Positions 1 to 64,000 of a stretch of 64,000 nucleotides of DNA are shown piece after piece. The translations under genes were made by a program, and so were the position numbers. The stretch's first letter is position 1, and each line of letters starts with the position of its first letter. The DNA comes from Polaribacter sp. SA4-12 (lineage in GTDB: Bacteria > Bacteroidota > Bacteroidia > Flavobacteriales > Flavobacteriaceae): assembly GCF_002163675.1 (NCBI RefSeq), contig NZ_CP019334.1, forward strand, positions 2,647,501-2,711,500, in the 5' to 3' direction. The notes beneath the pieces were generated by a model. That model saw only the letters and a list, made by a program, of their open reading frames with translations, was not told where the DNA came from and did not search any database.

Positions 1-254
1 ATAGAAAATCTCTAGAAAAATGGACTATAGATAGCTTTGTTACAGGTTTTGATAAAGATGAAACTATTTTTGACAGCTATTTATCGGACATTAAGGACAC
101 CGCAAAACCTTCTTTTAAAACCAAACAAGGTTTAAATAAATACTTAAGAGCATCCATAGCAAATACACTTTTTGGTGATGTTGGTTATTATCGAATTATT
201 CATCAAGATGACAAAATGATACAAAAAGTATTAGAGTTAGAGCGCTCTAATTAA
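1..254 (+). CDS. S41-family C-terminal processing peptidase, C-terminal end (partial)
   Basis: An open frame enters from the left edge and ends at TAA 252-254, giving about 83 residues. The tail (…NKYLRASIANTLFGDVGYY…, then HQDDKMIQKVLELE) resembles the helical C-terminal end of Bacteroidota carboxyl-terminal processing proteases, where a short Ala/Leu-rich helix is followed by a YY or YYR motif and a 'D..I.KAL.L' helix. The protease and PDZ domains would lie upstream of the window. Such enzymes are periplasmic or secreted Ser/Lys peptidases. The assignment rests on the tail alone and is moderate. The suf promoter follows after about 180 bp of noncoding DNA. Confidence 0.5.
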   Translation, partial: RKSLEKWTIDSFVTGFDKDETIFDSYLSDIKDTAKPSFKTKQGLNKYLRASIANTLFGDVGYYRIIHQDDKMIQKVLELERSN

Positions 255-403
255 TCAATACTATTTTAGAAAGAAGAAAACTATTTAAACCCATAGATAG
301 TGAATAAGTTATGTGAAAAAACTTCAAACTCGTTCCTCCTTTTATTTCGATAAGTGCCCGCAATCAATAAAACCAATTGTTATATTAGGTTTGATAATGA
401 AAG

Positions 404-438
404 TTTGTAATTTTTATTCGACTTATATTGTATATTTG
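404..438 (+). promoter_or_regulatory. Promoter of the suf operon
   Basis: TATATTTG at 431-438 fits the Bacteroidota -7 consensus TAnnTTTG exactly. A TTTG at 404-407 could be the -33 element, with a long spacer of 23 bp. The element lies 31 bp before the sufA ATG at 470 and starts inside a longer open frame, which argues against a start upstream of 470. Confidence 0.55.
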
Positions 439-469
439 CAACCTATTTAGATTTAATCTATTTAAAATT

Positions 470-799
470 ATGATAAAAGTTTCAGACATAGCAAAGAAAA
501 AGGTCATCCAATTAATGACGGATGATGGTTTTGATGCTGCAAAAGATTATGTAAGAGTTGGTGTAAAAAGTGGTGGTTGTTCAGGCTTGTCATATGATTT
601 AACTTTTGATAACAAGAAAGAAGAAAACGACAAAGTTTTTGAAGAAAATGGTATAAAAATCATTGTCGATAAAAAAAGCTTTTTATACTTAGTAGGAACC
701 GTTTTAGAATACTCTGGTGGTTTAAACGGAAAAGGATTTGTATTTAATAATCCTAACGCAAACAGAACTTGTGGTTGTGGGGAATCGTTCTCACTTTAA
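470..799 (+). CDS. sufA: HesB/IscA-family Fe-S carrier (SufA-like)
   Basis: A 109-residue A-type Fe-S carrier. It shows the HesB/IscA signature: [11 protein letters not shown] in the middle and the C-terminal [10 protein letters not shown], giving the three conserved cysteines (C, then CxC) that hold the cluster. It passes Fe-S clusters from the SufBCD scaffold to apo-proteins in the cytoplasm. The ATG at 470 gives the canonical N-terminus [11 protein letters not shown]; an upstream in-frame ATG at 428 would precede the -7 box. It is the first gene of a sufABCD run, with sufB starting 14 bp after its stop. Confidence in the family is high; sufA versus iscA naming follows the context. Confidence 0.92.
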
Positions 800-813
800 A
801 ATTTAAGAAAAAA

Positions 814-2262
814 ATGTCAAAATATACTGAAGACGATTTAGAAAAAGAATTAGAAACCCAAGAATATAAATACGGTTTTTATACAGATATAGAAAGTGAA
901 ACTTTTGCAAAAGGGTTAAACGAAGATGTTGTTATCGCAATTTCTAAAAAGAAAAACGAGCCACAGTGGATGACTGATTGGCGTTTAGAAGCATTTAGAG
1001 TTTGGAAAGAGATGGAAGAACCAGAATGGGCAAATGTTCATTATGAAAAACCAAAGTTTCAAGACATCGCTTACTATTCTGCACCAAAAGAAAAGCCGAA
1101 ATTAAACTCTTTAGATGAAGTTGATCCAGAATTATTGGACACTTTTAAGCGTTTAGGAATTTCTTTAGATGAACAAAAAAAATTAGCTAATGTTGCTGTA
1201 GATATTGTTATGGATTCTGTTTCTGTAGCCACTACTTTTAAGAAAACATTAGGGGAAAAAGGTATTATTTTTATGCCTATTTCTGAAGCAATTCAAGAAC
1301 ATCCAGAATTAGTTAGAAAATATTTAGGAACTGTTGTACCAACAACAGACAACTTTTATGCAGCATTAAATTCGGCAGTTTTTTCTGATGGATCTTTCTG
1401 TTACATTCCAAAAGGAGTTAAATGTCCGATGGAATTATCTACATATTTTAGAATTAACGAAGGTGGAACAGGACAATTTGAAAGAACTTTAGTTGTTGCA
1501 GATGCAGGAAGTTATGTTTCTTATTTAGAAGGTTGTACTGCACCAAGTAGAGATGAAAATCAATTACACGCAGCTGTTGTAGAATTAATTGCAATGGATG
1601 ATGCTGAAATTAAATATTCTACGGTACAAAACTGGTATCCTGGTAATAAAGAAGGAAAAGGTGGAGTTTACAATTTTGTAACTAAAAGAGGAATTTGCGA
1701 AAAGAACGCAAAAATTTCTTGGACACAAGTAGAAACAGGTTCTGCTGTAACTTGGAAATATCCTTCTTGTATTTTAAAAGGAGATAACTCTGTTGGTGAA
1801 TTTTACTCAATTGCAGTAACTAATAACTATCAACAAGCAGATACAGGTACAAAAATGATTCACTTGGGTAACAATACCAAGTCTACCATTATTTCTAAAG
1901 GAATTTCTGCAGGTCATTCTCAAAACAGTTATAGAGGTTTAGTACAAGTAAGCGCAAGAGCAGAAAATGCACGTAACTTTTCACAATGTGATTCTTTATT
2001 AATGGGTAACGCTTGTGGAGCACACACGTTTCCTTATATAGAAGTAAAAAATAAATCAGCTCAAATAGAACACGAAGCAACTACAAGTAAAATTGGTGAA
2101 GACCAACTTTTCTATTGTAACCAGCGTGGAATTGACACTGAAAAAGCAATTGCATTAATTGTTAACGGATTTAGTAAAGAAGTTTTAAATAAATTACCAA
2201 TGGAATTTGCTGTTGAAGCTCAAAAATTATTGGAAATCAGTTTAGAAGGAAGTGTTGGATAA
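814..2262 (+). CDS. sufB: Fe-S cluster assembly scaffold SufB
   Basis: A 482-residue SufB, the normal length. Typical blocks are visible: [18 protein letters not shown] text near residue 170, [39 protein letters not shown], and the C-terminal stretch [34 protein letters not shown]. SufB forms the SufBC2D complex that builds the nascent cluster from sulfide supplied by SufS. The start at 814 ([10 protein letters not shown]) is preferred: a longer frame from 769 would overlap the end of sufA and adds nothing family-like. It sits between sufA and sufC in the same orientation. Confidence 0.97.
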
Positions 2263-2340
2263 TTAATTACCAACTATAAAATATATCAATTTTTAAATAA
2301 TGCTTATAGCCAAAAGCTAAAAGCGAATAGCATAAAGAGA

Positions 2341-3093
2341 ATGTTAAAAATAGAAAATTTACAAGCGAGTATAGATGATAAATCTATCTTAAAAGGTTTA
2401 AGTTTAGAAGTAAAAGCAGGTGAAGTTCACGCTATTATGGGACCTAATGGTGCTGGAAAAAGTACTTTAGCAAACATCATTGCTGGTAAAGATGATTATG
2501 AAATTACTGCTGGGTCTATTGAACTAGAAGGGCAAGATATTAGCGAATTAGCGCCAGAAGAAAGAGCACATAAAGGTGTGTTTTTATCTTTTCAATATCC
2601 TGTAGAAATTCCTGGAGTTTCTGTTACCAATTTCATTAAAACGGCTATTAACCAAACTCGTAAAGCAAAAGGTTTAGAAGACATGCCTGCAAAAGACATG
2701 TTAAAAATGATTCGTGAGAAATCTGAATTATTAGAAATAGACCGTAAATTTTTATCTCGTTCTTTAAACGAAGGTTTTTCTGGAGGAGAAAAGAAACGTA
2801 ACGAAATATTTCAAATGGCAATGTTAGAGCCTAAATTAGCTATTCTTGATGAAACAGATTCTGGGTTAGATATTGATGCTTTACGTATTGTTGCAAACGG
2901 AGTTAACAAATTAAAATCTAAAGACAATGCTGTAATTGTTATTACGCATTACCAACGTTTATTAGATTATATCGTACCAGATTTCGTACACGTTTTACAT
3001 GATGGAAAAATCGTGAAAAGTGGAAACGCTTCTTTAGCTTTAGAATTAGAAGCAAAAGGATATGATTGGATTAAACAAGAACTTGTAAAATAA
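2341..3093 (+). CDS. sufC: Fe-S assembly ATPase SufC
   Basis: A 250-residue ABC-type ATPase without a membrane domain. Walker A is GPNGAGKST, the signature loop is a SufC-typical FSGGEKKRNE, and Walker B is LAILDETDSGLD, where the glutamate-rich DETDSGLD is diagnostic for SufC. It powers conformational changes of SufB-SufD. The gap from sufB is 78 bp, AT-rich and without a clear terminator, so cotranscription is likely. Confidence 0.97.
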   Translation: MLKIENLQASIDDKSILKGLSLEVKAGEVHAIMGPNGAGKSTLANIIAGKDDYEITAGSIELEGQDISELAPEERAHKGVFLSFQYPVEIPGVSVTNFIKTAINQTRKAKGLEDMPAKDMLKMIREKSELLEIDRKFLSRSLNEGFSGGEKKRNEIFQMAMLEPKLAILDETDSGLDIDALRIVANGVNKLKSKDNAVIVITHYQRLLDYIVPDFVHVLHDGKIVKSGNASLALELEAKGYDWIKQELVK

Positions 3094-3102
3094 GTTCGCA
3101 GT

Positions 3103-3235
3103 AAATCAGTAGCAGTTTGCAGTCAAAAAAACTGCATGCTAAAACAGAAATAAAATTAAAATAGTTAGTCATTAAAAGCAATTTATACATTCAATTGGTA
3201 AACTGCCAACTGAAGACTGACAACTGAAGACTGAA
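3103..3235 (+). repeat. Interspersed ACTG/CAGT short-repeat tract
   Basis: The sufC-sufD spacer is largely built of imperfect ACTG / CAGT units (GCAGTAAATCAGTAGCAGTT, then near its end AACTGAAGACTGACAACTGA). Similar tracts occur at 17957-18066 and 26270-26310. Function unknown; it separates two genes of one operon without an obvious terminator. Confidence 0.5.
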
Positions 3236-3238
3236 ATA

Positions 3239-4552
3239 ATGGAATTAAAAGATAAATTATTATCATCATACGTTGCTTTTGAAAATCATGTAGACACCAA
3301 TTCTGATGTACATGAAATTCGCTCTAAAGCTCTTCAAAATTTCGAGGATTTAGGATTTCCTTCAAAGAAATTAGAAGATTGGAAATACACTTCTTTAAAC
3401 TCAGTTTTAAAAGAAGATTACAGTTTATTTCCTAGCAAAGATAATGCTGTTGAACTAGCAGATGTAAAAAAGTATTTTATTCATGATATAGATACTTACA
3501 AAGTTGTTTTTATCGATGGAAAATACAGTTCTTTTTTATCAGAAACAACACACGACACCATAGACGTTTGTTTAATGTCTGCCGCTTTAAATAAGCCAAA
3601 ATATAAAGCAATTATTGATAATTACTTCAATAAAATTGCAAAACAAGACAATTTAACGTCTTTAAATACTGCTTTTGCAACTGAAGGAGCATACATTAAC
3701 ATTCCTAAAAATGTTGAGGTACAAAAACCGATTCAGATTATTCATTTTACAACAGGTTCTGAAGCTGCAACAATGATGCAACCAAGAAATTTAATTATTG
3801 TAGGTGAAAACTCTCATGTTCAAATTATTGAGCGTCATCAAAGTTTAACGAGTAACCCAGTTTTAACAAATGCAGTTACAGAAATTTTTGCTAACAAAAG
3901 AGCTTTTGTAGATTACTATAAAATTCAAAATGATGTTGATAATGCATCTTTAGTTGATAATTCTTATGTAGAACAAAAATCTAATAGTGTGGTTTCTGTA
4001 CATACTTTTTCTTTTGGAGGAAATATTACTAGAAACAACTTAAACTTTTATCAAAAAGGAGAGCATATAGATTCTATCTTAAAAGGAATTACAATTATTG
4101 AAGGAAAACAACATGTAGATCATCACACTTTAGTGCATCATATTGAGCCAAATTGTGAAAGTCATCAAGATTATAAAGGAATTTATGATGGACGTTCTAC
4201 GGCAGTCTTTAATGGTAAAGTAATTGTTGAAAAAGAAGCTCAGAAAACAAATGCTTATCAGCAAAACAATAATGTTTTAATGAGTAATAAGGCAACCATT
4301 AATGCAAAACCTCAACTAGAAATTTTTGCAGATGATGTAAAATGTTCTCACGGTTGTACTATTGGTCAATTAGATGATGATGCATTATTTTACATGCAAC
4401 AACGTGGTATTCCAAAGAAAGAAGGAAAAGCATTATTAATGTTTGCTTTTGCGAATACTGTCTTAGAAAGCGTTAAAATACCAGAAGTAAAAGACAGAAT
4501 TACGAAGTTAATCGCAGATAAATTAAGCGTTAATATTGGTTTTGATCTTTAA
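3239..4552 (+). CDS. sufD: Fe-S cluster assembly protein SufD
   Basis: A 437-residue SufD. The N-terminal helical region (…SKKLEDWKYTSL…) is followed by the right-handed beta-helix shared with SufB, and the C-terminal signature QLEIFADDVKCSHGCTIG, then FYMQQRGIP, is diagnostic. SufD pairs with SufB in the SufBC2D scaffold and is needed for iron delivery. A strong terminator follows 28 bp after the stop, so the transcript sufABCD ends here and sufS, 3.5 kb downstream, needs its own promoter. Confidence 0.96.
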   Translation: MELKDKLLSSYVAFENHVDTNSDVHEIRSKALQNFEDLGFPSKKLEDWKYTSLNSVLKEDYSLFPSKDNAVELADVKKYFIHDIDTYKVVFIDGKYSSFLSETTHDTIDVCLMSAALNKPKYKAIIDNYFNKIAKQDNLTSLNTAFATEGAYINIPKNVEVQKPIQIIHFTTGSEAATMMQPRNLIIVGENSHVQIIERHQSLTSNPVLTNAVTEIFANKRAFVDYYKIQNDVDNASLVDNSYVEQKSNSVVSVHTFSFGGNITRNNLNFYQKGEHIDSILKGITIIEGKQHVDHHTLVHHIEPNCESHQDYKGIYDGRSTAVFNGKVIVEKEAQKTNAYQQNNNVLMSNKATINAKPQLEIFADDVKCSHGCTIGQLDDDALFYMQQRGIPKKEGKALLMFAFANTVLESVKIPEVKDRITKLIADKLSVNIGFDL

Positions 4553-4580
4553 GAAGAAAATGAATATTTTATAAAATATA

Positions 4581-4606
4581 AACCACGCAATTTGCGTGGT
4601 TTTTTT
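4581..4606 (+). terminator. Rho-independent terminator after sufD
   Basis: AACCACGCAA and TTGCGTGGTT form a perfect 10-bp stem followed by a run of T. Confidence 0.88.
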
Positions 4607-4646
4607 GTGCTTATTTATTTTTTGTAACTTTATAAAAACTGAAATT

Positions 4647-4850
4647 ATGAACAAAACAATTAAGACTTTATTATTAGTAACAGGAATTATTTTATTAGTG
4701 TACGGAATTTACACAATGATTCAACCAGAAACTCAAATTTCTATTGGTGATTTAGATTTAGTAAAGTCTCAAGATAATACAAATTCTTATATTACTATTG
4801 CGCTTGGAATTGTTGCTTTAGTATTTAGTTTAGCGAAAGGAAAGAGCTAA
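4647..4850 (+). CDS. Small membrane protein, unknown function
   Basis: A 67-residue protein with two predicted membrane helices: residues about 5-22 (TLLLVTGIILLVYGIYTM) and about 47-62 (ITIALGIVALVFSLA), joined by a short polar loop (QPETQISIGDLDLVKSQDN). This resembles small flavobacterial two-helix proteins of unknown role. The ATG at 4647 (MNKTIKTL) is preferred over an upstream frame that overlaps the sufD terminator. A TAACTTTA at 4625-4632, with TTTG at 4604-4607 in the terminator T-tract, may be its promoter. It is convergent with the next gene, whose stop lies 5 bp away. Confidence 0.6.
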   Translation: MNKTIKTLLLVTGIILLVYGIYTMIQPETQISIGDLDLVKSQDNTNSYITIALGIVALVFSLAKGKS

Positions 4851-4855
4851 AATAG

Positions 4856-6175
4856 TTACTTTACACTCTCTAAAATCCCTTTCAAAAACTCATTTTCATC
4901 AAAATTTCTCAAGCCAAAACGCACAATTACCATGTCATTATCTGGTAAAACATAGACTCTTTGTCCTTGATAACCATCTGAATAATACATGTTTTTAGGA
5001 ACGTCTTTAAAACCACCATCAGCATTTAACCAAAATTGAGCTCCGTAAATTCCTTCTGAAGTTTGTGTTGGTGTTGTAATATAATCTACCCAATCTTTAG
5101 TAAACAATTCTTCTCCGTTCCAATTTCCATTTTTAAGATATAACAATCCAAATTTACCCCAATCTCTCGCAGTTGCCCAAGAATAAGAAGAACCTACGTA
5201 ATTACCACTTAAATCGGCTTCTAAGACCATAGAGCTCATTCCTATTTTGTCAATAAAGTCTGAATACCAAAAATCTAAATATTCTTGATGTGTTTTAAAC
5301 TGACTTCTTAAAATTCCTGATAATAAATTCGTGGTTCCAGAAGAGTAATTCCAAGATTGATTTGGTTTACCAACCAACGGTTTGTTTTCTTGCATCTTAG
5401 TCATATCTCTATCTAGAAATAACATTTTAGTTGCGTCAGAAATTTTATCATAATTTTCATCCCATTCTAAACCAGAATTCATCTGTAATAAATTATTGAT
5501 GGTAATATTTTTACGTGCATCATTTTGCCAAGATTCTATTGGCGCTTTATCTTGTACATTTATTTTACCTTGATGTTGCAGTACTCCAAAAACTGTACTT
5601 AGAATACTTTTGGTCATAGACCACCCTAAAATTTTAGATTCTTTTGTAAAACCATCCGCATATTTTTCTGAAATAATTTGATCTTTATAAATTACAATAA
5701 CTGCTCTAGATTTATTTCTTTTTTGGAATAATGAATCAACAGCTAGATTTAGTTTTTGATAATTAACATTTGCAAACACAGTATCTTTTTGAGGTCCATT
5801 TCCAAAAGGATATGGAGTTGTATTATCTGCAGCTGCTCTTTTAGGAATTAAATAATCTGCCGTTTCATCACTTTTTTCTAATGTTAAAACACTTCCTAAA
5901 CCTTTTCTAATTACTGCCTTTCTTGTCAATAATCCAAAAACAGAAGATGTTGCCGTATTTGTTTTTAAATCAACTTCATCTGAAGCTAAGTTTACTGGTG
6001 AAAAACTATTATCTGTACTATCTGTAAACACTAAAGTTCTATTCGCTACAAACACAGAAGAAGCGGTGTTTTTTGCAGAATAACCTGCCAAAATATTCAG
6101 CTTTGAATAGTTATAAATCACTGTAATTAAAACGAATACAAGTAATAATAGCAAAAGTCTTTTAAAAATTTTCAT
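4856..6175 (-). CDS. Beta-lactamase-fold serine hydrolase (class C / esterase family)
   Basis: A 439-residue protein with an N-terminal membrane anchor or signal (RLLLLLLVFVLITVIY) and a beta-lactamase family (PF00144-type) domain. The SxxK motif is SMTK with S186 and K189; the second motif is Y277-S-S in NYSSGTTNL. A C-terminal GYQGQRVYVLP segment occupies the place of the KTG box. Such proteins act in the periplasm as esterases or D-aminopeptidase-like hydrolases; true lactam resistance is not implied. It interrupts the suf locus on the opposite strand. Specific substrate unknown. Confidence 0.82.
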   Translation of the reverse strand: MKIFKRLLLLLLVFVLITVIYNYSKLNILAGYSAKNTASSVFVANRTLVFTDSTDNSFSPVNLASDEVDLKTNTATSSVFGLLTRKAVIRKGLGSVLTLEKSDETADYLIPKRAAADNTTPYPFGNGPQKDTVFANVNYQKLNLAVDSLFQKRNKSRAVIVIYKDQIISEKYADGFTKESKILGWSMTKSILSTVFGVLQHQGKINVQDKAPIESWQNDARKNITINNLLQMNSGLEWDENYDKISDATKMLFLDRDMTKMQENKPLVGKPNQSWNYSSGTTNLLSGILRSQFKTHQEYLDFWYSDFIDKIGMSSMVLEADLSGNYVGSSYSWATARDWGKFGLLYLKNGNWNGEELFTKDWVDYITTPTQTSEGIYGAQFWLNADGGFKDVPKNMYYSDGYQGQRVYVLPDNDMVIVRFGLRNFDENEFLKGILESVK

Positions 6176-6326
6176 TAACTAGAAGTTTAAGTACGTAAAA
6201 ATAGGGATTTAAATCTCATTCTTTTTAATCCGTAGAAATACTTGAATTTAAAATGAGGGGTTTACATGTAAACTATAACTATTTGATTTAATTAGTTTTA
6301 ACTCCATCAATAATATCACAAAAAAC

Positions 6327-7118
6327 ATGACCTCGATAGCTACAAATACAGACACAACAAAACCGAACACAAATTCTACTTCCACAGCAAAGACACCAGC
6401 AAAACTAAGTTCCGGAATTTCTGAAGAAGTAATTACCGAATTAAGTAGAGAAATAAATAATATGTTGTCTTTTGCTATTTTTAACGGAATTACAGTAAAC
6501 ACTGATGTAAATTCTTTAATTCAAAATAGTAATGTGGATGATTTAATAAATGCACACAATCTATTGTGTAAAAACGTAGCACCTGCAACTCCAAAATCTA
6601 TTGTTTATACTAAAAAATTAAATAAAGATAGTAATGGAAAATCAATATTCAGGAAACTACCTTTACTAAGAAATCTAATTTTATTGGCACTTTTCTTTTT
6701 AGTTACTTATGTAATTACAGGAATGTCTCCAGAGGTAAATAATGATTCTTTAGATAAAGGAATGATGGATAATAGTGGTATTTCTCTATTATTAAATATT
6801 GGTTATTTAAGTTCTGTGGCTGGTTTAGGTGTGTTATTTTTTCTATTAAAAGAAGTAAGTCTTTCGCTAAAAAAAGGTTCTCTAATTCCAGAGAATGCAA
6901 TTGGCTATTTATCTCAAATTATTTTAGGAGTTATAGCAGGTTTAATCATGTCTGAAATCATTTCTTTTTACACACAAGATCCTAAACAAATTAATTTATT
7001 TAACAAAAGTATTCTTGCTTTAGTTGGTGGTTTTTCTTCGGATGCTATTTTTAGTATTCTACAAGGAATCATCGATAAAATAAAAGGCATCTTCATTTCA
7101 CCAAACACTATAAAATAA
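6327..7118 (+). CDS. Multi-pass membrane protein, unknown (first gene of a three-gene cassette)
   Basis: 263 residues, not recognised. Residues 1-35 are Thr/Ser/Asn-rich and likely disordered, 35-100 look helical and soluble, then come membrane segments near 113-132 (LILLALFFLVTYVITGM), 151-172, 192-212 (SQIILGVIAGLIMSEII) and a Gly-rich segment near 226-245 (ILALVGGFSSDAIFSILQGI). It ends with an amphipathic tail. The stop overlaps the ATG of the next gene by one base, so translation is probably coupled. Together with the next two genes it forms a tight cassette between sufD and sufS. No function can be assigned. Confidence 0.72.
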   Translation: MTSIATNTDTTKPNTNSTSTAKTPAKLSSGISEEVITELSREINNMLSFAIFNGITVNTDVNSLIQNSNVDDLINAHNLLCKNVAPATPKSIVYTKKLNKDSNGKSIFRKLPLLRNLILLALFFLVTYVITGMSPEVNNDSLDKGMMDNSGISLLLNIGYLSSVAGLGVLFFLLKEVSLSLKKGSLIPENAIGYLSQIILGVIAGLIMSEIISFYTQDPKQINLFNKSILALVGGFSSDAIFSILQGIIDKIKGIFISPNTIK

Positions 7119-7702
7119 TGTATAAAAATACACTTTTACTAATAGCAACTGCACTCTTTTTATCGTGTGCAAGTATTCCAAATGCTACAGCTACACTCAG
7201 CAAAAACGTAATTGATGAAGGCGACGCTATGCATCAATTAAACATCTCTTTAGTAAACCAATTGTTTAATGAAAAAAGGGCACGTTTAAATACATTTATT
7301 ACTAATAAATACACACCAGCTATTATTAAAAAATATCAAAACTTATTGCCACAAGATTTAGATTACAAAAAAGAATTACCAAATATTATTGAAGCAATAA
7401 TCCCTGTTATTAATAGAAAAAGAGACTCTTTGCAAGATTTATTATTAAATCAACAACAAAAAATAGTTTCTGGGTTAAATACAAACTTCATTTCATATTC
7501 TAAAGCTACCTCATCTTTACAAAATTTAATCAATTCTGCTGTAAAAGAAAAAAATGCAGAACAAACTGCTTTAGCAGAAATCAACCAACTAACAGGTAAT
7601 AAATTAAATTTTAGACAAATAGAAAACAAGTTAGACAGCCTATTGAATAAAACAGGTTTGGGAATGGGTAAATTATTAAAAATAGAAAAACTAATAAAAT
7701 AA
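7118..7702 (+). CDS. Lipoprotein, unknown (second gene of the cassette)
   Basis: 194 residues with a lipoprotein signal: MYKNTLLLIATALFLSC, lipobox LFLSC, Cys17. The mature part is almost entirely helical and polar, with segments rich in Asn, Gln and Lys and spaced leucines (for example …SLQDLLLNQQQK…), suggesting a coiled-coil or helical-bundle periplasmic protein. The ATG overlaps the preceding stop codon and the next gene starts 6 bp after its own stop. It likely acts with the membrane protein encoded just upstream. No family recognised. Confidence 0.72.
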   Translation: MYKNTLLLIATALFLSCASIPNATATLSKNVIDEGDAMHQLNISLVNQLFNEKRARLNTFITNKYTPAIIKKYQNLLPQDLDYKKELPNIIEAIIPVINRKRDSLQDLLLNQQQKIVSGLNTNFISYSKATSSLQNLINSAVKEKNAEQTALAEINQLTGNKLNFRQIENKLDSLLNKTGLGMGKLLKIEKLIK

Positions 7703-7708
7703 GCAGTT

Positions 7709-7978
7709 ATGAGCGATATAGATTGGAGTGCCTTAGCAGAAAAAGCAGTTTCACAAACAGATTCTGAATTTAAAAGCCAATTAGCGGGTTTAACAAGCTT
7801 AAAAACATCTGATATAGATACATTTATATCTGAAAGTAATATTAGTAACACCAATGCTTTAGCTGTTTTAAAAGAAATAAATAACGCTTCTTTATCTAAC
7901 AATGATAAAGCTTCAGCAATTTCAAACATTCAAAACGGAGTTGGTTTTTTAGTCAAATTGGTTTCTAAAGTAGTGTAA
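7709..7978 (+). CDS. Small soluble protein, unknown (third gene of the cassette)
   Basis: 89 residues, acidic at the N-terminus (MSDIDWSALAEKAVSQTDSE), Ser/Asn-rich in the middle and ending in a hydrophobic helix (GVGFLVKLVSKVV). No signal peptide. The hydrophobic C-terminal helix could dock on a membrane or on the partner membrane protein. It is 6 bp downstream of the lipoprotein gene and 73 bp upstream of sufS. Not recognised; kept because of the tight spacing and the same orientation. Confidence 0.62.
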   Translation: MSDIDWSALAEKAVSQTDSEFKSQLAGLTSLKTSDIDTFISESNISNTNALAVLKEINNASLSNNDKASAISNIQNGVGFLVKLVSKVV

Positions 7979-8051
7979 TAAGAAATTCTTATAAGCTTTA
8001 TTCCAAGTTTAAAAATTCAAACTTTATCTTTGCTTTTTAAACTGACTTCGT

Positions 8052-9266
8052 ATGATAAATGTTGATAAAATTCGTGAAGATTTTCCTATTCTAAAAAGAA
8101 CCGTTCATGGAAAACCTTTGGTTTATTTTGATAATGCTGCTACTTCACAAACTCCTCAAATAGTTATTGATGCTATTGTTGATTATTATAGTAACTATAA
8201 CGCCAATATTCATAGAGGTGTTCATACTTTAAGTCAAATTGCTACAGACAAATATGAAGAAGCACGTATTAAAATTCAGAAACATTTTAATGCAAAAGAG
8301 GCGTATGAAATCATTCTAACTTCTGGTACAACACATAGTATTAATATGGTTGCATCTGGTTTTGCTTCACTTTTAAATAAAGGTGATGAAATTATCGTTT
8401 CTGCTTTAGAACATCATTCTAATATTGTGCCTTGGCAAATGTTATGTGAAAAAACAGGCGCTATTTTAAAGGTAATTCCAATGAATGAAGATGGTTCTTT
8501 ACAAATGGATGTATATCATACTTTGTTAAATGAAAATACAAAACTTGTTTTTTGTAACCACGTTTCAAATGCATTAGGAACCGTAAACCCAATTAAAGAA
8601 ATAATTGATGCTGCTCATAAAGTAAATGCGGCTGTTTTAATTGATGGAGCTCAGGCAACACCTCATATTAAACCAGATGTACAAGCTTTAGATGTAGATT
8701 TTTATGTAGCTTCTGCTCATAAATTATGTGGTCCAACAGGAGTTGGATTATTATACGGAAAACAAGAATGGTTAGAAAAATTACCTCCTTATCAAGGTGG
8801 TGGAGAAATGATAGAAACTGTTAGTTTCGAAAAAACGACATACGCAGGTTTGCCTCATAAATTTGAAGCAGGAACTCCAAATATTTGTGGAGGAATCGCT
8901 TTTGGAACAGCAATAGATTATCTAAACTCAGTGGGATTCGATGAGATTGCATCTTATGAAAACGAACTTTTAGAATACGGAACGCAAGAATTATTAAAAA
9001 TTGAAGGGTTAAAAATATACGGAACAACTTCTAATAAAACGGCTGTTATTTCTTTTAATGTGAATGAAATTCATCCTTATGATATTGGCTCTATCTTAGA
9101 TAAATTAGGAATTGCTGTTAGAACTGGTCATCATTGTGCACAACCAATTATGGATTTTTATAAAATACCTGGAACCATAAGAGCTTCGTTCTCTTTTTAC
9201 AATACAAAAGAAGAAATAGATGTTTTAGTTGCTGGAGTAAAAAGAGCAACTATGATGTTGTCTTAA
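8052..9266 (+). CDS. sufS: Cysteine desulfurase SufS
   Basis: A 404-residue group II cysteine desulfurase (PLP aminotransferase class V). The PLP lysine is K224 in SAHKLCGPTGVG, and the catalytic cysteine is C362 in RTGHHCAQP. DNAATSQTP near the N-terminus and HRGVHTLSQIAT are family hallmarks. It takes sulfur from L-cysteine and passes persulfide to the Suf scaffold. SufS normally needs SufE or SufU; neither gene is nearby, although sufE often follows sufS in related genomes. It is separated from sufABCD by about 3.5 kb of unrelated genes and a terminator. Confidence 0.96.
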   Translation: MINVDKIREDFPILKRTVHGKPLVYFDNAATSQTPQIVIDAIVDYYSNYNANIHRGVHTLSQIATDKYEEARIKIQKHFNAKEAYEIILTSGTTHSINMVASGFASLLNKGDEIIVSALEHHSNIVPWQMLCEKTGAILKVIPMNEDGSLQMDVYHTLLNENTKLVFCNHVSNALGTVNPIKEIIDAAHKVNAAVLIDGAQATPHIKPDVQALDVDFYVASAHKLCGPTGVGLLYGKQEWLEKLPPYQGGGEMIETVSFEKTTYAGLPHKFEAGTPNICGGIAFGTAIDYLNSVGFDEIASYENELLEYGTQELLKIEGLKIYGTTSNKTAVISFNVNEIHPYDIGSILDKLGIAVRTGHHCAQPIMDFYKIPGTIRASFSFYNTKEEIDVLVAGVKRATMMLS

Positions 9267-9289
9267 AAAGATTTTATTTTAATAAAACG

Positions 9290-9322
9290 ATACCTTTAGA
9301 GAACCTCTAAAGGTATTTTTTT
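9290..9322 (+). terminator. Rho-independent terminator after sufS
   Basis: ATACCTTTAGAG and CTCTAAAGGTAT make a perfect 12-bp stem with an AAC loop, followed by a T-run. Confidence 0.92.
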
Positions 9323-9361
9323 GTTCGAAATTTTGTTATTTACAAAAAAAGTGTATATTCG

Positions 9362-9369
9362 TATCTTTA
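9362..9369 (+). promoter_or_regulatory. Possible -7 element for the M43 protease gene
   Basis: TATCTTTA matches TAnnTTTG at 7 of 8 positions. It would give a 5' UTR of about 105 nt. Confidence 0.3.
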
Positions 9370-9483
9370 AAATTTTAAACACATAAAGTGTTTTTTGTTA
9401 TTATTTAAACAAAACTACTGATGATGTCATAAAATTTTAACTAAATTTAACTAATTATTTAACCCCAAAAATCTCAACTAAAC

Positions 9484-10536
9484 ATGATGAAAAAAGGATT
9501 ATTAGCGTTGCTTTTAGCAGCAGGAACTTTTATTGGATGTCAAGAAAGTACTGACACTCCAAATGAACAACAGTCTAAAGTAGATATGAGTGATTTCTAT
9601 CTTTTTACAGATCAATACGAAAGTAAAACCAATTCTAAAGATGATGATGATAAATGCTATTCAATGCAAGAATTGAATAGACAATTAAAAGAAAACCCGG
9701 GATTATATAAAAAAATGTACAATGCTGAACTTCACACTAGAAAGCATACTGCAAAAGGTAAACCAACCGGTGGTGGTGGATCAAATGGTGGTGGTGGAGA
9801 TACTGATGTAGATGTTACTATTGTAGCTGATAACTTAGGTGTTGTTAATATTCCTGTTTATATTCATATTGTTTATCCAAATGCTAGTAGTATTAGTAAC
9901 TCACAGGTTACTTCTCAAATGAGTGTATTAAATTCAGATTTTTCTAGCACAAATGTTAATCAATTACCTTCAGGTACAACATTTGCTAATGATGCAACAG
10001 ATGCAGGTTTTAGTTTCACTTTAGCTGGAACATTTAGACATGATGATGCTACATCTTCTTGGGGAACTAATAATTCAGTAAAATCTGCTTACCCTCCTAT
10101 TACTCCAGAGACTCATTTAAATATTTGGGTATGTAATATTGGTGGTGGAATCTTAGGATATGCACAATTTCCAGGTGGAGCTGCATCAACTGATGGTGTA
10201 GTTTTAGGTGGTGATTATTTCGGTGTTACAAGTGGTGTTTATGGTGCTGGTAGAACAGCAACTCATGAAGTTGGTCACTATTTCAATTTACGTCACATTT
10301 GGGGAGACGGAAGATGTCGTCAAGACGATTTCGTTGCTGATACTCCATCTGCAGATTCTTCAAATGGAGGATGTCCTACATTTCCTTCTATAAGTTGTAA
10401 AACAGCTGACATGACAATGAATTATATGGATTATACTTATGATGCTTGTATGTATATGTTTACAGATGGTCAACGTAATAGAATGAGAGCTATTTTTACT
10501 TCTGGAGGAGCAAGAGCTTCTATGGCAGGAAACTAA
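9484..10536 (+). CDS. M43-family zinc metalloprotease lipoprotein (cytophagalysin/pappalysin type)
   Basis: 350 residues. The lipoprotein signal ends at the lipobox FIGC (Cys19); a Gly-rich linker (GGGGSNGGGGD) near residues 98-110 separates a charged N-terminal part from the catalytic domain. The extended zinc motif HEVGHYFNLRHIWG starts at H261 (HExxHxxxxxH), and the Met-turn is in MNYMDYTYD. The cysteine-rich insert (CRQDDF…CPTF…CKTAD) is usual for M43B. It probably degrades proteins at the outer-membrane surface. The start could be 9484 or 9487 (MM). It is monocistronic, between terminators. Confidence 0.92.
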   Translation: MMKKGLLALLLAAGTFIGCQESTDTPNEQQSKVDMSDFYLFTDQYESKTNSKDDDDKCYSMQELNRQLKENPGLYKKMYNAELHTRKHTAKGKPTGGGGSNGGGGDTDVDVTIVADNLGVVNIPVYIHIVYPNASSISNSQVTSQMSVLNSDFSSTNVNQLPSGTTFANDATDAGFSFTLAGTFRHDDATSSWGTNNSVKSAYPPITPETHLNIWVCNIGGGILGYAQFPGGAASTDGVVLGGDYFGVTSGVYGAGRTATHEVGHYFNLRHIWGDGRCRQDDFVADTPSADSSNGGCPTFPSISCKTADMTMNYMDYTYDACMYMFTDGQRNRMRAIFTSGGARASMAGN

Positions 10537-10556
10537 TTATCTCATAAATAAAAAAT

Positions 10557-10585
10557 AAAAAGACGTCTTTATGACGTCTTTTTTT
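10557..10585 (+). terminator. Rho-independent terminator after the M43 protease
   Basis: AAAAAGACGTC and GACGTCTTTTT form an 11-bp stem with a TTTAT loop and a T-run. Confidence 0.9.
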
Positions 10586-10609
10586 ATATTTAAATTTTAA
10601 ATAAACATT

Positions 10610-11035
10610 ATGAAACTATTAAAAAAGATCACATTATTACTTTTAATTGTTTTTTCTAGCTGCATAGCGCAGGAAGATTCTAATAAAATTATCGAAGTGC
10701 AATATGTTGCACACACAAGAGGAACTTCACTAAGTATCACTTATAAAAATGATTCAGTTAAATATAAAACGAATTCAAAGGATAAAACACTAGTTCTAAG
10801 CAAACATCTACAACAAAAGATACAAGAAGAAGCTAATAAATTAAACCTTAAAGAAATATCAAGTTTAAAAGCTCCTTCAAATAGGCGCTTTACAGATGGA
10901 GCTTTAAGTGCTAATTTTACAATAAAGACCAACACTAATGTATTTACGTCTTCAGATTTTGATCATGAAAACCCACCAAAAGAATTAGCGCCACTTTATA
11001 ATATATTTAAAAAAGCAAAAAAGGTTGAGAATTAA
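10610..11035 (+). CDS. Small lipoprotein, unknown function
   Basis: 141 residues with signal MKLLKKITLLLLIVFSSC (lipobox FSSC, Cys18). The mature part alternates beta-like strands (IIEVQYVAHTRGTSLSITYK…) with a Lys/Gln-rich helix (LSKHLQQKIQEEANKLNLK), a pattern seen in many small flavobacterial lipoproteins. No enzymatic motif. The stop codon lies in the loop of the downstream terminator. Function unknown. Confidence 0.72.
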   Translation: MKLLKKITLLLLIVFSSCIAQEDSNKIIEVQYVAHTRGTSLSITYKNDSVKYKTNSKDKTLVLSKHLQQKIQEEANKLNLKEISSLKAPSNRRFTDGALSANFTIKTNTNVFTSSDFDHENPPKELAPLYNIFKKAKKVEN

Positions 11036-11049
11036 ATTCTCAACCTTTT
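11015..11049. terminator. Bidirectional terminator containing a stop codon in its loop
   Basis: AAGGTTGAGAAT (11021-11032) pairs perfectly with ATTCTCAACCTT (11036-11047). The three loop bases 11033-11035 are the TAA stop of the lipoprotein gene. An A-tract precedes and a T-tract follows, so it can serve both the plus-strand gene and the convergent SGNH gene. Confidence 0.88.
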
Positions 11050-11073
11050 TTTTATATACTTAATTGTCTTTTC

Positions 11074-12546
11074 TTATCTCAATAAAGGAGAATAGTTTGT
11101 AGGATAATCACCTGCTTTAGCTAAACCATCTGTAGCTGTTGTAAAGTTTGAACCAAACTCTGCATCCATAGAAGCAAGAATTTTATTTGCCATTAAAGCA
11201 TAACCTCTAGCAGTTAAATGAACACCATCTAAACTTACTAAACCACCTGTAACTAAACTAGTTGTTAGAGTATAACCATCAAAAGCAATTCCTGTAGAAG
11301 CTTCAGATAAAACACCTTTAAAGTCTACCATTGCAATATTTGAGTTTGAACTAGCAACTGCAGCTATTGTTGTATTGTAAGCATCAGTAGCTGTTTTTAT
11401 ATTAGTTTGTTCTTGTGGTGTTAATACCCATTCGTCACCTAAGGCAACACCTACACCATAAACACTTGCTGCATTACTTGGGTCTGCTAAAGTACCAATA
11501 ATAGCAGAACTTGCTAATAATAATAAATCATCAGCAGTTGCTTGTCTATATGAAGGAATTCCTAAAGCAGATAAATCTGTTAAATCTTCATCAACTATAA
11601 CAACTGCATTTTGACCAGCAGCAAAAGTAATTGTTCTTTTAGCAACTTCTGCAGCATCAATCATACTATAAGACTGTGCAACTAACAAACCACCATTATA
11701 TTGAGCATAACCTGTATTTACAGCTGTTGCAGTTCCTGCATCTAAAGGAATTGGGTTATAAGGTACGGTTGTAAAATTAGCTAAATCTGTAATGTAAGGT
11801 ACGTTTGCTACCACTCCTTTTGCTCCATTTGCTGTTAAAGCAGTTACCATACCACTAAAAACACTTGCAAAAACATTAGGGTCTGTAATATCTGAAACAC
11901 CATAAGAAGTTGGATCAAAGTTTCCTGTTTGATCTACTCCAGAACCTCCAGAAAGTGCATATCCTAAAACATCATTTCCACCGATTTCTGATAATGTAAA
12001 AAATGTTGGACTTTGTGCTAAAACATCTCCCATAACTGAAGCAGTAGGGCTAGAAGCCATTCTACCAAAATAAGGATTTAATTGTCCATAACCAGCAACT
12101 CCTAAATGAAAACTTTTTGCTCCAGGTGCACCAAAATTATTAAATGGTCCACTAAGAACCGTTGTTAGTTCTGTTGTAGGTAAAGCATCTAATCTTGCTG
12201 GTCCTGCTCCATCAAAATAAAACCTTGTTGGTTGAACTGCTGTTCCACCATAAACCAATCCTCCAATATTATCATTCATTAAAGGTTGAATAAACTCTGT
12301 TCCAAATTTTGATGCCAAAATATTAGGAAAAGAATTTTCTTGAGCTGCTTTAAACATTGCTCCATCTGTATAACCTGCAGTAAAAGAAGCTCCAATAGAA
12401 ACGAATTTAGAAAAATCTAAACCATTTGCATTTAATTGAACCTCTGCTACTACTTCTTCTGGAATTGCATCCAACTCATTGTTTACATCACAAGATGTTA
12501 AGCCAAGAGTTAAAAGAAACAATCCTAAATATTTATAATTCTTCAT
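11074..12546 (-). CDS. SGNH/GDSL-type hydrolase lipoprotein
   Basis: 490 residues. The signal peptide ends at lipobox LTSC (Cys19). Block I of the SGNH fold appears as IGASFTAGYTDG (Ser in a GxS context), a GGND motif as EIGGNDVLGYAL, and block V as DGVHLTARGYALMAN with the catalytic Asp/His pair. It is probably an esterase/lipase anchored at the outer membrane. It starts 14 bp after the TonB-dependent receptor gene on the same strand, an arrangement often seen in Flavobacteriaceae, so the two likely form one operon for use of a lipidic or esterified substrate. Substrate unknown. Confidence 0.88.
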   Translation of the reverse strand: MKNYKYLGLFLLTLGLTSCDVNNELDAIPEEVVAEVQLNANGLDFSKFVSIGASFTAGYTDGAMFKAAQENSFPNILASKFGTEFIQPLMNDNIGGLVYGGTAVQPTRFYFDGAGPARLDALPTTELTTVLSGPFNNFGAPGAKSFHLGVAGYGQLNPYFGRMASSPTASVMGDVLAQSPTFFTLSEIGGNDVLGYALSGGSGVDQTGNFDPTSYGVSDITDPNVFASVFSGMVTALTANGAKGVVANVPYITDLANFTTVPYNPIPLDAGTATAVNTGYAQYNGGLLVAQSYSMIDAAEVAKRTITFAAGQNAVVIVDEDLTDLSALGIPSYRQATADDLLLLASSAIIGTLADPSNAASVYGVGVALGDEWVLTPQEQTNIKTATDAYNTTIAAVASSNSNIAMVDFKGVLSEASTGIAFDGYTLTTSLVTGGLVSLDGVHLTARGYALMANKILASMDAEFGSNFTTATDGLAKAGDYPTNYSPLLR

Positions 12547-12560
12547 TAAATTTTGTTTTT

Positions 12561-15287
12561 TTAGTTATTAATTGACCAAGAAAGGTAGTATTGAGAACCA
12601 ATTGCACCTACACCAGGAGCACTTAAATACTCTTGTCCTGTTAAGTTAGCTCCTCCTAATTTAAATACAGATTTCCAAGAAGGAACGCTATAATTAATTT
12701 GTGCATCTAAGACTGTTCTTGATTTTATAGTTGCATCTACAAAAGTAGATTCCCATCTATATTTATCTTGCCATCTTGCATTAATATTAAAACCAAAGTT
12801 TTTAAACAAATCAGTTTTTCCAAATTGTAATTTTACTTTGTGTTTTGGGGTATTAAATCCTGCTTCAAAATCTGGGTTTGCTGCTTGATCAAATTCAAAT
12901 TCAGCAAGCGTATAATTTAGACCTAAATTAAACCCATCTAAAATCTTCGTGTTTAAACCGATGGTTGCTCCATAAGAACTAATATCTGCTGTTGAGTTTG
13001 CATACAATTGAAAAACTTTAAAACCTCCAACTGCATTGTAAGGTACAATAACGTTCGTATTAGCAATAAAATCTTCATATTTATTATAATACACACTTAA
13101 ATCTACTGTAATTCTATTAGAAGCACCTGTGTTTACCAAACCTCTATAACCAACTTCAAAAGCAGTTACTTTTTCTGGTTTTACAAATGCAACATCTGCT
13201 TTAACAGTTCCTCCACTTGAGACAGTATAAGAATTTTCATAAGCATCTCTACCAGTTAATGTATAACTAACTCCAGCATCTTGGAAAGTTGTAGAATATC
13301 TATCTATATTATCTTCAACACCACCTACTAAAATAGCACTACCAACATCTAAACCAATGTATTGATCTTGAGTTGTTGGATTTCTAAAACCTGTTTGAAA
13401 AGAAGCTCTAAAGTTTTGATTTTTATTTTCTCCTCCTGCATAAGCAAATGAAACTCTTGGTGAAAAATTACCATCAAAATTTTGTGCTTTATCATAACGA
13501 AGAGAAGCTGTTATTTTTAAACGATCATCTTCTAAAAATTTCTTTTGTGCTTGTGTATAAATACCATATTCATCATAATTAATAGGACCATCTGCATCCG
13601 TAAATATATTACCAAAAGAATTTAAAGAGTATCTTCTATAAGAAGTACCTACTTGAATCTCTGCAAAGTCTATTACATCTTGAAAATTATAATTTGCATC
13701 TCCATGATATAATTTAGTTTGATCTCTAAATTTTGCACCTGTTAATAAGTTTGGATCATTAGTAACTTTATTAAAAGCTGCCTTAAATTCTGCTGAACCT
13801 GGTTCATACCTTCCAGTTTCTGCAGTTTGTCTTCCTAAAGCATGTGCTTGATCTGATGTTAAACCTCCTAAAGTTCCTTGTAAATAAGCACCCGTATATT
13901 GACCAAACCAAGTGTTATCATCTTTCCATGCTCTATTAATATTTATTGCTGTAAATAAGGTATTGTATGAATCACCTGCATCTTCATCAGTCACATAACC
14001 TCTTACAAAAAAGTTTTTACCTCTAACTTCTAATTTATGCTGCTGCATAAAAAAGTTTTTAATACTATATTTTTGACCTCCTAAATACTGAGTAGTTCCA
14101 ACTCCAAATTTAGAATTCAAAATAACCTCTAAACGATCATCACCAAATGGACGGAAGTTTAATGACCCACCAAACTTAACGCTTTCTACACCATAATCAA
14201 TTAAATCTCTTTCGTTATAACCAGTTCTACTGATGTTTTCACTTGGTATAAGTGAAGCTGCTCCATTAGGTATTACTCCTAAAGATTCAAGAGCTTTAGC
14301 AACACCATTTATATTTGTAGAAACTACATCTCCAAATACATTAACACCATTATAATTTCTATCAGACTCTCTATCACCAGCAACTAATTCGCCACCTCTA
14401 GTATTTCTATAATCAGTTGCAAACCAATCAGTACCCTCTAATACAGAAAGCGTTGCTTTTGCAGCAAATTTGTCAGAAAAAGCATATGCCATTCTTATAT
14501 TAAAATCAGTAAACTCATTGTTTCCACCAGCTTCTTGACTCGTCATTCCTCCTTTTAAAGAAAGACTAATTCCTTGATCTTCAAAAGGACTTTTACTTGT
14601 CATAAACATAATACCATTAAAAGCATTTGCACCATATAATGCAGAAGAAGCTCCTGGTAGTAATTCTACTGTTTTTACATCTAACTCAGACATACCTAAT
14701 AAATTACCTAATGCAAAGTTTAAAGCTGGAGATGAATTATCCATTCCATCTACTAATTGCATAAAACGTGTATTAGAAAATGTAGCAAAACCACGAGTGT
14801 TAATAGACTTAAATGTTAAACTGTTTGTATTAACATCTACTCCTTTTAAATTCTCTAGTCCGTCATAGAAACTAGGTGCAGAAGTGTTTTTAATGGCTCT
14901 ACTATCCATTCTTTCAATAGTAACTGGAGACTCCATAATACGTTCTGGAGTTCTAGAAGCAGAAACTACGATTTCATCTAAAGAAGTTTCGTTTTCTACT
15001 AAATCAACATCAACTTTCTGATTGTTTTTTGTTATTTCTACTTTTGCTGTATGAAATCCTAAAACAGAAATTTCTAAAGTAAAAGGTGGTTTGTCGGCTA
15101 CTTTTAATACAAAGTATCCATCAAAATCTGTATTAGTTCCTACAGATTTTCTGGAAATTTTAATATTAGCCCCAGGAATCGTTTCTCCTGTTTTTGCATC
15201 CTTAACTGTACCTGAAACCGTGGTTTGAGCGACCATTGTAACACTACCAAAAGCTATAAATGCAAGAAGTAAAATCTTTTTTATCAT
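12561..15287 (-). CDS. TonB-dependent outer-membrane receptor with CarboxypepD-like N-terminal domain
   Basis: 908 residues: signal peptide (to about residue 20, …SVTMVAQ), a CarboxypepD-regulatory-like beta-sandwich (GTVKDAKTGETIPGANI…GTNTDFDGYFVLKV, about 24-110), a plug domain (SASRTPERIMESPVTIERMD…LYGANAFNGIMFMTSK, about 115-235) and a C-terminal 22-strand-type barrel rich in aromatic strands. It imports a ligand across the outer membrane using TonB energy. The gene heads an operon with the SGNH lipoprotein. No SusD-like partner is present, so it is not a standard SusCD pair. Divergent from ribF. Confidence 0.9.
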   Translation of the reverse strand: MIKKILLLAFIAFGSVTMVAQTTVSGTVKDAKTGETIPGANIKISRKSVGTNTDFDGYFVLKVADKPPFTLEISVLGFHTAKVEITKNNQKVDVDLVENETSLDEIVVSASRTPERIMESPVTIERMDSRAIKNTSAPSFYDGLENLKGVDVNTNSLTFKSINTRGFATFSNTRFMQLVDGMDNSSPALNFALGNLLGMSELDVKTVELLPGASSALYGANAFNGIMFMTSKSPFEDQGISLSLKGGMTSQEAGGNNEFTDFNIRMAYAFSDKFAAKATLSVLEGTDWFATDYRNTRGGELVAGDRESDRNYNGVNVFGDVVSTNINGVAKALESLGVIPNGAASLIPSENISRTGYNERDLIDYGVESVKFGGSLNFRPFGDDRLEVILNSKFGVGTTQYLGGQKYSIKNFFMQQHKLEVRGKNFFVRGYVTDEDAGDSYNTLFTAININRAWKDDNTWFGQYTGAYLQGTLGGLTSDQAHALGRQTAETGRYEPGSAEFKAAFNKVTNDPNLLTGAKFRDQTKLYHGDANYNFQDVIDFAEIQVGTSYRRYSLNSFGNIFTDADGPINYDEYGIYTQAQKKFLEDDRLKITASLRYDKAQNFDGNFSPRVSFAYAGGENKNQNFRASFQTGFRNPTTQDQYIGLDVGSAILVGGVEDNIDRYSTTFQDAGVSYTLTGRDAYENSYTVSSGGTVKADVAFVKPEKVTAFEVGYRGLVNTGASNRITVDLSVYYNKYEDFIANTNVIVPYNAVGGFKVFQLYANSTADISSYGATIGLNTKILDGFNLGLNYTLAEFEFDQAANPDFEAGFNTPKHKVKLQFGKTDLFKNFGFNINARWQDKYRWESTFVDATIKSRTVLDAQINYSVPSWKSVFKLGGANLTGQEYLSAPGVGAIGSQYYLSWSINN

Positions 15288-15448
15288 AATTTGAATTATT
15301 TGTTAACTTCGGCAAAATACAATATTTTTTGAATAATTCAATAAATAGGTCATTTTTTTAAGATTTTAACAAAAAAACGACTTCTTTTTAACAAAAAGAA
15401 AGTGAAAAAAGGACTCTTTTAGACATTAATAGAAACGGCTAGTTATTG

Positions 15449-15456
15449 TACATTTG
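15449..15456 (+). promoter_or_regulatory. -7 element upstream of ribF
   Basis: TACATTTG matches TAnnTTTG exactly, 25 bp before the TTG start of ribF. No clear -33 element. Confidence 0.5.
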
Positions 15457-15480
15457 TAATATCATTAATTATACTTTTAG

Positions 15481-16413
15481 TTGAACACAATTCATAATAT
15501 TTCTAACTTTTCTACAACAGAAAAAACATACGTTACTATTGGTACTTTTGATGGTGTTCATTTTGGGCATCAACAAATTATTGAGAAGCTCGTTTTAGAG
15601 GCTAAAAAAGCAAATAGAAAATCGGTATTACTTACTTTTTTTCCACATCCAAGAATGGTGTTGCAAAAAGACAATTCTTTAGAGTTGATTAACACTATTG
15701 AAGAACGTGCAGAACTTCTTAAAAAAACAGGTTTAGATTACTTAATTATTCATCCTTTTAGCAAAGAATTTTCTAGAATGACTGCTTTAGAGTTTGTTCG
15801 TGATATTCTTGTGAATCAACTTAATATTTCGAAATTGATTATTGGTTACGATCATCACTTTGGTAAAAATAGAGAAGGAAACATTGTTCAGTTAACAGAG
15901 TATAGTCATTTATATGACTTTACGGTGGAAGAAATTCCTGCACAAGATATCGATGACGTTTCTGTTAGTTCTACAAAAGTAAGACGCGCTTTGGCAGAAG
16001 GAAATATTGAAACTGCCAACAACTATTTAGGTTACAATTTTATGTTGACTGGTTCTGTTGTAAACGGAAAACAATTAGGAGGAACAATTGGATATCCGAC
16101 AGCAAATATTGATGTAAAAGAATCGTATAAATTGATTCCTAAAACGGGTGTTTATGTTGTAAAATCTACGATTGATAAAAAAGAAGTATTTGGAATAATG
16201 AACATTGGTAATAGACCTACTGTAGATGGTAGTTACCAAACAATTGAAGTCCATTTTTTAGATTTCAATGGCGATTTATACAACCAAAACCTTACAATAG
16301 AATTGCTTTATTTTTTACGTGATGAAGAAAAATTTAGTTCTATTGAAACTTTAATTGTTCAGATTAAAAAAGACGAACAAACTGCCAGAGATTTTATAAA
16401 AAGTAAGTCTTAA
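15481..16413 (+). CDS. ribF: Bifunctional riboflavin kinase / FAD synthetase RibF
   Basis: 310 residues, normal length. The N-terminal FAD synthetase (nucleotidyltransferase) has GTFDGVHFGHQQII near residue 22 and the FFPHPRMVL and SSTKVRRAL motifs; the C-terminal flavokinase has LTGSVVNGKQLGGTIGYPTANI. It makes FMN from riboflavin, then FAD. The start is a TTG at 15481: an in-frame TAG sits immediately upstream and there is no nearby ATG, while the family N-terminus (…TIHNISNF…) aligns from here. Divergent from the TonB receptor gene. Confidence 0.95.
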   Translation: MNTIHNISNFSTTEKTYVTIGTFDGVHFGHQQIIEKLVLEAKKANRKSVLLTFFPHPRMVLQKDNSLELINTIEERAELLKKTGLDYLIIHPFSKEFSRMTALEFVRDILVNQLNISKLIIGYDHHFGKNREGNIVQLTEYSHLYDFTVEEIPAQDIDDVSVSSTKVRRALAEGNIETANNYLGYNFMLTGSVVNGKQLGGTIGYPTANIDVKESYKLIPKTGVYVVKSTIDKKEVFGIMNIGNRPTVDGSYQTIEVHFLDFNGDLYNQNLTIELLYFLRDEEKFSSIETLIVQIKKDEQTARDFIKSKS

Positions 16414-16435
16414 TTTTTAAAATAAATTTATTTTA

Positions 16436-16545
16436 TAGAATTGCACTTCGCGTTAAGGATTGAACAATTGTTTGAGCTCTTTTTTGTTTTTTCACAAAAA
16501 AAGCGAGTGTGAAAGCCTGACCCTTGTGGTAACACCCAAAAACAT
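16436..16545 (+). ncRNA. Candidate structured noncoding RNA between ribF and serS
   Basis: This 110-bp stretch has no usable reading frame, is richer in GC than its surroundings, and shows several helices: CTCTTTTTTGT with ACAAAAAAAGCGAG (about 16477-16506), GTGT with ACAC around GAAAGCCTGACCC (16507-16535), and a TTCGCG / GCGTTAAGGATTG segment at the 5' end. Blocks such as GCGTTAAGGATTGAAC, AAAGCCTGACCC and GGTAACACCC resemble an intergenic element seen repeatedly in Flavobacteriia; it may be the Rfam Flavo-1 motif or a relative, but this is from memory and not verified. Strand assumed from the neighbours. Confidence 0.45.
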
Positions 16546-16647
16546 TTTTAGTTTTCTTTTAATTCTATGATTTCTATTTGCTTATCTGGTTAAAATTTTA
16601 CACGTTTTTTTATTTCTGATTTCGTGGTAAATCCATCTCACAAATTA

Positions 16648-16655
16648 TATCTTTG
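16648..16655 (+). promoter_or_regulatory. -7 element of the serS promoter
   Basis: TATCTTTG matches TAnnTTTG exactly, 21 bp before the serS ATG. It overlaps an in-frame TTG (16653), ruling that codon out as the start. Confidence 0.6.
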
Positions 16656-16676
16656 CATTTACAAAATTCTACAAAA

Positions 16677-17951
16677 ATGTTACAAGTACAATTTATTAGA
16701 GACAACAAAGAAACTGTTTTAGAAGGATTAGCAAAACGTAATTTTGCAAATTCTGAAACAATTATTGAGCAAGTTTTAACTGCTGATGAAAATCGAAGAA
16801 AAACTCAAGTTGAGTTAGATGATACTTTGGCGGAATCTAATAAACTGTCCAAAGAAATTGGTGGTTTCTTTAAATCTGGACAAGTACAAAAAGCAAACCT
16901 TTTAAAAGAAAAAACGGGTCAGTTAAAGGACAAATCTAAAGAACTTGGTGAAAGTTTAAATGATTTTACTGAGGCTTTACAAACCTTATTATATACGATA
17001 CCGAATATTCCTCATGCTTCTGTAAAAGCAGGAAAGTCTGAAGAAGATAATGAGAACATTTTTAGTGAAGGAACGATTCCTGATTTAGGAGAAAATGCAT
17101 TACCTCACTGGGAATTAGCTAAGAAATACGATATTATAGATTTCGAATTAGGAAATAAAATTACGGGTGCTGGTTTCCCGGTTTATAAAGGAAAAGGTGC
17201 TAGAATTCAGCGTGCTTTAATCAATTATTTTTTAGATAAAAATACAAAAGCTGGTTATAATGAAGTTCAGGTTCCTCATTTGGTAAATACAGAATCTGCA
17301 ACTGCAACTGGGCAATTGCCAGATAAAGATGGACAAATGTATCATTCTACAGTAGATGATTTATATTTAATTCCTACTGCAGAAATTCCTATTACAAATA
17401 TGTTTCGTGGAAACTTGTTACAAGAATCAGAATTTCCAATAACTGCAACGGGTTATACGCCTTGTTTTAGAAGAGAAGCAGGTAGTTATGGTGCACATGT
17501 TCGTGGTTTAAACAGATTACATCAATTTGATAAAGTAGAAATTGTACGCATTGAGCATCCAGATAATTCTTACCAAGCTTTAAACGGAATGGTAGAACAC
17601 ATAAAAGATATTTTAAGAGAATTAAAATTACCTTATAGAATTTTACGTTTGTGTGGTGGTGATACTGGTTTTACAGCTGCTTTAACTTTTGATTTTGAAG
17701 TATTTTCTACGGCGCAAGATCGATGGTTAGAAATCAGTTCTGCATCAAATTTTGAGACGTTTCAAGCAAATAGATTAAAACTTCGTTTTAAGAATAAAGA
17801 AGGAAAAAGCGAATTAGCACACACACTTAACGGAAGCTCTTTGGCTTTACCACGTGTTTTGGCTGGAATCTTAGAAAACTACCAAACAGCAGACGGAATA
17901 AAAGTACCAGATGTATTGGTTCCTTATTGTGGGTTTGATATGATTGATTAA
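16677..17951 (+). CDS. serS: Seryl-tRNA synthetase
   Basis: 424 residues. An N-terminal long helical arm (about 30-110, the tRNA-binding coiled coil) precedes the class II catalytic core: TAEIPITNMFRG, motif 2 TPCFRREAGSYGAHVRGLNR, and motif 3 with HTLNGSSLALPRVLAGILEN. It charges tRNA-Ser in the cytoplasm. ATG 16677 (MLQVQFIRDN) is the family start. Monocistronic; the candidate ncRNA lies about 130 bp upstream and an ACTG repeat tract follows. Confidence 0.97.
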   Translation: MLQVQFIRDNKETVLEGLAKRNFANSETIIEQVLTADENRRKTQVELDDTLAESNKLSKEIGGFFKSGQVQKANLLKEKTGQLKDKSKELGESLNDFTEALQTLLYTIPNIPHASVKAGKSEEDNENIFSEGTIPDLGENALPHWELAKKYDIIDFELGNKITGAGFPVYKGKGARIQRALINYFLDKNTKAGYNEVQVPHLVNTESATATGQLPDKDGQMYHSTVDDLYLIPTAEIPITNMFRGNLLQESEFPITATGYTPCFRREAGSYGAHVRGLNRLHQFDKVEIVRIEHPDNSYQALNGMVEHIKDILRELKLPYRILRLCGGDTGFTAALTFDFEVFSTAQDRWLEISSASNFETFQANRLKLRFKNKEGKSELAHTLNGSSLALPRVLAGILENYQTADGIKVPDVLVPYCGFDMID

Positions 17952-17956
17952 TATTT

Positions 17957-18066
17957 AGTGTTCAGTTTACAGTATTCAGTCGCAGTTTTCAGTTAGCTAT
18001 TTTGCGTAAAAGCTCTTTTTGATATAGTTGAGTACTGTTTACTGCAACTGCAAACTGAAGACTAAA
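17957..18066 (+). repeat. ACTG/CAGT short-repeat tract
   Basis: Imperfect units (TTCAGTTTACAGTATTCAGT, TTTTCAGTTAG, ACTGCAACTGCAAACTGAAG) of the same style as in the sufC-sufD spacer and the trmH-mutS spacer. Confidence 0.45.
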
Positions 18067-18076
18067 AAACGGCGTA

Positions 18077-18220
18077 CTAATTAGAAACTACAGCTATCAT
18101 TAATCTTTTATATTTATTCATTTCTAAAAGTGCATTAAAGTAAGCACTAATTTGTCCGTTTTTCATAAACTCTATTGAGTTGTTTTTTGCAGTTTCGTAT
18201 TGTGCTGAAAAAGTATTCAT
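18077..18220 (-). CDS. Small protein, 47 aa, unknown function
   Basis: An ATG at 18220 (minus strand) opens 47 codons: it begins MNTFSAQYETAKNNSIEF, continues with MKNGQISAYFNALLEMNKYK, and ends RLMIAVVSN. The composition is protein-like (soluble, helical, balanced charge) and codon use matches neighbouring genes. The central 'GQISAYFNALLEMN' pattern looks like a small conserved flavobacterial protein, from memory. It fills an otherwise empty 488-bp gap. Function unknown. Confidence 0.55.
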   Translation of the reverse strand: MNTFSAQYETAKNNSIEFMKNGQISAYFNALLEMNKYKRLMIAVVSN

Positions 18221-18331
18221 AATCTTAAAATTTGATTGGTTATATATACTATAGACAAGTTTCGTGCCAAAACGTTACAAGAAACACCTCGGAATAGATG
18301 GCTTTAATAAAATTTTAACATATTTCTTAAG

Positions 18332-18339
18332 TATCTTTG
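18332..18339 (+). promoter_or_regulatory. -7 element upstream of the TPR gene
   Basis: TATCTTTG matches TAnnTTTG exactly, about 100 bp before the start of the TPR gene. A small CCCTC-ACA-GAGGG hairpin (18352-18364) lies in the implied 5' UTR. Confidence 0.45.
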
Positions 18340-18439
18340 ATTCTGATGAAACCCTCACAGAGGGATTTTGTATGTTTACAGAAAGCTATTATTATTATTA
18401 GCTAAAAGAGTACATCAACAATAATTTTAACTCCTTTTT

Positions 18440-20209
18440 TTGAAGACATTTATTTTTATATTTTTTCTTACTATAACTAGCATTAGCTACTCCCAAAATG
18501 ATTATTTATTGGGAGAAAGTTATTATAGAGAAGGTGAATATGAAAAAGCGACTCAGATTTTTAAAAAATTATATTCTAAAAGTCCTTTTAATACTTCTTA
18601 TTTAAGTCGTTTAATTTCTTGTTATCAAGAAACGGATCAATTTTTAGAAGCAGAGAATTTATTAAAATCAAAAATTAAAAAGAATCCTAAACAAGGATTT
18701 TTATATGTGTATTTAGGTTATAATTACGAGCGTCAACAATTAAAAGAATTGGCAGAAAAGAATTATAATTTAGCCCTAAGTTCTTTGGATAAAAGGGCTT
18801 CTTATGGAGGAATTATTAGTCGTGTTTTTAAAGATTACAACTTATTAGACAACGCAATTTTAGCGTATGAAAAAGTAATGGCAGAAAATAAAAATGCTAA
18901 TTATAGTTTTCAGATTGCACAGATTTATGGAGAAAAAGGCGACTTCAAAAAAATGTTTGAATCGTATATTAATTTGGTTGATAAAACTGAAAATTATTTA
19001 AGTCTCGTTCAAAGATATACAAGTAAATATATTACTGATGATTCTGAAAATGAAGCAAATATTTTATTCAGAAAAACGCTTTTAAGAAAATCTGCGAGCA
19101 ATCCAAAAGATATTTGGAATGTGTTGTTAAGTTGGTTGTTTACACAGCAGAAAGATTACGGAAAAGCACTAATTCAAGAGAAAGCTTTGTATCAAAGAAA
19201 CTCAACAGATTTAGATGCTATTTTTAGGGTAGGAAAAATAGCTTTTGAGAATAAAAGTTATGAGGAAGCAAAAGAGTGTTTCGATTTTATCAACCAAACA
19301 TCAACTTTATCAGAAGAAAAAATAGCGGCTAATTTATACATCGCAAAAATTGCAGTTGCTACCAATAATTCTGAAGCTGAAAAATTATTTGAATCGTTAT
19401 TTAACGAGTTTGGGAAAAATACACAGACGTTAAAATTACAAGTTGCTTATGCTGATTTTTTAACGTTTCAAAAGAATAAACCAAATGAAGCAAAAGCCAT
19501 TTTAGAAAATGCTTTACAATTTTCGAAGTCGAAGTTTGATAAAGCAAGAATAAAATTAAAACTGGGAGATATCTTAGTATTTACAGGTAAATACAACAAA
19601 GCTTTAATCTACTTTTCTCAAATACAAACACAACTAAAAAACCACGAATTAGCACAACAAGCTCGTTTTAAAGTAGCACAAACAAGTTATTTTAAAGGCG
19701 ATTTTACTTGGGCAAAAGCACAATTAAAAGTATTAAAAGGTTCTACAACACAATTGATTGCAAACGACGCTTTAGAGCTCTTTTTAATCATTACAGACAA
19801 CGAACCTGTAGATTCTATTCCTTCTGGGTTAAAACAATATTCTAAAGCAGCATTGTTAGCTTTTCAGAATAAAACACAACAAGCAATTGATACTTTAAGC
19901 ATTATCAATAAAGATTATAAAGGACAGCCAATTGAAGATGAAGCGCTTTTTAAACAAGCACAATTATTCATCAAACAAAACCAATTTGAAGCTGCAATTG
20001 TAAATTTCGAAAAAGTAATTTCCTTAAATCCTGAAGGTATTTTAATTGATGATGCGTATTACGAATTGGCAGAATTGTACAAAAATCATTTAAAAAACCC
20101 TGAAAAGGCATCAGAATACTATCAAAAGATTATTTTTGACTATTCTTCCAGTATTTATTTGGTAGACGCAAGAAAAAAATACCGTAAAATTAGAGGTGAT
20201 AAAGTTTAA
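18440..20209 (+). CDS. Periplasmic tetratricopeptide-repeat protein
   Basis: 589 residues with a signal peptide (MKTFIFIFFLTITSISYSQ) and TPR-like helix pairs through the whole length: LLGESYYREGEYEKATQIFK near residue 25, YEEAKECFDF near 275, and ALFKQAQLFIKQNQFEAAI and YYELAELYKN near the C-terminus. Probably an envelope scaffold or assembly factor. The start is TTG 18440: an in-frame TAA lies 9 bp upstream and the signal peptide begins here. The DUF4286 and rsmA genes follow on the same strand. Confidence 0.8.
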   Translation: MKTFIFIFFLTITSISYSQNDYLLGESYYREGEYEKATQIFKKLYSKSPFNTSYLSRLISCYQETDQFLEAENLLKSKIKKNPKQGFLYVYLGYNYERQQLKELAEKNYNLALSSLDKRASYGGIISRVFKDYNLLDNAILAYEKVMAENKNANYSFQIAQIYGEKGDFKKMFESYINLVDKTENYLSLVQRYTSKYITDDSENEANILFRKTLLRKSASNPKDIWNVLLSWLFTQQKDYGKALIQEKALYQRNSTDLDAIFRVGKIAFENKSYEEAKECFDFINQTSTLSEEKIAANLYIAKIAVATNNSEAEKLFESLFNEFGKNTQTLKLQVAYADFLTFQKNKPNEAKAILENALQFSKSKFDKARIKLKLGDILVFTGKYNKALIYFSQIQTQLKNHELAQQARFKVAQTSYFKGDFTWAKAQLKVLKGSTTQLIANDALELFLIITDNEPVDSIPSGLKQYSKAALLAFQNKTQQAIDTLSIINKDYKGQPIEDEALFKQAQLFIKQNQFEAAIVNFEKVISLNPEGILIDDAYYELAELYKNHLKNPEKASEYYQKIIFDYSSSIYLVDARKKYRKIRGDKV

Positions 20210-20250
20210 ATACTTTTGAATTTTTACAATTAAACGATTAAACAACACAA

Positions 20251-20580
20251 ATGTACATATATAACGTAACTATAAATATCGATGAAACTGTTCATTTAGA
20301 ATGGTTAACTTGGATGGAAACTCAAATACCTAATGTATTAAATACAGGTAAATTTACTTCTGCAAAACTTACTGAAGTTTTGGTCGAAGAAGATATGGGA
20401 GGAAGAACTTATTCTGTACAATACACAGCAAATACAAAAGAAGATTTAGAAGATTATTATAAACACGATGCAGACAAATTGCGTAGTGAAAGTCTTAAAA
20501 AATTTGGCGATAAAATGTTAGCTTTTAGAACAGAGTTAAGATTGGTAAAAGAGTTTTATCCTACAAATACTAGTAATTAA
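20251..20580 (+). CDS. DUF4286 family protein
   Basis: 109 residues. MYIYNVTINIDETVHLEWLT is the usual start of Bacteroidota DUF4286 proteins: a ferredoxin-like alpha/beta fold, with GGRTYSVQY in the second half and a C-terminal 'MLAFRTELRLV' strand. These are small cytoplasmic proteins of unknown role, very commonly encoded just upstream of rsmA, as here (59 bp gap). Confidence 0.85.
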   Translation: MYIYNVTINIDETVHLEWLTWMETQIPNVLNTGKFTSAKLTEVLVEEDMGGRTYSVQYTANTKEDLEDYYKHDADKLRSESLKKFGDKMLAFRTELRLVKEFYPTNTSN

Positions 20581-20609
20581 AAAAGAATTGAAAGCGTTTC
20601 AACTCTTTT
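20581..20609 (+). terminator. Possible terminator between DUF4286 and rsmA
   Basis: AAAAGAATTGAAA and TTTCAACTCTTTT form a 13-bp stem with one mismatch and a GCG loop. Confidence 0.45.
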
Positions 20610-20639
20610 AATTTCTTTTTCTTTAAAAAAAATAGAATC

Positions 20640-21443
20640 ATGTCAGTTAAAGCAAAAAAACATTTAGGTCAACATTTTTTAACGGACGAAAGTATTGCAA
20701 AAGATATTGCAGATGCTTTATCGGGGAACGGATATGATGATGTTTTAGAAATTGGCCCAGGAATGGGGGTTTTAACAAAATACTTATTGCCCAAAAAAGC
20801 AAAAGTTACTGTTATGGAATTAGACAGAGAATCTGTTGCTTATTTAAATGATACTTTTCCTTTAGAACATATTAAGTTAGATACTTCAACAGAACATTTT
20901 AGTATTTTAGAAGGCGATTTCTTAAAGAAAAACATTCAAGATATTTTCAATAAAAAGCAAGTAGCTATTATTGGTAATTTTCCATATAATATTTCTACTC
21001 AAATTGTTTTTAAAGCAATAGAAAATAGAGAATATGTTCCTGAATTTGCAGGAATGTTTCAAAAAGAAGTGGCAAAAAGAATCGCAGAAAAAGAAGGAAG
21101 TAAAGTGTATGGAATTCTATCTGTTTTAACACAAGCCTTTTTTGATGTGGAATACTTATTTACAGTTCCGCCAACTGTTTTTAATCCGCCACCAAAAGTA
21201 GATTCGGGTGTTATTAGACTTGTTAGAAAAGAAGATTATTCATTACCTGTTGATGAAAAACTATTTTTTAGAGTGGTAAAAACTGCTTTTCAACAACGTA
21301 GAAAAATGTTACGTTCTAGCTTAAAATCTTTTAACCTTTCAGATTCTTTAAAAGAAGATCCTTTCTTTACAAAAAGACCAGAACAATTATCTGTAAATGA
21401 ATTTATAGAATTGACTCAAAAACTAGCAGAAAATGGCATTTGA
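20640..21443 (+). CDS. rsmA: 16S rRNA dimethyladenosine transferase RsmA (KsgA)
   Basis: 267 residues, normal length. [11 protein letters not shown] at the N-terminus, SAM motif [13 protein letters not shown], motif [10 protein letters not shown], and [19 protein letters not shown] later are diagnostic. It dimethylates the two adjacent adenines near the 3' end of 16S rRNA during 30S maturation. The last 11 bp overlap the mgtE start, so the two are translationally linked. Confidence 0.97.
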
Positions 21444-22782
21444 AATCACAGATGAATTTATAGAACAACTATCCGACGTTATAAGCTCTAATGATGATAA
21501 GGTAATTTATTCCTTATTTAAAGATGTCCATTATGCAGATATTGCAGAGGTTTTAGACGAGGTTAATTTTGATGAAGCAATTTATATCATCAAACTCTTA
21601 GATAGCGAGAAAACGTCTGAAATTCTAATGGAATTAGACGAGGATATTCGTGAGAAAATCTTAGAAAACTTATCTGCAAAAGAAATTGCAGAAGAAGTTG
21701 GAGAAATGGACTCTGATGATGCTGCAGATATTATTGGTGAACTTTCTGAAGAACGCCAAAAACGTGTAATTTCTGAGTTAGATGATCATGAGTTAGCAGC
21801 AGATATTAAAGAATTACTTTCTTACGAAGAAGAAACTGCAGGTGCTTTAATGGCAAAAGAATTGGTAAAAGTCTATGAAACATGGACGGTTGCTGGCTGT
21901 ATGCGTAGAATTAGAGGGCAAGCTAAAGATGTTACTAGAGTACATTCTATTTATGTAGTAGATAAAGAAGAGAAATTAATTGGTAGGCTTTCTTTAAAAG
22001 ATTTAATTATTGCCAAGTCTGATCAAAAAATCTCAGAAATATATATAGATCAAGTAGATGCTGTAAACGTAAATGAAGATGATGAAGAAGTTGCTAGAAT
22101 TATGGCAAAGTACGATTTAGAAGCAATACCGGTTGTAGATAATAACAACGTTTTATTAGGTAGAATTACAATTGATGATATTGTAGATCTCTTAAAAGAA
22201 GAAGCAGACAAGGATTATCAAATGGCAGCTGGTTTAACACAAGATGTAGATTCTGACGATAGTATTTTTGAATTGACAAGAGCACGTTTACCTTGGTTAT
22301 TTTTAGGTTTATTAGGTGGTATTGGTGCTTTTTTAATTATGGAAGGTTTTCATGGTGTTTTTGCAAAATATGCAGCTTTGTTCTTTTTCACCCCCTTAAT
22401 TGCAGCAATGGCAGGTAATGTAGGTGTACAATCTTCAGCTATTATTGTGCAAGGTTTAGCCAACGATGATGTAAAAGGAAGTATAAATAGTCGTCTTTTT
22501 AAAGAAATGCTTTTAGCGGCTTTAAACGGGTTTATTTTAGCACTAATACTATTCTTTTTTGTGTGGGCTTATCAAGGTAAAATAGATCTTGCCCTAGCAA
22601 TTTCTGTATCCTTAGTAATCGTAATTATTGTAGCTGGTTTAATAGGTACTTTCGTTCCTTTATTTTTAAATAAAAGAGGTATCGATCCTGCAATTGCAAC
22701 AGGTCCTTTTATAACTACAAGTAATGATATTTTTGGAATCTTAATTTACTTTATGATTGCAAAGGTTATTTTAGGCATATAA
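21433..22782 (+). CDS. mgtE: Magnesium transporter MgtE
   Basis: 449 residues. An N-terminal MgtE_N superhelix of acidic helices (…[15 protein letters not shown]…, about 1-125), two CBS domains (about 130-255: [40 protein letters not shown]), and a five-helix membrane domain from about 285 with the pore signature [20 protein letters not shown]. It is a Mg2+ channel gated by the cytoplasmic domains. Starts inside rsmA (11-bp overlap). Confidence 0.95.
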
Positions 22783-22815
22783 AAAAACCCTTCAGTAAAA
22801 CTGAAAGGTTTTTTC
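22782..22815 (+). terminator. Rho-independent terminator after mgtE
   Basis: AAAAAACC-CTTCAG and CTGAA-AGGTTTTTT pair with one mismatch around an AAAA-type loop, then a T-run. It overlaps the stop codon region. Confidence 0.75.
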
Positions 22816-22976
22816 CTTTTTCTCTTAACTTTTGATATAAGCCCCTAATCTCATATCGCAATTAATCCCTTTTTGTAGTATTTGGTTAAATATTACGCTG
22901 CAAATTTATAACAGTTATTAACTTTATAACTGTAAAAAACCGCAGTTTAAAATGTGGATTTCCGCAAAAGCAAAAA

Positions 22977-25511
22977 TTAGTCTATAATGCCTAGTTCTTT
23001 TGCTTTTAAAACTAAGTCTGTATTATTATTTGCGTTTAGATCAGCTCTTAAGCTACCTAATTTTGTTTCTATAGAGCGAAGTTTTAAAAAAGAACCATCT
23101 CCTTTTGTAATCACTCCTTCTAAATTTGCAAGTTTTGGATGATTTGGAAGTTCTTTAATAATCTGAATAGCAACATCATCCATTTGAATTTGAATGATGT
23201 TACGTTTCATTATTTTTTGATGAATTTCGTGCGTGTAATAGTAATCGTTTGCTAACATTTTTTGAACAGCAAAACCAATCTCTGCAGCATCACATTTACT
23301 TTTTAATAAGTACGCATTTGGGTTTAAATTACTAATTACATTATACACTCTATTTGTTTCTGTATGACCCGTAATTACTGCAATTTTAATATCAAATTCA
23401 TTATTTTTAATGGCCTTTATCAACTCTTCTCCTCCATCTAAATTTGTTTCGCTCGTAACATTATCAAAACTTAAATCTGTAAATAAAAGTTGAAATGGGT
23501 TTGTATTCTGGTTGCTTTTTATCAACTGAAAAGCGTCATCGCAATTATCGGTTGTAACTACATCAAAATCGCCTACTTCTTTTAAAGAACAAAGGATTCC
23601 TTGTATTACAAGTTGATGATCATCAGCAATTAAAATTCTTATTTTATTTTCCATGTTTTTTAAACCAATTCCGGTTTTCTTAGCAGCAACATTAAAACCT
23701 TTTCCGTTATCAGAAATTGTTAAAAAAACAGCCTTTTTTGTTTCACTAAAACTTAAAACAACATTTTTTGCCGCTGCATGTTTTTTAGCATTTTGAACAC
23801 TTTCTCTTATTGTTAAAAACAAGGTTCTTTTAATAGCATTATTAATATTTTGCCAATCTACACTGTCTATTTTCTCTGCTTTAATTCTAAAGTCGATTTC
23901 AAAAAAGTCTGATATTAAATTAATGATCTGATCTTTAAAAGACACTTTATCAAAGCTTTCGCTACTTAATTGATGCGATAAATTTCTAACATTTTCTTTG
24001 ATAACATCTAAACTTTTTGCTTCTTCTGTTTGGTTGGTTTTTGCTAATTTTAAATGTAACATTCGTATATCTCCAGCAACCTCATCATGTAAAGATTTTG
24101 CAATTTGCTGACGCTCTTTTTCACGTGCTTCGATTTGTTGCATCTTCGCATCAAAAAGAATTTTCTTTCTTCTACTAGAAGCAATACTTACTCCAAAACC
24201 AATCACTAAAATACTTATTCCTGCAATAAACCACCCAATTGTTTTCTGTTGTTTTTCGCGTTCTAAAAGCAATTGTTTTTCTGTATTTTCTTCTTTTAAA
24301 CCCGCGTTTTCTTTGTCCTTTTTTTCAGTTTCATATCTAATTTTTGCAAACTGATTTTTTAAAGATCTTTCTCGCTTAAAAAGACTATCATTCAATATAA
24401 AATGTTCTTCTAAATATTGTCTTCCTTTTTCTCCTTTTACTAATTTAGATAACAATAAAAGGTTTTCTAAAATACGCTCGCTATTATTTACTTCTTTAGC
24501 TAAAGCTAACCCTTTTTTTGTATGAAATATTGCTTTTTTAACGTTTTTAGTAGTAGCATATACTTCTCCTAAAAGCGAATGTGAAAAAACCAAACGTTTT
24601 TTATCATTTCTCTTTTCTCTAGACTTTAAGACTTCTAAATATCCTTTTATTGCCAGTTTTTTATTCCCTAACTTAAAACTATTATAAGAATAGCCATCTA
24701 ATGCTTGATAATAATCAAGAGGAAACTTATTTATCAAACTATCAATAACTAAACTTTTTTTATAGAATTCTAATCCTTTTATATTATTTCCTTCAGATTC
24801 AAAACTCTTTGCATATTGATTATATAGAAAAGCATATTTATATTTACTGATCACTTTTGATTTTCTATTGCTAACTTCGAAAGCTTTTAAGTACAATTTT
24901 CTAGCTTCTATTTGCCTATCTGTAATACGCATTATATTTCCAAGACGATTATTTAACCTCTTTAAGTAATAATAATGTTCAAGAGGTTCTATATATCGTA
25001 ACCCTTGTACTACAGAATTCTCACAGCCTAAATAATCTCTTTCTCTATACTGAATACGAGACATAAAAAGTAATTTCACCCCTGCTTCTAGTGAATCTTT
25101 TAATAGTACATGAAAGTCTTTAGATCTGCTGTAATTATAAAAGCTACTATCAGATTTATTATGAAAATCAAAAGAAGTTCCTTTAAAATGATAGTATTTT
25201 GCTAAAGCAAAAGAATCATTCTTTATTTTGAAAAGTTGAAGTAATTTTTTTTCAGTTAAAGCTACATTTGCAAAGTCTTTATTGGCTTTATAAGCCATCC
25301 AACCAAAATTAATATAGGTTTTTCTAATTAAAGAGTCATTCTTGGTCCTTTCTGCTACTAAAAAAGCTTTGCTAGTTAATTTAGTTGCATTTGTTTTATT
25401 GTATTCTTTCATCAATAAAGCAATAGAATCTTTACTTTTCTCAAAATCTAGATTTTGAGAAAATGCAGAAATTCCTACAAAGAATAGTAAAAAAAATACT
25501 TTTTTTTGCAT
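22977..25511 (-). CDS. Fused TPR sensor histidine kinase and response regulator
   Basis: 844 residues from ATG 25511 (signal peptide MQKKVFFLLFFVGISAFSQ). Order: periplasmic TPR-like helices (about 20-390), a coiled coil, one membrane helix (TIGWFIAGISILVIGFGVSI), a HisKA_3 dimerisation box (RQQIAKSLHDEVAGD, phosphoacceptor His), and an HATPase domain (N box TIRESVQNAKKHA, G1 SDNGKGF). The kinase text stops at GIGLKNM and runs in frame into MENKIRILIADDHQ, the start of a receiver domain (phospho-Asp in LLFTDLSF) with a C-terminal helical output region. The last 30-40 residues usual for such kinases are missing. A slightly longer frame from 25535 crosses a terminator and is less likely. Confidence 0.85.
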   Translation of the reverse strand: MQKKVFFLLFFVGISAFSQNLDFEKSKDSIALLMKEYNKTNATKLTSKAFLVAERTKNDSLIRKTYINFGWMAYKANKDFANVALTEKKLLQLFKIKNDSFALAKYYHFKGTSFDFHNKSDSSFYNYSRSKDFHVLLKDSLEAGVKLLFMSRIQYRERDYLGCENSVVQGLRYIEPLEHYYYLKRLNNRLGNIMRITDRQIEARKLYLKAFEVSNRKSKVISKYKYAFLYNQYAKSFESEGNNIKGLEFYKKSLVIDSLINKFPLDYYQALDGYSYNSFKLGNKKLAIKGYLEVLKSREKRNDKKRLVFSHSLLGEVYATTKNVKKAIFHTKKGLALAKEVNNSERILENLLLLSKLVKGEKGRQYLEEHFILNDSLFKRERSLKNQFAKIRYETEKKDKENAGLKEENTEKQLLLEREKQQKTIGWFIAGISILVIGFGVSIASSRRKKILFDAKMQQIEAREKERQQIAKSLHDEVAGDIRMLHLKLAKTNQTEEAKSLDVIKENVRNLSHQLSSESFDKVSFKDQIINLISDFFEIDFRIKAEKIDSVDWQNINNAIKRTLFLTIRESVQNAKKHAAAKNVVLSFSETKKAVFLTISDNGKGFNVAAKKTGIGLKNMENKIRILIADDHQLVIQGILCSLKEVGDFDVVTTDNCDDAFQLIKSNQNTNPFQLLFTDLSFDNVTSETNLDGGEELIKAIKNNEFDIKIAVITGHTETNRVYNVISNLNPNAYLLKSKCDAAEIGFAVQKMLANDYYYTHEIHQKIMKRNIIQIQMDDVAIQIIKELPNHPKLANLEGVITKGDGSFLKLRSIETKLGSLRADLNANNNTDLVLKAKELGIID

Positions 25512-25518
25512 AAAAATA

Positions 25519-25544
25519 AAACGCTCTAATCCCATAGAGCGTTT
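25519..25544 (-). terminator. Terminator of the 36-aa peptide gene
   Basis: AAACGCTCTA and TAGAGCGTTT form a perfect 10-bp stem with a 6-base loop; on the minus strand it is followed by a T-rich stretch. It lies between the small gene and the kinase ATG. Confidence 0.8.
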
Positions 25545-25558
25545 GTGTATTAAATCAA

Positions 25559-25669
25559 TTATTTTTCTTTAATAACAGTATCACCACTGTTATCATCATT
25601 CTCAGAATCATCTCCTCCAGGGTTTAAATTCATTGCTAATTCTTCTAAATAGTCTTCTTGTAAATTCAT
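25559..25669 (-). CDS. Small acidic peptide, 36 aa, with a GG motif
   Basis: From ATG 25669 on the minus strand: MNLQEDYLEELAMNLNPGGD followed by an Asp/Asn/Ser-rich tail ending TVIKEK. The N-terminal half is an amphipathic leader-like helix ending in NPGG, and the C-terminal half is acidic. A strong terminator lies 15 bp after the stop, as expected for a discrete transcription unit. It is just upstream of the kinase-regulator gene. Unknown function; it may be a precursor or signalling peptide, but this is speculative. Confidence 0.5.
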   Translation of the reverse strand: MNLQEDYLEELAMNLNPGGDDSENDDNSGDTVIKEK

Positions 25670-25724
25670 TTTTATGTTTTTTTTGTTTAACATCCTAAAA
25701 ATAGAATTTTAGAATTAAAAACAA

Positions 25725-26258
25725 CTATAATATGTTCATTTTTTGAAATAAATCCCATAAAACCACCCCTGTTGTTACTGAGATATTTAGAGAGTGTTTT
25801 GTACCCAATTGTGGTATTTCTAAACATACATCGGCAGCACTTACAACTTCTTGCTGCACACCTTTTACTTCGTTCCCCATAACAATGGCATACTTTTCAT
25901 TTTCCTTCGGATAAAAAGTATTCAGTTTTGTGCTATTTTCTGCTTGTTCAATTGCTAAAACTTTTACGTTTTCTGCCTTTAATTTTTCTACTAAAGTCAG
26001 CGTATCTTCTACATATTCCCAAGCTACAGATTCTGTTGCGCCCAAAGCAGTTTTATGAATATCTTTATTTGGCGGAGTTGCACAAATACCACATAAGTAG
26101 ATTTTTTCTATCAAAAAGGCATCACTCGTTCTAAAAACAGAACCAATGTTATTTAAACTTCTAATATTGTCTAAAACCACAATTATAGGCGTTTTTTCTA
26201 CAGACTTAAATTCATCAACTGTAATTCTACCTAACTCGTTATTCTTTAATTTCCTCAT
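25725..26258 (-). CDS. SpoU/TrmH-family RNA 2'-O-methyltransferase
   Basis: 177 residues. SPOUT motifs are present: motif 1 VLDNIRSLNNIGSVFRTSDA, motif 2 AIVMGNEVKGVQQEVV, motif 3 IPQLGTKHSLNISVTTGVVL. It methylates a ribose in tRNA or rRNA using SAM; the exact target cannot be read from sequence. Divergent from mutS with an 88-bp spacer. Confidence 0.88.
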   Translation of the reverse strand: MRKLKNNELGRITVDEFKSVEKTPIIVVLDNIRSLNNIGSVFRTSDAFLIEKIYLCGICATPPNKDIHKTALGATESVAWEYVEDTLTLVEKLKAENVKVLAIEQAENSTKLNTFYPKENEKYAIVMGNEVKGVQQEVVSAADVCLEIPQLGTKHSLNISVTTGVVLWDLFQKMNIL

Positions 26259-26269
26259 AGTTTGTGAAT

Positions 26270-26310
26270 AAGTTCACTGTAAACTGCTACTGAAAACTGC
26301 TTACTAATAT
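26270..26310 (+). repeat. ACTG short-repeat tract in the trmH-mutS spacer
   Basis: Units TTCACTGTAAACTGCTACTG and AAAACTGCTTACT resemble the tracts at 3103-3235 and 17957-18066. Confidence 0.35.
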
Positions 26311-26346
26311 TTATCTTCGCAAAACTAACTGAAAATTTCTAAAAAC

Positions 26347-28956
26347 TTGGCAAAACCGAAACCAAAAAAGGTAACTCCTTTAATGAAACAATACAATGCT
26401 ATCAAGACAAGATATCCTGATGCAATGTTACTTTTTCGTGTAGGGGATTTTTATGAAACTTTTGGAGAAGATGCTAAAAAAGCTGCCGGAGTTTTAGGAA
26501 TTACGTTAACAAAACGTGGTGCTGGTAGTGAAACAGAAACTGCTTTGGCTGGTTTTCCGCATCATTCTTTAAATACCTATTTACCAAAATTGGTAAAAGC
26601 AGGAATGCGTGTTGCAATTTGTGATCAGTTAGAAGACCCTAAAATGACAAAAACCATTGTAAAACGTGGTGTTACAGAATTAGTGACTCCTGGAGTTTCT
26701 TTAAATGACGAAGTTTTACAAACCAAAACAAACAACTTTTTAGCGGCTGTTCATTTTGATAAAAAACAACTCGGAATTTCATTTTTAGATGTTTCTACAG
26801 GTGAATATTTGGTTGCGCAAGGAAATGCAGAATACATCGATAAGTTATTGCAAAACTTCTCTCCAAGTGAAGTTTTAGTGCAAAAACAAAACAAACAACA
26901 GTTTTTAGAGCTTTTTGAAAACAGATATTACACGTTTTATTTAGACGATTGGGTTTTTCAAAAGGAATACGCAAACGAAACTTTACAGAATCATTTTGAA
27001 GTAAAAAGCTTAAAAGGTTTTGGAATTCAGGATTTAAAAAACGGAATTATTGCTGCCGGAGCAGTGTTGTATTATTTGTCTGAAACGCAACATAATCAAC
27101 TAAAACACATTCAACATATCAGCAGAATTGCTGAAGATAATTATGTTTGGATGGATCGTTTTACGGTTAGAAACTTAGAATTGTATAATCCGAATTCTAT
27201 AAATGCGGTCACACTTTTAAACGTTATTGATAAAACGATTTCACCAATGGGTGGACGCTTATTAAAACGTTGGTTGGCACTTCCTTTAAAAAATATTGAC
27301 GAAATTAAAAATCGTCATGAATTGGTAAAATTCTTTATAGATTCTGATGATTTTTCTCAGACGGTAACCTATCAATTAAAACAAATATCAGATTTAGAAA
27401 GATTGATTTCTAAAGTTGCCACAGGTAAAGCTTCACCTAGAGAAATTGTCTTACTAAAAGATTCTTTAAAGGCGATTCTTCCGATAAAATCATCCGCAGA
27501 AAAAAGTAAAAATAACGCTGTAAACAAACTAGGTAATCAGCTGCATACTTGCCAAGATTTAATTGAAAAAATTAATGAAACTTTGTTTGATGATGCACCT
27601 GTAAACATCAATAAAGGAAATGCAATTGCTACTGGCGTTCATCAAGAATTAGACGATTTACGCGCAATTTCTAACTCAGGGAAAGAGTATTTAGACAACA
27701 TGTTAAAGCGTGAAGTTGAACGAACGGGAATTACAAGTTTAAAGATTTCTTTCAACAATGTTTTTGGGTATTACATAGAAGTTAGAAATTCTCATAAAGA
27801 CAAAGTTCCTGAAGAATGGATTCGTAAACAAACTTTGGTAAATGCAGAGCGTTATATTACTGAAGAATTAAAAGAATACGAAACCAAAATTTTAGGTGCT
27901 GAAGAAAAAATAGCCAAACTAGAACAAGAAATATTTTCTAAATTATTACAATATATCATTCAATTTGTACAAATTGTACAGGAAAATGCGCAAATTATTG
28001 CAAAAATTGATTGTTTACTGTCTTTTTCAGTTTTAGCAATTGATAACAATTATGTGCGTCCGATTATGGATGAAAGCACAGATTTAGAGATTAAAAACGG
28101 TCGTCATCCTGTTATAGAAAAACAGTTGCCAATAGACCAAACTTATATTGCAAATGATGTTGTTTTAAATAGAAATCAACAACAAATAATTATGATTACT
28201 GGACCCAATATGTCTGGTAAATCTGCTATTTTAAGGCAAACAGCATTGATTGTTTTATTAGCACAAATGGGAAGTTATGTGCCTGCTCAAAATGCAAAAA
28301 TTGGTATTGTAGATAAAATTTTTACGCGTGTTGGTGCAAGTGATAATATTTCTATGGGCGAATCTACTTTTATGGTAGAAATGAATGAAACTGCATCGAT
28401 CTTAAATAACCTTTCTGAGCGTAGTTTGGTTCTTTTAGATGAAATTGGTCGTGGAACTTCTACGTATGACGGAATTTCTATTGCTTGGGCCATTTCTGAG
28501 TTCTTACATGAGCATCCTTCTAGAGCAAAAACATTGTTTGCTACGCATTATCATGAATTGAATGAAATGACAGCCACTTTTGAGCGTATTAAAAACTTTA
28601 ATGTGTCTGTAAAAGAATTAAAAGACACTATTATTTTCTTACGTAAATTGGTTTCTGGAGGTTCTAATCATAGTTTTGGTATTCATGTTGCTAAACTTGC
28701 TGGAATGCCAAATATGGTGATTCATAGAGCGAATAAAATACTCGCTAAACTAGAAAAAAGTAATAAAAACACGGAAGTAAAAGACGTTTTAAAACATGAG
28801 CAACATGAGGAAATGCAACTTAGCTTTTTTCAGTTAGATGATCCTTTGTTAGAAAACATTAAAGAAGAAATTCTTGCTACAAATATTGATACTTTAACAC
28901 CCATTGAAGCGCTTATGAAATTGAATGAAATTAAGCGAATGTTGATTAAGAAATAA
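26347..28956 (+). CDS. mutS: DNA mismatch repair protein MutS
   Basis: 869 residues. The mismatch-binding domain has [13 protein letters not shown] near residue 37 (Phe-x-Glu motif); the ATPase has Walker A GPNMSGKS near 619-626 and Walker [15 protein letters not shown] near 697, with the H-loop ATHYHEL. It recognises mismatches and recruits MutL. Start is a TTG (26347): [17 protein letters not shown] matches flavobacterial MutS N-termini. A weak -7 box TATCTTCG lies at 26312-26319. Confidence 0.97.
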
Positions 28957-28961
28957 TACAC

Positions 28962-29098
28962 TGTCATTTCGAATGAAACAAAGTGGAATTGAGAAATCTT
29001 AAACTATTTATTTTGTCATTTCGAACGAAGAGAAACGTAGTTGAGAAATCTTAATTAATATTTTTTTTGTTAGATTTCTCCACAAGGTCGAAATGACA
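28962..29098. repeat. Interspersed repeat cluster (TGTCATTTCGAA…GAGAAATC)
   Basis: Two direct copies start TGTCATTTCGAA and end TTGAGAAATCTTAA (28962-29002 and 29014-29054). An inverted copy, AGATTTCTC…GGTCGAAATGACA, is at 29072-29098. Together they can fold into a long hairpin. The unit is a well-known type of intergenic repeat in Flavobacteriia (general knowledge). Confidence 0.8.
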
Positions 29099-29124
29099 AA
29101 TCTGGGTGAAAAAGAAAAAAAGTA

Positions 29125-29579
29125 ATGGTAAACAATTTAGAACAAGGTTTTTTTGGAATTGGAATTCAAAATGGAAAACACCTGAAAACTTAGGAGTATT
29201 ATGGCGTTCTGCTCAAAATATGGGTGCTAGTTTTATTTTTACCATTGGTAATCGCTATGCAAAACAAGCCTGCGACACTCATAAAGCAACTGGTGCAATG
29301 CCTTATTTTCATTACAAAACTTTTGAAGATTTCTTTAACAACTTGCCAAAAGGCGCTATGTTAGTTGGTGTAGAATTAGATGAAAAAGCGGTACAATTAG
29401 AAACTTTTGAGCATCCTAGACGTTGTGTTTATTTATTAGGTGCAGAAGATCATGGAATGTCTAAAATTGCTATTGAAAAATCGCATCATTTAGTAAAATT
29501 TAAATCTGAGTTGAGTTTAAATGTATCTGTTGCAGGAAGCATTATTATGTACGATAGGCAAGCTAAATTAAATTTTTAG
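29125..29579 (+). pseudogene. TrmH-family RNA methyltransferase with an apparent frameshift
   Basis: The family N-terminus MVNNLEQGFFGIGIQNGK starts at ATG 29125 but hits a stop at 29191. The family continuation TPENLGVLWRSAQNMGASFI is in the -1 frame from about 29175 and stays open to 29579 (…LLGAEDHGMSKIA…LSLNVSVAGSIIMYDRQ, the SPOUT motifs 2 and 3). Adding one A to the AAAA run at 29175-29178 would rejoin the frames to one product of about 150 residues. So this is a one-base deletion, a sequencing error in a homopolymer, or less likely frameshifting. A GTG-started version from 29106 would give a non-family N-terminus. Confidence 0.75.
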
Positions 29580-29632
29580 GATATCTCGAAATTATTCAAA
29601 TTACACTTTATCAGACAATATTAAAAAAGAAA

Positions 29633-29669
29633 TTAACCGAATGTTAGCAAAAAAGTAACATTCGGTTAA
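29633..29669 (-). terminator. Terminator of the 29681-30280 lipoprotein gene
   Basis: TTAACCGAATGTTA and TAACATTCGGTTAA form a perfect 14-bp stem. A T-rich tract follows on the minus strand; none follows on plus. Confidence 0.82.
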
Positions 29670-29680
29670 CTATAATCTAA

Positions 29681-30280
29681 TTATATTCCTGGACAATCAT
29701 GTGTACCAGAATAATTAACATACTCACTATAATATGTTCCAATACCTTGAACAACTATAGAGTAATCAATTACTCCCGAAACTGTATAACTTATATGTGG
29801 ATAATTCTTGGTAAGTTTACTAGAATTCTCGCTATAAGATACTCCTAGTGTAAAACCACTTAAAAAACTTTTCAATTGAGTTCCATTACAACTTTCATCA
29901 ACAAAAAAAGTTGTATTATGATAATAAAACCCTCTCCATCTTTGTATCCTAAATAAACCAGGAATATTTGCACCTGATCCCCCATTAAATAACTCGTTAT
30001 CATTATCGTATGTTAAAAGATGTTTTCCTTCTTCTGCATTTGATTTACTTTCCTCTATTTCGTTAATAAAATTGTCTAATTCTAATAAATTATTAAAATG
30101 AATTGGTTCTACTAGTTTTGTATTACTTTTAGCTAAATTTTTATGAAAAACATAATTTGGGTTCTTATTCTTTATAAAAGTTTCTAACTGCTCTTTAGTT
30201 AATAGACTCTCTTCTTTAAAATCACTATCACAAGATAAAAGTGATAATGAAATAACTAATATAAATATTATTCTTTTCAT
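29681..30280 (-). CDS. Lipoprotein, unknown function
   Basis: 199 residues, signal MKRIIFILVISLSLLSC (lipobox LLSC, Cys17). A helical N-terminal part rich in Lys, Asn and Glu is followed by a beta-rich domain with several aromatic residues (FRIQRWRGFYYHNTTFFVD; GTYYSEYVNYSGTHDC). Two cysteines (in DESCNG and HDCPG) could form a disulfide. No family recognised. Its ATG overlaps the stop of a 38-codon membrane gene just upstream on the same strand. Confidence 0.72.
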   Translation of the reverse strand: MKRIIFILVISLSLLSCDSDFKEESLLTKEQLETFIKNKNPNYVFHKNLAKSNTKLVEPIHFNNLLELDNFINEIEESKSNAEEGKHLLTYDNDNELFNGGSGANIPGLFRIQRWRGFYYHNTTFFVDESCNGTQLKSFLSGFTLGVSYSENSSKLTKNYPHISYTVSGVIDYSIVVQGIGTYYSEYVNYSGTHDCPGI

Positions 30281-30393
30281 TTTTTTCTTTTTATATATTT
30301 AAATATCAAGTAAATTATCAGTACAAAACAAAATATACTTATTGCTTGTAGTAATACTGACCAAATATTAAAATCACTTTCTGTTATTTCCAT
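30277..30393 (-). CDS. Single-helix membrane protein, 38 aa
   Basis: From ATG 30393 on the minus strand: MEITESDFNIWSVLLQAISI then FCFVLIIYLIFKYIKRKK. Acidic N-terminus, one clear membrane helix, strongly basic C-terminus (inside by the positive-inside rule). The stop TGA overlaps the ATG of the lipoprotein gene in an ATGA arrangement, a sign of translational coupling. Function unknown. Confidence 0.6.
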   Translation of the reverse strand: MEITESDFNIWSVLLQAISIFCFVLIIYLIFKYIKRKK

Positions 30394-30591
30394 TATTATT
30401 ATTATTATTAACTTCAATTTCCCCTACTCTTTCAATTTTCAGGATATAAACTCGTCTAACTATTTTTAATGTCTTTTTTTAGCTTTCACATTTTTTGACA
30501 TGAAATGGTAAGTTTCTTTTCCTTTTACCTATTTTTTTTTAGCAATTTATTTTTCAGCAAAACTAAACTATAAAAACACACTTGTCAATCC

Positions 30592-30650
30592 CTGAAAACA
30601 GTGAAATTTTTACTTCACTGAAAATAGTGAGATGACTCACTACTTTCAGT
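30592..30650. repeat. Three copies of an ACTGAAAAyAGTGA motif
   Basis: Copy 1 CTGAAAACAGTGAAA at 30592-30606, copy 2 ACTGAAAATAGTGAG at 30617-30631, inverted copy 3 CTCACTACTTTCAGT at 30636-30650. Copies 2 and 3 form a 15-bp hairpin with one mismatch. It lies in a 381-bp gap between divergent genes and may be an operator. The rest of that gap holds an ATT microsatellite (about 30391-30410) and the tatA promoter. Confidence 0.6.
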
Positions 30651-30762
30651 TAGTCCAAAATGGAAACTTTAAAACAAACCATTTATTGGTGCTTTCAAAA
30701 TTATATTTATTGGTGTATTAATTAAAATAAATAAGATAGAAGTCTGTTGTTTAAAAAGTAAT

Positions 30763-30770
30763 TATATTTG
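30763..30770 (+). promoter_or_regulatory. -7 element directly before tatA
   Basis: TATATTTG matches TAnnTTTG exactly and ends only 4 bp before the tatA ATG (30775), implying a very short or absent leader. Confidence 0.5.
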
Positions 30771-30774
30771 CAAT

Positions 30775-31089
30775 ATGAATTCTATTCTTTTATTTATTAG
30801 TGGTCCAGAAATAATGGTAATTATGTTAATCGTAGTTATGGTTTTTGGTGCAGATAAAATTCCTGAAATTGCTAGAGGTTTAGGTAAAGGTATCCGTCAA
30901 GTAAAAGATGCAACAAACGATATTAAAAAAGAAATTAAAGACAGTTCTGAAAAAAACGGAATTGATACTGATATTACCAAAGATCTAAACAAAGGCATTA
31001 GTGAAGACTTTAAAAGAGTTAAAAAAGAAATGTCTAAGGTAAAAGATAATATTGATGACCTTACGGGTCCTATAAAACGTAATTTTTAA
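30775..31089 (+). CDS. tatA: Twin-arginine translocase subunit TatA/TatE
   Basis: 104 residues: a short periplasmic start, one membrane helix (EIMVIMLIVVMVF), the hinge GADKIPEIARGLGKG and a long charged amphipathic tail (…DATNDIKKEIKDSSEK…). FGADKIPEIARGLG is the TatA signature. It forms the pore of the Tat export system for folded proteins. tatC is not in the window. The tail is longer than in the paralogue at 52662-52853. The galactanase gene starts 2 bp after the stop. Confidence 0.9.
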   Translation: MNSILLFISGPEIMVIMLIVVMVFGADKIPEIARGLGKGIRQVKDATNDIKKEIKDSSEKNGIDTDITKDLNKGISEDFKRVKKEMSKVKDNIDDLTGPIKRNF

Positions 31090-31091
31090 CG

Positions 31092-32195
31092 TTGAAAAGT
31101 TCGGTAAAATATCAACTTTTATTTTTTTTAATACTACTTATTTCTTGTAAAAATACTACTACGCTTGTTTTAGACGAAAACGAAGATGTAGAAATTATCG
31201 TTCCTGTTACAGATACTTTTTATAATGCAGTAGATATTTCTTATTACCCAACAATTCAAAAAAAAGGACTTACTTTTTACAACAGAAACGGAACTCAAAG
31301 AAACTTTTTACAGATTTTAAAAGAAAACGGAGTCAATACAATTCGTTTGCGTTTATGGCATTCGCCCAAAGATGAACACGCAAGTTTTAAAGAGGTTGAA
31401 GCTTTTTCTAAAGAATTAAAAAGTTTAGATTTTAAAGTTTGGTTAACTGTTCATTATTCAGATACTTGGGCAGATCCAGCAAATCAAGCGATTCCTAAAG
31501 CTTGGGAAAATGCTTCTTTTGCTGTTTTAAAAGACAGTGTTTATAAATATACTTCTAAAATCATGAAGAATATTGAACCCGATATTATTCAAATTGGTAA
31601 CGAAATTGATCCAGGAATACTGCTTCCTATTGGAGATATTGGTGCTAATAAAACGCAATTTTTAGCGCTTTTAGAAAAAGGAATTTCTGCTGTAAGAAAC
31701 CATAATTCAGAAACTAAAATTATGATTCATAAAGCAGATTCTAAAAATGCTTCTTGGTTTTTTGATCTTATAAAACCTTTAGATTACGATTTAATTGGTG
31801 TTTCATATTACCCAAAATGGCACGGAAAAGATTTAAATATATTTAAAAATCAGCTTCAAATTTTAGATAATAACTACGCTCAAAATATTGTTTTAGCAGA
31901 AACTTCTTATCCTTTTACTTTAGATTGGAACGACAATACAAACAATGTTATTGGTGATAATTCTCAAATAATTTACCCACAATTTCTTGCAACTTTAGAA
32001 GGTCAAAAAAAATATTTACAAGAAATAAAGACGATCATAAAATCGTTAAAAAAAGGTATAGGTTTTGGATATTGGGGTGCAGAATGGGTTGCTTATAATG
32101 GCAAAATTGCTACAGATGGTTCTTCATGGGAAAATCAAGCTTTATTTGATTTTAATTTAAAAGCTACTCCTGCTTTAGAAGTTTTTAAAGATTAA
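31092..32195 (+). CDS. GH53 arabinogalactan endo-beta-1,4-galactanase lipoprotein
   Basis: 367 residues with a lipoprotein signal (lipobox LISC, Cys19). The GH53 TIM-barrel signatures are clear: VDISYYPTIQKKG, NTIRLRLWHSP, HYSDTWADPANQ, acid/base E171 in QIGNEIDPG, nucleophile E270 in VLAETSYPF, and GYWGAEW near the end. It cleaves beta-1,4-galactan side chains of plant or algal polysaccharide at the cell surface. The start is a TTG at 31092, 2 bp after tatA, where the signal peptide begins. It stands alone, without a polysaccharide utilisation locus around it. Confidence 0.93.
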   Translation: MKSSVKYQLLFFLILLISCKNTTTLVLDENEDVEIIVPVTDTFYNAVDISYYPTIQKKGLTFYNRNGTQRNFLQILKENGVNTIRLRLWHSPKDEHASFKEVEAFSKELKSLDFKVWLTVHYSDTWADPANQAIPKAWENASFAVLKDSVYKYTSKIMKNIEPDIIQIGNEIDPGILLPIGDIGANKTQFLALLEKGISAVRNHNSETKIMIHKADSKNASWFFDLIKPLDYDLIGVSYYPKWHGKDLNIFKNQLQILDNNYAQNIVLAETSYPFTLDWNDNTNNVIGDNSQIIYPQFLATLEGQKKYLQEIKTIIKSLKKGIGFGYWGAEWVAYNGKIATDGSSWENQALFDFNLKATPALEVFKD

Positions 32196-32205
32196 TTCTT
32201 GAGTC

Positions 32206-32409
32206 TGTCATTCCTGCGAATACAGGAATTTATAATTTCTTAAAGACACAATTCTACTTTAGTGAAAAGAAATTTATACAATAACTAAAACTCTTATTCT
32301 CGATACAAATTTCCCTCATTTCAATCGAATAATTCACTCGAATTGACAGCGTCTTATCAAAATGAAAATAAGTAATTTAGTTTGAATTCCTGCCTGCGCA
32401 GGAATGACA
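32206..32409. repeat. Composite intergenic repeat with inverted ends
   Basis: The left end TGTCATTCCTGCGAATACAG (32206-) and right end CTGCGCAGGAATGACA (ending 32409) are inverted copies of a TGTCATTCCTG unit. Inside, 32296-32348 on the minus strand is a second element (ends ATTCTCGATACAAATT and AATTGACA) that recurs at 58698-58745. Confidence 0.7.
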
Positions 32410-32420
32410 AAAAACAAATA

Positions 32421-33062
32421 TTATTTAACTCTACTAATTGTTAATCCATCTCTAATTGGTAATAGAACGGTTTCAATTCTATCATCAGTATTAAGTAGTT
32501 TATTATACTCTAAAAGTACTTTTGTGTCTTTGTCTTTTGGATCTAATTTTTCAACAACCTTTCCGCTCCAAAGTACATTATCAGACAAAATAATTCCTCC
32601 AGGATTCATTTTATCAATCATTAAATGAAAATAATTAATGTAATTAGATTTGTCTGCATCAATAAAAACGAGATCAAATTTGGCATCAATTGTTGGTATT
32701 ATTTCTAAAGCATTACCAACAAACTGTTCTATTTGATTTCTATAACCAGATTTTTCGAAATATTTATTCTGGAGTGTTTCTAATTCCTCGTTTTTATCAA
32801 TTGTAAAAATCTTTCCTTCCTTATGCAGTCCTTCAGCTAAACACAAAGCAGAATACCCTGTGTAAGTCCCTATTTCTAATATGTTTTTAGGCTGAATTAA
32901 CTTTGCAATCATAGATAATACTCTTCCTTGAAAAGCACCGCTTAACATTCTAGGGTTTAATACCTTCTGCCAAGTTTCTCTACTTAATTCTTTTAAAATT
33001 GCCGGTTCTTGTTGTGAATGTTCAACAACGTAATTATCAATATTTTCTGGTAAAAAATGCAT
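32421..33062 (-). CDS. Class I SAM-dependent O-methyltransferase (CCoAMT-like)
   Basis: 213 residues. SAM-binding motif I is ILEIGTYTGYSALCLAEGL, followed by FTIDKNEE; the metal/catalytic region is LVFIDADKSNY and NPGGIILSDNVLWSGKV, all as in caffeoyl-CoA-type O-methyltransferases (PF01596 family). Bacterial members methylate catechol-like hydroxyls of small molecules; the substrate here is unknown. Monocistronic on the minus strand. Confidence 0.88.
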   Translation of the reverse strand: MHFLPENIDNYVVEHSQQEPAILKELSRETWQKVLNPRMLSGAFQGRVLSMIAKLIQPKNILEIGTYTGYSALCLAEGLHKEGKIFTIDKNEELETLQNKYFEKSGYRNQIEQFVGNALEIIPTIDAKFDLVFIDADKSNYINYFHLMIDKMNPGGIILSDNVLWSGKVVEKLDPKDKDTKVLLEYNKLLNTDDRIETVLLPIRDGLTISRVK

Positions 33063-33160
33063 TTTATTAAAGAATTTTAGACGGTTAGATCATTAAATGA
33101 TTAGAAATTTTGTCTAGAAATCTCTAAATCAAACTATCTAATAATATAAGACTCAAAAGT

Positions 33161-33240
33161 ACAAAAAAACGGAATCTATATTTCTATAAATTCCGTTTCA
33201 ATCTAACAAAAAATCAAAAATGTGGTTTTCTAAAAACCAC
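33161..33240 (-). terminator. Two terminator hairpins after the sigma-factor operon
   Basis: GTGGTTTT…AAAACCAC (33222-33240) lies just after the stop of the Cys-rich gene, and AAACGGAAT…ATTCCGTTT (33167-33198) lies further on; both are followed by T-rich DNA on the minus strand. Confidence 0.7.
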
Positions 33241-33250
33241 CAAAATATTT

Positions 33251-33514
33251 TTATGCCTTTATTTTTTCTAACTCTTTTTTAAGAGCTTCTTTATCTTCTT
33301 TACTCATACATGCCTTAGTTCCTTTACAATTTTTTGCATGCCCTTTATATAATCTTGTAAGCATAGAATTTTGCTTAGTGTATAGAGAACAAACTTTACA
33401 TCCTAAAAAATGAATATTTAATTTCACTTTATCTAGTAACGTAGAAGCACCATATTGACTTTTATCACATATGGTTGTAGCTTGATCGCAAGTAATTTTT
33501 AAACTTTTAAACAT
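33251..33514 (-). CDS. Cys-rich small protein, probable anti-sigma partner
   Basis: 87 residues with paired cysteines: ITCDQATTICDKS, FLGCKVCSLYTKQ, and GHAKNCKGTKACMSKE, followed by a Lys/Glu helix. The His and CxxC spacing resembles a short zf-HC2-like zinc-binding anti-sigma domain, without a membrane helix. It starts 3 bp after the ECF sigma gene, so the two are cotranscribed. In related genomes a similar small gene follows this sigma factor (general knowledge). Anti-sigma action is inference. Confidence 0.72.
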   Translation of the reverse strand: MFKSLKITCDQATTICDKSQYGASTLLDKVKLNIHFLGCKVCSLYTKQNSMLTRLYKGHAKNCKGTKACMSKEDKEALKKELEKIKA

Positions 33515-33517
33515 TTT

Positions 33518-34084
33518 TTAATTATTAAACCAGTTATCTTCCATACATTTTCTAAGCTGTGTTCTTGCTCTATGAATGATAACCCATAAGTTTGACGCTG
33601 TTATGTCTAACTCCTTACAAATTTCTTCAGTTTCAAACTCTTGTATTGTTTTCATCCTAAAAACCATTGCGTATTTTTCAGGTAAAGCATCTATACAAGA
33701 TTCTAATTGGCTTTTTAATTCTTGATTTTCAATTGATTTTTCAGATTGATTATCCCAACTCTGAGGTACTCTTTCTTCTAACCAGTTTCCTTCATTTTCA
33801 CCATCATCGTAAAAATTTATTCTAACTTCAGCTTGTCCTTTTTTAGAATTTATTTTTCTATAATGATCTATTATCTTTCTTTTTAAAATAGATATTAACC
33901 AAGTTCTTTCTGTAGACTTTCCTTGAAAATTTTTAGCAGATTTTAAACCTGCAAAAAATGTATCTTGTACCAAATCTTTAGCTAAATCACTATCATTTAC
34001 ACGTACAACTGCATAATTATACATATAATCTGCATAATTATCTATCCATTTGTCCGTATTTAATAAAACTTGCTCTTCTGCCAT
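33518..34084 (-). CDS. ECF-type RNA polymerase sigma factor
   Basis: 188 residues from ATG 34084 (MAEEQVLLNTDKW); an upstream in-frame start at 34102 is less likely. Region 2 is DLAKDLVQDTFFAGLKSAKNF and the WLISILKRKIIDHYRK stretch; region 4 is ALPEKYAMVFRMKTIQEFE, then EEICKELDITASNLWVIIHRAR (helix-turn-helix). It directs transcription of an unknown stress or envelope regulon. Operon with the downstream Cys-rich gene. Confidence 0.9.
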   Translation of the reverse strand: MAEEQVLLNTDKWIDNYADYMYNYAVVRVNDSDLAKDLVQDTFFAGLKSAKNFQGKSTERTWLISILKRKIIDHYRKINSKKGQAEVRINFYDDGENEGNWLEERVPQSWDNQSEKSIENQELKSQLESCIDALPEKYAMVFRMKTIQEFETEEICKELDITASNLWVIIHRARTQLRKCMEDNWFNN

Positions 34085-34384
34085 TTTAGAAATAAAAATC
34101 AAATATAACGCTATTTTTTATTAGATTAGACTACTTACAATTTTCTCTTCTCCTCATATCTACTAAATAAATAATTTTCCACGTTCCTTTATCATTAAAT
34201 AACTGAAATTAATTAGCAACACAATGGTTGAAATTCCCTTTTAAATAGAGCTTATATAGCGTTTAAATTATAACTAACTAAAATTTAAATTTCTTTTTTT
34301 TTATTACTTAAGATTAACGGAATATTAACTTGTTTAATATCTACTGCTTTTTCTTACATTTACATCATTATAAAAATAAGAAGT

Positions 34385-35203
34385 ATGTCATTACCAAAGA
34401 AAGAATATAAAAAAGTTACTGTAAAATCTCTAGGAGATATGAAGATGAATGGAGAGAAAATCTCTATGTTAACTGCTTATGATTTTACAATGGCCAAAAT
34501 TTTAGACGGAGCAGGAATTGACGTTCTTTTAGTTGGCGATTCAGCATCTAATGTGATGGCTGGTCATAAAACTACATTGCCAATTACATTAGATCAAATG
34601 ATTTATCATGCAAGTTCAGTAGTAAGAGCAATAGACAGATGTTTAGTGGTGGTAGATTTGCCTTTTGGTAGTTATCAATCTGACCCTAAAGAAGCTTTAC
34701 GTTCTGCTATTAGAATAATGAAAGAAAGTGGTGGTCATTCTATAAAATTAGAAGGTGGTAAAGAAGTTAAGAATTCTATAAAAAGAATTTTAAATGCTGG
34801 AATTCCTGTAATGGGACATTTAGGTTTAACACCACAATCTATATATAAATTCGGTACATTTACTGTAAGAGCTAAAGAAGAAGAGGAAGCAGAAAAACTA
34901 ATGAAAGATGCTTTATTATTAGAAAAAATTGGTTGTTTTGCTTTAGTTTTAGAAAAAGTACCTGCAAAATTAGCTAAAAAAGTAGCGGATGCATTAACGA
35001 TTCCTGTAATTGGAATTGGCGCTGGAAATGGTGTTGATGGACAAGTTTTAGTTACCCATGACATGATTGGAATGACACATGAATTTAATCCTCGTTTTTT
35101 ACGTAGATATTTAGATTTATATAAGGATATGACTGGTGCTTTTGAAAGTTATAAAAATGATGTAAAGAGTGGTGATTTCCCGAATGAAAAAGAACAGTAT
35201 TAA
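34385..35203 (+). CDS. panB: 3-methyl-2-oxobutanoate hydroxymethyltransferase PanB
   Basis: 272 residues. [50 protein letters not shown], and [18 protein letters not shown] are diagnostic for PanB. It makes ketopantoate from 2-oxoisovalerate and methylene-THF, the first committed step of pantothenate/CoA synthesis. A TACATTTA at 34355-34362 may be the -7 box. The 282-bp upstream gap holds nothing else recognisable. Confidence 0.96.
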
Positions 35204-35253
35204 TAGCCCATTGTAACCTTCCCAAAGAGAAGGAATTTATAGCAAATAAGTAA

Positions 35254-35484
35254 ATGGAATTATTAATAGAAAAAGTTTTTTTCACTATAATTTATCTATT
35301 ATTAATTCCATTTGTTCGAATATGTTTTAATTTTTTATCAAAAAAAGTATTTCACTTAACAGAAGATAGAAATAATTCATTTGCTCCCATTTTTAAGTTT
35401 TTTTTAAAATTTTTTAAGTTTTACGCTTTTTATTTATTTCCAATTATGGCTTTATTATTAATCATTGGAAAATGGCGAAAATGA
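35254..35484 (+). CDS. Small two-helix membrane protein, unknown
   Basis: 76 residues: membrane helix 1 at about 3-28 (LLIEKVFFTIIYLLLIPF), a polar linker (KKVFHLTEDRNNSFAP), and a Phe-rich helix 2 (FYAFYLFPIMALLLIIG). 50 bp after panB on the same strand. Composition is extremely Phe/Ile/Leu-rich; no family recognised. Treated as probable. Confidence 0.5.
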   Translation: MELLIEKVFFTIIYLLLIPFVRICFNFLSKKVFHLTEDRNNSFAPIFKFFLKFFKFYAFYLFPIMALLLIIGKWRK

Positions 35485-35578
35485 TTTTATGAAATCAATT
35501 ACTTCTGACTTAATAAGATTATAAACACAAAATCTATGTTGACTATGTCTCTATGTAGTCAAACAAATAATATTACAA

Positions 35579-36517
35579 ATGAAAGTTCTCCACTTAGATT
35601 CCAATCACTCACTTTTAATAAATCAACTAAATGATTTAGGTTATACTAATGATGAAGATTATACTTCCTCAAAATCTGACATTGAAAATAAAATTCATTT
35701 ATATGATGGTTTTATAATTAGAAGTCGATTTTCTATTGATAAAGATTTCCTAGACAAAGCATCAAATTTAAAGTTTATTGGGCGCGTTGGTGCTGGTTTA
35801 GAAAACATAGACTGTGAGTATGCAGAAAGCAAAGGAATTACTTTAATTGCGGCTCCTGAAGGAAATAGAAACGCAGTTGGAGAACATTCTTTAGGAATGT
35901 TATTATCTCTTTTTAATAACCTTAATAAAGCTGATAAAGAAGTTAGAAACGGAAAATGGTTACGTGAAGAAAATCGTGGAATTGAACTAGATGGACGAAC
36001 AGTTGGTTTAATTGGTTATGGAAATATGGGGAAATCTTTCGCTAAAAAACTTCGTGGTTTTGATGTTGAAGTTTTGTGCTACGATATAAAACCAAATGTT
36101 GGTGATGCTAATTGCAAACAAGTTTCTTTATCTGAATTGCAAGAAAAAGCTGATGTTTTAAGTTTACACACACCACAAACTGAACTCACTAAAAACATGA
36201 TAAATACAGATTTTATCAATGGTTTTAAAAAATCTTTTTGGTTGATAAATACTGCTCGTGGAAAATCTGTTGTTACTAAAGATTTAGTTTCTGCCTTACA
36301 ATCAGATAAAATATTAGGAGCTGGTTTAGATGTTTTAGAATATGAAAAAGCATCTTTCGAAAATCTTTTTTCTGATGATAAAATGCCAGAAGCTTTTAAA
36401 TATTTAATTGATTCTGAGAATGTTTTATTGTCTCCACACGTTGCTGGTTGGACAATTGAAAGCAAAGAAAGATTAGCACAAACGATTGTAGATAAAATTA
36501 AAGCAAAATTTTATTAA
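35579..36517 (+). CDS. D-2-hydroxyacid dehydrogenase (SerA/phosphoglycerate dehydrogenase-like)
   Basis: 312 residues. NAD-binding Rossmann motif is VGLIGYGNMGKSFAKKL; the catalytic Arg is in NTARGKSVV, and the His in LLSPHVAGWT (HxxG). GRVGAGLENIDCEYA is the family's substrate-side motif. There is no C-terminal ACT domain, so it is shorter than classical SerA. It may oxidise 3-phosphoglycerate for serine synthesis or another D-2-hydroxyacid. It starts a four-gene run (with DUF1801, VOC and the helical protein) with short gaps. Confidence 0.85.
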   Translation: MKVLHLDSNHSLLINQLNDLGYTNDEDYTSSKSDIENKIHLYDGFIIRSRFSIDKDFLDKASNLKFIGRVGAGLENIDCEYAESKGITLIAAPEGNRNAVGEHSLGMLLSLFNNLNKADKEVRNGKWLREENRGIELDGRTVGLIGYGNMGKSFAKKLRGFDVEVLCYDIKPNVGDANCKQVSLSELQEKADVLSLHTPQTELTKNMINTDFINGFKKSFWLINTARGKSVVTKDLVSALQSDKILGAGLDVLEYEKASFENLFSDDKMPEAFKYLIDSENVLLSPHVAGWTIESKERLAQTIVDKIKAKFY

Positions 36518-36542
36518 CTTGTAGGCATCTAAAAATGATGTT

Positions 36543-37001
36543 ATGCTCCCTAAAATTAATTCCCCTAAAGATTATATAGACCAAGCTCCACAAGAGCGTA
36601 AAGAAACTCTTAAAAAGTTACAGAAAACTATTACAGAAAATCTACCAAAAGGTTTTGAAGAAGGTATTCAATATGGAATGATTAGTTATTATGTTCCACA
36701 TGCTATGTATCCAGATGGTTATCATTGTAACAAAAAAGAACCTTTGCCTTTTATGAGTTTTGCTTCTCAAAAAAATTCTGTGAATTTATATCATATGGGT
36801 ATTTATGCAATTCCAGAAATTCATAATTGGTTTGTAAAAGAATATCCAAAACATAGTTCTCGAAAATTAGATATGGGTAAAAGTTGTGTCCGTTTTAAAA
36901 AACTAGAGGAAATTCCTTTTGATTTAATTGCTGAATTATCACAAAAAATTACCCTTAAAGAATGGATAAAAGTCTACGAAACGAATATCAAAAAGAAATA
37001 A
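36543..37001 (+). CDS. DUF1801 (YdhG-like) family protein
   Basis: 152 residues. DYIDQAPQERKETLKKLQKT, then FEEGIQYGMISYYVP and MSFASQKNSVNLYHMG are typical of DUF1801. Small cytoplasmic alpha/beta proteins, function unknown; some relatives bind iron. 25 bp after the dehydrogenase, 1 bp before the VOC gene. Confidence 0.82.
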   Translation: MLPKINSPKDYIDQAPQERKETLKKLQKTITENLPKGFEEGIQYGMISYYVPHAMYPDGYHCNKKEPLPFMSFASQKNSVNLYHMGIYAIPEIHNWFVKEYPKHSSRKLDMGKSCVRFKKLEEIPFDLIAELSQKITLKEWIKVYETNIKKK

Positions 37002-37002
37002 A

Positions 37003-37389
37003 ATGAAAAATAGAGTAACAGGAATTGGTGGTTTATTTTTTAAATCTGAAGATTCTAAAGCGGCTAAAGAATGGTATAAAAATCACTTAGGTTTTAATAC
37101 AGATGATTGGGGCTGTACTTTTTGGTGGAAAGATAAAGATGGAAATAAATGCTCTACGCAATGGAGTCCGTTTGCAAAAGACACCGATTATTTTGAACCT
37201 TCAAAAAAAGACTTTATGTTTAACTATAGAGTTGAAAATTTGGTAGAATTATTAAAAGAACTCAAAAAAGAAGGAGTTACCATTGTTGGTGAAATGCAAG
37301 AATATGATTATGGTAAATTTGGTTGGATTTTAGACAATGAGGGAAATAAAATTGAACTTTGGGAACCAATAGACAAAGCTTTTGAGTAA
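37003..37389 (+). CDS. VOC (glyoxalase/dioxygenase) superfamily protein
   Basis: 128 residues forming two beta-alpha-beta-beta-beta modules: ITGIGGLFF-like text (RVTGIGGLFFKSEDSK), AKEWYKNHLGFNTDDWGCTF, and YGKFGWILDNEGNKIELWEP, whose final Glu is the usual metal ligand. Could be a small-molecule isomerase, dioxygenase or binding protein; the exact substrate is unknown. Starts 1 bp after DUF1801, so cotranslated. Confidence 0.88.
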   Translation: MKNRVTGIGGLFFKSEDSKAAKEWYKNHLGFNTDDWGCTFWWKDKDGNKCSTQWSPFAKDTDYFEPSKKDFMFNYRVENLVELLKELKKEGVTIVGEMQEYDYGKFGWILDNEGNKIELWEPIDKAFE

Positions 37390-37424
37390 AAAACAAAATA
37401 CAAAAACCTTATAATCAGATAATT

Positions 37425-37802
37425 ATGTTAGATGAAAATTTAAAAAACGAAGAATCTTCAAAATCTTTTAAAGACGAAGCAAAAGAAAAAGCTACTGAAA
37501 TAAAAGAAGAAGCGAAAGAGGTATTAGAAAGTGCTAAAGAAAAGATAAATGAAACTTTTTCTGATGAAAATATTGAAAAGGTAAAAGAAAAAGCAGAAGA
37601 ATACACTGAGGTTGCAAAGGTAAAAGCTGCTGAGTTTACAGAGGATGCTAAAGAAGCTTTCGAAGATATAAAAGAAAATGCTTCTGAATTAGCCAGTGAA
37701 GCAGCAGAACATTTAGCAGATTTTGCTGAAGATGCAAAAGAAGAAATTACAGAAATAAAGGAAAAGTCAAAAACCTTTTTTCAACGATTATTCGGAAAAT
37801 AA
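37425..37802 (+). CDS. Acidic amphipathic-helix repeat protein (LEA/apolipoprotein-like)
   Basis: 125 residues, almost pure helix with Lys/Glu/Ala periodicity: AKEKATEIKEEAKEVLESAK, then AKVKAAEFTEDAKEAFEDI and ASELASEAAEHLADFAEDA repeat with about 11-residue spacing. This is the pattern of LEA group 3 or YtxH-type stress proteins. It ends with FFQRLFGK, a short aromatic/basic tail that could touch the membrane. No signal peptide, so cytoplasmic. The homology label is by composition and pattern only. Confidence 0.7.
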   Translation: MLDENLKNEESSKSFKDEAKEKATEIKEEAKEVLESAKEKINETFSDENIEKVKEKAEEYTEVAKVKAAEFTEDAKEAFEDIKENASELASEAAEHLADFAEDAKEEITEIKEKSKTFFQRLFGK

Positions 37803-37814
37803 AAATAGTAAAGA

Positions 37815-38213
37815 ATGAAATTATTTTCGAACTATCCAACAGAAGTAATCATATTACTTTTTCTAATTATCACTTATGTGATCTCCGGATATGAAAAAAT
37901 ATCAGATTGGAAAGGAAATGTGAATTTTATAAAAGATCATTTTCAAAATTCACCTTTTAAAAACAAGGTTCCTTTTTTACTAGCAATTCTTTTAATCGTA
38001 GAAATAATTGCATCCATCTTAATGATTATTGGAGTTTATCAACTTTATACATCAGAAACAAAAGAAATTGCTTTATTGGGTATAGAGCTTTCTGCGGTCA
38101 GTATAATTTTTATGCTAATTGGTCAACGTCTCGCAAAAGATTATCCAGGAGCGATGTCTCTAGGTGTCTATTTTATAATTACACTTAGTGGTGTTTATTT
38201 GCTAAATAGTTAA
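37815..38213 (+). CDS. DoxX-family membrane protein
   Basis: 132 residues with four membrane helices: about 10-27 (VIILLFLIITYVISGY), 53-75 (PFLLAILLIVEIIASILMII), 84-104 and 112-130. The YVISGYEKISDW and FIKDH.Q.SPF pattern matches DoxX proteins. Role unclear (redox or membrane stress in relatives). 12 bp after the helix-repeat gene; a terminator closes the operon. Confidence 0.8.
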   Translation: MKLFSNYPTEVIILLFLIITYVISGYEKISDWKGNVNFIKDHFQNSPFKNKVPFLLAILLIVEIIASILMIIGVYQLYTSETKEIALLGIELSAVSIIFMLIGQRLAKDYPGAMSLGVYFIITLSGVYLLNS

Positions 38214-38259
38214 AACTGATAAAACTCACAGACTCTATAAATATTATTTATTAAAAAAT

Positions 38260-38290
38260 CTCTTAAAATAGACGTTTTAAGAGCTTTTTT
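38260..38290 (+). terminator. Rho-independent terminator after doxX
   Basis: CTCTTAAAA and TTTTAAGAG pair perfectly around TAGACG, followed by C and a T-run. Confidence 0.85.
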
Positions 38291-38356
38291 AATTTTAGTA
38301 AATAACTTATATAGTTTAGGTGTTAAAATCAAACCAAATATATTTTAAAATCGTTT

Positions 38357-39214
38357 TTAATGCTTTTTAATCACATAAATTAAAGAAGAATACTCAGAAG
38401 AGGTTCTCGCTTTTAAATTTGAAGTAAATCCTCTATATAAAGCTTTAACAGGATTCATTTTACCCGTTTTATATTTTTCACTTAAAAGAGAAACATAGTA
38501 AGAATCAAATTTCATTGGTATTGTTTTTTCAACAATCATTTCTTCGGTAGAAAAAATTTTATGAATTGATGTTTGAGAAAAATGCCAAAGATGTCTTGGA
38601 ACATCAAATGCTGCCCAAAACTCTTTATAATATTTTGCGTCGTAACTTTTATGATTAGGAACCGCAATAACTAATCTTCCATTATCAGAAAGCAGCTCTT
38701 TTAATTTTGAAATATAATCTGATAACATTTCTACATGTTCTAAAACATGCCAAAGTGTTATTACATCAAATTTTTGGTTTTCTATTTCAAGTAAATCTTC
38801 TTTTAAAACAACTCCTTTTTCTTTTGCAATGTTTCTAGCATCAGAACTAGGTTCTACTCCTAAAACATTCCAATTATTAGCAGCACAAATTTTTAAGAAA
38901 TCTCCTGTTCCTGCTCCTACATCTAAAATGTTTTTCGATTCAGTATCAAAAGAATTAATTAAAGATAGTTTTCTTTTTAAAGTATAGTTTTTTACAGATT
39001 GATATACTTTATCTAGCATTGATTTTTTACTATCAGTATGCGAAATATAATCTTCACTTTTATAGTAATTTTCTAAATCAACAGGAACTGGTGAAGTGAT
39101 CAACATATCATAATCTGGATTAAACATTACTTCATATGTTTCTCCAGAAACTGTATAATCTTTACAATTTAAAAAAGGTTCTAACCCTTTATGAAGTTCT
39201 CTTTTTCTCCCCAT
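38357..39214 (-). CDS. Class I SAM-dependent methyltransferase
   Basis: 285 residues. The N-terminal part NCKDYTVSGETYEVMFNPDY… with LITSPVP is the typical entry of a Bacteroidota methyltransferase family; SAM motif I is ILDVGAGTGDFLKICA, and the post-I and motif III regions are NVLGVEPSSDAR and DVITLWHVLEHVE. HVLEH and AVPNHKSYDAKYY are common in enzymes acting on lipids or sugars, for example O-antigen or quinone-like substrates. Target unknown. Preceded by a parS-like palindrome and mnmG on the same strand. Confidence 0.82.
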   Translation of the reverse strand: MGRKRELHKGLEPFLNCKDYTVSGETYEVMFNPDYDMLITSPVPVDLENYYKSEDYISHTDSKKSMLDKVYQSVKNYTLKRKLSLINSFDTESKNILDVGAGTGDFLKICAANNWNVLGVEPSSDARNIAKEKGVVLKEDLLEIENQKFDVITLWHVLEHVEMLSDYISKLKELLSDNGRLVIAVPNHKSYDAKYYKEFWAAFDVPRHLWHFSQTSIHKIFSTEEMIVEKTIPMKFDSYYVSLLSEKYKTGKMNPVKALYRGFTSNLKARTSSEYSSLIYVIKKH

Positions 39215-39234
39215 TTTATTCTTTCTTTATAAAA

Positions 39235-39250
39235 TGTTCCACGAGGAACA
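39235..39250. promoter_or_regulatory. parS-like palindrome, site 1
   Basis: TGTTCCACGAGGAACA, a palindrome of 6-bp arms around ACGA. It matches the Pseudomonas-type parS TGTTCCACGTGGAACC at 14 of 16 positions and the B. subtilis type TGTTTCACGTGAAACA at 13 of 16. Located between mnmG and the methyltransferase gene. Confidence 0.5.
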
Positions 39251-39269
39251 TCAGCATTTTTTTATTAAT

Positions 39270-41147
39270 TTATCTTCCCATATAAACTAAAAGAACAGAA
39301 ATGTCACTGGGAGAAACACCACTAATTCTACTAGCTTGAGATATTGAAGTTGGCTGTATTTTAGTCAACTTTTCTCTCGCTTCAAAAGAAAGAGATTTTA
39401 CTTTTTGATAATTAAATTTAGAAGGAATCATAACGTTCTCTAACCTATTTAATTTATCAGCATTGTTCTTTTCTTTTTCGATGTAACCTGAATATTTTAA
39501 ATGAATAACAGCTTGCTCAATCATTTCTTTATCGATAGCATTCTCCTTTAAAAACACATTTAATTTCTCTACGTTTTTAAAATCAGAAAATTCTAATTGT
39601 GGTCTTGCTGCTATTTTATAAAGTTTCATAGATTGATTAATCAATGCTAAATTCTTTGCTTCTAAAATAGGATTCATCTCCTCTTTCTTCACACTTGTTT
39701 CTTGCAAAAACTTAATTAATAAATCTGCTTTTTCTTGTTTCTGAATAACACGATCTAATCTTTCTTGAGAAGCCAAACCTAATTTAAACCCTAATGGAGT
39801 TAATCTTAAATCTGCATTATCTTGTCTTAAAAGCGTTCTGTATTCTGCACGAGATGTAAACATTCTATAAGGCTCTTCTGTACCTTTAGTTATTAAATCA
39901 TCAATTAAAACACCAATATAAGCTTCGTTTCTTTTTAGCACAAAAGGTTCTTTTCCTTGTGTTTTTAAAGCAGCATTTACACCAGCCATTAATCCTTGGG
40001 CTGCAGCTTCTTCATAACCTGTTGTTCCATTAATTTGTCCGGCAAAAAACAAGTTCTCAATCTTCTTCGTTTCTAAAGAATGTTTTAATTGTGTTGGTGG
40101 AAAATAATCATACTCTATAGCATAACCATATCTTAAAAACTTTACGTTTTCGAAACCAGCAACAGAACGAATTGCTTTGTCCTGAACATCTTCTGGAAGT
40201 GATGTTGAAAATCCATTTACATACATTTCACAAGTAGTCCATCCTTCTGGTTCAATAAACATTTGATGTCTATCTTTAGTTGCAAAACGATCTATCTTAT
40301 CTTCTATTGAAGGACAATATCTTGGACCTGTAGATTTAATTCTACCATTAAACATTGGCGATCTATCGAAACCTGTACGTAACAAATCATGCACATCTAA
40401 ATTAGTATAAGTAAGCCAACAAGAACGTTGTTTTTGTAATGGCTTTGTAATTGGTAAATAAGAAAACTTTTCTGTGATTTCATCCCCAGGTTGTTCAATC
40501 ATTTTAGAATAATCTAAAGATCTTCCATCAACTCTTGGTGGAGTTCCTGTTTTCATTCTTCCAGACTCAAAACCTTTAGCAACTAAGTCTTCTGTAATTC
40601 CAGTTGAAGCTCCTTCACCTGCTCTTCCTCCTCCAAAACTTTTATCACCAATATGGATTAATCCATTTAAAAATGTACCCGCAGTAATTACTACAGTCTT
40701 CGATTTTATCTCTAAACCTAAAGCTGTTTTTACACCAATAATTTTATCGCCATCAAACAATAAACCGTTTACAGAATCTTGATAAAAATCTACATTTTCT
40801 GTTTGCTCTAACATCGTTCTCCAACATTCAGCAAACTGCATTCTGTCAGATTGTGCTCTTGGACTCCACATTGCAGGTCCTTTAGATTTATTCAACATTT
40901 TAAATTGTATAGCAGTCTTGTCGGTAACAATTCCACTGTAACCACCTAAAGCATCAATCTCTCTTACAATTTGACCTTTTGCTATTCCACCCATTGCAGG
41001 GTTACAACTCATTTGTGCAATATTTTGCAAATTCATTGTAATCAATAAAGTGTGTGCACCCATATTTGCAGAAGACGCAGCAGCTTCACTTCCTGCGTGA
41101 CCTCCACCTACTACAATTACATCGTATGTTGTTGAAAATAAACTCAT
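39270..41147 (-). CDS. mnmG: tRNA uridine-5-carboxymethylaminomethyl modification enzyme MnmG (GidA)
   Basis: 625 residues. FAD-binding motif DVIVVGGGHAGSEAA at the N-terminus, then MSCNPAMGGIAKGQIVREID and GTPPRVDGRSLD; CPSIEDKI, then FFAGQINGTTGYEEAAAQG later; and a C-terminal helical domain ending ISGVSPSDISVLLVYM. With MnmE it modifies the wobble U34 of several tRNAs. mnmG is close to oriC and parAB in many bacteria. It is flanked by two parS-like sites and followed upstream by ybeY and DUF4175 on the same strand. Confidence 0.97.
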   Translation of the reverse strand: MSLFSTTYDVIVVGGGHAGSEAAASSANMGAHTLLITMNLQNIAQMSCNPAMGGIAKGQIVREIDALGGYSGIVTDKTAIQFKMLNKSKGPAMWSPRAQSDRMQFAECWRTMLEQTENVDFYQDSVNGLLFDGDKIIGVKTALGLEIKSKTVVITAGTFLNGLIHIGDKSFGGGRAGEGASTGITEDLVAKGFESGRMKTGTPPRVDGRSLDYSKMIEQPGDEITEKFSYLPITKPLQKQRSCWLTYTNLDVHDLLRTGFDRSPMFNGRIKSTGPRYCPSIEDKIDRFATKDRHQMFIEPEGWTTCEMYVNGFSTSLPEDVQDKAIRSVAGFENVKFLRYGYAIEYDYFPPTQLKHSLETKKIENLFFAGQINGTTGYEEAAAQGLMAGVNAALKTQGKEPFVLKRNEAYIGVLIDDLITKGTEEPYRMFTSRAEYRTLLRQDNADLRLTPLGFKLGLASQERLDRVIQKQEKADLLIKFLQETSVKKEEMNPILEAKNLALINQSMKLYKIAARPQLEFSDFKNVEKLNVFLKENAIDKEMIEQAVIHLKYSGYIEKEKNNADKLNRLENVMIPSKFNYQKVKSLSFEAREKLTKIQPTSISQASRISGVSPSDISVLLVYMGR

Positions 41148-41155
41148 TATATTAT

Positions 41156-41171
41156 AGTTCCACGTGAAACC
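41156..41171. promoter_or_regulatory. parS-like palindrome, site 2
   Basis: AGTTCCACGTGAAACC matches TGTTCCACGTGGAACC at 14 of 16 and TGTTTCACGTGAAACA at 13 of 16. It is 9 bp upstream of the mnmG ATG; a second CACGTG follows at 41171-41176. Confidence 0.5.
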
Positions 41172-41196
41172 ACGTGTGTATTTTACTGGTTATCAA

Positions 41197-41607
41197 TTAT
41201 TTAAATTCAGATAATGCTTTATTTTCTGCATTTCTCATCTTTATTTTTTCTTCTTCAGATTTATCTTTATAACCCATATAGTGCAAAACACCATGAATCA
41301 TAACTCTATGTAATTCATCTAAAAAAGAAACCTCAAAATCCTTAGCATTGTCTTCGACTCTTTCAACAGAAATATAAATATCGCCACTTATTAATTTCCC
41401 TAAAGTGTTATCGAAACTAATAACATCTGTTAACGTATCATGTTGTAAAAACTCAACATTTAACTTATGAAGATATTCATCATCACAAAAAATATAGTTG
41501 ATTTCACCAATACTAAAACCCTCTTCAGAGACAACAGTATCTATCCAATATTCTAAAAGGTTTTCACCCTGTAATTCAAATGATGTTTCGTAATTAAAAG
41601 TAACCAT
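41197..41607 (-). CDS. ybeY: Endoribonuclease / rRNA maturation factor YbeY
   Basis: 136 residues. TDVISFDNT and GDIYISVERV match the UPF0054 fold, and the zinc motif is H105-GVL-H109-YMGYKD. Two His ligands are in place; the third His usual in GYDH is replaced by GYKD, a variant seen in Bacteroidota as far as I recall. YbeY processes 16S rRNA 3' ends and supports ribosome quality control. 2 bp separate it from the upstream DUF4175 gene. Confidence 0.92.
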   Translation of the reverse strand: MVTFNYETSFELQGENLLEYWIDTVVSEEGFSIGEINYIFCDDEYLHKLNVEFLQHDTLTDVISFDNTLGKLISGDIYISVERVEDNAKDFEVSFLDELHRVMIHGVLHYMGYKDKSEEEKIKMRNAENKALSEFK

Positions 41608-41609
41608 AC

Positions 41610-44600
41610 CTACTCTTTCTTTTTATCAGAAAAATACTCTCTGACTTTATTTTTATAATTTTGCTGCAAAGGTAATGATTGTCGGTTTAATATCTCGGTT
41701 TGATTGTAAAACTGCTTTTTAAATTGAATCGCTTTAATATTTTTTTGATCAAACTGCTTTTTATTAGCATTAGATTTACGCTTTTTATCCTTTCCTTGTT
41801 CTAAAGCTGCCTTGTCTAATTTTAGTAATTCGTAGTTTAGATTTTGCATTTTTTGAAGTGTACCAGCATTAAAACCTTTTTCTAAGATTTCATTTTCTAA
41901 GTCTTCCATTTTCTTTAAAGCTTTTCTAGCTTCAGAGTTTACACCATTTCCTCCACTTTCAGACTGCTTAATTTGCTCTTGCAATTCTTGTCTTAATAAA
42001 CTTTGTTGTTTATAAATCTCATAAATTTCTCCGTCTAAATCGTCATTAGGTTCTCCTTCTCCACTTCCGCCTTTCTTACCACTTTCACCAGGTTTATCTC
42101 CTTTACCTTTTTTACCTTTTCCTTTGTCTCCAGGTTTTTTTCCCTTTTCTCCTTTTTTACCGTCTTTTCCATCACCTTGTTTATCACCAGGCTTTTGACC
42201 AGGTTTCATTCCCTTCTTCATTTTCTCAGACAATTCACCTTGCTTTTTAATTAAATCTGGTAAACTAAACCCCTTTCCTTTACCTTTCTTCCCTTTCCCC
42301 ATTTTCATGGACATAGAGTTTTTCATATTGTTTAAAATGTTGCTTAAATAATCTGCTAAACTATTAACAGAAGTCATAACATAACGTTGATTTGAAACTC
42401 CATTTGGAAAACGATTCTCAGAAAAATTATCTAAAGACAAATCTAAATTATAGTGCGTTGTAGATAAATCGTCTTTAATTTTTGCTGATATTTTAGGCAA
42501 ACGCATAGACAAAACATACAAACTATCATCTATATGTTCAAAATAAGTTTTTAGCTGATTTTGCTTCTTCAAGTCTTTTCCAAAATCTGGATGAGACGTT
42601 GAAGTCTCATTAAACTTATTCATTAACGTTTCTTGCTTAAAAGAAAAAACAACCAAGTTATCTAAAATCTTACGCAGATCTTCCATGTTCTCTTCCATAG
42701 AATCACCTTCCATTTCCATCATGGCTTTTTGCATTTTAGCAGCCATTTCTTTCATCTTTTTAGATGATTTATTCTGACTCTTTTTTGCATCAGATTTATC
42801 TTCTTTAGAAAGATTCTCTTCAGATTTTTTTAACTCATCATCTACCTCTTCTTTTTCATCTTCCACATCAGGAAGCTCCATTGCTTCTTTTAATTTCTCG
42901 TTATCTTTATTTAATTCTTCTAATTCCTTTTTTATAGCTTCAAACTCTTTTTTTATTTCTTTTTGTGCGTCTAAATCTTTCTCTTTTTTATTAGCTAACT
43001 CTTCTTGCTTTTTAGAAAGTTCTTCAATTTTATTTGCAATTTGCATTGTTTTTTGTTCAACATAAAAACGTTTAGTCAATTCTAAAATCCGTTCTAAACT
43101 CCTTTCTTGTTGTTTATTTTGTTGCGCTAATTCTATTGCTTTTTTTACCAAATCTTCTTTGTTTAGTTTCTCAGCCATTTTCTGAATTTCATCTAACAAC
43201 TTTTGTTGTTTATCCAGTTTTTTAAGTTCAGCTATTCTCTTTTTTAATTCTTCTTTTTTGTTTTGAAGATTCTCATTTTCATCTTTCTTTTCATCAAGAT
43301 TTTCTTGCAACTTTTCTGTTTGTCGTTGCATCATTTTATTATATTGATTCTGGCGTTCTACAAACTTCTGAATCTTCTTTTTATCATTCCAATTAATCTT
43401 CTTCTTCCCTTGTAACTCTTTCTGGACTTTTTCTAAATCCTTATTTTGTTTTTGCTGTTTCTGAATAGAGTTTTCAATATTATTAATTGTATTTCTTTGC
43501 TCTTGCAATAATTCTTGATCAACCTCTTCTGCTGTTTTTTGTCGATAATTAAAAACTTTACTTTTTGCTTTTTTACTTCCGTTGACAGCATCGTTATCAA
43601 AAACCTGAAAATACAATTCATAATTAATTCCTTCTATCAAATTTAATCCTTCAGGAAATTGATAAAAGAATGTTTGAATGTTCTCTTTTGTAATTTCTAA
43701 ATCAAACGTATTTTGATCTTGTGGATTTCCATCATCGTAATAAACAATCTGCAATTTTCGAATTCCATTATCATCAGAAATCTGACCAGCAAATTGAGCT
43801 GTTCCACGAGAAATACTATCAATATTAGATTGCACAGAAATTGTTGGAGATTCATCTTTTACAACATCCACAGAAAACTGTAAATTTTCAAAATCTTTTA
43901 ATTTTTTGTTTGATGATGCAATTTGATAATTGAGTGCATTTTGAATTCTTTTTGAATATTTGAAATTATCATCAGAAACAGATTCAAAAAAATCTCTTTT
44001 TTTATTGTTGATAAAAGCCACTGAATCGGTTTGATTCGCAATTACGTTCCAAGTAATTCTAGTTCCTTCAGGAACAACAATATTTCCAGAATTTTTAATC
44101 GTTTCATTTCTCTTTCCTAAATATCTAGGATAATTAATATCTAAAGAAATATTATGAATTGTTGGTGTGTTAATAACTTCAATTAAATAATCTTGAGATT
44201 GAATTCCGTTTGCTTCAATAAAGAAATCAATAGGTTTTTGAACATCAGAAAACGTGTAAGAAAAGGTTCCATTACTATTATTCTGTAAATAATATTCTTG
44301 ATTATCAAAATGGATCTTCGCTTCACTTGGCAACACTTTTCCTGCTACATTTACCAAAATTGCAATAGATTTACCTTGTATAACTTCTAACTTAGAATTT
44401 GCAATAGAAAACAAAAATGGAGCTGGAGGATTATACGCAGTATTATGATTTACAACACGATCTAAACTTTGGGTAATTGCACCGTTATTACCTGTAAATA
44501 AAATAGTTAACCAAATTAAAACAGGAATTATCGCATATTTTAAATACTTTTTATTTTGATTAAAATCTACTGCTTTTAAAAACGGAATTGGTTGTAATTC

Positions 44601-44999
44601 TGCTGCTTTTTGATCGATACTTGCTAATAATAAATCTGATTGATTAGTGTTTTGTTTTAATTGCAAAACATTCAGTAATTTATCTTGAACTTCTGGAAAA
44701 TGACTACCAATAATTTTTGAAGATTGTTCATTGGTAATTCCTTTTCTTAAACCTATCAACTTAAAAATAGGAATGGCAATAAAACGAATCAATAGAAATA
44801 ATTCAACAACTAAAAACAACCAAAATAAAATGGTTCTTGCTGTAGGTTTTAGCCACAAAAAGTACTCTAAAAATAAAGTAAAAAAGAAATACAAAAATCC
44901 TAAAGACAGAAATAAAATTCCTCCTTTTATCAATTCACTCGTGTAATATTTTCGTGTAAATTGATGTAATTTTTGTTCAATATTTTTAAATCCATCCAT
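41610..44999 (-). CDS. DUF4175 family large membrane protein
   Basis: 1129 residues. Two membrane helices near the N-terminus (about 25-45 and 57-75, LFWLFLVVELFLLIRFIAI) and a third near 150-165, then beta-sandwich-like regions (200-490), a long Lys/Glu coiled coil (about 500-790) and a Lys/Gly/Pro low-complexity tail (about 915-1010, GKGKKGKG-type runs), followed by a final helical part. This order fits DUF4175 of Bacteroidota. Function unknown; its place beside ybeY and mnmG recurs in related genomes (general knowledge). Confidence 0.85.
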   Translation of the reverse strand: MDGFKNIEQKLHQFTRKYYTSELIKGGILFLSLGFLYFFFTLFLEYFLWLKPTARTILFWLFLVVELFLLIRFIAIPIFKLIGLRKGITNEQSSKIIGSHFPEVQDKLLNVLQLKQNTNQSDLLLASIDQKAAELQPIPFLKAVDFNQNKKYLKYAIIPVLIWLTILFTGNNGAITQSLDRVVNHNTAYNPPAPFLFSIANSKLEVIQGKSIAILVNVAGKVLPSEAKIHFDNQEYYLQNNSNGTFSYTFSDVQKPIDFFIEANGIQSQDYLIEVINTPTIHNISLDINYPRYLGKRNETIKNSGNIVVPEGTRITWNVIANQTDSVAFINNKKRDFFESVSDDNFKYSKRIQNALNYQIASSNKKLKDFENLQFSVDVVKDESPTISVQSNIDSISRGTAQFAGQISDDNGIRKLQIVYYDDGNPQDQNTFDLEITKENIQTFFYQFPEGLNLIEGINYELYFQVFDNDAVNGSKKAKSKVFNYRQKTAEEVDQELLQEQRNTINNIENSIQKQQKQNKDLEKVQKELQGKKKINWNDKKKIQKFVERQNQYNKMMQRQTEKLQENLDEKKDENENLQNKKEELKKRIAELKKLDKQQKLLDEIQKMAEKLNKEDLVKKAIELAQQNKQQERSLERILELTKRFYVEQKTMQIANKIEELSKKQEELANKKEKDLDAQKEIKKEFEAIKKELEELNKDNEKLKEAMELPDVEDEKEEVDDELKKSEENLSKEDKSDAKKSQNKSSKKMKEMAAKMQKAMMEMEGDSMEENMEDLRKILDNLVVFSFKQETLMNKFNETSTSHPDFGKDLKKQNQLKTYFEHIDDSLYVLSMRLPKISAKIKDDLSTTHYNLDLSLDNFSENRFPNGVSNQRYVMTSVNSLADYLSNILNNMKNSMSMKMGKGKKGKGKGFSLPDLIKKQGELSEKMKKGMKPGQKPGDKQGDGKDGKKGEKGKKPGDKGKGKKGKGDKPGESGKKGGSGEGEPNDDLDGEIYEIYKQQSLLRQELQEQIKQSESGGNGVNSEARKALKKMEDLENEILEKGFNAGTLQKMQNLNYELLKLDKAALEQGKDKKRKSNANKKQFDQKNIKAIQFKKQFYNQTEILNRQSLPLQQNYKNKVREYFSDKKKE

Positions 45000-45111
45000 A
45001 ATTAACTTTTAAAAATACTATTTTTACATTGATACACAATCAAATAATTGTTAAAACGATTTTTGTAAGTATTTAGAAATTACTGCAACTAAAGATTAAA
45101 ATTCTAAAAAG

Positions 45112-45924
45112 ATGAAACAAATAGCCAAACTTTTAATTTTATTAGTAAGTATTTCAGCTTTTTCACAAGGTCCTTGGACGCAAGAAAAAGGAAAGTTTTA
45201 TACGCAATTATCATTTACTACAATACCAAGTTATGATACTTTATTTGGCGACCCAGAAATTGAAATTAATGGAAAAATCTCTGACAATACACTTCAATTT
45301 TATGGAGAATATGGTGTATCAGACAAAACAACTTTAATTGTAAATTTACCTTTAAAATTGATTTCTTTTGATCAAAATAACACTAATGAACATAGTAATA
45401 CTTCTTTAGGAAACATAGAAATTGGTTTAAAACATAATTTTTATAAAAAAAATTGGTTGGTTTCTGGGCAATTTTCTGTTGAAGCAAATACAGCTTCTTT
45501 TGATACAGAATCAGGAATAAGAACTGGTTATGATGCATATACTTTTACTCCCCTATTCTTAGCTGGAAAAAGTTTTGGAAAATCGTATTTACAAACATTT
45601 GTTGGATCTAAAATTAGAACAAATAACTACTCTTCTAACTTTAAAATTGGTGGAGAATATGGAAGTAAAATTTCTAAAAATATTTGGTTAGTTGGTTTTC
45701 TAGATATCGAAAAATCATTTAAAAATGGTGATATTGATTTACCTGCTTCAAATTTAGCAACAGGTTTGTATGTAAACGATCAAGAATATGGTGTTGTTGG
45801 TGTAAAAGCAATTGGAGAATTCTCAGACAATTTTGGAGTTACAGCAAGTTTACCAGCTGCATTTTTTGGAAATAATGTTGCAAAACAAGTCGCTTTATCT
45901 TTTGGAGTTTATAAGAAGTTTTAA
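45112..45924 (+). CDS. Outer-membrane beta-barrel protein (transporter/MetA-like)
   Basis: 270 residues with signal peptide MKQIAKLLILLVSISAFSQ. The mature part starts PWTQEKGKFYTQLSFTTIPS, followed by amphipathic strands: LQFYGEYGVSDKTTLIVNL, SLGNIEIGLKHNFY, and a C-terminal VALSFGVYKKF with a terminal Phe, as expected for barrel assembly. It resembles small porin or MetA-pathway-like barrels encoded in many flavobacteria. Cargo unknown. Divergent from the DUF4175 gene. Confidence 0.75.
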   Translation: MKQIAKLLILLVSISAFSQGPWTQEKGKFYTQLSFTTIPSYDTLFGDPEIEINGKISDNTLQFYGEYGVSDKTTLIVNLPLKLISFDQNNTNEHSNTSLGNIEIGLKHNFYKKNWLVSGQFSVEANTASFDTESGIRTGYDAYTFTPLFLAGKSFGKSYLQTFVGSKIRTNNYSSNFKIGGEYGSKISKNIWLVGFLDIEKSFKNGDIDLPASNLATGLYVNDQEYGVVGVKAIGEFSDNFGVTASLPAAFFGNNVAKQVALSFGVYKKF

Positions 45925-45925
45925 A

Positions 45926-46441
45926 TTATTTTGAAATTTTAATATTGGCTTTTGCTTCTTGAGTTCCATGAATTTCTTTACTAAAAGTAACTTTAGTAGT
46001 ATAAGAAACATGATACATTTTTAAAACCTCTTCAATTTCAAAAAGTTCATTTTCTATTTTTCTAATTTGAATATAAAAAAGTTTTCTTTGCGTAAAAGGG
46101 TTTCTTATTAAATAAGCTCCCATTGCAATAATTGCTGCTGGTATAAAAGCAATATATCCAACACTCCAAATAAATTGCCATAAATAATATCCTATCAAAA
46201 TAACAACAACACCAAGTATTGGTTTTATAATAAAATTTGTTGCTGATTTTTTTTTCATATTTTTCTGATCTTCAAAGTTTATATGAAGATCTTCCAATAA
46301 GCTTATTAAGATTTTATTAAAATCAATTTTTACACAAGTTCTATGAAAGCTTGGTTTCTTATTTGTTAAACCACATAAACTACCTTCTTTTAAACTTAGC
46401 TTTTGATGATCGCATAAATCACAATGCCTTTTCATTTTCAT
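45926..46441 (-). CDS. Membrane protein with N-terminal Cys-rich box, unknown
   Basis: 171 residues. The N-terminus has CDLCDHQKLSLKEGSLCG and HRTC, four cysteines that may bind zinc or iron. Two membrane helices at about 72-92 and 94-112 (VGYIAFIPAAIIAMGAYLI) are followed by a cytoplasmic alpha/beta tail. Start could be 46441 (MKMK) or 46435 (MKRHC). The start region lies 70 bp from the gltX -7 box on the opposite strand. No family name recognised. Confidence 0.7.
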   Translation of the reverse strand: MKMKRHCDLCDHQKLSLKEGSLCGLTNKKPSFHRTCVKIDFNKILISLLEDLHINFEDQKNMKKKSATNFIIKPILGVVVILIGYYLWQFIWSVGYIAFIPAAIIAMGAYLIRNPFTQRKLFYIQIRKIENELFEIEEVLKMYHVSYTTKVTFSKEIHGTQEAKANIKISK

Positions 46442-46510
46442 TTTATAAAAATACTAAAAACACCTAAAAAACAAGTCATTTTTCTTTTCTCTATTTTCTA
46501 TTATAAAAAC

Positions 46511-46518
46511 TATCTTTG
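46511..46518 (+). promoter_or_regulatory. -7 element of the gltX promoter
   Basis: TATCTTTG matches TAnnTTTG exactly, 22 bp before the gltX ATG at 46541. Confidence 0.6.
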
Positions 46519-46540
46519 CGCCATCAAAAAAACAGAAAAA

Positions 46541-48061
46541 ATGGAATCTAATGTTCGCGTTCGTTTTGCACCTAGTCCTACAGGACCTTTACATATTGGA
46601 GGTGTAAGAACAGCTTTATTTAATTATTTATTTGCAAAAAAATATAATGGAACTTTTGTCTTAAGAATAGAAGACACAGACCAAACACGTTATGTTGCAA
46701 ATGCAGAACAATATATTATAGACGCTTTAGAATGGTGTAATATTCCTTTTGATGAAGGTCCAGGAAAGAACGAAAAATTTGGTCCTTACAGACAATCAGA
46801 ACGTAAAGATTTATATAAAAAATATGCTAATCAATTAATAGAAACAGGTTGGGCATATTATTGTTTTGATTCTGCTGAAGCTTTAGATGCTGAAAGAAAA
46901 GGTCATGAAGCAGAAGGAAAAACCTTTATCTACAATTGGCATAATAGAGAAAAAGGACGTTTGGTAAATTCTTTAGTTTTAACTGATGAAGAAGTACAAA
47001 ACAGAATTAATTCTGGCGAAAATTATGTAATTCGTTTTAAAACTCCACAAGATGAATTACTTCGTATGGATGATGAAATCCGTGGAAATATTAGAATTGA
47101 TACCAATACTTTAGATGATAAAATTTTATTTAAAGGTGATGGAATGCCAACCTATCATTTAGCAAATATTGTTGATGATCATTTAATGGAAATTTCTCAC
47201 GTAATTCGTGGTGAAGAATGGTTACCTTCTATGCCTTTACATGTTTTATTGTACAGAGCTTTTGGTTGGGATGCTCCTAAATTTGCACATTTACCATTAA
47301 TTTTAAAACCAGTTGGTAAAGGAAAATTAAGTAAACGTGATGGAGATAAATTAGGTTTCCCAGTGTTTCCATTAGAATATACAAATGAAGTTTCTGGTGA
47401 TGTTTCTCGTGGTTATAAAGAAGATGGATATTTTTCTGATGCCTTTATTAACATGTTGGCTTTCTTAGGATGGAATCCTGGAACAGAACAAGAAATATTC
47501 TCTTTAGAAGATTTAGTAGAAAATTTTGATCTAAAAAGAGTTAGCAAATCTGGAGCAAAATTTAGTCCAGAAAAAGCAAGTTGGTTCAATCAACAATATA
47601 TGCAAACTAAAGATAATGCAGAATTAACTGATTTATTTATTCCTATTTTAGAAGAAAAAGGAATTTCTAAAGACAAAGATTTTGTTTTAAAAGTAGTTTC
47701 TGCAATAAAAGAAAGAGCTGTTTTTGTAAAAGATTTCTGGGAATTATCTAGTTTCTTTTTTGAAACTCCAACAGAGTATGACGCAAAAGCTTCTAAAAAA
47801 AACTGGAAAGAAGGAACTCCTGATTTAATGACAGAATTAATTGACATTATAGAAAATATTCAAGATTTTTCATCAGAAAATACAGAGAAAGAAATTAAAG
47901 AATGGATTACTGCTAAAGAAATTGGTTTTGGTAAAGTAATGCAACCTTTACGTTTAAGTTTAGTAGGTAAATTAGCGGGTCCTCATTTATTTGATATCAT
48001 AGCAATGATTGGTAAAAAAGAAACTATTAATAGACTTAAAAACGCAATTGAAAAACTGTAA
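46541..48061 (+). CDS. gltX: Glutamyl-tRNA synthetase
   Basis: 506 residues from ATG 46541. Class I motif HIGH is PSPTGPLHIGGVRTALFNYL; KMSKS appears as GKGKLSKRDGDKLG. RGEEWLPSMPLHVLLYRAFG is also conserved. It charges tRNA-Glu. A longer frame from 46424 would include the promoter -7 box and is rejected. Monocistronic. The anticodon-binding part is at the C-terminus (from about 350). Confidence 0.96.
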   Translation: MESNVRVRFAPSPTGPLHIGGVRTALFNYLFAKKYNGTFVLRIEDTDQTRYVANAEQYIIDALEWCNIPFDEGPGKNEKFGPYRQSERKDLYKKYANQLIETGWAYYCFDSAEALDAERKGHEAEGKTFIYNWHNREKGRLVNSLVLTDEEVQNRINSGENYVIRFKTPQDELLRMDDEIRGNIRIDTNTLDDKILFKGDGMPTYHLANIVDDHLMEISHVIRGEEWLPSMPLHVLLYRAFGWDAPKFAHLPLILKPVGKGKLSKRDGDKLGFPVFPLEYTNEVSGDVSRGYKEDGYFSDAFINMLAFLGWNPGTEQEIFSLEDLVENFDLKRVSKSGAKFSPEKASWFNQQYMQTKDNAELTDLFIPILEEKGISKDKDFVLKVVSAIKERAVFVKDFWELSSFFFETPTEYDAKASKKNWKEGTPDLMTELIDIIENIQDFSSENTEKEIKEWITAKEIGFGKVMQPLRLSLVGKLAGPHLFDIIAMIGKKETINRLKNAIEKL

Positions 48062-48129
48062 TTTTTTAAAGATATATTCCAATTAAGTTTTTAATATCTT
48101 GCAGAAATCATAGGAACAAAAATTTAATC

Positions 48130-48663
48130 ATGAAAAAAATAATTTTAATTTTAATTTTAGGCTGTGCTTTTACTGCACAAGCCCAATATGGTAATAGAAA
48201 TAGTAGAAGCCAGCGTCAAAGTCAAATGGGACAAACGCAACAAGAAGCTCCTAAACCAAATTTTAATGTAGAAAGATATATTGGAATTGTTATTTATGAT
48301 ATTAAAAAAGCTGCAAAAAAATCGAGTATAAAGTTATCATCTAAAGAAGGAAAAGAATTTTCTAAAGTGTTAACTAAGTATAATAAAGATATAAAAGACA
48401 TTACTAGAATTAATTCTTTTTTACTAAGAAGTACGAAAGATATGATTGAAAACTTTCAGAAATCATCTAGAGAAAGTGGTGATTTTTCAAATCAAAAAAA
48501 GGTACAGAAAAGGATGGGTGAAAACCTAAAACCAATTTTTGAAACACTTAAGGTAGAAGATCTAAAATTAAATTCAACGATGAAAGAGTTACTTTCTGAA
48601 AAGCAATATAAAAAGTGGATTAAGTATAATAGAAAGATTTACAAAGTTTTTCCAAAAGAATAA
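48130..48663 (+). CDS. Periplasmic helical protein, unknown
   Basis: 177 residues, signal peptide MKKIILILILGCAFTAQAQ followed by a Gln/Ser/Arg-rich low-complexity linker (NRNSRSQRQSQMGQTQQ). The rest is helical and very basic (IGIVIYDIKKAAKKSS…, MKELLSEKQYKKWIKYNRKI), similar in style to small Bacteroidota periplasmic proteins with a 'LSEKQYKKW' end, comparable to Spy/CpxP-like chaperones. No clear family. It ends with a good terminator. Confidence 0.68.
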   Translation: MKKIILILILGCAFTAQAQYGNRNSRSQRQSQMGQTQQEAPKPNFNVERYIGIVIYDIKKAAKKSSIKLSSKEGKEFSKVLTKYNKDIKDITRINSFLLRSTKDMIENFQKSSRESGDFSNQKKVQKRMGENLKPIFETLKVEDLKLNSTMKELLSEKQYKKWIKYNRKIYKVFPKE

Positions 48664-48686
48664 TAACAAATCTACAAACCAAATTA

Positions 48687-48722
48687 AAAACCCTGTAAAA
48701 ATATTTTTTTGCAGGGTTTTCT
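48687..48722 (+). terminator. Rho-independent terminator
   Basis: AAAACCCTG and CAGGGTTTT form the stem with an AT-rich loop, followed by T-rich DNA. Confidence 0.8.
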
Positions 48723-48827
48723 TCATTTTAAAATGTAACATATTTATAAATATGCGTCTAATAAATAACTACTGAAATTCAGTATCTTTACATAAATCAA
48801 TTATTAATTTAAAAGAAAAATTTAATT

Positions 48828-49754
48828 ATGAACCCAATATTAATTATAGTAATAGTACTAGGCTTATTAGTCTTATTTGCTTCCTTTTTCACTGTGAAAC
48901 AGCAAACAGCTGCAATTTTAGAACGTTTTGGAAAGTTTAAAGTTATTCGTCAATCTGGTTTACATTTAAAAATACCTTTAATAGATAAAGTTGCAGGAAG
49001 AATAAGTTTAAAAATTCAGCAGTTAGACGTAATTATTGAAACAAAAACTTTAGATGATGTATTTGTAAAGTTGAAAGTTTCTGTACAATTTAAGGTAATT
49101 AAAGACAAGGTATATGACGCTTTTTATAAGTTAGATTATCCTCATGATCAAATTACTTCTTATGTTTTTGATGTTGTAAGAGCAGAAGTACCAAAAATGA
49201 AATTAGATGATGTCTTTGTTAAGAAAGATGATATTGCAATTGCTGTAAAACTAGAATTAAATGAAGCAATGTCTAGTTACGGATATGACATAATTAAAAC
49301 TTTAGTAACAGATATTGATCCAGATGCTCAAGTAAAAGAAGCAATGAACAGAATTAATGCAGCAGATAGAGAAAAAACAGCTGCACAATATGAAGGAGAT
49401 GCACAACGTATTTTAATTGTAGAACGTGCAAAAGCAGAAGCAGAAAGTAAACGTTTACAAGGTAAAGGTATTGCAGACCAACGTAGAGAAATTGCACGTG
49501 GTTTAGAAGAATCTATGGTGGTATTAAATAGAGCAGGTATAAATAGCCAAGAAGCATCAGCACTAATTGTAGTTACCCAACATTATGATACTTTGCAAGC
49601 TATTGGTGCAGATACTAATAGTAACTTAATTTTACTACCTAATAACCCAAATGCAGCAAGTTCTATGTTAACTGATATGGTAGCAAGCTTTGCAGCTACA
49701 AATCAAGTTGGGGAGTCTATGAAGAACTTAAAGGCTAAGAAGAAAAGTGAATAA
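48828..49754 (+). CDS. SPFH/Band 7 domain protein (stomatin/HIR type)
   Basis: 308 residues: N-terminal membrane helix (ILIIVIVLGLLVLFASFF), SPFH domain from about 22 (VKQQTAAILERFGKFKVIRQ; HLKIPLIDKVAGRISLKIQQ), then a helical region rich in Ala/Glu/Arg (AADREKTAAQYEGDAQR, AKAEAESKRLQGKGIADQR) and a C-terminal LLPNNPNAASSM. SPFH proteins form large membrane cages or microdomains that regulate proteases or membrane organisation. No NfeD partner gene is adjacent. A TATCTTTA at 48783-48790 may be its -7 box. Confidence 0.92.
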   Translation: MNPILIIVIVLGLLVLFASFFTVKQQTAAILERFGKFKVIRQSGLHLKIPLIDKVAGRISLKIQQLDVIIETKTLDDVFVKLKVSVQFKVIKDKVYDAFYKLDYPHDQITSYVFDVVRAEVPKMKLDDVFVKKDDIAIAVKLELNEAMSSYGYDIIKTLVTDIDPDAQVKEAMNRINAADREKTAAQYEGDAQRILIVERAKAEAESKRLQGKGIADQRREIARGLEESMVVLNRAGINSQEASALIVVTQHYDTLQAIGADTNSNLILLPNNPNAASSMLTDMVASFAATNQVGESMKNLKAKKKSE

Positions 49755-49769
49755 AATAACAGTACCTTT

Positions 49770-49819
49770 TTACAAAAAGAGAAGTAATAAAGATTCATTT
49801 ATTACTTCTCTTTTTGTAA
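49770..49819 (+). terminator. Long perfect-stem terminator after the SPFH gene
   Basis: A 22-bp perfect stem (starts TTACAAAAAGAGAAG, ends CTTCTCTTTTTGTAA) with a GATTCA loop. Confidence 0.88.
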
Positions 49820-49888
49820 TATAAATTAGATTTTTTATTAATGATTTAAAATAATATTTTTTTTTATTTTCGCTCAAAAATTAAAATC

Positions 49889-50731
49889 TTGTTTAATTAC
49901 ATAAAATACTTTTTAATAAAGCCTTTTAAAATTCAACCTTTTATTTCTAATAAGGTACAATTAAGTGTATCTCATGGTTTATTTATTTTTGCTTTTTTAA
50001 ATCTATTTAAACCATTTAAATTAGATCTTTTAAATGAATATTTTTTTGGATACTCCATATTAATGGGAATTCAATCTATCGTAACTCCTTATTTAATATT
50101 TGTTATTTTAAAAAAAGTAAATTACAAAAAATGGAATTATTCTAATATATTAATATTATGCTTTTTTTGTATTCTTATCTATAGTCTTGTTTTATGGTAT
50201 TCTAGTGGATTTTACAAAGATTTAAAAGGGTATAAAAAAAAATTATCCTTTACCCTTTTTTATAGATATACATCTATTATTTCAATTTTTTCTATGCTGT
50301 TGTTTTTTGTTTTAAATGATAAAATAATCAAACTTAAAAATAAGATACATAACATAAGAGTTGAAAAAAATAATCAAATTATAAAAGAAAAATTAACTAT
50401 TTATTCTGAAGGTAAAAAGGAAAGCATAGTTATTAATATTAATGAATTAATTTACACCTCAATAACTGGTAATTATGTAAGTTTCTATATAAATACACAA
50501 GAAGGTATAAAAGAATTAGTTTTAAGGAATACTTTATCAAATATTATTAATCAAATAAGCGATTACCCAAATTTTATTAGATGCCATAAATCTTATATTA
50601 TAAATACAAATTATATAGATTCTATTTCTGGAAACGCAAGAGGATATTTTTTAAAAACGAATCAAATAGAAAATCTAATACCTGTTTCTAGAAAATTCAA
50701 TAAAGAATACTTAGAAAAAATAGTCGACTAA
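49889..50731 (+). CDS. Membrane-bound LytTR-family transcription regulator (copy 1)
   Basis: 280 residues. About four membrane helices in residues 25-155 (LSVSHGLFIFAFLNLFKPF; ILILCFFCILIYSLVLW; SIISIFSMLLFFVLN), a short linker, then a LytTR DNA-binding domain from about 170: ININELIYTSITGNYVSFY, RNTLSNIINQISDYPNFIRC, HKSYIINTNYIDSISGNARG and IPVSRKFNKEYL. It has no receiver domain. Start is a TTG at 49889. Paralogue of 51351-52226, same strand. A conserved untranslated block with a terminator follows. Confidence 0.88.
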   Translation: MFNYIKYFLIKPFKIQPFISNKVQLSVSHGLFIFAFLNLFKPFKLDLLNEYFFGYSILMGIQSIVTPYLIFVILKKVNYKKWNYSNILILCFFCILIYSLVLWYSSGFYKDLKGYKKKLSFTLFYRYTSIISIFSMLLFFVLNDKIIKLKNKIHNIRVEKNNQIIKEKLTIYSEGKKESIVININELIYTSITGNYVSFYINTQEGIKELVLRNTLSNIINQISDYPNFIRCHKSYIINTNYIDSISGNARGYFLKTNQIENLIPVSRKFNKEYLEKIVD

Positions 50732-50735
50732 AAGC

Positions 50736-50814
50736 TTCCCATTTACCCCAAACCTTGTAATACAGCCCTTTTACTAAAATTAGTATTACAATAAGAATAG
50801 TTTTAATAAATTTG
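50736..50814 (+). promoter_or_regulatory. Candidate regulated promoter of sRNA copy 1
   Basis: C-rich repeats TTCCCATTTACCCCAAACC (50736-50753) start 4 bp after the LytTR stop, and a TAAATTTG -7 box (TAnnTTTG) is at 50807-50814. The repeats would be about 55-75 bp upstream of the start site. No clear -33 element. The same layout follows copy 2. Confidence 0.4.
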
Positions 50815-50820
50815 AATACG

Positions 50821-50900
50821 ATACATTTTAAGTTAAAAGTTGGGGGATTTTTAATTTAAAAGTAAAGCTCAATTTGTTAAATACAAATTGAGCTTTTTTA
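50821..50900 (+). ncRNA. Candidate small RNA, copy 1
   Basis: About 80 nt between a -7 box and a terminator. It contains AAGTTAAAAGTTGGGGGAT and TTTTTAATTT, then the stem AAAGCTCAATTTGT / ACAAATTGAGCTTT (50864-50896) with a T-run. The GTTGGGGGAT block and terminator recur after the second LytTR gene. No consistent reading frame between the two copies. Boundaries approximate. Confidence 0.5.
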
Positions 50901-51104
50901 TTATAAAATACTTTACTTCTTTTCTTTAGAATTATATTTTAAGAACTTTTAAACACTTATAGAACAATAGAATTTAAGTAACTAATAAAGACAACCATTT
51001 ATTAACTCTCATCTATATCATCTTATATCTTTGTGCTTTTGTTTTTTTACTATTTTAGTATCTATAGATAGTAAAATATTCAAAATATATCATGACTTTA
51101 AAAT

Positions 51105-51325
51105 AAATAGTATAATTTATATATCTTCACAATGAAATTATATTAGTCTTATAAAAAGTTCTAATATTAGAAATAAATAATATTTCTGGTTTAAAAGGAA
51201 ATGATCTTATTATAAGATGCTATAAATATTATATTCAAAATTCAATTTAAGGAAATACAAAAAAGTTTTTTAACAGTACTTATTTATATAGAAATTAATA
51301 CAAAAAGAACTAAAAGATTTAATCC
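51105..51325 (+). pseudogene. Decayed LytTR-domain remnant (third copy)
   Basis: Conceptual translation near 51115-51150 gives IYISSQ*NYISL, matching VYVTSQGNYASF of copy 2 with a TGA in place of the Gly codon. From 51203 another frame gives DLIIRCYKYYIQNSI, matching the YIIRCHKSYIVN block, then *GNTKKFF matching SGNARGYLL. Several stops and frameshifts are present. The membrane part is not recognisable in the DNA upstream (50930-51100). Confidence 0.7.
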
Positions 51326-51350
51326 GTTTATTTTACAATTATAAGTTTAT

Positions 51351-52226
51351 ATGAAGAGTATTATTTCTTGGCTCTCAAAGCCTTATTACTTTAACCCTAC
51401 AATAAAATTTAAACTAAAAATGAGTTTGTTTCATGGCTTATTTTTATTTCTTTTTTTATATGTTTTTAGACCTTTTTACCTCATTGAATTAGATCTTATT
51501 ATTTTAGAATATACTTTAGGAATAGGTATTATAGCTTTTTTAGCAACTTTTATTATTTTATACTTTCCTGCACTTATTTTTAAAGAATATTTTAATGAAG
51601 ATAATTGGACTATTGGTAGAAACCTTTTCTTAATGGCAATAGGTATTACCTTTATAGGAATTCTTTTATGGTATTTTGGAGAAATGTATAAAGCACCTTA
51701 TAATTTTAGAAAAATAACGCTGTTACAATTTCTATTTTATACGTTTTTAGTTAGTTTAATTCCACTAACCTTCTTTATTTTTATAAATGAGAAGAATGTG
51801 AGAGAAAGAAGAGAAAAAAGAGTATTTGAAATTAAAGAAATTAATAGAAAAAATGAAATTGATACTTCAAAAAAACTAAATAAAGAAGTTAGTATTCATT
51901 CTGATAACGGAAAAGAAAGTATTACTTTTCATATAGATAATTTAGTGTACGTTACATCTCAAGGAAACTATGCGAGTTTCTTTTTAAAAAATGAAGGGGA
52001 TTTAAAAGAAAAAATTTTAAGAGTTACTTTAACTAAAATTGCTATCGAATTAAAAGAGTATTCTTATATAATTAGATGTCATAAAAGTTATATTGTAAAT
52101 ATTAATATTATAAATGATATTTCTGGAAATGCGAGAGGATATTTATTAAAATCAGATTTTATAACTATTGATATACCCGTATCAAGAAGTTTTTCTAGAG
52201 AATCTTTACAAAAATTAATACGTTAA
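51351..52226 (+). CDS. Membrane-bound LytTR-family transcription regulator (copy 2)
   Basis: 291 residues with about four membrane helices (LFHGLFLFLFLYVFRPFYL; ILEYTLGIGIIAFLATFIIL; LFLMAIGITFIGILLWYF; FLFYTFLVSLIPLTFFIFI) and a C-terminal LytTR domain from about 180 (NLVYVTSQGNYASFFLKN; SYIIRCHKSYIVNINIINDI; IPVSRSFSRESL). It lacks a receiver domain, so it may sense a membrane or ligand signal directly. Similar to copy 1 over its whole length, but well diverged. ATG 51351. Confidence 0.88.
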   Translation: MKSIISWLSKPYYFNPTIKFKLKMSLFHGLFLFLFLYVFRPFYLIELDLIILEYTLGIGIIAFLATFIILYFPALIFKEYFNEDNWTIGRNLFLMAIGITFIGILLWYFGEMYKAPYNFRKITLLQFLFYTFLVSLIPLTFFIFINEKNVRERREKRVFEIKEINRKNEIDTSKKLNKEVSIHSDNGKESITFHIDNLVYVTSQGNYASFFLKNEGDLKEKILRVTLTKIAIELKEYSYIIRCHKSYIVNINIINDISGNARGYLLKSDFITIDIPVSRSFSRESLQKLIR

Positions 52227-52229
52227 ACA

Positions 52230-52310
52230 TTCCCATTTATCCCAAATACCCCAAAATACTTCCTGTTTGCAACAAAAATTAAATAGTATCATTTTTGAAA
52301 CCTATATTTG
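52230..52310 (+). promoter_or_regulatory. Candidate regulated promoter of sRNA copy 2
   Basis: C-rich repeats with about 10-bp spacing (TTCCCATTTA, TCCCAAATAC, CCCAAAATAC; 52230-52260) follow the LytTR stop, and a TATATTTG -7 box (exact TAnnTTTG) is at 52303-52310. The layout matches copy 1. No clear -33 element. Confidence 0.42.
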
Positions 52311-52316
52311 TCTTAA

Positions 52317-52403
52317 TGAAAAAAAAGTTAAAAATGTTGGGGGATATTTTTAATTTTACAAACTAGAAGCTCAACTTGTTAATTCAAATTGAGCTTTTTT
52401 TAT
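52317..52403 (+). ncRNA. Candidate small RNA, copy 2
   Basis: About 85 nt: AAGTTAAAAATGTTGGGGGA then TATTTTTAATTTT, ending in the terminator AAGCTCAACTTG / CAAATTGAGCTT (52367-52396, one mismatch) with a T-run. It mirrors copy 1. A 16-codon frame (MKKKLKMLGDIFNFTN) exists in this copy only, so an RNA function is favoured. Confidence 0.5.
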
Positions 52404-52601
52404 GTTTTAAAAGTAAACATTAAAATTTCTTATTTTATGCTCTTTATGTTCCATTACTTATTTACAAGCTTTTTAAAACTTCTTTTTTAATTACCTTATC
52501 ATTTTATTACTTATAGTTTTTATTTAAAACAAATAGTAATAAAAATAGCTATTCAGCTAATCATCATTTAGAATGCAGTAATAAAAAATATTTTATAAAC
52601 T

Positions 52602-52637
52602 AAAAAGCTCAACTTGTTTAAACAAGTTGAGCTTTTT
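52602..52637. terminator. Perfectly palindromic bidirectional terminator
   Basis: AAAAAGCTCAACTTGTTT and its exact reverse complement. It can end the minus-strand tatA transcript (stop at 52662) and resembles the two sRNA terminators. The DNA between 52404 and 52601 shows nothing else. Confidence 0.78.
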
Positions 52638-52661
52638 TATATTTTAAAAGTACTATTAAAA

Positions 52662-52853
52662 TTACTTTTTATCTTCTATTTTATCATCAGTATCTTCTTC
52701 TTTAGAAGCATTTTTAAACTCCTTAATTCCACTTCCTAATCCTTTCATTAATTCTGGTATTTTTCTTCCACCAAATAATAATAAAACGACTACTAAAATA
52801 ATGATAACTTGTGGGCCACCAATAAATCCAAAATATATAGCTAAACTGTTCAT
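52662..52853 (-). CDS. tatA: Twin-arginine translocase subunit TatA (short paralogue)
   Basis: 63 residues: [20 protein letters not shown] membrane helix, hinge [19 protein letters not shown] and an acidic tail ([13 protein letters not shown]). [14 protein letters not shown] is the classical TatA motif; this is the canonical-length member, the one at 30775 being longer. 64 bp downstream of the DUF2807 gene on the same strand. No tatC nearby. Confidence 0.92.
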
Positions 52854-52917
52854 TGTTTTTTATTTTAATAGCACAAATATACAAAAAAGGTTATTACAGT
52901 ATATTACTTTTAAAGAG

Positions 52918-53610
52918 CTAATCCCTTTTTTGAATAATACCACCAATTACTTTTTTATCTTTTACAACTTCTGGGTTTCCTTTATAAAATATAGAACCTC
53001 CAAAACTAACTGTAGCACTTAAAGTTTGACCTGCTAAAATTTCTGCTTTAGCGCCAGTACCAGCTTTTACTGTTGAGTTACCGGTAGTTTGCAATCCGAA
53101 ACCATTGTAAATACCATATAAATCTACATCTACTTCCTGATTTTCTGTTGTACCAGTTAATTTTACAATTCCGCCTGAAGTAGTTTTTACTATCAAATAT
53201 TTAACTTTTGATGTTAGATTGATAAAAGCTCTTTCTTGTGCATTTACTTCTAATTTATCTTGATTAAAATCTTTACCTGTAATAGTAGCACCTTCATTAC
53301 CATCAATTATAGCAATGTTTTTATTGTAATATAGTTTTATTAAAACTTTACCATCTGCTGCATTATTTTCTGGTTTTAAAGAAAAAGGTAACGATAATTT
53401 TAAGGTGTTATTTACATTCTTAATTTTAACCATTTCAGATTTTTCTCCAGTAATTTCTAATTTCTGTTCTTCAGATTTAACTAGCTCTACCTCTATTCCA
53501 TTATAAACTTTTAAAGTAGTATAATCTCCTAGATTTTTAGTTACAACTGTTTGTGAAAATGTTATATAACTTAACATTATAGCACAAATAAAAATTATTT
53601 TTTTCATCAT
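52918..53610 (-). CDS. DUF2807 (head GIN domain) protein
   Basis: 230 residues with signal peptide (MMKKIIFICAIMLSYITFSQ). The mature part is a run of short beta strands: YTTLKVYNGIEVELVKSEEQ, KLEITGEKSEMVKIKNVNNT, then ITGKDFNQDKLEVNAQERA, as in the DUF2807 'putative autotransporter adhesin' beta-helix. Usually envelope-associated, role unknown. The start could be 53610 or 53607 (MM). Confidence 0.85.
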   Translation of the reverse strand: MMKKIIFICAIMLSYITFSQTVVTKNLGDYTTLKVYNGIEVELVKSEEQKLEITGEKSEMVKIKNVNNTLKLSLPFSLKPENNAADGKVLIKLYYNKNIAIIDGNEGATITGKDFNQDKLEVNAQERAFINLTSKVKYLIVKTTSGGIVKLTGTTENQEVDVDLYGIYNGFGLQTTGNSTVKAGTGAKAEILAGQTLSATVSFGGSIFYKGNPEVVKDKKVIGGIIQKRD

Positions 53611-53743
53611 TTTAAAATTTGATTACAATATTTAAATCAATAATTATACCACTATAAAGACTTTTTAAGGTTTTTATTGTGGTAAAAGTGTCCTTTATTA
53701 TTATTTAAGTATTAAAATATTTTCAAAATTATTTAATACTTAA

Positions 53744-53763
53744 ATTCCCGCTTTCGCGGGAAT
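53744..53763. repeat. REP-like hairpin ATTCCCGC-TTTC-GCGGGAAT
   Basis: A GC-rich 8-bp palindrome in an AT-rich gap, followed by GATAAT. A related hairpin is at 57059-57078. On the minus strand it may also help end the rnr transcript. Confidence 0.6.
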
Positions 53764-53803
53764 GATAATTTTTATAAAATATTAAACGTAGAAACGTAGA
53801 ATA

Positions 53804-56029
53804 TTATTTTTCTATTAAAGTAAAATCTAAATGCTTTCTTTCTAAATCTGTATTTTTAACTTTTACTTTAACATCATCTCCTAATTGATATAGCTTCTTA
53901 GAAGATTGACCAACAATAGCATATTGTTTTTCATCAAAAACATAATAATCACTTTTTATGTCTCTAATTCTAACCATTCCTTCACATTTATTAGAAGAAA
54001 TTTCTACATAAATTCCCCATTCTGTAACTCCTGTTATTACACCTTCAAATTCTTCATCTTTATGATCTTGCATGTATTTAATTTGCATGTACTTAATTGA
54101 TGATCTTTCTGCTTTAGAAGCTAATTCTTCTCTATTTGAAGAATGTTTACACTTTTCTTCATAAGGAAGTGCTTTAGGTGCGTCTCCGCCATCTAAATAA
54201 TATTGAAGCAATCTATGTGTCATTACATCTGGATAACGTCTAATAGGTGACGTAAAATGACTATAATAATCAAAAGCTAAACCATAATGACCAATATTTT
54301 GAGTCGTATATTTTGCTTTAGACATTGTTCTAATCGTTAGAGTTTCAATCATATTAGATTCTGCTTTACCATGAACATCACTTAACAACTTATTTAAAGA
54401 ATCTGAAGTAGACTCTTTTGTATCCGTATTAATTTTATATCCAAATTTACTAATCATGTTTTGTAAAGAAGCTAATTTTTCAACATCTGGTTCATCATGA
54501 ATTCTATAAATAAACGTTCTGTTTGTTGCTTTTCCTTTAGAAAAACCAATGTATTCAGCAACTTTTCTATTTGCTAATAACATAAATTCTTCAATTAATT
54601 TATTAGCATCTTTAGATTCCTTAAAGAAAACACCAACTGGGTTTGCTTCTTCATCTAAATTAAACTTTACCTCTACTCTATCAAAAGAAATTGCGCCATC
54701 TTTCATTCTTTTTTTACGAAGAATTTTAGCCAATTCATCTAATTTTAAAGTAGCTTCTACAATTTCTGGAGTTACTGTGTATTCTTTATCGATAATAGAA
54801 ATATCCTCTGGCATTACGTAAGGCTGAACATCATCAGATAATTTTACGTTTTCTATAATAGATTGTGCTTCTTCATATGCAAAACGTTGATCTGAATAGG
54901 TTACAGTTCTACCAAACCATTGGTTTACAAGTTGTGCTTTTTCATTCAATTCAAACACAGCAGAAAAAGTTAATTTTTCTTCATTTGGTCTTAAAGAACA
55001 AACTCCGTTACTTAACATTTCTGGTAACATTGGTACTACTCTATCTACTAAATAAACAGATGTTGCTCTTTTATAAGCTTCATCATCTAAAATAGTTTTA
55101 GGTTCTAAATAATGCGAAACATCTGCAATATGAATTCCTATTTCGTAATTCCCATTTTCTAATTTTGTAAATGATAAAGCATCATCAAAATCTTTTGCAT
55201 CTTTTGGATCTATCGTAAAAGTTAAATCTTTACGCATATCTCTACGCTTAGAAATTTCTTTTTCTGTAATTTCTATTGATAAATTTTCAGCTTCTTTTTC
55301 TACTTCTGGATCAAACTCAAAAGGCAAATCATATTCTAATAAAATAGAATGCATTTCTGTATTATGATCTCCTGGTTTACCTAAAACTGTAGTAATTTTT
55401 CCGAATGGATTTTTAGAATTTTTAGGCCAATCCAATAATTTTGCTTGTACTTTATCTCCATCTACTGCCCCATTCATTTTGCTTTCAGAAACAAAAATAT
55501 CTGCGTACATTTTATTACTATCAGGAACTACAAAACCGAAATTTTTATTCTTATTCTTTTGTAAAACACCTACAAATTCTGTTTTTGCACGCTCAATAAT
55601 TTCAACAACATCTGCTTCATATTTATTTCCACTACGTTTTTTATAAACGTATGCTTTTACAGTATCGTTATGTAAACCTTTACCAAGATTAACATTCGGA
55701 ATAAAAATATCATCTTCATAATCATCAGAAACAAAATATCCATTTCCTGTAGATGTGACATCTAATACACCAATAGCGTATTTTTTATCAACATTTACTT
55801 GAAACTTACCTGTTGCTACTTCTTTAATTTGTTTTGTTGCAGCTAATTCTGCTAATTTCTTTACTATTTGTGTTTTACCATCAGTATCAGAAATCTTTAA
55901 TTTTGCAGCAATTTGTTTATGGTTAAAACTTTTTTCGCTGTCTTCTTTTAAAACTCTAAATATATTTCTAGTTAAGTCTTTTACAACATTCCCTTTCTTT
56001 TTATATATTTTTTTCTTCTTTTTTGTCAT
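53804..56029 (-). CDS. rnr: Ribonuclease R
   Basis: 741 residues: N-terminal winged-helix region (KSFNHKQIAAKLKISD), cold-shock OB folds (about 75-225), RNB catalytic domain with TFTIDPKDAKDFDDALSF (metal-binding Asp cluster) and YSHFTSPIRRYPDVMTHRLL, and a C-terminal S1 domain (EFEGVITGVTEWGIYVEIS). A 3'-5' exoribonuclease that degrades structured RNA. The Lys-rich start MTKKKKKIYKKKGN is as expected for the family. Confidence 0.95.
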   Translation of the reverse strand: MTKKKKKIYKKKGNVVKDLTRNIFRVLKEDSEKSFNHKQIAAKLKISDTDGKTQIVKKLAELAATKQIKEVATGKFQVNVDKKYAIGVLDVTSTGNGYFVSDDYEDDIFIPNVNLGKGLHNDTVKAYVYKKRSGNKYEADVVEIIERAKTEFVGVLQKNKNKNFGFVVPDSNKMYADIFVSESKMNGAVDGDKVQAKLLDWPKNSKNPFGKITTVLGKPGDHNTEMHSILLEYDLPFEFDPEVEKEAENLSIEITEKEISKRRDMRKDLTFTIDPKDAKDFDDALSFTKLENGNYEIGIHIADVSHYLEPKTILDDEAYKRATSVYLVDRVVPMLPEMLSNGVCSLRPNEEKLTFSAVFELNEKAQLVNQWFGRTVTYSDQRFAYEEAQSIIENVKLSDDVQPYVMPEDISIIDKEYTVTPEIVEATLKLDELAKILRKKRMKDGAISFDRVEVKFNLDEEANPVGVFFKESKDANKLIEEFMLLANRKVAEYIGFSKGKATNRTFIYRIHDEPDVEKLASLQNMISKFGYKINTDTKESTSDSLNKLLSDVHGKAESNMIETLTIRTMSKAKYTTQNIGHYGLAFDYYSHFTSPIRRYPDVMTHRLLQYYLDGGDAPKALPYEEKCKHSSNREELASKAERSSIKYMQIKYMQDHKDEEFEGVITGVTEWGIYVEISSNKCEGMVRIRDIKSDYYVFDEKQYAIVGQSSKKLYQLGDDVKVKVKNTDLERKHLDFTLIEK

Positions 56030-56142
56030 TAATTCTTACTTCTTATTATATGATACCAATTTACAATTATTTACTGTGATAGTCTATTAAATTATAGTTA
56101 TCAATCTATTATTGTATTTTGGCTTTACTTTAATTATTATTT

Positions 56143-57051
56143 ATGTCTAACTCTTGGTTTATAATTGCAAATCCTACTTCTGGAAATCGGAAATTTTCTA
56201 TACAGTGGGAGGAAATTCAACAATTACTAAACAATAAGAATTTAGACTATTCTTTTGCTTTTACACAATTTTCTAAACACGAAATTGAATTGGTTGATAC
56301 CGCAATTAAACAAGGTTTTAGAAATATTATTTCGGTTGGTGGAGATGGTACACTACATCATGTAGTTAACGGAATAATGCTGCAAAGGTATGTAAAAACT
56401 TCTGATATAACTATTGCAGTGATTCCACAAGGAACAGGAAACGATTGGATTAAAACATATAACATACCAAATGATGTTGAAAAATCGATAGAAATCATCG
56501 CCCAAAAGAAAATAATTTTACAAGATATTGGTGTTTTAGAAACTGCGGATAAAAGTATTTCTTATTTTAATAATGTAGCTGGTTTAGGATATGATGGCTA
56601 CATTGTTAATAAGTTGAAAACATTAAAACGTTTTGGATCTATTGCTTATTTATTAAGTGGGTTGGCTGGTTTATTATTCTATAAAAAAACAATTTTTAAA
56701 GTTATTTTTGATGATAAAATAATAGAAACGAACTGTTTAATGACACTTTTCGGAATATGTAAATTCTCTGGAGGTGGAATGCAGTTTACAAAAGATGTAA
56801 ATTCTTCTGATGGATTTTTTGATATTACAATTGCTAAAAACTTAACTATTTTCGATTTAATTTTTAATATTAAAAAACTTTATAACGGTACTATTGTGCA
56901 TCATAAAAAAATTGAAACGTATAAAACCAAAGAAATAAGGGTAATTCCACAAACTTCAAAACCTTTTATTCAAGCAGATGGTGAATTGATTGGAACAGGA
57001 AAAGTGAATGTTAAAATTATTGAAAAGGCTGTGAATTTTGTTGTGAATTAA
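56143..57051 (+). CDS. Diacylglycerol/lipid kinase family protein (YegS-like)
   Basis: 302 residues. ANPTSGNRKF at the N-terminus, the nucleotide motif ISVGGDGTLHHVVNGI, then VIPQGTGNDWIKTYNIP, and GGGMQFTKDVNSSDGFFDI with a late KPFIQADGEL. These are the DAGK catalytic blocks. It phosphorylates a lipid (diacylglycerol or related) at the inner membrane. Divergent from rnr. It borders the candidate origin gap. Confidence 0.9.
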   Translation: MSNSWFIIANPTSGNRKFSIQWEEIQQLLNNKNLDYSFAFTQFSKHEIELVDTAIKQGFRNIISVGGDGTLHHVVNGIMLQRYVKTSDITIAVIPQGTGNDWIKTYNIPNDVEKSIEIIAQKKIILQDIGVLETADKSISYFNNVAGLGYDGYIVNKLKTLKRFGSIAYLLSGLAGLLFYKKTIFKVIFDDKIIETNCLMTLFGICKFSGGGMQFTKDVNSSDGFFDITIAKNLTIFDLIFNIKKLYNGTIVHHKKIETYKTKEIRVIPQTSKPFIQADGELIGTGKVNVKIIEKAVNFVVN

Positions 57052-57058
57052 ATCATAG

Positions 57059-57078
57059 ATCCCGTTTTTCAACGGGAT
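57059..57078. repeat. Hairpin ATCCCGTT-TTTC-AACGGGAT after the lipid kinase
   Basis: A perfect 8-bp stem with the same TTTC loop as the hairpin at 53744-53763; likely the same repeat family. No strong T-run follows, so terminator use is uncertain. Confidence 0.6.
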
Positions 57079-57213
57079 TAATTCAACTTACTAATTTTAT
57101 ACATCACTTCGTGATTTTAAAATTAGAGTTTCATTAAGTTAAAGAAATCTTAAAATTTGTGTAACGTTTGTTAAAATGAAGCGTCTTTATAATAAGAACA
57201 CCTAATTATTAAG

Positions 57214-57387
57214 ATGAAAAATCTACATAAAGTTATTATTTTATTCGCTTTTATATTTGTTGCAGGCATTTTTGTTACTGTAATGACTGTAAATACTTCT
57301 TTGAATAAAACAATAAATACTAACGAAACTGTAGATATTCAAAAAGACACCTTGTATCTTTTACAAGCTGAAAAGAAAACAGTTTAA
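57214..57387 (+). CDS. Small membrane-anchored or secreted protein, 57 aa
   Basis: ATG 57214: MKNLHKVIILFAFIFVAGIF, then VTVMTVNTSLNKTINTNETV and a polar end (DIQKDTLYLLQAEKKTV). One hydrophobic helix (6-26) with a Lys before it, then a soluble tail, so a signal anchor is likely. It is the only plausible gene in the 1.15-kb gap between the lipid kinase and rpiB. No family recognised. Confidence 0.55.
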   Translation: MKNLHKVIILFAFIFVAGIFVTVMTVNTSLNKTINTNETVDIQKDTLYLLQAEKKTV

Positions 57388-57639
57388 ATTCTATTTTTTT
57401 TTAACGTATCCTCTACCCGATTCTATTTTTCGGTAAAAAAACTGTGTTTAAAATTTAATTTTTGAATTCTTTAAATAAGATATATTTAAAAGATTTAATT
57501 TAGAGCTGAATGTCAAAGTATCTAAATTTTCTAAAAACGTTTTATATAGTCTCTAGTAAAGTCATAATTTGTTTCGTTTTTAATAAATTTCTTAAGTATT
57601 GTATTTTAAAAAATTTAAATAAACTTTAAAGGAATCTTC

Positions 57640-58164
57640 ATTTCAATCTATTTTCATTTTTTGAATTTTAACCTTTTCAACAGTTATCAACATTCTATAT
57701 TATAATTATATTTTCTTTTTAAATTTAAAAAAAACAATGATGGTTATAATAGTGTGTGAATAGCTACTATAAAAAAAACTCTTTTTATTTTTTAATATGA
57801 GTTATTAAAAACCATCTACATTTTGTTAGCTACTTAAAGTATTAAAAATCAATATAATTTTAGAGTTGTTAACAATAGTTATAAACAGTAATTAACCGAA
57901 AAATCTTAATAGTTAACAACGTAATCTCTGTAAACAAAACGTTAATTTTATGTTGATAAACTTTTATCAAAAACTCATAAAAAAAGTTGTGTATGTCATA
58001 GTGCTCGCTGTATTGTAATAATTTATTTAATCACCAAATTTACTTGTAAAACTTTACCGATAGTTCTTAACATTTAGGTAACATAGCTAAAGAGTTAAAA
58101 ATTAATAAGTTATTAAAAAACCCAAAATTTAAGATGTTTATAACTGTTGATAACCGTTAATAAC
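57640..58164. other. Candidate chromosomal replication origin (DnaA-box cluster)
   Basis: Noncoding, very AT-rich. GTTATCAACA at 57683-57692 (+) and 58145-58154 (-); GTTATAAACA at 57878-57887 (+) and 58135-58144 (-); TTTATCAACA at 57951-57960 (-); GTTATTAACG at 58155-58164 (-). The last three minus-strand units are tandem. These 9-mers (TTATCAACA, TTATAAACA) resemble the DnaA box TTATCCACA. The remaining part of the gap (57388-57640) is AT-rich with homopolymer runs, as an unwinding element would be. Confidence 0.5.
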
Positions 58165-58166
58165 TG

Positions 58167-58174
58167 TATTTTTG
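58167..58174 (+). promoter_or_regulatory. -7 element of the rpiB promoter
   Basis: TATTTTTG matches TAnnTTTG exactly; a TTG at 58147-58149 with 17-bp spacing is a possible -33 and lies within the DnaA-box-like repeats. Confidence 0.5.
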
Positions 58175-58204
58175 TGACGACAACTAAATTAAAATCAATC
58201 TATT

Positions 58205-58639
58205 ATGACAATTGCAATTGGAAACGATCACGCAGGTACAGAATACAAATTCGAAATTATAAAACATTTAGAAGAAAAAGGATATAAAGTTCTAAATTTT
58301 GGAACTGATACAAATGATTCTATGGATTACCCTGATGCAATTCATCCAACAGCAGATGCTGTAGAAAGTGGTAAAGCAGCACTAGGTGTTATTCTTTGCG
58401 GTTCTGGTAATGGAGCTCAAATGACAGCTAATAAGCACCAAGGTATTAGAGCTGCACTTTGTTGGAATAATGAATTGGTTGCATTAACAAGACAACATAA
58501 TAATGCAAACGTTTTAACGATTCCTGCACGTTTTGTTTCTTTACAACAAGCTATTGGTTTTGTAGATATTTTTCTTGCTACAGAATTTGAAGGTGGAAGA
58601 CATGGAACAAGAGTAAATAAAATTTCTTGTGCTGGATAA
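58205..58639 (+). CDS. rpiB: Ribose-5-phosphate isomerase B
   Basis: 144 residues. IAIGNDHAGTEYKFEI at the N-terminus (Asp/His pair), DYPDAIHPTADAVESG, GVILCGSGNGAQMTANKHQG with the catalytic Cys, and CWNNELVALTRQHNNANVLT, then GGRHGTRVNKI. It interconverts ribose 5-phosphate and ribulose 5-phosphate in the pentose phosphate pathway. The first gene to the right of the candidate origin. Confidence 0.95.
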   Translation: MTIAIGNDHAGTEYKFEIIKHLEEKGYKVLNFGTDTNDSMDYPDAIHPTADAVESGKAALGVILCGSGNGAQMTANKHQGIRAALCWNNELVALTRQHNNANVLTIPARFVSLQQAIGFVDIFLATEFEGGRHGTRVNKISCAG

Positions 58640-58673
58640 TTTTTATTCGACACAAAATCCTTAAAAATAATTT

Positions 58674-58745
58674 TCACTCAAATTGATAAATAGCTATTGT
58701 CAGTTTGAGTGATTTCGATTTTTTTAGCGAAATTGTATCGAGAAT
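58674..58745. repeat. Interspersed repeat (TTCACTCAAATTGA … GTATCGAGAAT)
   Basis: TTCACTCAAATTGA and its near inverse TCAGTTTGAGTGA form a hairpin. The segment 58698-58745 (starts TGTCAGTTTGAGTGA, ends ATTGTATCGAGAAT) is homologous to the minus strand of 32296-32348. Confidence 0.7.
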
Positions 58746-58759
58746 ATTTAGAATTAAAA

Positions 58760-59203
58760 ATGATGAATTTTCAAATTAAAACTTTCGAAGAATTAAACAC
58801 AACAGAACTCTATAATATATTACAATTACGATCTGAAGTTTTTGTGGTAGAGCAAGATTGTGTGTATCAAGATGTAGATTTTAAAGATCAAAAATCGTTA
58901 CATGTTATTGGTACTAAAAATGATAAAATAGTTGCGTATACACGAATTTTTAAACCAGGAGATTATTTTGATAACGCAAGTATTGGTAGAGTAGTAGTTG
59001 CAGCTTCAGAAAGAAAGTATGGTTTTGGTCACGATTTAATGAAAGCTTCTATTAAAGCTGTCAAAACGTATTTTAAAGTTGATGAAATTACAATCTCTGC
59101 TCAAAAATATTTAAAAAAATTCTATGAAACGCATCATTTTATTCAAGTAGGAGAGGAGTACTTAGAAGATGGAATTCCTCATATTAGAATGGATTTAGAA
59201 TAA
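58760..59203 (+). CDS. GNAT N-acetyltransferase (ElaA type)
   Basis: About 147 residues from ATG 58760 (MMNFQIKTFEELNTTEL; 58763 possible). LYNILQLRSEVFVVEQDCVY with the QDVDF motif and SIGRVVVAASERKYGFGHDL (acetyl-CoA loop, R/Q-x-x-G/A variant) are ElaA-like. Acceptor unknown. The membrane-protein gene starts 2 bp after its stop. Confidence 0.85.
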   Translation: MMNFQIKTFEELNTTELYNILQLRSEVFVVEQDCVYQDVDFKDQKSLHVIGTKNDKIVAYTRIFKPGDYFDNASIGRVVVAASERKYGFGHDLMKASIKAVKTYFKVDEITISAQKYLKKFYETHHFIQVGEEYLEDGIPHIRMDLE

Positions 59204-59205
59204 AT

Positions 59206-59505
59206 TTGAAACTACCTTTTAAAAATATAGACAGAAATAAAAAGATTGCAATTATTGTAGTTTTATTATTCTTTATTTTTATATTAACTGGAAAATTATC
59301 AGAATTTTATAGAGGAGCTTGGATTTATGATTATGAAAAATCAGTATCGTTATTTATTTCACTAGGAGTAATAATTATTGCTTCAGTAGTAAATACACTG
59401 TTTTTAATAACTAAATATAAATCAAACTTAAAGAAAAATATATTTTGGATTTTTATTTCTGCAATTCCAATTTTATATATTCTTATGATGATTTTTTTAA
59501 TGTAA
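59206..59505 (+). CDS. Three-helix membrane protein, unknown
   Basis: 99 residues, helices at about 13-29 (IAIIVVLLFFIFILTG), 45-67 (SLFISLGVIIIASVVNTLFLI) and 79-98 (IFWIFISAIPILYILMMIFL), with a basic N-terminus. Start is a TTG at 59206, 2 bp after the GNAT stop; the same bases also spell a TAAATTTG, so this could instead be a -7 box, but no other start is near. Function unknown. Confidence 0.6.
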   Translation: MKLPFKNIDRNKKIAIIVVLLFFIFILTGKLSEFYRGAWIYDYEKSVSLFISLGVIIIASVVNTLFLITKYKSNLKKNIFWIFISAIPILYILMMIFLM

Positions 59506-59516
59506 AAAGATAAAAA

Positions 59517-59630
59517 TTAATCTTTATCGCTCTTTTTAGTCATTTTATATATTAAATACCCAAAACCAACTACAAAGTGTAAAATGATTACTGCAGCTAC
59601 TATATATAAAGTTGTATTAGAATTACCCAT
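59517..59630 (-). CDS. Single-helix membrane protein, 37 aa
   Basis: From ATG 59630 on the minus strand: MGNSNTTLYIVAAVIILHFV, then VGFGYLIYKMTKKSDKD. One membrane helix with a basic cytoplasmic end. Convergent with the three-helix protein gene (12 bp between stops). It looks like a type of tiny flavobacterial membrane protein. Function unknown. Confidence 0.6.
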   Translation of the reverse strand: MGNSNTTLYIVAAVIILHFVVGFGYLIYKMTKKSDKD

Positions 59631-59713
59631 ACAGCAAAATTAGAAAGATAAATTTTCTTTTTTTGTGATAAATGTTACATTTCTTGATAAATTAAAATTT
59701 CTAAATTTTAAGA

Positions 59714-60598
59714 TTATTTAGACCTAAATATTTTCTTCTTAAAAATAGAAAAAGCACCGACAATTGCAAGAGCAATTACTTTCCAAAATTTTAAAATTAT
59801 AACAAAGAAACCAGCTTTTGCTAAAAGTTTTCCGGCAATTAAACCTCCAATACCATAAGCAGCAACAGTATCAATATCTGGGTTAAAATCAGCGTATTTA
59901 TTACCTTCAGTAAAATGTACACTGCTTAAAATTTCATTTACATCATTTTTAAAAACAGGTAAAACATCTATGGTTCCAATAGCATTTAAATTTAAGTAAC
60001 CTTCTCTTCCTAAAACTCTAATATTGTAATTTAAAGTATTTATTTCTTCACCTTCAAATTTTATTTCTTTAGCCCAATGTAACTTTTTTTCAGCTTCATC
60101 ATAGTAAGGTTTAGAAGCCCAACCTACAAGATCCATTGTTGGATACCCTAATTTTTTTCGTTCATCATTATCAGCATTTGTACCTTCTTGCATTTCTTCT
60201 AAAAGCTCATCATAATCTAAATCTTTAGCATCATCATCTTCAATATAACCTTCTTCTGAGTAGGTAACTTCTACAGCATATGTAAAGTTTTCACTTAAAG
60301 GGTTTGTATCTTTTGGAAATAAAAGCCCTAAAACTTCAGACGGAGGATTTCCCCATAATTCAGTTAAAACATAATTACTTTGTTTAGCATTTAAAAACTT
60401 ATAATTATCAGGTACATCAACTTCTGCTATTCCATCCTGAATTGAGATTTTTCCATATTCATAAGTAAAATAATTATTAATACTGTCTATTTTTTGTTGA
60501 AGTACTTCTAGTTCTTCACTTGTATATTCTTCTGAGTATTCTTGTGCAAAAGTAAAAGTTAACACAAAACTTAATAGCAATGTAAATGTAGTTTTCAT
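59714..60598 (-). CDS. DUF2167 family membrane protein
   Basis: 294 residues with a signal peptide (…LLLSFVLTFTFAQ), an acidic, beta-rich domain and a C-terminal membrane helix pair (FFVIILKFWKVIALAIVGAF) ending in Lys/Arg. ISIQDGIAEVDVPDNYKFLN and ELWGNPPSEVLGLLFPKDT match DUF2167. The protein is anchored in the inner membrane with a periplasmic domain. Role unknown. Monocistronic. Confidence 0.88.
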   Translation of the reverse strand: MKTTFTLLLSFVLTFTFAQEYSEEYTSEELEVLQQKIDSINNYFTYEYGKISIQDGIAEVDVPDNYKFLNAKQSNYVLTELWGNPPSEVLGLLFPKDTNPLSENFTYAVEVTYSEEGYIEDDDAKDLDYDELLEEMQEGTNADNDERKKLGYPTMDLVGWASKPYYDEAEKKLHWAKEIKFEGEEINTLNYNIRVLGREGYLNLNAIGTIDVLPVFKNDVNEILSSVHFTEGNKYADFNPDIDTVAAYGIGGLIAGKLLAKAGFFVIILKFWKVIALAIVGAFSIFKKKIFRSK

Positions 60599-60631
60599 AG
60601 TTTTTTTTATAGCAATTATAATAATATTTTT

Positions 60632-61195
60632 TTAAAAATTAGTTACTTCTTTAACTCCTTCAATCTCTAAATTACCTAATTCTATTTCTCCAATTCTAAC
60701 ACGAATTAAACGTAATGTTGGAAAACCAACAGCAGCAGTCATTTTTCTAACTTGTCTAAATTTTCCTTCTCTAATAACGATAGAAACCCAACTTGTAGGT
60801 CCATGTCTTTCGTCTCTAATTTTCATACTTCTTAACGGAAATTTAGGATCTTCAATTGAAAAAGATTTCCCTGGTTTTGTAATATATTTTTCTCCTTTAA
60901 TACCTATTTCTAAACCTGTTTTAAGCTTTTCTATGGCTTCTTCTGTAATAACTCCATCAACTTGTACGTAATATTCTTTTTCGTATTTATGAGATCTAAT
61001 TTCTGCAGAAACTTTACCATCGGTTGTTAATAAAAGTAATCCTTCAGAGGGTACATCTAAACGACCTATTGCCATTGTACCTTCAGGAAAATCATATAAA
61101 TCGCCTAATAATTTTTTCTTCCGCTTTGCGGGATTTACAAACTGAGAAATCATTCCCCAAGGTTTGTTTATTATAAAATGTTGGTGTTTTTTCAT
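60632..61195 (-). CDS. 23S rRNA pseudouridine synthase, RluE/RsuA family
   Basis: 187 residues. The catalytic motif is MAIGRLDVPSEGLLLLTTDG (Asp in GRLD), followed by KEYYVQVDG and EGKFRQVRKMTAAVGFPTL (conserved RQxRRM-like box). It lacks an S4 domain, like RluE. It isomerises a uridine in 23S rRNA; the precise site cannot be fixed here. It starts 11 bp after the LRR gene stop on the same strand. Confidence 0.88.
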   Translation of the reverse strand: MKKHQHFIINKPWGMISQFVNPAKRKKKLLGDLYDFPEGTMAIGRLDVPSEGLLLLTTDGKVSAEIRSHKYEKEYYVQVDGVITEEAIEKLKTGLEIGIKGEKYITKPGKSFSIEDPKFPLRSMKIRDERHGPTSWVSIVIREGKFRQVRKMTAAVGFPTLRLIRVRIGEIELGNLEIEGVKEVTNF

Positions 61196-61206
61196 TTATA
61201 TATTTC

Positions 61207-63639
61207 TTATTTTATTAATGAAAAATAGCCTCTTTTTTGTCTTCCATCTTTAAAATTTATCAAATACCAAAACGTATTCGAATTTGTACTTTTAGTATTA
61301 TAGTTTCCATCCCAACCTTCAGTATTTGGTTGAATCCGCTTTATTAGTTTTCCAAATCTATTAAAAATATCGATAGAATTTATATCCGTTTTATTGCAGA
61401 TTACCTGCCAAGTATCGTTTTTATTATCATTATTTGGTGTAAAAAAAGTTGGAATTATACATCCATTTATAGTTACTTTAAAAGAGGATTCTGCAAAACA
61501 CAATAAATCTACTGTACTTTGATTATAAATATATATTATTTGAGAAGTTGTAATAATAGCACCTTCAGATAATTGTATTCCATTTCCACCAGATTCTGTG
61601 TAATAATTACCATTGGTAATATTTGGTAATGTATAAGCATCTAAAATTTCTAAACTACTTAATATATCTACATTTATAGTACAAGATATTAAGTTACAAG
61701 CAGCTTCATTTGCAACAAATTCTGCGCTAGCATCTTTTGTAATTGTAGAAAAAATATCGGTATTAAATTTATGTACATCATCTACAAAAACACATTTTAA
61801 ATTTGGGTTGTTTTGTATTTCTAAAAATGAGTTTGAAGTTGAAATTAAATTGGCTTGGTTTCTTAAATCTAATTCAGAAATTAAGGTAGACTGAACATAT
61901 AAATTAGTAAGAATATTATTTGATGGTAGTTTTAAAGTTGATAACGGATTATTACTACAATTTATTTCTAAAAGCTTCGAATTTAAAGTGATATATAAAC
62001 TTGTAATATTATTATTTGATGTTGATAATAGCGTTAAATTGGTGTTGTTATCTAAATTAAGAACGGTTAAAGAATTATCATCAACATATAAATCTTCTAA
62101 AGCTGTAAAATCTTCAATTCCTGTTAAATCTGAAATGTTTAATTGATCAATTTTTAAGTTTTTAATGGTGTTTATATTATCCGTTAACACATAATCATCA
62201 AGTGGCAGCGTATCATAACCAAAATCGATTAAAGCTTGTTCAAAATTATCATCTGGCACGTAAGTATAACCAACCTTAGGGCATGCAGTATCTGTAAATA
62301 CAGAAGCATCATCAATTGCTGTCCAATTTGTGGTACTGTAGTTTTTATCATCAACCAAAAAACAAGACAATTCTAAATTATTAAGACAAGAAAACCGAAT
62401 AATTGATGTGTTATTAGTGTTTTTTAGGTTTATTGTTTCTAATAAAGTATTGTCGCAAAACAATCTTTCAAGCGCTGTATTTTTAGAGAGATCTAATTCT
62501 GTTAAAGGAGTATTATTACACGAAAAAATACTTAAAAGCTGATTGTTTTCGAGGTTGATATTTGAAATATTTGTGTCATCTATTTCAACTCTTGTAATCT
62601 TATCATTTTTACTAATTTGTAAATTATTAATTGGGTTGTCATTACAAAATATAAATTCTAAATTTTTATTACTTGAGACATCAATATTATCAATTTTATT
62701 AGATGTAAAATCTAAGACTCTTAATTCTTCTAAATCAGAAACATTTAAGGTTGTAACATTATTATCTCTTAATTGTAAGTGTTCTAATTTTTCAAAATCT
62801 TCAATTCCTGTAGCATCGTTTATGTTTAAACTTATAAGAAAAACCTCTCTAATTGTATCAATATTTTGTGTGGGTACATAATCATCTAAAGCGCCAGAAT
62901 CGAAACCTAAATCAATAAGGTTTTGTTCAAAATTATCATCTGGTATATATGTTAAATTTTCAAAAACACTACAATTTTCATTGTAAACAGTATTGTCATC
63001 AATATTTGTCCAATTGGTAATGCTATAATTTTTATTATCTACTTGTAAGCATTTCAACTCTGAATTATCAATACAAGAAAATGAGTTTACATTTGTATTG
63101 TTGTTATTTTTTAAATTTATGTTTTCTATAATTCCATGACTTAAATTTATTTCTAAAAGCTCTCTATTAGAACTTAAATCTATTTTTGTAATACCTGTAT
63201 TTCCTATTGTTAAATCTTTTAATTTTAGATTATTTTTTAGGTTAATTGAAGAAACATCCACTACAACTAAACGTAGCGTTTCTAGCTCTGTATTTTTAGA
63301 AATATCTATGTTTTTAAGTAAACCATTAGAAAGATATAGGTCTTTTAATTTTATATTTTTAGAAATATCTAGCTCTGTAACATCATGTACTTCTATAGAT
63401 AAACGAGTAAGAGCAGTAAACCCATCTAAACCAACAAATTTTTTAATTGAAGAATCATTGATAAATAATTCAGTGACAGAATTTATATTATTGGTTGGTA
63501 CAAAATCATCTAAAGGACCAGAATCGTAACCAAAATCTATAAGTAATTGTTCAAAATTATCATCAGGAACATAAGTATTTTGTGAGCGCATATTTATGCT
63601 CACAAAAATAAAAATGAAAAGAAAAATAATTTCTTTCAT
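61207..63639 (-). CDS. T9SS-exported leucine-rich-repeat surface protein
   Basis: 810 residues: signal peptide (…FIFIFVSINMRSQ), three repeated modules starting TYVPDDNFEQLLIDFGYDSG (near 22), TYIPDDNFEQNLIDLGFDSG (near 230) and TYVPDDNFEQALIDFGYDTL (near 457). Each carries an LRR run (TxLDISxNxxL) and the first two end in a (V)DDKNYSxTNW tail. Then a spacer with a CIIPTFFTPNNDNKNDTWQV start and DIFNRFGKLIKRI, WYLINFKDGRQKRGYFSL end: the type B sorting domain of the type IX secretion system (gliding-motility CTD). Probably a cell-surface adhesin-like protein. Confidence 0.9.
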   Translation of the reverse strand: MKEIIFLFIFIFVSINMRSQNTYVPDDNFEQLLIDFGYDSGPLDDFVPTNNINSVTELFINDSSIKKFVGLDGFTALTRLSIEVHDVTELDISKNIKLKDLYLSNGLLKNIDISKNTELETLRLVVVDVSSINLKNNLKLKDLTIGNTGITKIDLSSNRELLEINLSHGIIENINLKNNNNTNVNSFSCIDNSELKCLQVDNKNYSITNWTNIDDNTVYNENCSVFENLTYIPDDNFEQNLIDLGFDSGALDDYVPTQNIDTIREVFLISLNINDATGIEDFEKLEHLQLRDNNVTTLNVSDLEELRVLDFTSNKIDNIDVSSNKNLEFIFCNDNPINNLQISKNDKITRVEIDDTNISNINLENNQLLSIFSCNNTPLTELDLSKNTALERLFCDNTLLETINLKNTNNTSIIRFSCLNNLELSCFLVDDKNYSTTNWTAIDDASVFTDTACPKVGYTYVPDDNFEQALIDFGYDTLPLDDYVLTDNINTIKNLKIDQLNISDLTGIEDFTALEDLYVDDNSLTVLNLDNNTNLTLLSTSNNNITSLYITLNSKLLEINCSNNPLSTLKLPSNNILTNLYVQSTLISELDLRNQANLISTSNSFLEIQNNPNLKCVFVDDVHKFNTDIFSTITKDASAEFVANEAACNLISCTINVDILSSLEILDAYTLPNITNGNYYTESGGNGIQLSEGAIITTSQIIYIYNQSTVDLLCFAESSFKVTINGCIIPTFFTPNNDNKNDTWQVICNKTDINSIDIFNRFGKLIKRIQPNTEGWDGNYNTKSTNSNTFWYLINFKDGRQKRGYFSLIK

Positions 63640-63645
63640 AGACGA

Positions 63646-64000
63646 TTACACTACTTTAATTACTACAGAAAAAATATTTTTTCCTTCGGATAAACGCATA
63701 TTATCTTCAGAGAATTTTTGATCTGTATAAGAAGTATATTGAGTTATTGGTTCTATACAAAGCATGTTGTCAACTTCGGTCCAAAGCATAAAATTATTAA
63801 AACCTTTTGTGGTAATTTCTAAGTTTTGTTTATCTATATTTTTTAATATTATTTTATCAGAATTTAAAACAGGACACGCATTTGCACCCGCTTTGTAAAC
63901 ATCAGCCAACGTTATCTCTTTTCTATTAGATTCTAATGTTTCTTTACCAGAATCAGACAATAAAAAAGCAGGATGATATCCTAACATAAAAGGCATTCCT
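63646..64000 (-). CDS. Aldose 1-epimerase-like protein, C-terminal part (partial)
   Basis: Runs off the right edge on the minus strand; about 118 residues present. MPFMLGYHPAFLLSDSGKET contains the His-Pro of the galactose-mutarotase fold, and FNNFMLWTEVDNMLCIEPIT (catalytic-Glu region) fits aldose 1-epimerases. The codon before the Met at 63996 is Gly, so the frame continues and this is not the start. Likely mutarotates a hexose. 6 bp from the LRR gene, same strand. Confidence 0.72.
   Translation of the reverse strand, partial: GMPFMLGYHPAFLLSDSGKETLESNRKEITLADVYKAGANACPVLNSDKIILKNIDKQNLEITTKGFNNFMLWTEVDNMLCIEPITQYTSYTDQKFSEDNMRLSEGKNIFSVVIKVV

Follow-up and report, generated by a model that had tools for sequence, protein, structure and literature searches.

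Tandem LytTR regulator genes of Polaribacter are followed by members of a candidate small RNA family with a common G-rich loop

What is encoded by the noncoding DNA that follows two tandem LytTR regulator genes in Polaribacter sp. SA4-12? The window analyzed here, a stretch of 64,000 nucleotides (contig NZ_CP019334.1, positions 2,647,501 to 2,711,500 of the forward strand), holds two such genes, and the DNA after each stop codon follows a common plan. The initial annotation had proposed, by analogy with AgrA-RNAIII, that each LytTR protein may control its own small RNA through C-rich repeats. In the AgrA-RNAIII system of Staphylococcus, a LytTR-domain protein drives the neighbouring regulatory RNA via repeat sites, and RNAIII is a long RNA that encodes a peptide. 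Shine-Dalgarno-type sites are little used in Flavobacteriia. Little is known of regulation by small RNAs in Flavobacteriia, and the family Flavobacteriaceae has been called understudied (PMC9723704). In a literature search judged from titles and the beginnings of abstracts, with many subscription papers outside its scope, no such unit was found described.

Two tandem units and the fold of their predicted RNAs

Both proteins are LytTR proteins by Pfam, and the divergence ascribed to them corresponds to 35% identity across 285 aligned positions. Every element of the plan that had been annotated after the two stop codons (C-rich repeats, -7 box, core and terminator) was located at its annotated position (Table 1), and two of the descriptions could be refined: the C-rich repeats are present and resolve into two half-sites approximately 30 bp apart, the second of which is poor in unit 1, and the AAGTTAAAA...TTTTTAATTT "context" is present as the two arms of one hairpin. 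The hairpin, the family members away from LytTR genes and the complementary leader octamer described below are additions to that annotation.

Table 1. Coordinates of the predicted features of the two LytTR units, numbered from the first nucleotide of the window.
Feature	Position	Strand	Basis
LytTR regulator 1, 280 aa, TTG start	49889..50731	+	Pfam LytTR 50.1 bits, 3.4e-13; membrane type by sequence
Operator half-site 1, unit 1, TTCCCATTTACCCCAAA	50736..50752	+	16/17 to type-1 site
Operator half-site 2, unit 1, weak	50764..50780	+	9/17 matches; position approximate
-7 box, unit 1, TAAATTTG	50807..50814	+	43 bp from half-site 2 start; predicted start ~50820
Small RNA hairpin, unit 1	50826..50861	+	Loop octamer TTGGGGGA at 50840-50847; R1 42.6 bits (model seed); fold z; covariation
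Decamer GTTGGGGGAT, unit 1	50839-50848	+	Sequence
Intrinsic terminator, small RNA 1, AAGCTCAA-type	50865..50899	+	Fold
LytTR regulator 2, 291 aa	51351..52226	+	Pfam LytTR 36.4 bits, 6.3e-9; membrane type by sequence
Operator half-site 1, unit 2, TTCCCATTTATCCCAAA	52230..52246	+	17/17
Operator half-site 2, unit 2, TTCCTGTTTGCAACAAA	52260..52276	+	15/17; 30 bp from half-site 1
-7 box, unit 2, TATATTTG	52303..52310	+	43 bp from half-site 2 start; predicted start ~52316
Small RNA hairpin, unit 2	52324..52357	+	Loop octamer TTGGGGGA at 52337-52344; R1 43.0 bits (model seed); fold z
Decamer GTTGGGGGAT, unit 2	52336-52345	+	Sequence
Intrinsic terminator, small RNA 2	52365..52401	+	Fold

From the -7 box to the end of the terminator, each unit folds into two hairpins, the first showing UUGGGGGA and the second being the terminator, predicting a terminator-ended RNA of about 80-86 nt per unit. 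The folding z-scores were -7.83 (unit 1) and -5.18 (unit 2), with 0 of 200 dinucleotide shuffles as good, and within the folded RNA only the GGGG of the loop octamer is predicted to be unpaired. At the scale of the window the decamer alone is weak evidence, its two matches at up to one mismatch being equalled in 23 of 100 shuffles. Across the complete genome (3.99 Mb), GTTGGGGGAT occurs five times compared to zero for the reversed pattern, and complementary arms flank all five copies by eye. These copies belong to the two window units, to a position after a REC-LytTR gene, to one without a nearby LytTR ORF, and to one 3′ of a 58-aa ORF.

Comparison of 17 aligned hairpins shows the stem to be maintained, with 85.6% of stem cells paired compared to 57.0% in shuffles. 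Double-changed cells numbered 49 compared to 19.5 in shuffles (0 of 500 reached 49; slid controls gave at most 31), a count that is favoured because nine of the 17 hairpins were picked for forming hairpins, the five own-genome and three protein-found copies not having been so picked. Pairs changed on both sides numbered 10 compared to 8.2 expected from shuffles, 44 of 500 of which reached 10, and this measure is not decisive. Rfam 15 gave no match in the window at the gathering threshold; in the region 50600-52700 at E ≤ 10 it gave 28 matches, the best at 26 bits against a cut-off of 100, and in nine further loci its only matches were rRNA, tRNA and Flavo-1, each located in L036 but not at the G-loop hairpin.

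Family range and operator types

The range of the predicted RNA was evaluated with a covariance model of the G-loop hairpin (R1), whose seeds match by construction and whose E-values are rough. At E ≤ 0.1, matches were obtained in 65 of 116 Polaribacter genomes, compared to approximately 12 expected by chance, with up to nine matches per genome and a best E-value of 4e-7. At the same threshold, 11 of 197 genomes of other genera gave matches, which is chance level (~20 expected). Among the R1 loci from other genera that were viewed, only L141 appeared plausible by eye. An exact search with the decamer GTTGGGGGAT was also tried as a guide across 149 family genomes, and was abandoned after the 30 loci printed (L006-L035) revealed no hairpin with terminator by eye and looked mostly coding-like.

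The initial annotation had named lack of conservation of the block after LytTR genes in relatives as evidence that would count against a regulatory unit. The block is present at all three named Polaribacter loci, which were found by the second LytTR protein alone, with a TTGGGGGA hairpin after the LytTR gene in each; at L068 the contig stops within the second LytTR gene, so the hairpin found there is the one behind the adjacent first gene. A broader list of 74 distinct members, for which 40 further regions were fetched, was drawn up by the rule TTGGGG[GA][ACG] plus at least 8 of 11 pairs, a rule that excludes probable members whose stem has a bulge or an interruption (such as L005, L049, L051 and L056) and admits at least two doubtful members (in L098 the match on the reverse strand, in L136 that on the plus strand). 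The loop is TTGGGGGA in 69 members and TTGGGGAA in five, a constancy that is partly built in because the octamer formed part of the searches, and a terminator is present, by the rule used, in 59 of the 74. A LytTR-like ORF lies upstream of 37 members, at a distance of at most 300 nt in 35; these comprise 19 units after membrane-type LytTR genes (W units) and 16 after REC-type genes, with L109 counted as REC although its REC-query match was only 4e-16. Other members are tandem copies, which form rows of three in L052 and L132; several lie after a gene whose product ends in KYDIISAI or a near variant of it. G-loop hairpins are also located 3′ of genes without LytTR (L002, L042 and L063; ahpC-like and DUF4331-like genes), one of them between an ahpC-like gene and a thioredoxin-like gene. 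The two window RNAs appear to belong to an undescribed small RNA family sharing a G-rich loop.

The arrangement of DNA elements ahead of the predicted RNAs was compared among the 19 W units. Half-site 1 agrees with TTCCCATTTATCCCAAA in 14 to 17 of its 17 positions, and half-site 2 (TTCCTGTTTATAACAAA) is spaced at 30 bp in 14 units and at 19 bp in two, the remaining three having a poor second site with best spacings of 28, 29 and 16. The distance from half-site 2 to the start of the -7 box is 42-44 bp in 15 units and 53, 53, 57 and 63 bp in the other four. Both the half-site spacing and the -7 box distance thus differ among W units mostly by whole helical turns, and the LytTR-type repeats stand in phase with the predicted RNA promoter; no -33 element is evident in the predicted promoters. 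In the own genome, the type-1 half-site is mismatch-free only at the two window units, with none at one mismatch, and 56 matches at up to three mismatches compare to 39 for the reversed pattern. The restriction of the mismatch-free site to the window units fits the proposal that each LytTR protein controls its own RNA.

The REC units possess a different operator, CATTCATCGA...CAATAAACGAA at 21 bp, yet carry the same G-loop as the W units. This operator was scored in 14 of 16 REC units (p ≤ 0.05 vs shuffles), a figure that is partly circular because the consensus was read by eye from those units; the W and stand-alone sets are fairer, with 0 of 19 W units, 8 of 26 stand-alone terminator-ended copies and 0 of 12 unterminated copies (73 of 74 members scored; L094 was left out, having too little upstream sequence). 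That the operator tracks the LytTR type while the loop stays constant suggests that the DNA part is separable from the RNA part, the C-rich repeats probably being DNA operators and the loop the working part of the RNA. The C-rich repeats were also considered as the RNA target of the loop, an idea dropped since they vary with LytTR type and the loop does not.

Direct repeats mostly 12 bp apart, upstream of the promoter, are characteristic of the LytTR Regulatory Systems (PMC6193735), and for 9-bp repeats this gap corresponds to a start-to-start distance of ~21 bp, the spacing seen in the REC units. These systems are under membrane control, as seems to be the case here, and combine a regulator with a separate membrane inhibitor in an operon that has the repeats upstream (PMC6193735). 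In the present units, by contrast, the repeats lie downstream of the regulator gene and before the predicted RNA, and the membrane part seems, from the sequence, to reside in the same protein; no ORF of at least 80 aa occurs between either window regulator and the next gene, and so a separate membrane inhibitor gene was not found there. Overall, the genome comparison supports a predicted unit of LytTR protein, operator repeats and adjacent small RNA, much as originally proposed.

C-runs in mRNA leaders

The complement of the loop sequence, TCCCCCAA, occurs 38 times in the own genome compared to 18 for the reversed pattern, five of the 38 being the G-loop hairpins themselves. The octamer UCCCCCAA, positioned 4-20 nt after a TAnnTTTG box, was found 103 times in 116 Polaribacter genomes compared to 23 reversed, often in mRNA leaders; these sites include two G-loop units (L112 and L116) and four from one tandem array. 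The equivalent numbers for 197 genomes of other genera were 103 and 64 (from a set with 104 sites in 199 genomes overall). The contrast between the genus and other genera has an odds ratio of 2.8 (p 0.0002), or 2.6 (p 0.0004) after the G-loop units and tandem array were removed or merged, for sets that differ in base composition. Among classified octamer loci, 19 of 30 in the genus were noncoding and 12 of 30 lay ahead of an ORF, compared to 5 of 20 and 2 of 20 in other family genomes (p 0.01 for the noncoding contrast). Genomes in which a small RNA was detected differed weakly from those in which none was (75:12 vs 28:11, p 0.079).

Leaders found recurrently by the pattern were those of an OmpA-like protein, of DUF6122 (seven loci, with a terminator-like hairpin ahead of the ATG) and of a 67-68-aa ORF (two loci). 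Terminator-ended RNAs with UCCCCCAA (C-type) are also present, four of them in tandem in one genome. Among viewed loci, C-type arrays were few and C-runs ahead of ORFs were common. Not all intergenic TCCCCCAA sites of the own genome can be taken for C-type RNAs of their own: L170 and L174 read as G-type hairpins on the other strand, the "terminator" of L169 is located in a DUF6122 leader, and L225 looks like 23S rRNA.

To follow one leader family by its protein, OmpA-like orthologues were fetched, yielding 25 matches in 22 of 58 Polaribacter genomes ("OmpA-like" is a name given here; the sole Pfam match, to TSP_3, falls below threshold). In 22 of the 25 copies the leader contains CCCC or a longer run ahead of the ATG, and nearly all also have a -7-like box upstream; of the three exceptions, L314 carries CCC and L319 and L320 lack a run. 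The exact octamer is present in five of the 25 leaders, all of them loci already found by the octamer pattern and including the query's own, and the C-run also occurs in 17 of the 20 others. The leader in the own genome reads TTCCCCCCCAATTG, its run being CCCCCCC. Run length varies from 4 to 7, followed by AA in 11 of the 22, one A in three and none in eight. In outgroup leaders (six matches, five readable) a C-run was seen in 0 of 5, and the comparison of Polaribacter with the outgroup, between orthologues that are not independent, gives Fisher p-values of 0.0004 (22/25) and 0.001 (17/20). Comparison across genomes thereby shows conservation of the C-run in this leader family. The duplex energies computed for the W1 and W2 RNAs with three C-run RNAs lend no support to pairing, since 44 to 110 of 200 shuffled targets did as well.

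Proposed circuit, alternatives and related systems

Taken together, we consider it reasonably probable that expression of the small RNAs is activated by LytTR proteins and that the RNAs then work in trans, their G-loop pairing with C-run leaders. In such a circuit, the LytTR protein would activate the adjacent promoter from a tandem half-site operator that is helically phased with respect to the -7 box, and the transcript, about 80-86 nt long and ended by the terminator, would display UUGGGGGA at the hairpin tip. In targets such as the OmpA-like and DUF6122 mRNA leaders, the loop would pair in trans with UCCCCCAA, or with a C-run of another length, shortly after the transcription start, and pairing would change translation, stability or leader attenuation, with repression the somewhat likelier effect. 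Several LytTR inputs, of both membrane and REC type, would converge on one common loop. Transcription, LytTR binding and activation, and physical pairing are steps that we infer from the comparisons above. A more speculative extension, which we offer tentatively, is a homopolymer RNA code in Polaribacter: several unrelated LytTR sensors would drive many paralogous RNAs with one G-loop, which reads C-runs at the 5′ ends of the leaders for envelope proteins and DUF6122. Run length would serve as an adjustable dial, and terminator-ended C-type RNAs, some in tandem arrays, would oppose the G-loop RNAs as decoys.

Alternatively, the RNA family and its LytTR control may be real, with a loop that binds a protein or acts as a decoy for one and with leader C-runs that are independent elements such as transcription-start or DNA-binding sites. 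An identical loop hairpin 3′ of mRNAs, e.g. those of the ahpC-like and DUF4331-like genes, is as expected for a protein site, and the unremarkable duplex energies, the half of OmpA-like C-run leaders without the full AA, and the absence of a clear difference between genomes with and without detected RNA are all consistent with it. However, the loop and leader octamers are exact complements, the leader octamer is enriched after -7 boxes in the carrier genus, and C-run RNAs also occur as terminator-ended tandem copies, leaving this explanation rather doubtful. It is unlikely that the block belongs to the LytTR mRNA itself, as its 3′ end and operator region, with hairpins that serve termination or stability and no separate small RNA promoter: the distance between half-site 2 and TAnnTTTG is 42-44 bp in 15 of 19 units and 53 or 63 bp in three more, and terminator-ended copies exist away from LytTR genes (some in tandem, with 8 of 26 scoring for the REC-type operator), although the block does start right after the stop codon, comparable hairpins lie 3′ of other genes (L002, L042, L063), and a -33 element is not evident. 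Finally, terminator-ended UCCCCCAA RNAs, four in tandem in one genome, could be the regulators and the G-loop RNAs sponges that titrate them, but with C-type arrays in few viewed loci and C-runs common before ORFs this is very improbable.

The preferred reading, LytTR-activated G-loop RNAs acting on C-run leaders, resembles AgrA-RNAIII in that a LytTR-domain protein is encoded beside the predicted RNA and that LytTR-type repeats are, by sequence, phased with its predicted promoter. Unlike RNAIII, the RNA here is ~80 nt and occurs in several copies, after both membrane-type and REC-type LytTR genes, and its loop is G-rich, not C-rich. A parallel for the loop is RepG of Helicobacter pylori, in which a C/U-rich loop pairs with a G-run in the tlpB leader and the run length sets the outcome (PMC8295292). 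As in RepG-tlpB (PMC8295292), the loop of a small RNA hairpin has its complement, here by sequence only, in mRNA leaders, in the form of a homopolymer run whose length varies. The polarity is mirrored (G-loop vs C-run), and the present RNAs form a multi-copy family with ties to LytTR genes. If correct, the proposed pairing would give RepG a counterpart with a G-loop and a C-run target, and would point to a role for orphan membrane LytTR proteins. The combination of a genus-wide RNA family, a common loop, a regulator class and a short, testable target octamer offers an entry point to flavobacterial RNA control. Two other flavobacterial RNAs may be compared with this family. Rfp18 of Flavobacterium psychrophilum is a conserved flavobacterial small RNA with predicted mRNA targets, and the main text of its description refers to neither LytTR nor GGGGG (PMC9723704). 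The Flavo-1 RNA (RF01705), whose consensus is without the UUGGGGGA loop, is also a flavobacterial structured RNA; in this genome one copy is found close to the REC-LytTR unit, on the other strand.

Putative C-type RNAs, and elements near REC-LytTR genes

The putative C-type RNAs, which carry the complement of the G-rich loop, are sited in all three loci between an 801-aa gene and a 358-aa gene (MLDKLRIVKQ) that we take to be release factor 1-like, with four copies in tandem in L328. The Flavo-1 RNA match scored 42.4 bits against a cut-off of 42; it is on the opposite strand to the predicted REC-LytTR small RNA, with ~280 bp separating it from the loop of that RNA.

Coordinates of the features, local to each locus or in the window
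Feature	Locus	Position	Strand	Remark
Repeated TTTTTGCATTTCCCCCAAAA elements, two	L327 (own genome)	2463; 2826	-	Upstream of REC-LytTR gene
Putative C-type RNAs, terminator-ended	L328	4161-5297		TCCCCCAA after -7 box
As above	L329	5169		As above
As above	L330	2683		As above
Flavo-1 match	L036	3391-3525		
LytTR-like fragments	Window	51150-51300		Noncoding
AAGCTCAACTTG-type terminator, third in window	Window	52600-52641		No G-loop hairpin

DNA around the two window units

By eye, the DNA between units 1 and 2 resembles a decayed third LytTR copy, with fragments similar to IIRCHKSYIIN...GNARGYF. The third terminator, possibly bidirectional or a remnant unit, adjoins a convergent, presumably tatA-like gene.

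G-loop hairpins beside other genes

In three genomes, including our own strain's (L063, L131, L170), a G-loop hairpin is flanked by genes that we named ahpC-like and thioredoxin-like; in L042 and L058, one lies immediately 3' of a presumably DUF4331-like gene with an FPYLASPW end.
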